Shown here: piece after piece, positions 1 to 31,834 of the stretch | Numbering within the stretch: the stretch's first letter is position 1 | How the letters are laid out: each line of letters begins with the position of its first letter | Origin: Candidatus Acidulodesulfobacterium acidiphilum | Lineage (GTDB): Bacteria; SZUA-79; Acidulodesulfobacterales; Acidulodesulfobacteraceae | Assembly (NCBI GenBank): GCA_008534395.1 | Contig: SHMQ01000025.1 | Location: forward strand, 1 to 31,834 | Direction: 5' to 3' | Length of the DNA stretch: 31,834 nucleotides | Program-made: the position numbers and the translations under genes | The notes under the pieces: model-generated | What the model was told of the DNA's origin: nothing | What the model saw: the letters and a program-made list of their open reading frames with translations, nothing else | Databases searched by the model: none

Positions 1-233
1 GTGCCGGAAGCTATTTTTTGAATTATATCGTTAATTTTAGACGGAGAAGACGTTTCGGAAGAATCTATCTGCCCTCTTAAATTGCTAATGAAAGTTGCGT
101 CTCCGGATATGCTAACTTTATCAGAAGAAGACTGTACTCTGTCCGAAGAAGAAACATCTTTTTTCTTCTGAACGTTCCCGTTTTGTATAATCTCGCCGAC
201 TACAGGCGTTACGTTTGAAATTTCGATTGCCAT
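1..233 (-). CDS. flgM: Anti-sigma-28 factor FlgM (partial, C-terminus beyond left edge)
   Basis: The minus-strand frame from the ATG at 231-233 stays open to the left edge and gives 77 residues beginning MAIEISNVTPVVGEI. Two FlgM hallmarks are visible: a short DKVSISGDA stretch near residue 39 and the start of the sigma-binding helix, SKINDIIQKIASG, at about residues 65-77. FlgM holds the flagellar sigma factor FliA inactive until the hook-basal body is complete and FlgM is exported. The partner fliA lies at 17124-17834. A ribosome site AAGAAGG sits about 10 bases upstream of the ATG. The N-terminal half is Ser/Asp-rich and probably unstructured, as usual for the family. Only the last part of the sigma-binding region is missing, so identification rests on the N-terminal pattern and the context. 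Confidence 0.8.
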   Translation of the reverse strand, partial: MAIEISNVTPVVGEIIQNGNVQKKKDVSSSDRVQSSSDKVSISGDATFISNLRGQIDSSETSSPSKINDIIQKIASG

Positions 234-284
234 AATTATATACCTTCTTAAAAAATTTAAGATATTTTACTTTCTTGTATATAA

Positions 285-312
285 CAATCGACATTTTCAA
301 ACCGTAACTTTA
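285..312 (-). promoter_or_regulatory. Possible sigma-28 (FliA) promoter of flgM
   Basis: Read on the minus strand, TAAA (312-309) is followed after 16 bases by GTCGATTG (292-285), resembling the FliA pattern TAAA-N15-GCCGATAA with three changes in the -10 box and a spacer one base longer. Transcription would begin about 45 bases before the flgM ATG. flgM is a known FliA target in other bacteria. This is a pattern match only. Confidence 0.35.
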
Positions 313-418
313 ATTTTGCCTCCTATAATATATATAGTAATAAGTTAAATAAATTATGTTATCTGGTTCTATGCTTTTTGATAATAAATTAATTTATACA
401 TTTTAATTTTATATATTT

Positions 419-1492
419 TTATATAACTTTTATTTCGGCGGAAAGCGCTCCCGCGGCTTTTATAGATTCCAGCATTGAAATAATACTTGAGGTAGAAGCC
501 CCTACCGCATTAAGAGCTTTTACAAGATTAGCAACGGTTAAGCCTTTCTTTAAATAAAAAGCGTTTGGCGTTCTTTTCCCGTTTATTTTAAGCGTAATAT
601 TCCTGTTTGATACGGCAACCGGATTTATTTTTATATTGCCGCCCATAACTACCGTTCCAGACCTTTCGTCAATAACTATGATTGCTTTAGAATGAGTTTT
701 TACGTTTATAGCGTTAACGACGGATACAAACTGAGATACGTTTCCTGAATAAGAAACCGGAACTGCGACTTCTACGCTTGCGGAATTTAAAGGCTTTGCG
801 GTTCCTTTTCCAATTTTTGCGTTTATGGCGGCGGCTATTCTCGAAGAATTGGTAAAACTTGGGTTTTTAAGAATAAGCCTGACGGTTTTAAAAGTATTTA
901 AGCCGATAGAAACTCCCTTTTCTACTATTCCGCCGTTATCTATAATGCCTGCAGTTTGAAAATTCTGCGATACAGGAACGTAACCCGGAAGAGGCATCAC
1001 GTTTTGAGCCGCAACGCTTCCGCCGGTCGAAATAGAGCCTTGCGCAAGGGCGTAAACTTTTCCGTTCGGACCTTTAAGCGGCGTCATAAGCAAAACCCCT
1101 CCTTCTATGCTTTCCGCATTGCCGATGGCGCTGACGGTAACGTTTATCTTTTCGCCTGGAACGGCAAAAGGCGGAAGTTCGGCCGTTACCATGACGGCGG
1201 CTGTATCCCTTATTTCATAAAGAGAAGCCTCGTTAGTATTAATGCCGAGTTTAGACAGCATGGTAACTATTGACTGCTGGGTAACGTTAACGCCCCACTG
1301 GTCGCCCGTGCCGTCAAGACCTGTAACTAAACCGTAGCCTACTATAGGATTGCTCATAGCTCCGTAAACGGAAGTAACGTTGCCTATTGTAGCGGCGGAA
1401 GAAGAATTAGGAGCAAAAAAGATAACTGTCGTTAAGCCCCAAAAAAGCAAGAACAGAAAAGCTAAGGGTATTAACAATATTTTTTTATTCAT
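419..1492 (-). CDS. flgI: Flagellar P-ring protein FlgI
   Basis: This 357-residue protein is the normal length for FlgI, which forms the P-ring around the distal rod in the peptidoglycan layer. Residues 1-33 are a signal peptide (basic start, long hydrophobic core, then SSSAA), so export is by Sec. The family signature follows directly: NPIVGYGLVTGLDGTGD near residues 48-64. The C-terminal end ALSAEIKVI matches the family. The ATG at 1490-1492 has GGAGG about 12 bases upstream. It lies downstream of flgH (156-base AT-rich gap) in the flgF-flgG-flgA-flgH-flgI order. No flgJ follows; the next gene is flgM. Confidence 0.96.
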   Translation of the reverse strand: MNKKILLIPLAFLFLLFWGLTTVIFFAPNSSSAATIGNVTSVYGAMSNPIVGYGLVTGLDGTGDQWGVNVTQQSIVTMLSKLGINTNEASLYEIRDTAAVMVTAELPPFAVPGEKINVTVSAIGNAESIEGGVLLMTPLKGPNGKVYALAQGSISTGGSVAAQNVMPLPGYVPVSQNFQTAGIIDNGGIVEKGVSIGLNTFKTVRLILKNPSFTNSSRIAAAINAKIGKGTAKPLNSASVEVAVPVSYSGNVSQFVSVVNAINVKTHSKAIIVIDERSGTVVMGGNIKINPVAVSNRNITLKINGKRTPNAFYLKKGLTVANLVKALNAVGASTSSIISMLESIKAAGALSAEIKVI

Positions 1493-1648
1493 TTATTATT
1501 CCGGCCTCCAAATATTATTGCTATATATAATATATCTTATATTTTATTTATATAATCCAAATATATTATCCAAACCTTTATTTTGCAAATACTATTTATA
1601 CTATTTATTTTTAAGAATTTAGCCGTTGCTCGCCAATCCTTATTCTCT

Positions 1649-2368
1649 TTAGAACGGCCAGATATCCTGCATAATTTTATACAGCCAGTTCGGACTCTGC
1701 GAACTGTTGACGTATCCTCTGCCGTTTATCCATATTCTTTCGTCTGCAAGCTGGGTAGACAGGACCGTGTTTGCCGGCGATATGTCTATAGGACGGGCAA
1801 TGCCTTTAATTAATAGAAATCTTGTTTCTCCGTTCACCGATACTTCCCTTTCGCCTTTAAGTTCTACGTCGCCGTTTGGGAACACTTTTACCACCTGAGC
1901 CTGAATCGTCGAATTTATCTGTCCTGATTCCGCTACTCCGCCGCCACCGTTAAAAGTTTCGTCGTTAGAACCTTTATAACCGGTAGGTTTAGAAGTAGAA
2001 AGCGTGCCGAAAGCAAACTCTCCGGTACCCGTCGAATTATGCGAAAGAGACGTCCCTGAGGAATCCGAAACCTGCGTCTGGTCGTCAACTATAATAGTTA
2101 CGGTATCGTTCAGCCTAAAAGCGACGTTATCGGCATAAAGATTAGTTCCGCTTCCCGAACCTGTCCAGAGAGAACCGAGAACCGGCTTAGACTGCAGTCC
2201 TCCATTTTTTGCCGTAGGTTTTACATACGTAGGAGGAATCATAGACTTGGGAGGATTAACTCCGCAGCCGGTAAGCATTAGCGGCAATAAACCCGCAAAA
2301 AATAAAGTTAATACCAAAAATATTTTTACTTTTGATTTATATTTTATTTGCCTTTTTTTAATATTCAT
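1649..2368 (-). CDS. flgH: Flagellar L-ring lipoprotein FlgH
   Basis: FlgH forms the outer-membrane L-ring bushing of the rod. The 239-residue product has a lipoprotein signal peptide with lipobox LTGC (Cys at about residue 35), so it is predicted to be lipidated and sent to the outer membrane. Family motifs follow: GSLWTGSGSGTNLYAD, the conserved strand NDTVTIIVDD, and a C-terminal block containing GIARPIDISPANTV and ERIWINGRGYVN. The start codon abuts the flgA stop (TAA then ATG with no gap), and a GGAGG lies within the last codons of flgA, which suggests translational coupling. Its presence shows that the cell has an outer membrane. Confidence 0.96.
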   Translation of the reverse strand: MNIKKRQIKYKSKVKIFLVLTLFFAGLLPLMLTGCGVNPPKSMIPPTYVKPTAKNGGLQSKPVLGSLWTGSGSGTNLYADNVAFRLNDTVTIIVDDQTQVSDSSGTSLSHNSTGTGEFAFGTLSTSKPTGYKGSNDETFNGGGGVAESGQINSTIQAQVVKVFPNGDVELKGEREVSVNGETRFLLIKGIARPIDISPANTVLSTQLADERIWINGRGYVNSSQSPNWLYKIMQDIWPF

Positions 2369-3127
2369 TTACCTTACCTCCGCAGTTTTAGGCGATTTTA
2401 CCATACATTCCACTATTTCTCCCGATTCCAAATTTTTTACCCTTATTTTTGAATTTAAAGCGCCGGATTGCAGAGCCATGCCTTTTGTTTTTAAAATTAA
2501 TCCGTTTTCGTCGTAAATTATATTTACCCTGTCGCCGAAGTTTATTATCCTGCGCCTTTCGGTATTTGCATTATTTAAAGCCGACCCTTCGGCAATAAAA
2601 AACTTGGCTTCCCTTCCTGCCGCTTTTTTAACGTTTAAAAAATATCCGTCGTTTAAACTCGGAATATTTTTATAAGATATTTTTATCTCGCCGCTTTTTA
2701 TAATCTGAAATTTTCCGATAGTCTCGGATGCAACGGCGACGGGAGCATAAATAGACGTTTTAAAAGTAGCGGCATCCAAACCCTGCATCTCGCCGTTTTT
2801 TTCGTTTATAATTTTTATTAAAGCCGTATGATATCCGGAATATCCGGTATCGGCAATATTTATTCTTAAATTTTTTAAATTAAAATTTTTATAAGGCATA
2901 TTGAAATGAAAATTACCGAAGTGAAAATACTTTTTAAATTTTAAAGGAACTTTTTTTAAGTAAGCTTTTATTATTAAACGTTTTAGTAAAATATCGCTGC
3001 TCTTATTGCCGATGACGGTTGTACCCGAATAAGCCGCCTCCGCATTTTTAATGTTAAATCCGCCGTCCGATAAAACAACTGCCGCGATTAATATCGTTAA
3101 TGCAAAAATTAATTTCATTCTATCCAT
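2369..3127 (-). CDS. flgA: P-ring assembly chaperone FlgA
   Basis: FlgA is a periplasmic chaperone needed for FlgI polymerisation into the P-ring. The 252-residue product starts with a signal peptide (MDRMKLIFALTILIAAVVL, cleavage probably near residues 28-32). The C-terminal half carries the family's SAF-like region: GDRVNIIYDENGLILKTKG, then a QSGALNSKIRVKN stretch and a final EIVECMV strand. The N-terminal half is poorly conserved, as is usual. It sits between flgG and flgH and abuts flgH, the order expected if the ring genes are made together. The first Met is used; M4 would be an alternative. Confidence 0.88.
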   Translation of the reverse strand: MDRMKLIFALTILIAAVVLSDGGFNIKNAEAAYSGTTVIGNKSSDILLKRLIIKAYLKKVPLKFKKYFHFGNFHFNMPYKNFNLKNLRINIADTGYSGYHTALIKIINEKNGEMQGLDAATFKTSIYAPVAVASETIGKFQIIKSGEIKISYKNIPSLNDGYFLNVKKAAGREAKFFIAEGSALNNANTERRRIINFGDRVNIIYDENGLILKTKGMALQSGALNSKIRVKNLESGEIVECMVKSPKTAEVR

Positions 3128-3242
3128 CTGTTTATTTTTATTATCTTATTACCTTAGTTATCATATATTATCTGCCTTTATATTTTATTTAACATATTAG
3201 TTTAATTTATTTATAATAACTGCATTAATTTATTAAAATTTA

Positions 3243-4028
3243 TTAAGGTATTAAACCGCTCATAGTCTGAAGCATCTGATTTGCGGTCGTAATAGCCTTT
3301 GAATCTATGGTATAAGCATTTTGAGCCGTAATCATGTCAACCATCTGCCCTACAAGATTTACGTTAGACATTTCCAAAAACCCCTGCTGGAGCGTTCCAA
3401 GCCCGTTTTGATTTGGCGTGCCGACCTGCGGAACGCCTGAAGCCGAAGTTTGAAGATAAAGATTGCTGCCTATGCTGTTAAGTCCCGCCGGATTAATAAA
3501 ATTTGCAAGACTGATAGTTCCGATTTGCGCAGGATTAGTCTGTCCGGATATTACCGCCGTAACCGTTCCGTTTTCGGAAATAGTTACCGACGTGGCGTTA
3601 GGCGGTATTGTAATACTTGGAACCAGAGGATATCCGTTGGCATCTACTAACTGTCCCTGCGAATTAGTATCAAAAGTTCCGTCTCTTGTATATGCCGTTT
3701 CGCCGTCTGGCATCTGCACCTGAAAAAAACCCTGACCCGAAATTGCAATATCTAAGGGATTCGAGGTCTGCTGAAGATCGCCCTGCGTAAACTCTTTTTC
3801 TATAGAAGACACTTTTGAACCGAGACCTATCTGAATTCCCGTAGGAGACTGGGTATATTCCGAAGAATAAGCTCCGGGAGACTTAATAGTCTGGTAAAAA
3901 AGGTCTTCGAAATTGACCCTCGATTCTTTAAAACCGGTGGTATTGGTATTTGCAAGATTATTTGCTATGTTGTCAATTTCTATCTGCTGTCCTTCCATTC
4001 CGGTAGCCGCCGTCCATAAAGCTCTCAT
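3243..4028 (-). CDS. flgG: Distal rod protein FlgG
   Basis: FlgG builds the distal rod of the flagellar axle outside the inner membrane. The protein is 261 residues, essentially the length of enterobacterial FlgG. It opens with the diagnostic MRALWTAATGMEGQQ and the rod/hook signature NIANNLANTNTTGFK (about residues 20-34). In the middle are NPLDIAISGQGFFQV and YTRDGTF, and it ends with the helical block QNAYTIDSKAITTANQML. There is no cleaved signal; these proteins leave through the flagellar export gate. GGAGG lies 12 bases before the ATG, a rather long spacing. It follows flgF with a 73-base gap. Confidence 0.97.
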   Translation of the reverse strand: MRALWTAATGMEGQQIEIDNIANNLANTNTTGFKESRVNFEDLFYQTIKSPGAYSSEYTQSPTGIQIGLGSKVSSIEKEFTQGDLQQTSNPLDIAISGQGFFQVQMPDGETAYTRDGTFDTNSQGQLVDANGYPLVPSITIPPNATSVTISENGTVTAVISGQTNPAQIGTISLANFINPAGLNSIGSNLYLQTSASGVPQVGTPNQNGLGTLQQGFLEMSNVNLVGQMVDMITAQNAYTIDSKAITTANQMLQTMSGLIP

Positions 4029-4101
4029 CTAATGAATAACCTCCGTAATTATATAATTAATCTATATTAATAAATATATTATTTATTATAAATTTTTTAA
4101 T

Positions 4102-4878
4102 TTATACCGCCGCTCCGACTGTGTTAATCGCAGTATTATCTACCGTAGAATATGATTTTAACGCCTGCATCATATTGTTATACGTTTCCGAAATATTTAT
4201 CATCTGCACCATGCCTTTGATTTCGTTTACGTTGGATTCTTCTATATATCCTTGAAGTATATCCGGATTTTGATTTTCGACGGGAGCGCCGGAACTTTTA
4301 GTTTCTGAAAACAGTGTGTTTCCGTATTTAGATAAGTATTGCGGGTTTTTAAAATTAGCAATTAATATCGTACCGGAATACATTTCGTTGCCGGTTTGCG
4401 GATCGGTAAGACTTATTTCGCCCGAACCGCCGATAGTTACGTCCGAACTTCTTTCGTTAAGAAAGATAGGTTTTTTAAACGTGCTTAAAACCGGATACCC
4501 TTCCTGAGTCACAAGCTCTCCCGCCTGATTAAGCGAAAATACGCCGTTTCTAGTATATTTAACGCCTGTCGGAGTTGAAACTACGAAATATCCGCTGCCT
4601 TTAATGGCAAGATCAAGCCTGTTGCCCGTTTTTTTTAATGCACCCTGGGACATATTGTTATAAGTATTTAAAACAATAGGATACGCTTTATCGACAAGCG
4701 GTTTATTTTCGCCGGATTCGTTTGCGTTTATGGCTTTTTGCGATAAAAATTCGGCGAAATTAACGTTCGTGCTTTTATAACCCGCCGTATTTACGTTTGC
4801 AAGATTATTGGTAACGGCAGAAAGTTGTCTTTCTACCGCCAATATTCCGCTCAATGTTATATAAGAACCGCCGTTCAT
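4102..4878 (-). CDS. flgF: Proximal rod protein FlgF
   Basis: The 258-residue protein is a rod/hook-family paralogue of the neighbouring FlgG. The N-terminal helix contains VTNNLANVNTAGYK (about residues 22-35), the middle has GNRLDLAIKGSGYFVV and YTRNGVF, and the C-terminus has a coiled-coil-forming MINISETYNNMMQALKSY helix. The start MNGGSYITLSGILA and the position before flgG fit FlgF, a proximal rod subunit. It is the first gene of the flgF-G-A-H-I run, and a sigma-54 type promoter lies about 120 bases upstream. AGGGAG precedes the ATG by 9 bases. Confidence 0.9.
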   Translation of the reverse strand: MNGGSYITLSGILAVERQLSAVTNNLANVNTAGYKSTNVNFAEFLSQKAINANESGENKPLVDKAYPIVLNTYNNMSQGALKKTGNRLDLAIKGSGYFVVSTPTGVKYTRNGVFSLNQAGELVTQEGYPVLSTFKKPIFLNERSSDVTIGGSGEISLTDPQTGNEMYSGTILIANFKNPQYLSKYGNTLFSETKSSGAPVENQNPDILQGYIEESNVNEIKGMVQMINISETYNNMMQALKSYSTVDNTAINTVGAAV

Positions 4879-4996
4879 CTTTTAAAACTCCCTATAATTG
4901 CAATAATTAAATTAATCTATTAATAAATAAAAAATCTAAACAAAAACTATGCAATATATTAATTAGAAAATATAAATTTTATTATATATAATTCAA

Positions 4997-5012
4997 TGCA
5001 ATAAACATGCCA
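4997..5012 (-). promoter_or_regulatory. Sigma-54 type (-24/-12) promoter upstream of flgF
   Basis: On the minus strand the 16 bases read TGGCATGTTTATTGCA. This has the invariant GG of the -24 element and GC of the -12 element at exactly the spacing of the RpoN consensus TGGCACG-N4-TTGCA. Transcription would start near 4986, leaving a leader of about 108 bases before flgF. A closely similar 16-mer precedes fliL. Two copies of this rare pattern, both in front of flagellar operons, support function. The activator gene is not in the window. Confidence 0.75.
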
Positions 5013-5146
5013 TAAAAAAAGGAAAAAATTTCCCAAAATAGTTTAATTTCCAGTAAACGCAGGCAGGAGTTGGTAAATAAATAAATCTGACACCTTTAAA
5101 AAAAAATTGTTATTGATATAGCGGGCGGGAATGATATACAATATTA

Positions 5147-5485
5147 ATGAATATTATGGATAAAAATAAACTTGCGATAATAATTTCAGAAGACAAGTAT
5201 TTAGATAATATTGCCGGATTGATAAAAGCGGCGGCGAAAAAGGACGGCGATATATCAGTATCTATTTTTATTACCGATAAAGGCGTTTTTTTGACTGAAA
5301 ATAAGGAATTTATTTCCCTTTTAAAAGAACTGAACGATATCATAGACAACGTTTCCGTTTGCGAACACTCCTGCAACATAAACGGCGTAGTTTTTCGCGA
5401 TGAAATTTTTAACTATTCTTCGCAGTTTGAAAATGCAAAAATTATCGACGAACTTAAAGAAAACGACAGAGCATTGCTATTCTAA
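5147..5485 (+). CDS. DsrE-family small protein
   Basis: The 112-residue protein alternates strands and helices in the DsrE/DsrF-like manner: an opening KLAIIISED strand, then a helix, a second strand SVSIFITDKGVFL (about residues 37-49), a Cys-containing strand VSVCEHSCNINGVV (70-82) and a short C-terminal strand ALLF. Cys72 and Cys76 are the only cysteines and could be redox or persulfide-carrying residues; that role is inferred. DsrE-like proteins take part in sulfur relay and some redox signalling. It is the first of two plus-strand genes in an otherwise minus-strand cluster, 39 bases before a PilZ gene. No clear ribosome site precedes the ATG; the fourth codon is also ATG (5156) and is an alternative start. 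Confidence 0.55.
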   Translation: MNIMDKNKLAIIISEDKYLDNIAGLIKAAAKKDGDISVSIFITDKGVFLTENKEFISLLKELNDIIDNVSVCEHSCNINGVVFRDEIFNYSSQFENAKIIDELKENDRALLF

Positions 5486-5524
5486 TATAATATAAATTTT
5501 ATTTTTTATTTCTGTTCTCAAAAC

Positions 5525-6244
5525 ATGTTCGATATAAAAAAATTAAAAGAAAATCCGGATATTAATATATATTCAAAAAAGCAGGAAATACACTCTATAC
5601 TCAAGGGTTTTGCCAATCAAAAAAAACCCGTTATTATTTATCCGGTTCCTTTTAACGACGAATACACGACAAGTATTCTTAAAGTAAAAGACGACACTAT
5701 AACCGTAGATTCGCTTATTCCAAAGTCCGGAAATTTAAAAATGGCGGAGTCGTCTTATTTAAAAATAGCTTTTAAGTTTTCCAATAACGACCATTTTTTT
5801 CTGTCTAAACTTTATAATTACGAAAAAGACGGGGATTATTTCGTATTCGATATTTACAAGCCGATTGAAATATTATCTTTAGAAAAAAGAAAATTTTTCA
5901 GGATAGAACCCTCCATTAGCGAACCGGTTATCATATCTTTTTTTTATAACAATAAATATATAGAAACCCGGCTTTACGACCTTTCGGGCGAAGGTTTTTC
6001 TTTTTTATTGGATTTTCCTTTAGAAAAATATACTGTGCTTGAAAACGTTAAGATTAAGTTTCCGCTCGGACTTCCGGAAGTTACTCTGCGGCTTGAAATA
6101 ATGTCTAACGTCAGGTTGGATAATTTAAAATATAAAACCGGCGCTAAAGCTATAAATATAAAACCGGCACAGCAGGATATACTGTTTAACTATATTTTTA
6201 AAAGGCAGAGAGAGATAGTAGCCGCAATGAAAGGAACAGTTTAG
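5525..6244 (+). CDS. YcgR-like PilZ domain protein (cyclic-di-GMP receptor)
   Basis: The 239-residue protein has a two-domain YcgR layout. An N-terminal beta-rich region (about residues 15-112) is followed by a PilZ domain from about 118. Both c-di-GMP binding motifs are visible: the RxxxR-type EKRKFFRIEP (Arg122 and Arg126) and DLSGEGFSF (Asp152, Ser154, Gly157). In enteric bacteria YcgR binds the motor when c-di-GMP rises and slows or biases it, and the position inside a flagellar cluster fits such a brake. It follows the DsrE-like gene on the plus strand. Its TAG overlaps the TAA of the convergent FlhB-like gene by 3-4 bases, with no terminator hairpin between them. Binding-motif assignment is secure; action on the motor is inferred. 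Confidence 0.85.
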   Translation: MFDIKKLKENPDINIYSKKQEIHSILKGFANQKKPVIIYPVPFNDEYTTSILKVKDDTITVDSLIPKSGNLKMAESSYLKIAFKFSNNDHFFLSKLYNYEKDGDYFVFDIYKPIEILSLEKRKFFRIEPSISEPVIISFFYNNKYIETRLYDLSGEGFSFLLDFPLEKYTVLENVKIKFPLGLPEVTLRLEIMSNVRLDNLKYKTGAKAINIKPAQQDILFNYIFKRQREIVAAMKGTV

Positions 6245-6519
6245 CGAAGGCTTATTTTATCGTCCAGTTTGTATAAAAACGCAAAAATATTCGCTATAGC
6301 TTTATAAAGTTCCGGCGGTATTTCCTGATATATATCAAGTCCGTCGAGAATATCCGCAAGAGCGTCGTTTTGAGTAATCGGTATATTTTCTTTTTTAGCT
6401 ATCTCTAATATTTTTTCGGCAAATTCTCCCCTGCCTTTTGCTACTAAAACTGGAGCGCCGTTTTTTATGGGGTCGTATTTTAATGCCGCCGCTTTCTTGT
6501 TTTTTTTAAATTCTTTCAT
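6241..6519 (-). CDS. FlhB C-terminal-domain paralogue (YlqH/FhlB-like)
   Basis: This 92-residue soluble protein matches only the cytoplasmic tail of FlhB. Compare its AALKYDPIKNGAPVLVAKG with the tail of the full FlhB at 22256-23338 (VALKYDNKKHNAPVVIAKG), and its EIPPELYKAIANIFAFLY with the FlhB IPASLYKAVAEILAHLY. It lacks the membrane part and starts downstream of the NPTH autocleavage site, so it resembles the cleaved FlhB-CC fragment. Such proteins (YlqH in Bacillus, FhlB elsewhere) accompany flagellar genes and may modulate the export specificity switch. It overlaps the preceding FliK-like gene by 14 bases, which suggests coupled translation. Confidence 0.85.
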   Translation of the reverse strand: MKEFKKNKKAAALKYDPIKNGAPVLVAKGRGEFAEKILEIAKKENIPITQNDALADILDGLDIYQEIPPELYKAIANIFAFLYKLDDKISLR

Positions 6520-7648
6520 CTATTATTTTTCCGTTTAAAAATACGTAAGAGTTTGAGTCGTTTATATTTACGGGTACCGGATTAGCCTGTCCTCCTGCGG
6601 ACTCTGCATCATCGCCTTCCATTTCGTTTAGCTTATTTAATTCCATGTTTTTAAAAGAAATATCGTTAAGTTTTATTCCGTCCGACGACATCATTTCTTT
6701 TAATAATTCTAAGTTTTCTGATAAATTTTTTTTAAAAACGCCGGTATAGCTTTCAAATTTTATGCTTAAATTTTTGTCGTAGTAATAGGAAAAAAGTTTT
6801 AGCTTTCCTAAATTTTTTAAGTTTATTTCTATCATAAACAGATATTTTTTTTTGGAATTAGATAGATTTTTTTTATCGTCTTCTTTTTCATCCTCGTTTT
6901 TTACTTTATAATTAGAGCCGTCGGTGGTTAAAATTACCGTCGAAAGACCGAAGGAAACCCCAAAATCTATATGTATAAAGGCAAAATTTCCTTTAACCGA
7001 AACAGATATATTCTGAGCCGCATTTTGGAAAATATTTTGTATTTCGTTTGATAAACCCGAACTTATTTGGGAATTTTCTGAACCTAAGGAATTAAGCAGG
7101 GTTTCAAATTTCCCCTGAATATTTTCGACAACGGCCTTTCCGTATAAATCAAGAGTTTTTTGAATATTTACGGCATTTTCGCCCAACGATTCGTTTAAAA
7201 CCTTAAAAACTATGTTAAAATCAGCCGAAGAATTCGGGATATTTCCGGATATGTCTTGCGTTTCGGCTCCGCCGGTGGATTTATTCGTTACGCCGGAAGA
7301 TTTTGCGTTAATACTGCTTAACATAAGCTTTATAGGAATGGAGAACTCGCCGTTAAACGTTTTTCCGGTAACGAACTCGTTAAAAAGGTCTTCGGTTATA
7401 ACGGATTTCAACAAACTGCCGTTTATATCTATAATTCCGGTAAAAGTTCCGCCTTCGGAAACGGAAGCATCGACCAATTCGGCAGATACTATATCTCCCG
7501 CTTTAACTAAAGCGCCTGATTTTAAGGAATTGTCTTTTATGGCTCCAAAAAGTATCCGAGTAACGTCGTTGGAAGCATTTTTGGCTAAATCTTTCGCATT
7601 CCCTATAACATTAAGATATTTTGCCCCGCCGTCTATAATAAAGTTCAT
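6506..7648 (-). CDS. FliK-like hook-length-control domain protein (YlqG-like)
   Basis: The 380-residue product is weakly conserved but resembles FliK C-terminal domains in its last third: FMIEINLKNLGKLKLFSYYY (271-290), a helix NLSENLELLKEMM (308-320) and GIKLNDISF (324-332). Residues 1-110 form a separate beta-rich region (DIVSAELVDASVSEGGTFTG). It contains an acidic Lys/Asp insertion at about 250-267 (NEDEKEDDKK). Because it overlaps the FlhB-tail paralogue downstream, the pair mirrors ylqG-ylqH. A FliK/FlhB-tail interaction is known for the main export switch, and a parallel pairing here is inferred. A second, larger FliK lies at 30011-31834. It starts with a 4-base ATGA overlap with the upstream small gene. 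Confidence 0.6.
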   Translation of the reverse strand: MNFIIDGGAKYLNVIGNAKDLAKNASNDVTRILFGAIKDNSLKSGALVKAGDIVSAELVDASVSEGGTFTGIIDINGSLLKSVITEDLFNEFVTGKTFNGEFSIPIKLMLSSINAKSSGVTNKSTGGAETQDISGNIPNSSADFNIVFKVLNESLGENAVNIQKTLDLYGKAVVENIQGKFETLLNSLGSENSQISSGLSNEIQNIFQNAAQNISVSVKGNFAFIHIDFGVSFGLSTVILTTDGSNYKVKNEDEKEDDKKNLSNSKKKYLFMIEINLKNLGKLKLFSYYYDKNLSIKFESYTGVFKKNLSENLELLKEMMSSDGIKLNDISFKNMELNKLNEMEGDDAESAGGQANPVPVNINDSNSYVFLNGKIIDERI

Positions 7649-7941
7649 GCTACGATATCTATATGCTCTTTTCCGTCTTCGGCTTCCGTTTCGTTTTTTT
7701 CGTTCATTTCTTTTTCGTTTTTTTCTTCGTTATCGTGTTTCTTTTCTTTTTCCTTATCGTTGACCGCTTCCAGCGTTTCGCTTAATTCGACGACGGTATT
7801 AAGCTTAGTCTCATCGACTATTTCCATTTCTTTTTGAGTTATCGCGTTTGAATTTGCCGCAAGTACATGGGAAGAAGCCGCCGTTTTTTCTATCTGCGGA
7901 AGATTGGTGATAATCTGCTGGAGTTCTACGGTATCTATCAT
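7645..7941 (-). CDS. Small charged protein of unknown function
   Basis: I do not recognise this 98-residue protein. Its first half has a short amphipathic segment (MIDTVELQQIITNLPQIEK) and a neutral stretch. Residues 55-92 are almost entirely Glu, Lys, Asn and Asp, in repeated short blocks such as EEKNEKEMNEKNETE, and are probably disordered. No membrane segment or signal peptide is seen. It overlaps the FliK-like gene by 4 bases (ATGA) and follows the ParP-like gene after 22 bases, so it appears to be part of the same operon. The tight coupling is the main reason to call it real. Confidence 0.6.
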   Translation of the reverse strand: MIDTVELQQIITNLPQIEKTAASSHVLAANSNAITQKEMEIVDETKLNTVVELSETLEAVNDKEKEKKHDNEEKNEKEMNEKNETEAEDGKEHIDIVA

Positions 7942-7963
7942 AATAGCACCGTTTGTTTATATG

Positions 7964-8755
7964 TTACGATATTAAATAATTATAGACGTTTTTTAAGTCT
8001 ATAACTGAATAAAATTTCCCTTCTCCATCCTCGAAAACTCCGGAAGTTATGCCGTTAACGTTTTTAAATTTAAAAGACGAACCGGCTATAATGTTTTTAT
8101 TTTTTACGGCTGTTATGTTTTTTATTTCGTTTACCGCCAATCCGAAAAACTTGTCGTTATATACGCACACGACAATATATTTTAAGGGCGTTTTAATGTC
8201 TACGCTTCCGTTTGAAAGCAGGTAAAAATCATAAACCGGCACCATTCTGTTCCTGTATAGAATTATACCGAGATGAGCTGCTTTTTTTGAAAAAATACTA
8301 ACCGGAGTTTTATATTTTATAATCTCGTTAATATTTAAAGCCGGAATGCCGTAAAAAGAACTTCCTGCAATAAACGTAAAATAAGAAACTTCTTTTTCGA
8401 GGTCAAAATAAGGAACGGGCTGAACGCTTTCCGCCTGCATTTGAAAATTGGGCGTCTGCTGAATTGCGGCTGAGTTTAAATCTAATCCTTTTTTTTCTAA
8501 GTTATCCGCAACGGGCGCGGATACTATGCGTATATCGTAGGTTTCGCTTTCAGGCGGAGGATTTAACGCTGGAAATTCCGACTCGACGGTGAGTATTCTG
8601 TCTACGGGATAGGATAATATCTGAGCCGTCTGCTTTTCAGCATCGACGTTTTCGCCGCTTTTTTTATCTAAAAGGTCGTCTATCCACGGAGTAACTATGT
8701 CCGAACCTGCGGCTTTAGCGAATTTTAAATCAAATAAATTATAAGTATTATTCAT
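7964..8755 (-). CDS. parP: ParP-like protein: disordered N-terminus plus CheW-like domain
   Basis: The 263-residue protein has a low-complexity N-terminal region (1-120, with a Pro-rich patch NPPPES) and a C-terminal CheW-like domain (about 122-263). The domain starts EVSYFTFIAGSSFYGIP, has GIILYRNRMVPVYDFYLL in place of the usual GVINLRGxVxPVxDL, and then FFGLAVNEIKNITAV. In Vibrio, ParP has this design: its CheW-like domain inserts into chemotaxis arrays while the remainder binds ParC. The immediately preceding gene is a ParA-type ATPase with a 4-base ATGA overlap, and a true cheW sits just before that, matching the Vibrio set. Function as the ParC-array linker is inferred from architecture and order. 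An auxiliary CheW is the alternative. Confidence 0.7.
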   Translation of the reverse strand: MNNTYNLFDLKFAKAAGSDIVTPWIDDLLDKKSGENVDAEKQTAQILSYPVDRILTVESEFPALNPPPESETYDIRIVSAPVADNLEKKGLDLNSAAIQQTPNFQMQAESVQPVPYFDLEKEVSYFTFIAGSSFYGIPALNINEIIKYKTPVSIFSKKAAHLGIILYRNRMVPVYDFYLLSNGSVDIKTPLKYIVVCVYNDKFFGLAVNEIKNITAVKNKNIIAGSSFKFKNVNGITSGVFEDGEGKFYSVIDLKNVYNYLIS

Positions 8756-9567
8756 ATTTTGCCTTCCTCCCCCGATTCGACGGAACTGTTAAAACCGTCT
8801 ATTATTTCTCTCGCTACGTTAATATAGTCCATAGCGCCTCTTGCATGCACGTCTATATAAGTAAGCGGTTTTCTGAGCATGCTTGCGTCTTTAAATCTGG
8901 TATCGATATTAATTATACTATGAAAATGAGTATTTTTATATTTATTTTTAAAATATTCAAGAGATTTCAAAGATGAATTCGTCCTTTTATCGAACATAGT
9001 AATTAAAAGCCTGTAAGAACATTTATAGTCGAGAGCCTTTTCTATTTTATCTATCGTAGAAAGCAGAAGCTCGACGCCCCTGACCGATAAAAAATCGGAC
9101 ATTACGGGAACGATAATTTCGTCGCATGCCGCTACCGCGCTTATAAGCAATACGCTCAACGCAGGCGAAGAATCTATTAATATATAGTCGTAATTATCGC
9201 AGAAAAACTTTAATTTCTCTTTTAGCCTTAAACCGCCGCCTTTAGAGTTGGAAAGTTCCGCCTCTATTCTCGCGAGATTTATATTGGACGGTATAAGGTC
9301 TAAACAGCCGCCGTTCTTAAGTCTGTATTTGTTTATCAGGACGTCTGCCGGATTTATAGAATCCGACATTATAAGGTTGGCTACGGAATATTCAAGCTTT
9401 TCCGGCTCGACGGCAAGATGGTTCGTAAGACTTGCCTGAGGGTCTAAATCTATCAAAAGTACTCTGTATCCGAAAACGGAAAGAGAGCTTCCAAGCGTAA
9501 TAGTAGTAGTAGTTTTGCCTACTCCTCCCTTCTGGTTTGCGGTTGCAAAGATATACGGAGATTTCAT
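8752..9567 (-). CDS. parC: ParC-like ParA ATPase for chemotaxis-array positioning
   Basis: The 271-residue protein is a ParA/MinD-class ATPase. It has a deviant Walker A KGGVGKTTT at residues 13-21 with the signature Lys, a switch I-like LLIDLDPQASLT (37-48) and a Walker B region YDYILIDSSP. There is no DNA-binding N-terminal extension, so it is a short ParA. No parB or parS-like partner is near. Instead it sits between cheW and a CheW-domain gene inside the chemotaxis operon, as ParC does in Vibrio, where it recruits signalling arrays to the pole. A generic chromosome-partition ParA is less likely given the context. It begins with a clean ATG 5 bases after the cheW stop. Confidence 0.75.
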   Translation of the reverse strand: MKSPYIFATANQKGGVGKTTTTITLGSSLSVFGYRVLLIDLDPQASLTNHLAVEPEKLEYSVANLIMSDSINPADVLINKYRLKNGGCLDLIPSNINLARIEAELSNSKGGGLRLKEKLKFFCDNYDYILIDSSPALSVLLISAVAACDEIIVPVMSDFLSVRGVELLLSTIDKIEKALDYKCSYRLLITMFDKRTNSSLKSLEYFKNKYKNTHFHSIINIDTRFKDASMLRKPLTYIDVHARGAMDYINVAREIIDGFNSSVESGEEGKI

Positions 9568-9572
9568 TTAAA

Positions 9573-10082
9573 TCACTTTATCATGCCTTCTATAAGTTTA
9601 TGCTCTCCAGTCGTAAATATCTTATCTATATCTAAAAGTATTATCAGTCTTTCGTCGAGTTTTCCGACGCCTTTAATATAGTCGGAATCAAGTCCTGCTA
9701 TTAACGGCGGCGGCGGCTGTATGGTCGAAGAGTTAATCCTTAAAACTTCCGACACGCTGTCCACGATTAAACCTATAGTTTTATTCATTATGTTTACTAC
9801 GATAATTCTGGTTTCTTTAGTCGCTTCTTTAATATTAAGATGGAATTTCTTTCTTATATCCACTATAGGTATGACCCTTCCTCTTAAATTGATTACCCCT
9901 TCTACAAAATCGGGAGCTTTTGGAACTTTTGTAATTTCGACTACCCTGTTTATCTCCTGAACTTTTAAAATATCCAGCGCAAATTCTTCGTTGCCTAATT
10001 TAAAAGTAACAAGCTGGACTATTTCGTCCGACGAAGAATGTTCCCCTGCGGAAACTTGGTTTTTTTTATTTTCCGTATCCAT
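9573..10082 (-). CDS. cheW: Chemotaxis coupling protein CheW
   Basis: CheW joins receptors to the CheA kinase in the array. The 169-residue protein has a short polar N-terminus (about 20 residues) and then the complete CheW fold: VQLVTFKLGNEEFALDILKV, EINRVVEITKVPKAPDFVEG, GVINLRGRVIPIVDIRKKF and IGLIVDSVSEVLRI. All canonical positions are intact, unlike the ParP-like gene two genes downstream. It lies between cheB and the parC-like gene, and the 49-base gap to cheB contains a ribosome site (AGGAGG). No receptor gene is present in the window. Confidence 0.96.
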   Translation of the reverse strand: MDTENKKNQVSAGEHSSSDEIVQLVTFKLGNEEFALDILKVQEINRVVEITKVPKAPDFVEGVINLRGRVIPIVDIRKKFHLNIKEATKETRIIVVNIMNKTIGLIVDSVSEVLRINSSTIQPPPPLIAGLDSDYIKGVGKLDERLIILLDIDKIFTTGEHKLIEGMIK

Positions 10083-10131
10083 AAATCCTGTTCCTCCTAA
10101 AATTATATATGTTTATCTATGATATAAATAG

Positions 10132-11217
10132 TCAACACTCCGTCTCTCTAATAATTTGGTCGGATATTTTATATATCGGCAGAATCGAATCGGCAACGCC
10201 GGCATCGACTACGGCTTTCGGCATACCGTAAACGACGCAGGTAGCTTCGTCCTGCGCTATGGTTCTGCCGCCGCTCTCTTTAATTTTTTTCATACCGGCA
10301 AGACCGTCGGAACCCATACCGGTCAATATAACGCCGAGAGCCCTGCCCGGATATAATTTTGCGACCGATTCCATCATTACCGAAACGGACGGTCTGTTTA
10401 TAAGGTCTTCGGGCTCCGTAGAAAGCGAAATTTTATAACCTTCCCTTAAGTCTTTAACTAAAGTCAAATGCTTATCTCCAGGCGACAAATAGGCGTTTCC
10501 GGGTTTAATTATTTCTCCTCCGGATGCTTCTGAAACTTTTATGTGAGATAAAGACGACAGCCTTTCTGCAAAAGAACCCGTAAACGCTTTTGGCATATGC
10601 TGGACGAGAATAATAGGCACCGGAAAATTTCCCGGAATTTTAGGTATAACGTCCTGCAGGGCTTTTGGTCCGCCGGTAGAAGAACCTATCGCTACGATAT
10701 CTATTTTACCGCCGTTTTTGCGGTTACAAGAAGCCTCTATCGATGATCCTTCCTGGTTAATTTTGTTAGCCTTAGGTTCTGCCTCATGTTTTTCGCTTTT
10801 CCTGAAAAAATATTTTTTTGCGGTAATAGCTCTTATTTTAGAAACTAAACCGTCTTTTACTTTTAAAATATTAAGCGATACGTTTGAAAGGTTTTTCGGA
10901 ATATAATCGGCCGCCCCTATATCTAAAGCGTCCAATGTTTCTTTGGCTCCTTCCTCAGTCAACGAACTAAGCATTATGACGGGCAAAGGATGTTTCTCCA
11001 TAATTATCTTAAGCGCGGTAAGTCCGTCCATAACGGGCATTTCTATATCCATAGTAACTATATCGGGTTTTAACTCCTGTATCTGCCGTATTCCTTCCTC
11101 GCCGTTTTTCGCCATTCCTACGACTTTAATATCGTCGACGTCGTCGAAAAAAGAACTTATAGCCCTCCTCATAAAAGGCGAATCGTCGACTATTAAAACC
11201 CTTATAGGTTCAGCCAT
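10132..11217 (-). CDS. cheB: Receptor methylesterase/deamidase CheB
   Basis: CheB removes methyl groups from receptors when phosphorylated by CheA, giving adaptation. The 361-residue protein has an N-terminal receiver domain (Asp11-Asp12, phospho-Asp57 in TMDIEMP, Lys108), a linker of about 35 residues, and a C-terminal esterase domain. The catalytic triad is visible: Ser180 in IGSSTGGP, His207 in LVQHMP and Asp304 in TGMGSDG. Its length and layout are ordinary. The product has a polar end, ETEC. cheR, which does the opposite reaction, is at 14278-15120. GGAGC lies before the ATG. Confidence 0.97.
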   Translation of the reverse strand: MAEPIRVLIVDDSPFMRRAISSFFDDVDDIKVVGMAKNGEEGIRQIQELKPDIVTMDIEMPVMDGLTALKIIMEKHPLPVIMLSSLTEEGAKETLDALDIGAADYIPKNLSNVSLNILKVKDGLVSKIRAITAKKYFFRKSEKHEAEPKANKINQEGSSIEASCNRKNGGKIDIVAIGSSTGGPKALQDVIPKIPGNFPVPIILVQHMPKAFTGSFAERLSSLSHIKVSEASGGEIIKPGNAYLSPGDKHLTLVKDLREGYKISLSTEPEDLINRPSVSVMMESVAKLYPGRALGVILTGMGSDGLAGMKKIKESGGRTIAQDEATCVVYGMPKAVVDAGVADSILPIYKISDQIIRETEC

Positions 11218-11245
11218 AAATTTAAAGCTCCTTTTAAAATAATTT

Positions 11246-11253
11246 TTATCGGT
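11246..11253 (-). promoter_or_regulatory. Possible FliA -10 element upstream of cheB
   Basis: In the 65-base cheA-cheB gap, the minus strand reads ACCGATAA, seven of eight bases of the FliA -10 consensus GCCGATAA. The nearest TAAA lies 13 bases upstream rather than 15, so the -35 match is imperfect. Transcription would start roughly 20 bases before the cheB ATG. It may be chance in an AT-rich gap. Confidence 0.25.
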
Positions 11254-11282
11254 ATAATTTATTTATTTTAACTTAACTTATC

Positions 11283-13373
11283 TTATCTTAAGCTTACGGC
11301 ATCTATCATAGACGCAACGTCGATAATTAAAACTACTTTTCCGTCTCCGGTTATAGTAGCGCCGGAAATACCTTTGTATCCAAGCTGGTAATCTCCTAGT
11401 GATTTAATGACTACTTCCTCCTGTCCGAACAGGTCGTCCACTACTATGCCTATTTTTTTCTCGGCAAGAGCTACTACTACTACATAAATTTCTCTGTCGG
11501 AAGATTTAGCGTTTACGGAAGAAACGGCGCTTTCGCTTACGCCGAATTCTTCTCCGAGCCTCAACAATGAAAGTACCGATTTTCTTAAATTGATGACCTC
11601 GTGCTTATCTATAGTCTGTATTGTCGATTCTTTTATCCTTAAAGTCTCCACTACCGAATTTAAAGGTATCGCAAATACTTCGTCTCCTATGCCTACTATT
11701 AAAGTCTGTATGATTGCGACCGTAAGCGGAAGTTTTAATATTATAGTCGAACCCTGTCCCGGAACTGAATTAATTTCTATAATACCGTTAAGTTTTTGAA
11801 TATTCGTCTTAACGACGTCCATTCCTACCCCTCTTCCGGATATCTCGGTAGCTTTGTCTTTCGTGCTGAAACCGGGAGCAAAAATAAGATTTAAAGCATC
11901 TTTGTCCGAAAGGCTCGCCGCGGTTTTTTCGTCTATTACTCCTTTTTCTACGGCTTTTCTTTTTATTATCGCAGGGTCCATTCCTTTGCCGTCGTCTAAA
12001 ACCGATATAATAATGTAATTGCCCTCATGCTCGGCGCCTAACCTTATAGTTCCTCTTTCGGGCTTCCCGTTTAATTTTCTGGTTTCTTTGTCTTCGACTC
12101 CGTGGTCGACGCTGTTTCTGATTAAATGAACCAACGGATCTCCTATCTCTTCGATGACTGATTTATCAAGTTCGGTTTCTTCGCCTGAAATTAGAAGTTC
12201 TATATCTTTGCCTAGTTCCCTTGAAAGGTCTCTTACCATCCTTGGGAATTTACTGAAAACCTTTTTTACCGGCTGCATTCTAGTTTTCATAACGGCAAGC
12301 TGCAGATCCGTCGTTACAAGATTAAGCCCTGCCACTACCTGCGCAAGGGTGGAAGAGATATCGTCGTCGGCATACTTTATTTCCAGTTTTGAAGATATAT
12401 TAAAAAGCCTGTTTCTTGCAAGAACCAGCTCGCCTACTAAATTCATAACGTTGTCTAATCTTTCTATGTCTACCCTTATAGTCGTTTCTTTAATTTCCGC
12501 GGCCGGAGATGCTGTAGGAACTGCAAAAGCAGGCTTAGCGGCAGCGGCAGAAACCGGTTTCTGCGGGACGGGATTAGATTTAATCTCTTCGGCAGGTTTG
12601 CCGGAAACTTGTTTTTCTTCGGCAGACTGGAAAGCTTTAGCCGACGCCGAAGGATGAGGTATTTCTTCCGCCGAAACTTCCGGCACTGCGGTAACTTTTT
12701 CCGCCGTATGTTCTTCTTCCTCTTTTTCTTTATAAATCTCTTCTAATTCTTCTTTTGAAATAAGATTGTCCTCAAGAAGTATGTCTCCAAGGCTTCTTGG
12801 TTTCTTTTTTCCGGAATCCGGCATTTTATCGGCAGAATCTACGGTCTTGGTTTTTTCTTTATCTGCATCTGCAACCGCTGCATTAGGAACTTCTTTGTCC
12901 TGCGTCTCCGGAGCGGCTATAGCGGTATTAGAATTAGAAACCTCGGCAGACGTTTTTTTTTCGCTTCCGCCGCCGATGCCTTCCGACAATTCGTTAAGTT
13001 TTTTAATAAGTCCTGTATTGCCTTCCGGCGGCTCGCCTTCGCTGCCGGTTTCCGAAACGGTTACTATCATAGACCTTAGGACGTCCATAGTTTTTAAGAG
13101 ATAATCGGTCATTTCGGAAGTAAGGGTTATTTCGCCCTGCCTTAATTTATTAAGAATATTTTCGGCGCTGTGCGCAAGTTCTACTATGTTTTGAAAACCA
13201 AGAAATCCCGCAGAACCTTTAACGGTATGCGCAGCCCTGAATATAGTATTCAAAATTTCTTTATCTTCGGGATTTTTTTCCAATTCTATAAAATTTTCGT
13301 TAAGGCTATCCAGAAGTTCCAGTGCTTCCTGAATAAAGTCGTTTACAATTTCCTGCATCGAATCGTCAATCAT
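11283..13373 (-). CDS. cheA: Chemotaxis histidine kinase CheA
   Basis: CheA is the array kinase that phosphorylates CheY and CheB. The 696-residue protein has, in order: P1 Hpt domain with the phosphorylated His49 in AAHTVKGSAGFLG; a long Ala/Pro/Glu-rich linker (about 135-295); P3 dimerisation helices starting TTIRVDIERLDNVMNLVGEL (297-316); P4 ATPase with N box HLIRNSVDHG (416-425), G1 DDGKGMD (460-466), F box FAPGFST and G2 GRGVGMD (513-519); and a P5 CheW-like domain to the end. No recognisable P2 CheY-binding domain is seen. Instead the linker contains a short island, SLGDILLEDNLISKEELEEI (194-213), discussed in the findings. All catalytic motifs are intact. Confidence 0.97.
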   Translation of the reverse strand: MIDDSMQEIVNDFIQEALELLDSLNENFIELEKNPEDKEILNTIFRAAHTVKGSAGFLGFQNIVELAHSAENILNKLRQGEITLTSEMTDYLLKTMDVLRSMIVTVSETGSEGEPPEGNTGLIKKLNELSEGIGGGSEKKTSAEVSNSNTAIAAPETQDKEVPNAAVADADKEKTKTVDSADKMPDSGKKKPRSLGDILLEDNLISKEELEEIYKEKEEEEHTAEKVTAVPEVSAEEIPHPSASAKAFQSAEEKQVSGKPAEEIKSNPVPQKPVSAAAAKPAFAVPTASPAAEIKETTIRVDIERLDNVMNLVGELVLARNRLFNISSKLEIKYADDDISSTLAQVVAGLNLVTTDLQLAVMKTRMQPVKKVFSKFPRMVRDLSRELGKDIELLISGEETELDKSVIEEIGDPLVHLIRNSVDHGVEDKETRKLNGKPERGTIRLGAEHEGNYIIISVLDDGKGMDPAIIKRKAVEKGVIDEKTAASLSDKDALNLIFAPGFSTKDKATEISGRGVGMDVVKTNIQKLNGIIEINSVPGQGSTIILKLPLTVAIIQTLIVGIGDEVFAIPLNSVVETLRIKESTIQTIDKHEVINLRKSVLSLLRLGEEFGVSESAVSSVNAKSSDREIYVVVVALAEKKIGIVVDDLFGQEEVVIKSLGDYQLGYKGISGATITGDGKVVLIIDVASMIDAVSLR

Positions 13374-13402
13374 TTCGGACCATCCTAAAAAATTAAATAA
13401 AA

Positions 13403-13789
13403 TTAATCCGGGAAAATTTTTGAAATTTTTTCTTGCAATACTTCCGCCGTAAAAGGTTTTACTATATAATTATTAACGCCGGCTTTAACGGCTTCTACGA
13501 CGTTTTCTTTTTTAGCTTCGGCGGTAACCATTAAAAAAGGGAGGTCTTTAGTAGCTTCGTTTGCCCTTACCTGTTTTAATAATTCTATTCCGGTCATTTC
13601 CGGCATATTCCAGTCCGAAATGACGAAATCGTAATTGCCGCCGTCGCCTATTTTGGCAAGAGCCGCCTGCCCGTTTTCGGCTTCGTCGACGTTGGTAAAA
13701 CCTATCTGTTTTAAAATATTTTTTATTATTCTTCTCATAGTCGAAAAATCGTCCACTACGAGAATTCTCATCGATAAATCTAAAGCCAT
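13403..13789 (-). CDS. cheY: Chemotaxis response regulator CheY
   Basis: CheY carries phosphoryl groups from CheA to FliM in the motor switch. The 128-residue receiver is very close to the classical enterobacterial Che[32 protein letters not shown] (phospho-Asp59), [11 protein letters not shown] (Thr89), and [11 protein letters not shown] (Tyr108, Lys111), ending KISKIFPD. The SDWNMP and VTAEAKKEN strings mark it as the motor-binding type rather than a generic receiver. FliM with a matching N-terminal CheY-binding peptide is at 27181-28173. It lies 29 bases before cheA, with the order cheR, second receiver, cheY, cheA, cheB, cheW. M7 is an alternative start. Confidence 0.96.
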
Positions 13790-13808
13790 ATTTAATTATC
13801 CCCTGTTA

Positions 13809-13827
13809 ATACTTCAAAATGAAGTAT
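13809..13827 (-). other. Perfect hairpin in the cheY leader
   Basis: An inverted repeat with 8-base arms (ATACTTCA and TGAAGTAT) and a 3-base loop lies just before the cheY ribosome site (CAGGGGA). Its 3' arm ends 19 bases before the cheY ATG. It is not followed by a U-run, so it is unlikely to be a terminator; it may affect translation or mRNA stability, or bind a protein as DNA. Confidence 0.5.
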
Positions 13828-13850
13828 CTGCCGTTTTATTTTAATAATAT

Positions 13851-13879
13851 ATAATAATAAAAATTTATATCTTAATCAA
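13851..13879 (-). promoter_or_regulatory. Possible sigma-70 type promoter of cheY
   Basis: On the minus strand TTGATT (13879-13874) is separated by 17 bases from TATTAT (13856-13851), a fair match to TTGACA-N17-TATAAT. Transcription would begin near 13844, before the leader hairpin. In such AT-rich DNA, matches of this quality are common, so this is only a candidate. Confidence 0.3.
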
Positions 13880-13897
13880 TATATTATTTAAATATTA

Positions 13898-14260
13898 TTA
13901 TTGATCTTTTACCGCATTTTTGGCGAGGCGTATTATCTCGCTCTCTTTAAAAGGCTTCTGTAAATAAGCAAAACTCCCCTCTATTTCATTTTTACCGGGG
14001 ATATTAGAAGACATAAGTATCACCGGAATCTTTCTAGTATCGTCGTTTTCTTTAAGATTCTTTAACAGCGTTATGCCGTCCATTTGCGGCATATTTAAAT
14101 CCGTAACTATAAGATTAATATCTTCCTTTATAGCTTTTTCCAGCGCTTCAAATCCGTCCTGGGCGGTCTTTACTTTAAACCCCGCCTCTTTAAAAGCTAT
14201 AGACAAAAATTTAGCGACGACTATAGAATCTTCAACGATTAATACGGTATAATTTTTCAT
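13898..14260 (-). CDS. Second single-domain response regulator (CheY-like)
   Basis: This 120-residue protein is a stand-alone receiver with intact phosphorylation residues: Glu10-Asp11 acid pair, phospho-Asp54 in IVTDLNMPQMDG, Ser84 in place of Thr, and Lys102 in YLQKPF. It lacks the SDWNMP and TAEAKKEN strings of the motor CheY next door, and the region before Lys102 is shortened (GSFAYLQKPF). It lies between cheR and cheY with 17-base spacing to cheR. Such extra receivers can act as phosphate sinks or as adaptation regulators. With no CheZ or CheC in the window, a sink role is attractive but unproven. Confidence 0.85.
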   Translation of the reverse strand: MKNYTVLIVEDSIVVAKFLSIAFKEAGFKVKTAQDGFEALEKAIKEDINLIVTDLNMPQMDGITLLKNLKENDDTRKIPVILMSSNIPGKNEIEGSFAYLQKPFKESEIIRLAKNAVKDQ

Positions 14261-14277
14261 AACCCTGCCTCTTTTAC

Positions 14278-15120
14278 TTATTCTTTTTTGTATAGCGGGG
14301 TTTTACCCAACCCAACTAACTTAAACAGGGAAGATATGGAGTGGAGCGACTCCGAATGGCCTAAAAAAAGATATCCTCCTGGTTTTAAACTTTCGTATAT
14401 GTTTTCGATAGTTTTCTTTTTCGATTCCGCATCAAAATATATTATAACATTTCTGCATAAAACGATATCGAAAGACCCAAATTTTTTAACTTCATTGCCG
14501 CTTATAAGATTAACGTTTCCAAAAACCGTCATATTTTTAATTTCATCTTTAATTTCATATTCGTCGTCTCCGGTTTTTTCGAAATATTTGCCGAGAATAG
14601 CCTGCGATGCATTTCTCAGCGTATATCCGTTATATATGCCTTTTTTTGCGGATTCAAGAACTTTTTCGCTGATATCGGTGCCTATTATTTCAAATTTTAT
14701 GCCTGACGAGAAAAAATTTTCTTTAATTAAAATTCCGACGGTATAAGGCTCTTCTCCCGTAGAGCATGCGGCGCTCCAGATTCTTATATTTTTAATAGCG
14801 TTATTTCCCGACGATTGAACTATCTGTTTTAAAACGTCGACGAAAACTTCCAGTTGGGGCATATCCCTAAAAAAACTTGTTTCGTTTGTCGTTACGCTGT
14901 TTAAAAGCTCTTTTATTTCCGCATTTTTAAGAGGCGAAAACTTTAAATAGTTGTAATAATCTTCAAAATTAGAAAGGTTTAAAACCGAAATCCTTTTAGA
15001 CAGTCTAGTTTCCAGCAGATATTTCTTTTGATCGCTAAAAAATATGCCGGATATATCGTAAATCATATCCTTCAGCTTTTTAAAAACGTCGTCGGATAAA
15101 TTTAAATTAGAATATTCCAT
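14278..15120 (-). CDS. cheR: Receptor methyltransferase CheR
   Basis: CheR methylates receptor glutamates using S-adenosylmethionine, opposing CheB. The 280-residue protein has the N-terminal helical domain, the conserved VTTNETSFFRD (76-86), the SAM-binding IWSAACSTGEEPYTVGI (114-130), the acidic strand end IIGTDIS (145-151), FDIVLCRNVIIYFD (217-230) and the C-terminal GGYLFLGHSESL. Every expected motif is intact and length is typical. It is the first strictly chemotactic gene after the HEAT-repeat gene in transcription order (22-base gap). No pentapeptide-tethering or TPR extension is present. Confidence 0.97.
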   Translation of the reverse strand: MEYSNLNLSDDVFKKLKDMIYDISGIFFSDQKKYLLETRLSKRISVLNLSNFEDYYNYLKFSPLKNAEIKELLNSVTTNETSFFRDMPQLEVFVDVLKQIVQSSGNNAIKNIRIWSAACSTGEEPYTVGILIKENFFSSGIKFEIIGTDISEKVLESAKKGIYNGYTLRNASQAILGKYFEKTGDDEYEIKDEIKNMTVFGNVNLISGNEVKKFGSFDIVLCRNVIIYFDAESKKKTIENIYESLKPGGYLFLGHSESLHSISSLFKLVGLGKTPLYKKE

Positions 15121-15142
15121 TAAAATTTGGTTTATTTATTAA

Positions 15143-17131
15143 TCATCCGTTAATTAATTCTATAGAAAAATTCTTTATATCTTCATCTTTTGAAGAATTA
15201 TATTTCTTAATAATAGAATTAGATTTTTCTTTGTTTAAAACGTGAAGCGTTTTTAAAAGGGCAATTTTAACCATTTTGCTTTTTTCGGCGGGAAGCATGG
15301 AAGCAAGCTTGTCGAATATATCTTTTGCGCCTGTTTTCTGAATAAGCTCCACCACTTTATATCTGAAAATTTCGGAAAAACCTCCCGATTTAAGAGCTTC
15401 TAAGTAAACAGGCGATTTTTTTTCTCCTGCCGATAAAAGCGATTCTAAATAGTTAAACCTGGTTTCTTCGTCGTTTTCTTCAAACAGAAAAGTCGTTTCG
15501 TCTTTATGGTTTATTAAATCGAATTTCGCAAGACTTTTCGCAAGCAGTCTTTTTAAATTTAAAGGTTTATTTTTAAATAAAGCTATCGTCGAATAAAAAT
15601 CGGCGGTTTGTCCGGCATTCAGGCTAATTTTATCGGACGACAGTATCCTTAAAGAGTACTCTGCCGCTTTATCGTTTTTAGAAGAAATATTTTTGATGAA
15701 AAATTTAATATATTCTCCGTTTTTATCTTGCGCCGCAAAGTTAGAAAGCGTTTCTACATAAGCGTCTATTACGTCGGCATATTTCTCTTTAAGAAGATTT
15801 TCAAAAAACTTTTCAATATATTTTGAAGCATATTGAAAATTTCCGGCAAGTTTTACGGCATATTTCCTGACGTCTCCGTTGGCGTCGCCTATATAGCTTT
15901 TAGCTACCTCTTCGATAAGCCTGCGTTCGTATAAAGCTCCGCTGAGTTTAGCCGAATATTTTAAAAGCAGAATTTTTACTTCGACGAAAAGTTTTTTGTC
16001 TCCATAAAAAACAAGCAGATCGATTATGTCTTTATATGCGGATTCCGATAAAACATCGATAAGAATATCGGTTTTATCGTTATATTCAGATGAAGGACTT
16101 AACTTCATTAAAAATTCCGTTATAAATTTAGGTCTCGCCAATTTTTTTATTATTTCTTTAATGTATTTATACTCATTTTCGTCTAAGTTTTCATTTTTTT
16201 TGTAATATTCAAAAATAAATTGAAACAGTTTTTGGGATTTTTTATGATTCATAATCGAAAAATAGCACAAAATGGCGTCGATAGCATCTTTTTCTTCATA
16301 ATCGCTTAACAGGTATAAACTCATTTTCAAATTCATTTTAGACAGGCGGATATACATTTTCGTTTTTACGTCGGCGCTTTCGTCTGCGCCGCACTCGTCC
16401 GTTATGCATAATTTATAAAGACCTTTAAGAATATAAACTTTATCTAATTTATACTTAACGTTGTTTTTTAAAACGTCGAGCAGGAAAACTATAATTTCGT
16501 CCCCGCCTATTTTAGAAAGAGATTCTATAATTACGTTTTTAACTACCCTGTCGTCGGCTTTTAAAAACAATTCTTTTAACGCCGGAAAAGCTTTTTTAAG
16601 TTTAAGCTCTCCCACGGCAAAAACGGCTGCCGACAGAACGAAAAAATTGCTTTTGGCCTCTTTTACCGATTTAATCAATATGCCGCCTAAATCTATTTTC
16701 AATATACCGATGGATTCCAGAGCATTTGCTTTGGTAATTTCGTCGGAGCTTGACGCAAGTATTTTTAAAACTTCCTTAGGCAGGTCGGCAGGATTGAACT
16801 TTCCGTATCTTATTAATTCGGCTGTAATTCTGTCGTATTTTCCTTTGTTTTTGCCTGCAAAATAGATTAGAAAGTTGCCGTCATGCATAGCAAGCCGTTT
16901 TAACACGTCAAAGGCGTTTGACCTGAGCCTGATGCCTATATCCGAAGAAACTGCGGTGTCCATTAATTTTTTGACGAGTTCTTTTTTGTCCCGCCCTTCT
17001 ATTTCGTTTATTATAGCATCTTGCGCATATTCTGCAGTTTCAGGATTATCAGAGTCTAAAAGTTCTACTAATTTCTTTTTTTCGTCGATGCTTCCGAACT
17101 TAATTATTTTTTCGATTTCTTTCTTATTCAT
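15143..17131 (-). CDS. HEAT-repeat protein between fliA and cheR
   Basis: The 662-residue protein is almost wholly alpha-helical with repeated helix pairs of the HEAT type. Examples are the opening KKKLVELLDSDNPETAEYAQ (about residues 17-36), AVGELKLKKAFPALKELFLK (around 170) and DDRVVKNVIIESLSKIGGDE after it, and later ANGDVRKYAVKLAGNF. No signal peptide, membrane segment or catalytic motif is seen, so it is probably a cytoplasmic scaffold. Its start overlaps the end of fliA by 8 bases and cheR follows after 22 bases, so it is made with the sigma factor and the chemotaxis proteins. Its specific partner is unknown. Lys-rich composition resembles its neighbours, so there is no sign of recent transfer. 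Confidence 0.75.
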   Translation of the reverse strand: MNKKEIEKIIKFGSIDEKKKLVELLDSDNPETAEYAQDAIINEIEGRDKKELVKKLMDTAVSSDIGIRLRSNAFDVLKRLAMHDGNFLIYFAGKNKGKYDRITAELIRYGKFNPADLPKEVLKILASSSDEITKANALESIGILKIDLGGILIKSVKEAKSNFFVLSAAVFAVGELKLKKAFPALKELFLKADDRVVKNVIIESLSKIGGDEIIVFLLDVLKNNVKYKLDKVYILKGLYKLCITDECGADESADVKTKMYIRLSKMNLKMSLYLLSDYEEKDAIDAILCYFSIMNHKKSQKLFQFIFEYYKKNENLDENEYKYIKEIIKKLARPKFITEFLMKLSPSSEYNDKTDILIDVLSESAYKDIIDLLVFYGDKKLFVEVKILLLKYSAKLSGALYERRLIEEVAKSYIGDANGDVRKYAVKLAGNFQYASKYIEKFFENLLKEKYADVIDAYVETLSNFAAQDKNGEYIKFFIKNISSKNDKAAEYSLRILSSDKISLNAGQTADFYSTIALFKNKPLNLKRLLAKSLAKFDLINHKDETTFLFEENDEETRFNYLESLLSAGEKKSPVYLEALKSGGFSEIFRYKVVELIQKTGAKDIFDKLASMLPAEKSKMVKIALLKTLHVLNKEKSNSIIKKYNSSKDEDIKNFSIELING

Positions 17132-17834
17132 AGGCTTTTAATTTTGACCTCAATTTTAAAATTGATTTAGAATGAATCTGGCATATCCTAGATTCGGTTA
17201 AATTTAAAATATGACCTATCTCTTTTAAAGTAAGTTCATCATAATAATACATCATTAAAACATTCTTTTCAACATCTTCAAGCATATCGATATATTTCAT
17301 CAGTATATTTTTTTTTTCTTCTTTTAAAAGCGCGTCGATAGCCGAAGGTTCCTTGCTTTCTATGGTATCTAAAGTTTCAGATTTCGGTTTATCCATAGAT
17401 ATAAAATCTTTGTCGTTTAAAAAAGAAGCTCCTCTTATTTTATAAAACATTTCGTTAAGCTCGTCCATTCCTATGTTTAACTCTTCGGCAATCTCTTCGT
17501 CCGACGGCATTCTTCCAAACTTCTGCTCTAATTTAGCATAAACTTTTTCTATTCTTCCCGAAAGCTCTCGGACGTTTCTCGGCATATAATCGAGTTTTCG
17601 GACATTGTCCAATATAGTGCCTTTTATACGCGTCATAGCATAAAAACGAAAATTTTCGTTTTTTGACGGGTCGAACTTTATAGCCGCATCTATTAATCCG
17701 AAAATTCCATATTCTATAATATCGTCTTTATTTATGACGCCGTTAAATTTCAGCGACATAAAGTTTGCGACTTTATTTACGAGATTAAAATTTTCTTCTA
17801 TTAATTTTTTTGACTTTTCGTCTATTTTTTGCAT
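17124..17834 (-). CDS. fliA: Flagellar sigma factor FliA (sigma-28)
   Basis: The 236-residue protein is a sigma-70 family member of the FliA/WhiG type, which lacks region 1. Region 2 contains NKVANFMSLKF, DIIEYGIFGLIDAAIKFDP and NFRFYAMTRIKGTILDNVRK. Then YMPRNVREL and a region 3 helix EIAEELNIGMDELNEMF follow. Region 4 ends the protein with a helix-turn-helix, LTLKEIGHILNLTESRICQI, and HSKSILKLRSKL. FliA transcribes late flagellar and chemotaxis genes and is held by FlgM (left edge). It lies between flhG and the HEAT gene, and the flhG-fliA gap is filled by palindromic repeats. Confidence 0.95.
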   Translation of the reverse strand: MQKIDEKSKKLIEENFNLVNKVANFMSLKFNGVINKDDIIEYGIFGLIDAAIKFDPSKNENFRFYAMTRIKGTILDNVRKLDYMPRNVRELSGRIEKVYAKLEQKFGRMPSDEEIAEELNIGMDELNEMFYKIRGASFLNDKDFISMDKPKSETLDTIESKEPSAIDALLKEEKKNILMKYIDMLEDVEKNVLMMYYYDELTLKEIGHILNLTESRICQIHSKSILKLRSKLKAYE

Positions 17835-17844
17835 TGTTTTATTT

Positions 17845-17963
17845 GTGGTGGGACAGAATTAAATTCTGTCCCTACTGTTTTCCAATTTGTGGCAGGTCGG
17901 AATTGAATTCCGCCACCACTGTTTTCCAATTTGTTGCGGGTCGGAATTGAATTCCGCCCCGCT
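17845..17963. repeat. Three tandem palindromic units with a 44-base period
   Basis: The flhG-fliA gap holds three head-to-tail copies of a palindromic unit whose centres (17861, 17905, 17949) are exactly 44 bases apart. Copy 1 has perfect 11-base arms (GGGACAGAATT and its complement, 17850-17872). Copy 3 has 13-base arms with one mismatch (GCGGGTCGGAATT, 17936-17962), and copy 2 is less perfect. The spacer ACTGTTTTCCAATTTGT is conserved between copies. Compared with copy 1, copies 2 and 3 carry compensating changes in the arms, which suggests selection for hairpin folding. Confidence 0.9.
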
Positions 17964-18821
17964 TTAAGATAACGACGTCAGCAGTTTATTAAGGAAGAAC
18001 TGGATGTTGCCGTTAGATATTTTATTGTCTTTTTGAGACAATATATTATACGCCAATTTTTTAAAACATTGCGATGATTTTGAATCGGGAAAAATATTTG
18101 AAACCGGCCTCTGCATTATCACCGAACGCGAAAGATTATCGTCGCTTATAATATGCCCCAGATAATTTAAATTTACTTTAAGAAATTTATCGGAAACGAG
18201 ACTTAAGTGTTTATAAACGTCCTTTGCTTCTTTTTCGCTTTTTACGTTATTAACTATAATCGAAAAATACTTTTCGCCGTATTTAGTGCTTAAAACCTTA
18301 ATCAGAGCGTAAGCGTCGGTAATGGAAGTCGGTTCCGGAGTAACTACGACGTATATTTCGCTTGCGGCGAGGTTAAAATATAAAACGTTTGACGATATAC
18401 CCGCTCCGGTGTCAACGAGCAGAACGTCTATCGGCTGTCCCCCCGCTTCTAAACTGCAGGCAAATTCGTCGAATCTCGACATAAGATTTATCTTCTGCGG
18501 TTCCGTAAGATTAGAAAGTTCAGGTATTCCGGAGGAGGCCGGAAGAATCATAATTCCGTTCTGGTCGGTCATTATAATATCGCTTAACTGCTTATCTCCG
18601 TATATAACCTGCGATATATTGTGTTTTGGAATCATGCCCATCAAAACCGAAACGTTTCCTAAACTCAGGTCTGCATCCATTATTATAACTTTTTTCCCCA
18701 TCGAAGCAAAGCAATAAGCAAGATTGCAGACGATATTAGTTTTGCCTACTCCTCCTTTGCCGCTTGTAACGGAAATTATTTTCGTGTATGAATTGCCGTT
18801 TATGTTTACTTGTCTTTTCAT
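17964..18821 (-). CDS. flhG: Flagellar number regulator FlhG (MinD-like ATPase)
   Basis: The 285-residue protein is a MinD/ParA-type ATPase. It has Walker A GKGGVGKT (21-28), Asp49 in IIMDADLSLGNV, switch II VLLVDTGAGIS (133-143) and the C-terminal FlhG helix signature NIQFFLNKLLTSL. FlhG limits flagellar number, stimulates FlhF GTP hydrolysis and, in many species, restrains the master regulator. The N-terminus is short (MKRQVNINGNSYTKI) and no DQAxxLR activator motif is seen. It follows flhF in transcription, but unlike most neighbours it is separated on both sides by palindromic repeats. A ribosome site GAGGA precedes the ATG. Confidence 0.93.
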   Translation of the reverse strand: MKRQVNINGNSYTKIISVTSGKGGVGKTNIVCNLAYCFASMGKKVIIMDADLSLGNVSVLMGMIPKHNISQVIYGDKQLSDIIMTDQNGIMILPASSGIPELSNLTEPQKINLMSRFDEFACSLEAGGQPIDVLLVDTGAGISSNVLYFNLAASEIYVVVTPEPTSITDAYALIKVLSTKYGEKYFSIIVNNVKSEKEAKDVYKHLSLVSDKFLKVNLNYLGHIISDDNLSRSVIMQRPVSNIFPDSKSSQCFKKLAYNILSQKDNKISNGNIQFFLNKLLTSLS

Positions 18822-18848
18822 TTTTTATATTCCTCGATTCGATTTTAT

Positions 18849-18922
18849 GGCGGTAACAGAATTGAATTCCGTCCCCTGTTTCCATTTTATAGCGGTAACA
18901 GAATTGAATTCAGTCACCGCAG
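18849..18922. repeat. Two palindromic units between flhF and flhG
   Basis: Two copies of the same repeat family as at 17845-17963 fill the flhF-flhG gap. Each has the core ACAGAATTGAATTC preceded by GCGGTA, with centres at 18864 and 18906 (42 bases apart) and a spacer related to CTGTTTCCATTTTAT. Arms are less perfect than in the downstream set: copy 5 pairs GCGGT with ACCGC around two mismatches. The repeats thus bracket flhG. Confidence 0.85.
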
Positions 18923-18926
18923 TTAG

Positions 18927-20126
18927 TTAGAGCGATGCAGGCTTTGGGAAAAATAAGGGGTAAATGTTGCCTGCATTTGCTTCTTCGATATCTTCTGGGA
19001 CGTTTTCGCCGTAAGATACATAATCTACTGCGGAATCTTCAAGCATAAACAAACCTGCAAGATTGCCGATGCCTTTCGATTCGTCGGTTTTAGTTATTAT
19101 AATTCCGTTAACTCCTATTTTATTCCTGAATGATTCATACGACCTTAAAGCGTCGATATGTTTAAAATGCGCCGGAACTATAAGTTCTATATTAACCGAA
19201 CCCTTAAGTCCTTCAAAAAATTTAGATAGAGCGTTTAAACGGTAAACGTTATTATGGTTAACCGCGAATGTATCTATTATTACGACGTCAGAACGCGAAC
19301 CGGCGATAAAAGCATTTAATCCCGAAGGATCCTTTGCTGTAGTAAAATCTATTTTAAGCTTCCCCGCATAATTTTTTAAAGTTTCATATCCTCCCATTTT
19401 TAAAGAATCTATGGAGCATAAAGAAACGTGAAGATTTTTCTCGTAGATAAACTTAGAGCATAACTTTGCGGCTGCCGACGTTTTACCGGAGCCGCTGTTG
19501 CCGGCAACGGCTATTACTATTTTTCCGTTCAAAGAACGGACGAATTTTTTTCTTTCGGTTTTTTTCTCGATTATTTTCTTGAAAAATTTCTTGAAATATT
19601 CGATTTTGTCTTCTTTCTTAAAATTAGACAATGTTATCCCTTTAAAAAATATATCTATTAATTTAGAAGATACGCTTCTGTCAAAAGAAATACCGTCCAG
19701 ATAAAGCAGCAAATCGTTTTCTTTGAGTCCTCCTCCCTGCGTTCTTTCGTTTTTCAGCAAGTTTAAATCGAACTTTATTTCCTCCATGAAATTCTTTATT
19801 TCCTCAAATTTGACGTTAAGAGCATAATCGACTTTGTCTTCGACTATGCTGTCGAAATTTTCCTTTAAAAATCTGACGTCGTCGTAAATAGGCGCAAGCA
19901 TGTCTTTATTAAAACATGCTGCTTCGTCTTTAGGAGGCATTATATCTTCTTCTTTATAATCGATAGCCGCGATAACTTCCAGAAACGGTTTGCCGAAAAA
20001 ACCAAGCTCGCCGGCGGCGCCGTTAACCTGCCTTGTAGAAATAATAAGCGCATCTTCGCCGAGATCTTTTTTTATAAGGTCTATCGCATCTTTAATGTCT
20101 AAAACTTCGTATCTTTTAATCTGCAT
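18927..20126 (-). CDS. flhF: Flagellar SRP-like GTPase FlhF
   Basis: FlhF marks the site of flagellar assembly, usually the pole. The 399-residue protein has the FlhF N-terminus (MQIKRYEVLDIKDAIDLIKKD...), a central B domain of charged helices, and a C-terminal SRP-type NG domain. Visible motifs are the P-loop AGNSGSGKTSAAAKL (208-222), CSIDSLKMGGYETLKNYA (237-254), IIDTFAVN (283-290), TKTDESKGIGN (345-355) and YGENVPEDIEEA (372-383). The order matches FlhF, but the G3 element is DTFAVN rather than the usual DTAGR/M type, and the P-loop is unusual for the family. Activity may therefore be altered. It is preceded by flhA (23-base gap). Confidence 0.92.
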   Translation of the reverse strand: MQIKRYEVLDIKDAIDLIKKDLGEDALIISTRQVNGAAGELGFFGKPFLEVIAAIDYKEEDIMPPKDEAACFNKDMLAPIYDDVRFLKENFDSIVEDKVDYALNVKFEEIKNFMEEIKFDLNLLKNERTQGGGLKENDLLLYLDGISFDRSVSSKLIDIFFKGITLSNFKKEDKIEYFKKFFKKIIEKKTERKKFVRSLNGKIVIAVAGNSGSGKTSAAAKLCSKFIYEKNLHVSLCSIDSLKMGGYETLKNYAGKLKIDFTTAKDPSGLNAFIAGSRSDVVIIDTFAVNHNNVYRLNALSKFFEGLKGSVNIELIVPAHFKHIDALRSYESFRNKIGVNGIIITKTDESKGIGNLAGLFMLEDSAVDYVSYGENVPEDIEEANAGNIYPLFFPKPASL

Positions 20127-20149
20127 AACATTTAATAAGTTATAATGTT

Positions 20150-22252
20150 TTAAGATATTTCAATGGTACCGACCGGTTTAATTTTTATATTCGGCGAAAT
20201 CTCTCCTGTAGAAACTACGGTTATGCCGGGTATTATTTCGTTTAAAATATTTTTTAAGAAAAGCCTTATGCGCGGCTGGGTCATAATAACGGGAGACTGA
20301 CCCGAATCTAAAGCTTTTTTTATTCCTTCTTTTACAGCAGAAACCATTTTGCCGTAATAAGAAGGGTCGATACCAGAATATCCGGATCCCTGCTCTTTAG
20401 TTTTATTATATTCGTTTAAAATTGCCGTTTCTAAATTTTTTCCAAGCATAAGAGGATGAACCGCATTGTCCTGTCCAAGCAATGTTTTTGTTATGGTCCT
20501 TTTCAAAGCACTCCTGACGTATTCCGTAAGCAAGGTCGGGTCTTTGGTATTGGGCGCATAATTATGCAGGGCTTCCACTATGGTAAGCATATCTTTAATA
20601 GGAATTCCCTCCTGAAGAAGATTTTCCAAAACGTTTTGAACGGAACTAAGCGAAAGTACGCTGGGGATAAGTTCGTCCACTATTTTTGGATATTTAGAAG
20701 TAAGTATATCTAGAAGTTTTTGAACATCCTGACGGGTAAGCAGTTCGGCCGCATTGTTTTTAATAATCTCTACTATGTGCGTCGCTATGACGGCCGGTAT
20801 TTCTACGACGGTCCACCCCGCCATTATCGCCTTCTGTTTTAATCCTTCGTCTATCCAGAGCGCAGGCAGATTAAACGCCGGCTCTTTCGTAACCACGCCT
20901 GGTATATTTTCGGAAACGGTGCCGGGGTTCATGGCAAGAAGTTTGTTGGGCATAGTTTCGTATCTTGCCGTTTCTATACCTTTAATTAAAAAAATGTACT
21001 CGTTTGGTTTTAAATTTAAATTATCTTTAATGTGAATAGGAGGAACTATAATACCCATATCGGACGCAAGCTGTTTCCTAATACCCTTTATTCTTTCCAA
21101 AAGTTCGCCGCTTCTGGATGCATCTACGTAGGGTATGAGGTTGTATCCAACTTCAAGCTCAAGAATATCTATTTGCATGGCATTTTCTATTATCTGCGAT
21201 TCAGGAATCTCTTTCTTTTCTTCGGCTGTTTTTTTCGCAGTTTCCGTTTTTTTCTTTGCCGATTCCCTTACGATTATATAACCCGTTAAGGCCGCTATCG
21301 CCGCAAACAAAATAAAAGGCCAGTGAGGAAGACCTGGGATAATTCCGAAAAAAAACAGTATGCCGGCGGCGGTGTAAAGGACTCTCGGATTAGATATAAA
21401 CTGGCTTGAGAAATCTTTAGATAGGTCGCTTTCGCGGCTTGCCCTCGTCATTATAATACCTGCCGAAGTAGAAACTATAAGAGCCGGAATCTGCGCCACC
21501 AACCCTTCTCCTACCGTAAGAAGCGTATAATCCGAAACTGCCTTTAAAATAGACATATGATGCTGAAATATTCCTATAAGGAGACCGCCTATGATATTAA
21601 CTATGATTATGATAATGGCGGCTATAACGTCTCCTCTGACGAATTTGCTTGCGCCGTCCATAGAACCGTAAAAGTCCACTTCCTTACTCAAATCCAATCT
21701 TTTCTTTCTTGCTTCCGCATCGGTTATAAAACCTGAATTAAGTTCCGCGTCTATGGACATCTGTTTACCCGGCAATGCGTCTAACGTAAATCTTGCCGAT
21801 ACTTCGGCGACCCTGGTCGCGCCTTTTGTAATAACGAGGAAATTTATTACTATAAAAATTATGAATATTACTATTCCCACAGCAAAGTTTCCGCCTACGA
21901 CGAACTGCCCGAAAGACTGTATGACGACGCCGGCGGCATCAGGACCTTTGTAGCCGTAAAGCAGTATAAGCCTCGTAGCGGCTATTTCCAAAGAAAGACG
22001 GAAAAGCGTAGCCACCAAAAGAATAGTCGGAAAAACAGAAAATTCCAAAGGTCTTAAGACGTAAATAGAAATAAGAAGAATTATTATGCCGAAAGATATC
22101 GAAAAAGTCAGAAATATATCGAGCATCCACGTAGTTATAGGTATAACCATAAGCCCTATAACCATCATGAAAAGGAGCGCCAGCATTACATCGGTATTCC
22201 TAAAAAATATATTGCGGGGCATAACCGCCGCGTTTTCCGCTCTTTCAGCCAT
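20150..22252 (-). CDS. flhA: Export gate protein FlhA
   Basis: FlhA is the large nonameric ring of the flagellar type III export gate. The 700-residue protein has eight or so membrane helices in its first half. The FHIPEP-family signature is clear: TLFRLSLEIAATRLIL near 82-97, GQFVVGGNFAVGIVIF, NFLVITKGATRVAEVSARFT and LPGKQMSIDAELNSG. The cytoplasmic half carries PNEYIFLIKGIETARYE, VDASRSGELLERI and ends KIKPVGTIEIS. Length and motifs are ordinary, and no residues appear missing. It follows flhB by three bases. Confidence 0.97.
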   Translation of the reverse strand: MAERAENAAVMPRNIFFRNTDVMLALLFMMVIGLMVIPITTWMLDIFLTFSISFGIIILLISIYVLRPLEFSVFPTILLVATLFRLSLEIAATRLILLYGYKGPDAAGVVIQSFGQFVVGGNFAVGIVIFIIFIVINFLVITKGATRVAEVSARFTLDALPGKQMSIDAELNSGFITDAEARKKRLDLSKEVDFYGSMDGASKFVRGDVIAAIIIIIVNIIGGLLIGIFQHHMSILKAVSDYTLLTVGEGLVAQIPALIVSTSAGIIMTRASRESDLSKDFSSQFISNPRVLYTAAGILFFFGIIPGLPHWPFILFAAIAALTGYIIVRESAKKKTETAKKTAEEKKEIPESQIIENAMQIDILELEVGYNLIPYVDASRSGELLERIKGIRKQLASDMGIIVPPIHIKDNLNLKPNEYIFLIKGIETARYETMPNKLLAMNPGTVSENIPGVVTKEPAFNLPALWIDEGLKQKAIMAGWTVVEIPAVIATHIVEIIKNNAAELLTRQDVQKLLDILTSKYPKIVDELIPSVLSLSSVQNVLENLLQEGIPIKDMLTIVEALHNYAPNTKDPTLLTEYVRSALKRTITKTLLGQDNAVHPLMLGKNLETAILNEYNKTKEQGSGYSGIDPSYYGKMVSAVKEGIKKALDSGQSPVIMTQPRIRLFLKNILNEIIPGITVVSTGEISPNIKIKPVGTIEIS

Positions 22253-22255
22253 TTT

Positions 22256-23338
22256 TTAAATAAAGCTCCATATCTGTTTAAATTTTTGATTTGTAGTATA
22301 TAAATGGGCAAGTATTTCGGCCACTGCTTTATAAAGCGATGCCGGAATCGCCTGTCCGGGTTCGCACGTTTCGTAAAGCGCACGCGCCACCATTTTATTT
22401 TCAACCGTCGGAATGCCGTTATCCTTCGCTATTTTTTTAATAAGCAAAGCCAGGTTGTCTGCGCCTTTCGCAATAACTACCGGAGCATTGTGTTTTTTAT
22501 TGTCGTATTTTAAAGCTACCGCAAAATGGGTCGGGTTGGTAATGACTACATGAGCATTCTTAACCTCTTTTAAAATTTTTCTTCTTGCGATTTCCCTCTG
22601 CATTTTTCTTATTTTTCCTTTAACCTGCTGGTCGCCTTCGAACTGTTTGGCTTCGTCTTTTACTTCCTGCTTAGTCATCATAAGACCTTTATTATACTTG
22701 TATTTCTGAAAAAAATAGTCGGCTATCGCAAGAACTATCAGTGCCATAATTATGTTAAAAAAAAGTTTATAAATAATTTTAAAAGTAAAAAAAGCGTCGT
22801 ATGAAGGGGTCATATACTGCAATACCAATATCTTTTTTAAATGAGGATAGATAGTAAAATATGCTATAGCCGTTAATACGAAAAATTTAAAAATAGATTT
22901 TACAAGTTCGTTTAAGGACTGAAGCGAAAAAAATCTTTTAACGCCTGAAACGGGGTCTATTTTTGTAATATCGGGAATCAGAGGTTGAAAGGTCAGCAAA
23001 AAACCGACTTGCACGAGATTTGAAAGCACCGAAGCTGCAAAAACCAATAAGATTAGCGGAAGAATAGCATAAACTACGGTATAAAGTAAGCCGTCTATAA
23101 TTTTAATACATTCCGTATAGCCTAAATTTAAATTGGAAAAATTAGATAAAAAATATACTAAACGGTCGTCGATGATATTGCCTATATGCGAAATATTAAA
23201 ATAAAGATATATTATTACGGCGACAAAAACGAAAGCGGTCGTCACCTCTCTAGATTTCATTACCTGCCCTTTTTCCCTTGCGTCTTGAATACGTTTGGGA
23301 GTAGGCTGTTCCGACTTGTCGAACTGATCTTCCGCCAT
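22256..23338 (-). CDS. flhB: Export specificity switch protein FlhB
   Basis: FlhB is the export gate subunit that switches substrate class after hook completion. The 360-residue protein starts with the typical SEQPTPKRIQDAREKGQVMKS, has four membrane helices (about 32-50, 86-110, 148-166, 190-210) and a cytoplasmic tail. The autocleavage motif NPTH is intact at 268-271 in VVITNPTHFAVALKY. The tail continues NAPVVIAKGADNLALLI and ends with IPASLYKAVAEILAHLY. A separate tail-only paralogue lies at 6241-6519. It follows fliR after 49 bases. Confidence 0.97.
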   Translation of the reverse strand: MAEDQFDKSEQPTPKRIQDAREKGQVMKSREVTTAFVFVAVIIYLYFNISHIGNIIDDRLVYFLSNFSNLNLGYTECIKIIDGLLYTVVYAILPLILLVFAASVLSNLVQVGFLLTFQPLIPDITKIDPVSGVKRFFSLQSLNELVKSIFKFFVLTAIAYFTIYPHLKKILVLQYMTPSYDAFFTFKIIYKLFFNIIMALIVLAIADYFFQKYKYNKGLMMTKQEVKDEAKQFEGDQQVKGKIRKMQREIARRKILKEVKNAHVVITNPTHFAVALKYDNKKHNAPVVIAKGADNLALLIKKIAKDNGIPTVENKMVARALYETCEPGQAIPASLYKAVAEILAHLYTTNQKFKQIWSFI

Positions 23339-23387
23339 ATTTAATTTATTACATTAATTATTATTTACTATGTATTTTATTTAACTG

Positions 23388-24182
23388 TTATTTTTTAATA
23401 TATGCCATGTAATTTATCATATAATTAAATTCCGTTTTTAAACCGCCGAAGGACTGCATTACGTAATCGGTAAAATACGGCACGGTAACGTAAAGCATAA
23501 GAAGTCCTACCGCTATAGTTATAGGAAAACCTACGGCAAAAATATTAAATTGCGGCGCAATTCTTCCCATAAGAGCAATAATTACGTTTAATATAATCGC
23601 TACCAAAACTATAGGGATGCTTAAATCCAAACCTATTAAAAATATGTCGTTAGACCTTAAAACTAAATATTGAAAAATATGCGGCGAGAAATTGACGAAA
23701 GTTAAAGGTATAGTTTGAAAACTTCTGTATATCCCTTCTATTACAAAGAAAAAAGCAGACGTCTGTATAAAAATTATAAGAGCGACGTAGTTCTGCAAAT
23801 TAGATATTAAAGAAACCTGCTGATTAGAGATGAGGGGATTTATAAGGCTTATCATTCCAAAACCGACCTGCGTACTTATAAGTTGTCCGGCAACTTCGAC
23901 GCCGGTAAAAATTATAAGCACTAAAAACCCGAAAATAATACCTATAAGAGCTTGGGAAATAACGGCTAAAATCAGCTCCGGCAAGGTTAGATGAGGGATT
24001 ATCTGAGTTTTAACCACTAAAGGATAGACTATTAACGACATGAAAAAGGCCAGACCTATCTTTGCCCAGTTTGGAACGGAAGAACTGCCGATAAACGGAA
24101 GAGCGATTATCATTGCGATAATCCTGAAAAATATCAGCATAAATTCTATTAAAAGATATTGGTGTATTATAATTGCCGGCAA
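23388..24182 (-). CDS. fliR: Export gate protein FliR
   Basis: FliR is a membrane component of the export gate, usually one copy with five FliP and four FliQ. The 264-residue protein is almost all hydrophobic, with several predicted membrane helices. Family features include FFRIIAMIIALPFIGSSSVP (19-38), the LILAVISQALIGIIFGFLVL segment, GQLISTQVGFGMISLINPL, and the C-terminal block RIAPQFNIFAVGFPITIAVGL. Its order fliP-fliQ-fliR-flhB-flhA is the standard one. It begins one base after fliQ ends. Confidence 0.95.
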   Translation of the reverse strand: MPAIIIHQYLLIEFMLIFFRIIAMIIALPFIGSSSVPNWAKIGLAFFMSLIVYPLVVKTQIIPHLTLPELILAVISQALIGIIFGFLVLIIFTGVEVAGQLISTQVGFGMISLINPLISNQQVSLISNLQNYVALIIFIQTSAFFFVIEGIYRSFQTIPLTFVNFSPHIFQYLVLRSNDIFLIGLDLSIPIVLVAIILNVIIALMGRIAPQFNIFAVGFPITIAVGLLMLYVTVPYFTDYVMQSFGGLKTEFNYMINYMAYIKK

Positions 24183-24183
24183 A

Positions 24184-24462
24184 TCAGCTTCCTCCCCTTA
24201 TATATTCGGGAAAATGCGAAAACATTGCCGTCGCAAAATTTCCCATAATGTTTAGCATCCACGGTCCAAAAATTAGTAAAACTATTATAACTACGATAAT
24301 TTTGGGAACAAAAGTAATCGTCTGATCCTGAAGCTGAGTAACGGCTTGAAACATACTTATGAGTATTCCTATTGCAAGACTCGCTATAAGCGGAGGCGCG
24401 CTTAAATATAAAACCGTAAGTATCACTTTTTGAATTATAAAATTTACGAACGCTACCGACAC
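24184..24462 (-). CDS. fliQ: Export gate protein FliQ
   Basis: The 92-residue protein has two long membrane helices (about 12-40 and 50-78) and the FliQ pattern: APPLIASLAIGILISMFQAV, then TQLQDQTITFVPKIIVVIIV, and a hydrophobic second helix ending near GPWMLNIMGNF. FliQ packs around FliP and FliR in the export pore. Normal length is 89-90. It lies between fliP (69-base gap) and fliR (one base gap). Confidence 0.95.
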   Translation of the reverse strand: MSVAFVNFIIQKVILTVLYLSAPPLIASLAIGILISMFQAVTQLQDQTITFVPKIIVVIIVLLIFGPWMLNIMGNFATAMFSHFPEYIRGGS

Positions 24463-24531
24463 CTTAACCTATCTCCCTATTTATTTATTATTTGGACGTA
24501 ATTTAATTATGCTCCCACATCCTTATCGCCG

Positions 24532-25242
24532 TTAAGTATGAAAACTCTGTACCAAAGAACCTATTACCAAATACCAGCCGTTTACCATAACGAAAAGCAT
24601 AAGCTTAAAGGGAAGAGATATCATGGTAGGCGGCAGCATAAGCATGCCCATAGACATTAAAAGGCTCGAAACCACAAGATCTAATATCAAAAACGGAAGA
24701 TATATAAGAAAACTTATCTCGAAAGCCGTCGTAAGTTCGCTTACAATAAATGCCGGAACGAGAACGTAAGTCGGCACGTCTTTAGGAGATTTAATATTCT
24801 TGATTTTAGACATTTTAACAAAAAGTTCCAAATCTTTAAGTCTCGTCTGTTTAAGCATAAAATCCCTGACAGGTTGAATTCCTATTTTATAAGCTTTTTT
24901 AATTCCTATAAAACCTTTAGTATATGGAACGTAAGCATTATTATATACGGAACTTATAACAGGAGCCATTATAAAAAAAGTAAGAAAAAGGCTTAATCCT
25001 ATAATTACCTGATTCGGCGGTTCCGTCGTAAGCCCAAGTGAAGTTCTTAAAAACGATAGAACTACCACGATTCTGACGAATGAAGTCATCATTATCAAGA
25101 TAGAAGGCGCTATAGAAATTACGGTAAAGATTAGAAGTATCTGAATAAGCATAGATACCTGCGAATGCGGCGCATGACCGGTCATAGTTATGGCAGGCAG
25201 AGCTAAAAGCGAAGTGTTTTTAAAGCTTTTTACTTTTAACAT
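24532..25242 (-). CDS. fliP: Export gate protein FliP
   Basis: FliP forms the core pentamer of the flagellar export pore. The 236-residue protein has the family blocks SILIMMTSFVRIVVVLSFLR, GLTTEPPNQVIIGLSLFLTF, MAPVISSVYNNAY, the lumenal LKDLELFVKM, VLVPAFIVSELTTAFEISF, and the C-terminal MLMLPPTMISLPFKLMLFV. Its start overlaps the end of fliO by 23 bases; GGAG four bases before the ATG supports it. An alternative start at M20 (MTGHAPHSQ) would shorten the N-terminus. Many FliP proteins have a cleaved signal peptide; here the N-terminus is short and only mildly hydrophobic before the first membrane helix. Confidence 0.95.
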   Translation of the reverse strand: MLKVKSFKNTSLLALPAITMTGHAPHSQVSMLIQILLIFTVISIAPSILIMMTSFVRIVVVLSFLRTSLGLTTEPPNQVIIGLSLFLTFFIMAPVISSVYNNAYVPYTKGFIGIKKAYKIGIQPVRDFMLKQTRLKDLELFVKMSKIKNIKSPKDVPTYVLVPAFIVSELTTAFEISFLIYLPFLILDLVVSSLLMSMGMLMLPPTMISLPFKLMLFVMVNGWYLVIGSLVQSFHT

Positions 25243-26542
25243 CGCTCTCCATCAACCCCTTAAGTCTTTCTTCTATATCGAAAAATATATTATCGGCTTT
25301 GTTTTTAAATTTGGCTTCGTTGATATTTTTAACTTTACCGGATTTATCTAAAGCATCTGCGGCGGTATTTTCCGGAAATTCCGACCGACCGCCGACCTTT
25401 TCCCTCATAACGTCCGCAAATCTGCCGTAGGTTTTGACTGCCGGCGAAGGGCTGGCGAACGGACCGGCGGCGTTCCCGTAAACAGGCGTTTCATCGTATG
25501 CCGCATAAGCTTCGGGATTAAATTGTTTGCCGCTTTTTCCTTTAATTTCTTTAGATTCTTTTATTTCTTTTACCGAAGTTTTGCCTTGCTGTTCGGTATA
25601 ATCCGAAATTTCGGAATTTTGCTGACCGGCGGTTCCCTGTAAACGCCCTATCATCTGAATATTTGAAGGAGAGACTCCTACTAAAAAAAATTCTCTATTT
25701 ACTTCTATAAGCAGGATAGATTTTTTATTGCCGAGATTAATAGAAGATATTATTTTCAGGCTGTTAATTTTTTCTTTCGTCGAAACCCTGTTTTTAAATT
25801 TATTCATAAAGAAATATATGCCGTAAATCATGGCGATAATAAGAGCTAAATAAACCGCGGTTTTAACGGCTTCAAGACCCATATTTAAACCGGCCGGTTT
25901 TTTTAAAGAAGCATTTTTTAAATTTAAATGTTTTGCATTGGAAAAAGCGCCGGCATTAGATGCGGCAGAGGGTTTAAGATTATTTTTCGATTTTGTTTTA
26001 TTAACTTTACTTGTTTTGTCTGCGGCGTTATTTACCAAGACGGTATTTTTCTTTCCTACGTTTTTAAATATATCGGCGGGAAATCCGCCGACTATTTTAA
26101 TAACCAAATAATTTCGATAAAATGAAGCAAAAACGTTTTTCCGTGCTATTTTTATACTTTTATTAAAATAAACGACGGCATCTAATCCCGAATTGCCCGC
26201 CGGTATAATTTCGGCGGCTTTAAAAAGCCTGCTGCCTTTAAAATTTACAAACTTGGATTGCCGTGCGGACCCATAGGAAACAGTATTATTAAAAACGGCT
26301 TCAATGCCGTATTTTTTATAAATCATATTTTTTAAAACGTTTTGCGGTTTGCCGTTAAATCTAAACCATATAAAATAAGAATTGTTTTTTTTGCTTTCCG
26401 AAACCGAAATTCCTTTTAACGTCAAGCCGCTTTCGGCATATGCTTTATTGAAGGCGGCGGCTAAAAAAATCAAAACCGCGGAAATAAAACAAAAAGTATA
26501 AAATAACGATTTAATTTTATTCATATTAAATATATTAAACAT
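25220..26542 (-). CDS. fliO: FliO-like export gate assembly protein with large periplasmic and cytoplasmic extensions
   Basis: The 440-residue protein is placed where fliO always lies, between fliN and fliP. The FliO core is at about 226-303: a membrane helix VYLALIIAMIYGIYFFM, then SLKIISSINLGNKKSILLIE and NREFFLVGVSPSNIQMIGRL. Before it lies a signal peptide (1-36, ending AYA) and a beta-rich domain of roughly 40-160, AMIN-like in pattern (FIWFRFNGKP, DAVVYFNKSI, YLVIKIVGG). A Lys/Asn/Ala-rich stalk (160-225) follows. After the core is a polar tail of about 135 residues. Ordinary FliO is 100-150 residues. FliO helps FliP assemble; the role of the extensions is unknown. M7 is an alternative start. 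Confidence 0.85.
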   Translation of the reverse strand: MFNIFNMNKIKSLFYTFCFISAVLIFLAAAFNKAYAESGLTLKGISVSESKKNNSYFIWFRFNGKPQNVLKNMIYKKYGIEAVFNNTVSYGSARQSKFVNFKGSRLFKAAEIIPAGNSGLDAVVYFNKSIKIARKNVFASFYRNYLVIKIVGGFPADIFKNVGKKNTVLVNNAADKTSKVNKTKSKNNLKPSAASNAGAFSNAKHLNLKNASLKKPAGLNMGLEAVKTAVYLALIIAMIYGIYFFMNKFKNRVSTKEKINSLKIISSINLGNKKSILLIEVNREFFLVGVSPSNIQMIGRLQGTAGQQNSEISDYTEQQGKTSVKEIKESKEIKGKSGKQFNPEAYAAYDETPVYGNAAGPFASPSPAVKTYGRFADVMREKVGGRSEFPENTAADALDKSGKVKNINEAKFKNKADNIFFDIEERLKGLMESDVKSKKL

Positions 26543-26543
26543 A

Positions 26544-27188
26544 TTAAAGTTTTTTAACCCTTTCTACCGGGCTTATAATATCCGTCAGCCTGACGCCGAA
26601 TTTATCGTTGACCAAAACAACCTCTCCCCTCGCCATAAGTTTGCCGTTAACGTATATATCCAAAGGCTCGCCGGCAAGTTTTGCAAGTTCTATGACCGAA
26701 CCCTGTCCAAGCTGGAGCATATCGTTAATAACCATTTTTGTCCTCCCCAATTCTACCGATATGGTAAGAGGTATATCGAGAATAAAATCCAAATTTTTTG
26801 GCGGTTCGGCAGTTTTATCGGATTCGTCGAACGATGCAAATTCTAATTTTTTTACCGGTTTCTTAGGAGTTGGTTGCGCAGTTTCATTTTTTGCAGGTTT
26901 AATATCTTCGACTCCCAAATCTGCCGCGTCAGATACTACGGCTGTTCCGCTATTGCCGCCCGCTTGGCTTTGTTCCGCAGGTGCGGTGCTTTCGGACGAA
27001 GCATTTGCCCCTGCGCCGGCATTAGCGGCTTCTTCCTCTTTAAAGGCATCCTCCCAGCTGATATTGTCGTCTTCGTCCTCCGAAGGCGCAGCCTGCTTGG
27101 CTGTTTCTGCACCTGCCGCCCGGCTTTGAACCTGTGCGTCTTCTCCAGCTTTTTTTTCTAATTCTTCGGTCTTATTTTCTTCACTCAT
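26544..27188 (-). CDS. fliN: Motor switch protein FliN
   Basis: FliN forms the base of the C-ring together with FliM and docks export cargo. The 214-residue protein ends with the SpoA/FliN domain (about 130-214): ILDIPLTISVELGRTKMVIN, MLQLGQGSVIELAKLAGEPL, DIYVNGKLMARGEVVLVNDK and FGVRLTDIISPVERVKKL. In front is an unusually long Ala/Glu/Gln-rich, probably disordered region of about 125 residues. The start overlaps fliM by 8 bases, implying coupled translation. There is no CheC/CheX domain, so it is FliN and not the phosphatase FliY. Confidence 0.95.
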   Translation of the reverse strand: MSEENKTEELEKKAGEDAQVQSRAAGAETAKQAAPSEDEDDNISWEDAFKEEEAANAGAGANASSESTAPAEQSQAGGNSGTAVVSDAADLGVEDIKPAKNETAQPTPKKPVKKLEFASFDESDKTAEPPKNLDFILDIPLTISVELGRTKMVINDMLQLGQGSVIELAKLAGEPLDIYVNGKLMARGEVVLVNDKFGVRLTDIISPVERVKKL

Positions 27189-28173
27189 AATAGCCCTCTT
27201 TACCCAACGGTATGTCGGAAATTATTTTTACGGCAAGATTATTATTTAGTTTACCCGGATAAGCAATAAATTTCGGCAGATTTTCTATATCGATCACTAA
27301 AGGGTCTTCTATTCTTTTGTCTAACACTATAACGTCGCCTTTTTTTATTTTTAAAAAATCTCGGGAGCTTATGCTCGTCTTTCCGAGATCAATCCTTATA
27401 TTAAGTTCCGATTCTTTAAGCCTTTCTTTAAATCTTTCTATCCATCTGTGGTCGACTTCAAGCTGTTCGCTCTGAAATCCGCTGTAAAGTTTTTCTTTAA
27501 TAGGCTCTATCATTGAATAAGGTATACATATCATAAATTTAGAAACGGCGCCTTCTATGTCCACCTCGAATCTGCTTATAATTACGACCTCCGTAGGCGT
27601 AACTATAGTCGCAAACTGAGGATTTATTTCGCTTCTTTGAAATTCTATGTCTATCGGCGAAACCGGCATCCAAGCAGTTTTTAGCGAATTAAAAGCCATA
27701 TCCGTTATTTTTTTTATCAGTTTGTTTTCTATTGGCGAAAAATCCCTTCCTTCTATTTTTACGTGCAGGTCGGTAGTGCCGCCGAAAAAAATATCTATCA
27801 GGTTATACACTAATCTTGAGTCTAAAACGAAAATAGCATAGCCGCGAAGAGGCGGCATTTTAAAAATAGTCAGGCTCGTCGGAAGCGGAATATTTTTTAA
27901 AAACTCCCCGAATTTCTGCATATCTACCGAAGTAGACGTTATTTCCGCAACTTTTCTTAGGGCGGAAGTTAAATCGTTTCTTAAAAGACGGGCAAACCTT
28001 TCGTTGATTATTTCTAGAGTGGGCATTCTGCCCCTGACTATCCTGTCCTGCGAAGTTAAATCGTAAGGCTTTATACCGCCAAGATTTTCTTCTTTTTTTT
28101 CCGATTCTATCGCGCCGGAAGATATGCCTCTAAGCAGAGCGTTAACTTCGTCTTGCGATAATATTTCAGCCAT
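27181..28173 (-). CDS. fliM: Motor switch protein FliM
   Basis: FliM receives CheY-P and turns the C-ring. The 330-residue protein begins with the CheY-binding peptide, AEILSQDEVNALLRGI, then KPYDLTSQDRIVRGRMPTLE, INERFARLLRNDLTSALR, a central CheC-like fold without catalytic residues, and a C-terminal SpoA domain (LRIDLGKTSISSRDFLKI-like, read as LNIRIDLGKTSISSRDFLKI; then KGDVIVLDKRIEDPLVIDI). Length is typical. It lies between fliL (10-base gap) and fliN (8-base overlap). Confidence 0.96.
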   Translation of the reverse strand: MAEILSQDEVNALLRGISSGAIESEKKEENLGGIKPYDLTSQDRIVRGRMPTLEIINERFARLLRNDLTSALRKVAEITSTSVDMQKFGEFLKNIPLPTSLTIFKMPPLRGYAIFVLDSRLVYNLIDIFFGGTTDLHVKIEGRDFSPIENKLIKKITDMAFNSLKTAWMPVSPIDIEFQRSEINPQFATIVTPTEVVIISRFEVDIEGAVSKFMICIPYSMIEPIKEKLYSGFQSEQLEVDHRWIERFKERLKESELNIRIDLGKTSISSRDFLKIKKGDVIVLDKRIEDPLVIDIENLPKFIAYPGKLNNNLAVKIISDIPLGKEGYYE

Positions 28174-28183
28174 ATTTTTATTT

Positions 28184-28723
28184 TTATTGAACTAAATAAT
28201 TATTGAAATAAACTCCGGTTACGGTATCGTCTCCAAGAAGCTGATTAAGGCTCCTCGCTATCTGATGCCTTAAAGACAGTTGCCCTTGAGGACTATCTAT
28301 TTCTTTTGACGTTTTTGAACTTAAAATCATGATTATACGGTTTCTTACCTTAGGGGTAAGCTGTTTGAAAATGCCTACGTTAGAACCGGGTTTTAATTCT
28401 ATAGACATAGAAACCTTTACGTAAGCGGTTCTGTTAGTGTTTGCAAGATTGGTCAAAAAAGATTTAAGTTTTATCATCGGACCAGGCTGCACATTGGAAA
28501 GCCCAGCCGGTTTATTAACCGTGGTTTTGCTTTTTTTGGCGAGTAAAAAATGGTAAGCCGCAAAACCGCCGCCTCCGAGTATAAGCAGAAGCGGAACAAT
28601 GATAAACAAAAGTTTTTTCTTCCCGCCTTTTTTATTGGATGCCTCTATCTGAGAGATAGTGGACATCTCCTCGTCGACATTGCCGAGTTCCTTGTTAGTT
28701 TTGCCGTTTTTGTCATCAGCCAT
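28184..28723 (-). CDS. fliL: Flagellar basal body protein FliL
   Basis: FliL sits around the stator and supports torque. The 179-residue protein has a cytoplasmic N-terminus, one membrane helix at about 37-60 (KLLFIIVPLLLILGGGGFAA) and a periplasmic domain with the FliL pattern: MIKLKSFLTNLANTNRTAYV, KVSMSIELKP, and a C-terminal RNRIIMILSSKTSKEIDSPQ, then RHQIARSLNQLL and VTGVYFNNYLVQ. It is first in fliL-M-N-O-P-Q-R-flhB-flhA; a sigma-54 type element lies upstream, and GGAGG precedes the ATG by six bases. Confidence 0.94.
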   Translation of the reverse strand: MADDKNGKTNKELGNVDEEMSTISQIEASNKKGGKKKLLFIIVPLLLILGGGGFAAYHFLLAKKSKTTVNKPAGLSNVQPGPMIKLKSFLTNLANTNRTAYVKVSMSIELKPGSNVGIFKQLTPKVRNRIIMILSSKTSKEIDSPQGQLSLRHQIARSLNQLLGDDTVTGVYFNNYLVQ

Positions 28724-29069
28724 AAACCGCCTCCAAAATTAAATTTATACAAATATCCTTACGAAAGATAATGCAATATCTATGCCATATTATCCAAAAT
28801 TATAACATACAATATAATAATCTAATAAAATCAATGAATTATTGATTATTTTATAAATTAATTCGATATGGATATATTAAATAACATTTAAGATATCGTC
28901 ATTATTCTGACGCTGTTATTCGTTTTCGTCAAATTTTTAAAATTAATTTAATTTTAATCGATTTTATATACAATAGCAATTTCTAAATAGAATTTAGCCG
29001 TATAAGCTAATTTGGGATGGGTGAGAAGGGAGCGGATTTATTATATTTTAATAATTAGAATTATCAATA
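28724..29069. other. AT-rich non-coding gap holding the fliL promoter
   Basis: This 346-base stretch between fliL and the MotE-like gene has no convincing gene on either strand. It holds the sigma-54 type element at 28772-28787 and an AT-only perfect inverted repeat with 9-base arms (TTAAAATTA, 28937-28957). It also holds a weak TGACG...CGTCA stem near 28907-28930. No strong rho-independent terminator for the MotE-like gene is seen. Upstream activator sites would be expected here but were not recognised. Confidence 0.6.
28772..28787 (-). promoter_or_regulatory. Sigma-54 type (-24/-12) promoter upstream of fliL
   Basis: On the minus strand the 16 bases are TGGCATAGATATTGCA: GG and GC elements at the exact RpoN spacing, and 12 of 16 positions identical to the element before flgF. 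A start near 28761 would give a leader of about 38 bases to fliL. It would drive the motor switch and export gate operon. Confidence 0.75.
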
Positions 29070-29492
29070 TTATTTTCCAGCTATGGCATTGGTGAAAAAT
29101 ATTGCGGATTTAACCGGCATCCTTGAAATTATAGCGGAAGCGGCTTTTGCGGTCATGTGCGATAAAATATATATCGCGACGCTTTTATCTATACCGGGAA
29201 GTATAGCGGCGGCTTTTCTTGGACTCATAGAAGAATAAACTGGTATTAAGTTTTTTATTTTAGCCTGCTGAGCGGTTTTTATATGATGGATTTTAGATTC
29301 AATTTTTTTTAACTGCTCTACTTCGGATTTAATCTGATTTTTGAGAACTTTAATCTCCTGTCTTTCCGCGGAAACGCTTGAAGCATAAGCCGAAACGGGC
29401 GAAAAACAGCAATAGCAATAAGATAAAAATACGGCGGCAAATATCAAAAAGGGAATAAAAAGAACGTTATGCAGACTTACTTTTTTCTTCAT
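29070..29492 (-). CDS. MotE-like flagellar protein
   Basis: The 140-residue protein has an N-terminal membrane anchor or signal (about 9-38), a coiled coil of about 40 residues (ERQEIKVLKNQIKSEVEQLK onward) and a C-terminal MgtE-N-like motif: NLIPVYSSMSPRKAAAILPG, then VAIYILSHMTAKAASAIISR, MPVKSAIFFTNAI. This pattern is that of MotE, a periplasmic chaperone-like partner of the stator protein MotC in Rhizobium, and of homologues that lie beside fliJ in many other bacteria. Gene order fliK-fliJ-this gene supports a flagellar role. The precise role here is inferred. Confidence 0.72.
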   Translation of the reverse strand: MKKKVSLHNVLFIPFLIFAAVFLSYCYCCFSPVSAYASSVSAERQEIKVLKNQIKSEVEQLKKIESKIHHIKTAQQAKIKNLIPVYSSMSPRKAAAILPGIDKSVAIYILSHMTAKAASAIISRMPVKSAIFFTNAIAGK

Positions 29493-29528
29493 ATATTATA
29501 TATTATTATATATTTTTTATATATTTAT

Positions 29529-29960
29529 TTATTGATTTATGAAACGGTTAGAAGCAAAATCGGAAGTTACGGCTTCTTCTCTTTTTAATTCGTTAATTTT
29601 ATCTATCGCAAGATGCTTTTCTCTAAGTTTGTTTATTTTTTCATATTCTATTTTAGCTTCAATAACCGATTTTTTTTTAATTTCAAGTTCTCGTTCGGCA
29701 GATTCCTGTTCGGCAAGCAATTCGTTCAGCTTATACTGCAGGGATTTATATCCTGTTTCAAGCGTATTGTAACCGTATATGTCAGATATACCCGCAACCT
29801 GCGCCGAATAAGATTTTTTAAAAGATTCCAAAGATTTTTGAACGTCGAATATAGCTAAATTTATCAGCGCAACCCTCTTCTGAACTTCGGAAAGTTCGGT
29901 GTATTTTTTATCGAGAATTGTTTTTCGGTGGTTCAATATGTTCTGAAATTTAAATGCCAT
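29529..29960 (-). CDS. fliJ: Flagellar export chaperone FliJ
   Basis: FliJ is a small coiled coil which activates the FlhA gate and links it to the FliI ATPase. From the ATG at 29958-29960 the protein is 143 residues and starts MAFKFQNILNHRKTILDKKY, the standard FliJ beginning; the rest is continuous heptad helix. An upstream in-frame ATG at 29991-29993 would add MNSILPRHKLT, but those codons come from a decayed copy of the palindromic repeat family, so I chose the internal start. Neither start has a strong ribosome site. It lies directly after fliK. fliI is not in the window. Confidence 0.8.
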   Translation of the reverse strand: MAFKFQNILNHRKTILDKKYTELSEVQKRVALINLAIFDVQKSLESFKKSYSAQVAGISDIYGYNTLETGYKSLQYKLNELLAEQESAERELEIKKKSVIEAKIEYEKINKLREKHLAIDKINELKREEAVTSDFASNRFINQ

Positions 29961-29964
29961 AGTT

Positions 29965-30000
29965 AATTTGTGACGGGGCAGAATAGAATTCATTCCTGCT
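29965..30000. repeat. Decayed copy of the palindromic repeat between fliK and fliJ
   Basis: The plus strand reads AATTTGTGACGGGGCAGAAT followed by AGAATTCATTCCTGC, which aligns in the same orientation with the flhG-flanking units (AATTTGTTGCGGGTCGGAATTGAATTCCGC pattern: shared AATTTGT, G-rich arm, GAATTC core). Arms no longer pair fully. It covers the 5' end of the longest fliJ frame. Confidence 0.65.
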
Positions 30001-30010
30001 TTTATATAAT

Positions 30011-31834
30011 TTATACGAAATAATCTACTAATGCATTCGGATTGCCGTATCTTGAATCGTTTGTTCCGGCGGAAACCGTTTGCGTTTCTGCGCCTCCGTT
30101 TGAAAATCCGGAATTATAACCTGCATTGCCAGAAGTAAAAGCATTATTGAAAGACTCGTTTGCGCCGCCGCCGTTGCCGTTATTATAACCCGAACCGGTG
30201 CTTATATTCAAATTTATGGTAGAAAACCCCTGATTTTTAAGGGCGCTCTGCAGAGAATCCGAGGATGCCTGAAGCGCATTTTTTGCCGCTTCATTCTGCG
30301 CAAGCATATTGACCGTTATAGAGCCGCCCGAAGAAATCGCTTGATTAAATGCGTTTAAAGAATTTGACGGATTTAATGAAATATTTATTTTGACCGTGCC
30401 GAGCGAAGCCGGATTTAACGTAATAACAGCCGACTGGACGTTTCTTCTCAACATAAACATAACCGAATTAATCGCTAAAGAACCGGTAGTTTCACCTGCC
30501 GTATCGTCTTCGAGTCCCGACACGCCGTTACCGGTCAAACTGAAACCTGCGGAATTTCCGCCGGAAGCGGAAAGCGGATCTGAACCTGAGCCGGCTGAAA
30601 CCGCCGAACCTGCGACGCCGAAAAAATTTGAAGATAAAGAACCGGAATCTCCGGCTTTTAAACTGCCGGCAGAGTTAATTCCGGAAGATACCGCTGAACC
30701 GGAAAGCGATAAACCTGCGCTGGACGAATTTTTAATACTTTCTGAATTAAGAGCATTATTTTTAATATCCTCGTTCAGCGTTTTTGCGTTTTGAGCGTTT
30801 ATAACGCTCATATTTACATCGGCTTTTACGCCGTTATTTGCGGCGTTTGCATTAAAAATATTAATTTTATTTGCATCGGCGGTATTAGAATTAGGGTTTG
30901 CTTTGTTTGCGGCGGTTTTGTCCGTAATAATTTGGTTATAGGTAATTTTATTAGCAGCAACGTCTGATGATTTAGACGATGAACCGTCTGCGGAAACTGC
31001 TGCTGAGTTATTACGTACCGAAGCCTGATAGTCTTTGCCGTTAATATTTTTAACGTTATCCGCAAGCGCATTTATACCTGAATAATTGCTCCCGATATTT
31101 CCGGCATTGGAACCTCCGTCCGATACCTGCGTCCCGTTTGCGTTTAAGAGTGAAACGTTTACATCATGCTTTGATTTTGAATTTGCGCCTTCCGATGCGT
31201 TTCCGTTTCCACCCGTACCGCCCGATTTTACGTCTATTTTTTTTGCTGAGGGTAATTGTCCTGCAAAATTAATATTCGTATTTCCTATGAAATAAACGTT
31301 TCGTTCGTCGCGAATATTAGCGTTACCGTTTAGTACGGTATTTCCGCCTTTTTCCGAAGCGGTTTTATAGGATTTAGAGGAATCGTTGGACGTATGTTCC
31401 GTATTCCCATTTTTGCTTGAAACCTGCGATGAATCGCCGTTAGAAGCGGAAATTTTTGCGGCGCTTTTGCCTATGTCAGCGTTTGAATGTCCGCCGCCGG
31501 TATTATTATTATTTACAGGCTGACCCGCCTGATAACCGTTACCATTATTCGGCGAACTTCCGCTTATATTGTTTTCCGTCTGAGCGCCGTTATTATTGCC
31601 GACAGCATTCGCGCCGTTATTAAGTTGTTGACCCGTTGACGAAACAGGTGTCGATGTTTCGGCAGTATTGCCTGCCTGACCGCCTCCGTAAACATTAGAC
31701 GCTCCGCCTGCAGACTGAAACGCTCCGCCTTGATTTTGACCGCCGTCCGAAACGGAAGAAGCGGCATTAGACAAGCCGCTTATAGAGTTACCGAGCATTT
31801 CGCCGAACGACCCCTGCCCGCCGAAACCCGACGA
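30011..31834 (-). CDS. fliK: Hook-length control protein FliK (frame open at right edge)
   Basis: FliK measures hook length and triggers FlhB. The first Met in the frame is at 31796-31798 (595 residues), but the frame continues without a stop for 12 more codons to the window edge (SSGFGGQGSFGE...), so the true start is probably beyond it. About 400 residues are Asn/Ser/Gly/Ala-rich and of low complexity. The C-terminal FliK domain is recognisable about 150 residues from the end: MLRRNVQSAVITLNPASLGT, VKINISL, GSITVNMLAQNEAAKNALQA, SSDSLQSALKNQGFSTINLN. A Gly/Asn-rich tail follows. It precedes fliJ by about 50 bases. Confidence 0.85.
   Translation of the reverse strand, partial: SSGFGGQGSFGEMLGNSISGLSNAASSVSDGGQNQGGAFQSAGGASNVYGGGQAGNTAETSTPVSSTGQQLNNGANAVGNNNGAQTENNISGSSPNNGNGYQAGQPVNNNNTGGGHSNADIGKSAAKISASNGDSSQVSSKNGNTEHTSNDSSKSYKTASEKGGNTVLNGNANIRDERNVYFIGNTNINFAGQLPSAKKIDVKSGGTGGNGNASEGANSKSKHDVNVSLLNANGTQVSDGGSNAGNIGSNYSGINALADNVKNINGKDYQASVRNNSAAVSADGSSSKSSDVAANKITYNQIITDKTAANKANPNSNTADANKINIFNANAANNGVKADVNMSVINAQNAKTLNEDIKNNALNSESIKNSSSAGLSLSGSAVSSGINSAGSLKAGDSGSLSSNFFGVAGSAVSAGSGSDPLSASGGNSAGFSLTGNGVSGLEDDTAGETTGSLAINSVMFMLRRNVQSAVITLNPASLGTVKINISLNPSNSLNAFNQAISSGGSITVNMLAQNEAAKNALQASSDSLQSALKNQGFSTINLNISTGSGYNNGNGGGANESFNNAFTSGNAGYNSGFSNGGAETQTVSAGTNDSRYGNPNALVDYFV

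Follow-up and report, generated by a model that had tools for sequence, protein, structure and literature searches.

Organization of the locus

The window, i.e. the whole 31,834-nucleotide stretch of Candidatus Acidulodesulfobacterium acidiphilum DNA analyzed here, carries on its minus strand the genes flhA-flhF-flhG-fliA-HEAT protein-cheR-response regulator-cheY-cheA-cheB-cheW-parC-parP in this order, followed by two further genes, of which the first encodes a 98-aa protein and the second is FliK-like (Table 1). An earlier sequence-only reading had described a ParA-type ATPase gene overlapping an adaptor gene by four bases, placed directly after cheB-cheW, with flhF and flhG upstream and no parB nearby. 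Both open reading frames are present as described, cheB and cheW lie directly upstream of the pair, and flhF and flhG are found further upstream. No parB occurs in the window, and the two further ParAs of the genome, encoded on contigs C1 and C2, are each adjacent to their own ParB. The gene order is also rearranged, as had been noted: cheW precedes parC here, in contrast to the order cheA-cheB-...-parC-parP-cheW in Gammaproteobacteria.

Table 1. Coordinates of the genes and protein features discussed in the text (window positions)
Feature	Position	Strand	Remark
parC-like gene, ParA-type ATPase, 271 aa	8752..9567	-	Walker A NQKGGVGKTTT
parP-like gene, CheW-like adaptor, 263 aa	7964..8755	-	4-bp overlap with parC
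ParC signature region FDKRT...DTRFKDAS, residues 192-229	8881..8994	-	not in ParB-linked ParA
Adaptor N-terminal motif WIDDLL, residues 24-29	8669..8686	-	W24, L28, L29 invariant in host family
Adaptor segment YPVDRILT, residues 49-56, disordered region	8588..8611	-	Y49, P50, L55 invariant; family-specific
Adaptor CheW-fold (AIF-like) domain, residues 117-263	7967..8407	-	I236 at V. cholerae W305 position
cheW (ordinary)	9573..10082	-	
cheB	10132..11217	-	
cheA	11283..13373	-	P1, long linker without EFxxLLDxLHG repeats, P3-P4-P5
CheA-linker conserved segment SLGDILLEDNLISKEELEEIYKEKEEE	12711..12794	-	candidate LID replacement
flhG, MinD-type ATPase for flagellum	17964..18821	-	
flhF	18927..20126	-	

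Several other genes of the cluster were annotated. The HEAT-repeat protein (662 aa; window 15143-17131, minus strand), encoded between fliA and cheR, is conserved at 33-95% in the family operon. The 98-aa protein (window 7645-7941, minus strand), between parP and the FliK-like gene, is conserved at its N-terminus and has a charged tail of low complexity, and it gave no Pfam or NCBIfam match. Two FliK-like (Flg_hook) genes occur in this one flagellar cluster (window 6506-7648 and 30011-31798, minus strand), the former matching only below Pfam's cut-off. A 92-aa FlhB C-terminal-like protein (TIGR00789; window 6241-6519, minus strand) has homologues near cheW in many gammaproteobacterial loci too, on the opposite strand. 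The gene for a divergent YcgR-like PilZ protein (window 5525-6244) lies on the plus strand inside a cluster that is otherwise on the minus strand.

Conservation in the host genome and family

The assembly (2.09 Mb, 70 contigs) encodes a single CheA, and the pair sits inside the only intact che operon. Four CheW domains were counted in the genome, namely those of cheW, CheA-P5, the adaptor and one CheV. Receptor genes number seven, including one cut by a contig end; membrane segments are predicted in four of the products, and at least two of the seven are predicted to have none.

The host family as a whole retains the order HEAT-cheR-RR-cheY-cheA-cheB-cheW-parC-parP, with identities of 63-98% for ParC and 35-91% for the adaptor. 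Given this conservation of operon order and of ParC, the pairing is not a matter of chance. CheA was found in 24 of the 30 host-family genomes and ParC in 23 of these; in the sole cheA-bearing genome without ParC, the contig ends inside cheA. Neither ParC nor the adaptor was found in the six family genomes that lack CheA, two of which are 99-100% complete. In one relative (L166, G008:C78) the cluster occurs a second time in partly degraded form, with full cheA and cheB and fragments of flhG, fliA and cheY; no parC was found in that copy.

Related loci in other lineages

A set of patterns, the generic ParA string ANQKGGVG among them, was used to scan 84,980 species genomes, and the matches were ranked by similarity to the ATPase of the window. 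Among the matches listed, the best-scoring ones included the Gammaproteobacteria Guyparkeria, Marinobacter, Moritella, Shewanella, Pseudomonas, Photobacterium, Colwellia and Oceanimonas, whose ParC loci have the order flhA-flhF-flhG-fliA-cheY-cheA-cheB-...-parC-adaptor-cheW. At least seven of the che loci with parC and parP are from Pseudomonas (L094, L095, L100, L104, L105, L118 and L136), so the published statement that related genes are missing from P. aeruginosa (PMC12410967) is worth re-checking. The second group among the matches listed comes from Desulfovibrionaceae and is arranged as cheR-parA-cheW-RR-cheA. In its loci L073 and L109 the gene after the che-linked ParA encodes a CheW whose N-terminal extension carries FLDKYL, and CheA has about 1000 residues; this arrangement may represent a third variant of the module.

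When a set of 386 genomes, mostly spread over Bacteria, was searched with a profile of che-linked ParCs, the matches outside the host family comprised a single genome of the Desulfovibrio type, two genomes arranged in the gamma order, and a che-linked ParA of a different kind that matched more weakly. These matches share only the domain with the host taxonomically, which places the host in neither the gammaproteobacterial nor the desulfovibrionacean phylum. The weaker match (G054:C19, L172; NPKGGCGKTTT) follows three cheW genes and precedes a gene for a non-CheW protein. With 250 bits, three CheWs and a different partner it was set apart from ParC, and it is possibly another type of partitioning system.

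The adaptor and its probable contact with CheA

The sequence-only reading had given the adaptor a disordered N-terminus and a divergent C-terminal CheW domain, and structure prediction and domain searches bear this out. AlphaFold pLDDT is below 50 for residues 1-116, the C-terminal domain resembles CheW structures in a Foldseek comparison, and residues 125-257 match Pfam CheW with E=9e-19, compared to E=1.5e-43 for the adjacent ordinary CheW, so that the label of a divergent CheW is right. Near the N-terminus, a motif [FYW][LIVF]xx[LMY][LM], a pattern defined after the sequences were seen, occurs in all adaptors of the host family (18/18), of Gammaproteobacteria (25/25) and in the partners from Desulfovibrionaceae (2/2), against means of 0.35, 0.41 and 0.04 sequences, respectively, in shuffled sequences. 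In Vibrio ParP it is the N-terminus that binds ParC (PMC5706961), and we propose WIDDLL as a candidate ParC-binding helix. The overall plan is that of ParP, with an N-terminal motif, a variable linker and a C-terminal CheW-fold domain.

The CheW-fold domain itself departs from ParP at the known contact residues. V. cholerae ParP binds CheA through W305 (PMC5706961, PMC7534058). At this column, which was identified in Photobacterium as lying 96 residues from L209, all 16 gammaproteobacterial adaptors have W, in contrast to I or L in all eight adaptors of the host family. The columns of the receptor-binding residues L196, L209 and L212 hold F/L, A/S/V and I in the host family; the hydrophobicity of the groove is partly kept and the residues mostly differ from ParP.

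CheA differs in parallel. Two or three EFxxLLDxLHG repeats lie between the end of P1 and P3 in all 24 gammaproteobacterial CheAs, versus none in the 21 CheAs of the host family. A LID segment has been described between P2 and P3 of CheA and reported to contact W305 (PMC5706961, PMC7534058), and from their position and partner species we take the repeats to be LID. Because W305 and LID reportedly touch each other, their joint absence is coherent, and it suggests that the contact with CheA has been replaced in the host family. An LGDILLEDNL-type segment of the CheA linker, present in 21/21 host-family and 0/24 gammaproteobacterial CheAs, is a candidate substitute for the contact of the Vibrio type; with one occurrence in 15 scannable CheAs from other genomes, it is not confined to this system. 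A fuller version, in which the adaptor-CheA contact was re-invented, with the LGDILLEDNL segment as the tether, possibly together with YPVxxILT or the CheW-fold domain, and with a landmark other than HubP or FimV, is speculative and in our judgment rather improbable as a whole.

The ancestry of the adaptor is a separate matter from its function. An adaptor not descended from ParP, recruited independently as a copy of CheW that became the new partner of a ParC ATPase in this lineage and perhaps of common origin with the ParA-linked CheW of Desulfovibrio, is a contender, to which we assign a little under an even chance; this reading concerns descent only and is compatible with a function like that of ParC-ParP. 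It agrees with the CheW-domain tree, where the host-family adaptor lies outside the gamma ParP, CheW and P5 clades and joins the Desulfovibrio protein (97/89, with long branches involved), and also with the absence of both W305 and the LID-region repeats. The same long branches weaken it, as do the AU tests, which reject neither a union with gamma ParP (p=0.40) nor one with ordinary CheW (p=0.38), and the N-terminal motif and gene order shared with gamma ParP. As for the ParP identity claimed from the sequence, the architecture stands; an orthologous ParP domain is not supported, given the missing W305, the join to Desulfovibrio CheW and the repeat-less CheA. Judged by its predicted plan and residues, the adaptor is a diverged or independent ParP analogue.

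The ATPase and its site of action

The ATPase was assigned to Pfam AAA_31 (E=9e-47). In a ParA tree built without PpfA, the host family, gamma ParC and the Desulfovibrio ATPases are split from ParB- and ScpA-linked ParAs with support of 100/97. Forcing the host family together with 33 ParB-linked ParAs was rejected by the AU test (p=7.3e-5), as was a union of the family with the host's chromosomal ParA (p=2.2e-6) or plasmid-type ParA (p=0.03). The sister relation of the host family and gamma ParC is less firm (86/43, with long branches involved), and AU does not reject its alternatives. A ParC signature, DTxF..[AS]S, accompanied by a one-residue deletion in the alignment, is present in all 45 che-linked sequences (18/18 of the host family, 25/25 gamma, 2/2 Desulfovibrionaceae) and in none of 62 others; as it was read off the same sequences, it describes the split and is no independent test of it. 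With held-out sequences, a similar profile of che-linked ParC scored at least 327 bits for che-linked and at most 252 bits for ParB-linked proteins. A grouping with ParB-linked chromosomal ParA is rejected by the AU tests and opposed by tree, signature and profile, and the ParA-family tree that the sequence-only reading had called for favors che-linked ParC. By group, signature and profile the predicted ATPase is a good ParC.

Where such an ATPase would hold the array is less clear. Searches of the genome with the FimV_core and FimV_Cterm profiles gave no match above cut-off, and no control genome exceeded the cut-off either; the landmark, if any, is therefore different or unrecognised. The sequence-only reading had claimed polar placement of the array; polar anchoring is a step that we can only infer, with no HubP or FimV landmark found. 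A mode like that of Rhodobacter sphaeroides PpfA, in which the ATPase uses the nucleoid instead of a polar landmark with the CheW-like adaptor as the link between array and DNA-bound ATPase, appears unlikely, though well short of negligible. The known PpfA partner in R. sphaeroides is TlpT, a soluble receptor. At least two of the seven receptors here lack predicted membrane segments, in keeping with such a mode, as is the failure to find HubP/FimV in the genome. ParAs without ParB are moreover common in che operons (37% of 206 species) and have been read as PpfA homologues (PMC2829493), and nucleoid binding has also been predicted for ParC (PMC10241942). Against this, four receptors are membrane proteins, flhF and flhG belong to this cluster, an arrangement shared with polar-flagellated Gammaproteobacteria, and the adaptor has the architecture of ParP, unlike the soluble receptor that serves in R. 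sphaeroides. Finally, the capture by the operon of an ordinary ParA from a plasmid or chromosome, with the CheW-like gene encoding an unrelated second coupling protein, is highly improbable: the ParA-type fold and the best PDB sequence matches (chromosomal Soj/ParA) would agree with it, but the tree, signature and profile tests are all contrary, two ParAB pairs are already present in the genome, and the whole host family keeps the parC-parP overlap and order.

Proposed mode of action

The overlap with the gene for a CheW-fold adaptor, the ParC grouping, the lack of ParB and the co-occurrence with cheA lead us to consider it likely that the pair is an array-positioning module working like ParC-ParP. 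In the mechanism we envisage, the ATPase would dimerise with ATP and mark a cellular site, with the flagellated pole as the likeliest one. The WIDDLL helix at the N-terminus of the adaptor would bind the ATPase, and the CheW-fold domain would insert into the receptor-CheA-CheW lattice through its CheW-like groove. The array would thereby be tethered, and one would be inherited by each daughter cell. With both W305 and the LID-region repeats missing, the contact with CheA would be unlike that of Vibrio. Patterning, motif binding, lattice insertion, and polar tethering and inheritance are all steps that we infer.

Read in this way, the constant part of ParC-type positioning would be the ATPase with a short N-terminal motif of its partner, and the variable parts would be the way in which CheA is contacted and, probably, the landmark. 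The system is extended to a lineage outside Pseudomonadota, and what is new is this lineage together with the altered CheA interface. The locus also adds one more case in which flagellum and array have separate ATPases in one gene cluster.

Comparison with known systems

The occurrence of ParC-ParP outside Vibrio, which the sequence-only reading had put forward, holds for this genome in that the pair is present; it is not new, given the cases of Halothiobacillus (PMC10241942) and P. putida (PMC12918733) and the loci of Shewanella, Marinobacter, Pseudomonas, Colwellia and further genera. The Vibrio cholerae and V. parahaemolyticus systems (PMC5706961, PMC7534058) are alike in having an ATPase beside a CheW-fold adaptor, a flagellar-che cluster and no ParB, and Vibrio ParP has an N-terminal ATPase-binding part, predicted here, and a linker. 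In contrast, cheW precedes parC in the host, which lies outside Pseudomonadota and has neither W305 nor the CheA LID-region repeats, and HubP was not found there; for these comparisons, Photobacterium (Vibrionaceae) stood in for the Vibrio sequences.

The Hn0722/Hn0723 pair of Halothiobacillus neapolitanus resembles that of the host in its overlapping ATPase and adaptor genes, its che operon and a separate FlhG for the flagellum, and ParC was demonstrated there experimentally (PMC10241942). It is needed for polar chemotaxis clusters: CheY normally forms one polar focus and becomes diffuse in ~80% of cells once the equivalent ATPase is deleted (PMC10241942). Compared in its stead, the related genus Guyparkeria shows the gamma order of genes and carries the repeats in CheA. 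For Pseudomonas putida and Shewanella, ParC/ParP orthologues are cited in PMC12918733, and the same two-gene module was seen in synteny in several species of Pseudomonas and Shewanella. Their adaptor has W305 and their CheA has the repeats, and the title of the work cited there names FimV as a partner.

The Desulfovibrionaceae loci L073 and L109 share with the host the ATPase group and an N-terminal motif on CheW (FLDKYL), and they hold the nearest CheW-domain relatives in the tree. They differ in their order cheR-parA-cheW-RR-cheA and in their longer CheA of ~1000 residues. Rhodobacter sphaeroides PpfA, too, is a ParA-type ATPase encoded in a che operon that has no ParB; in contrast to the mode proposed here, the cluster that it positions is cytoplasmic and placed on the nucleoid, and PpfA has a soluble receptor as its partner (in part after PMC10241942).
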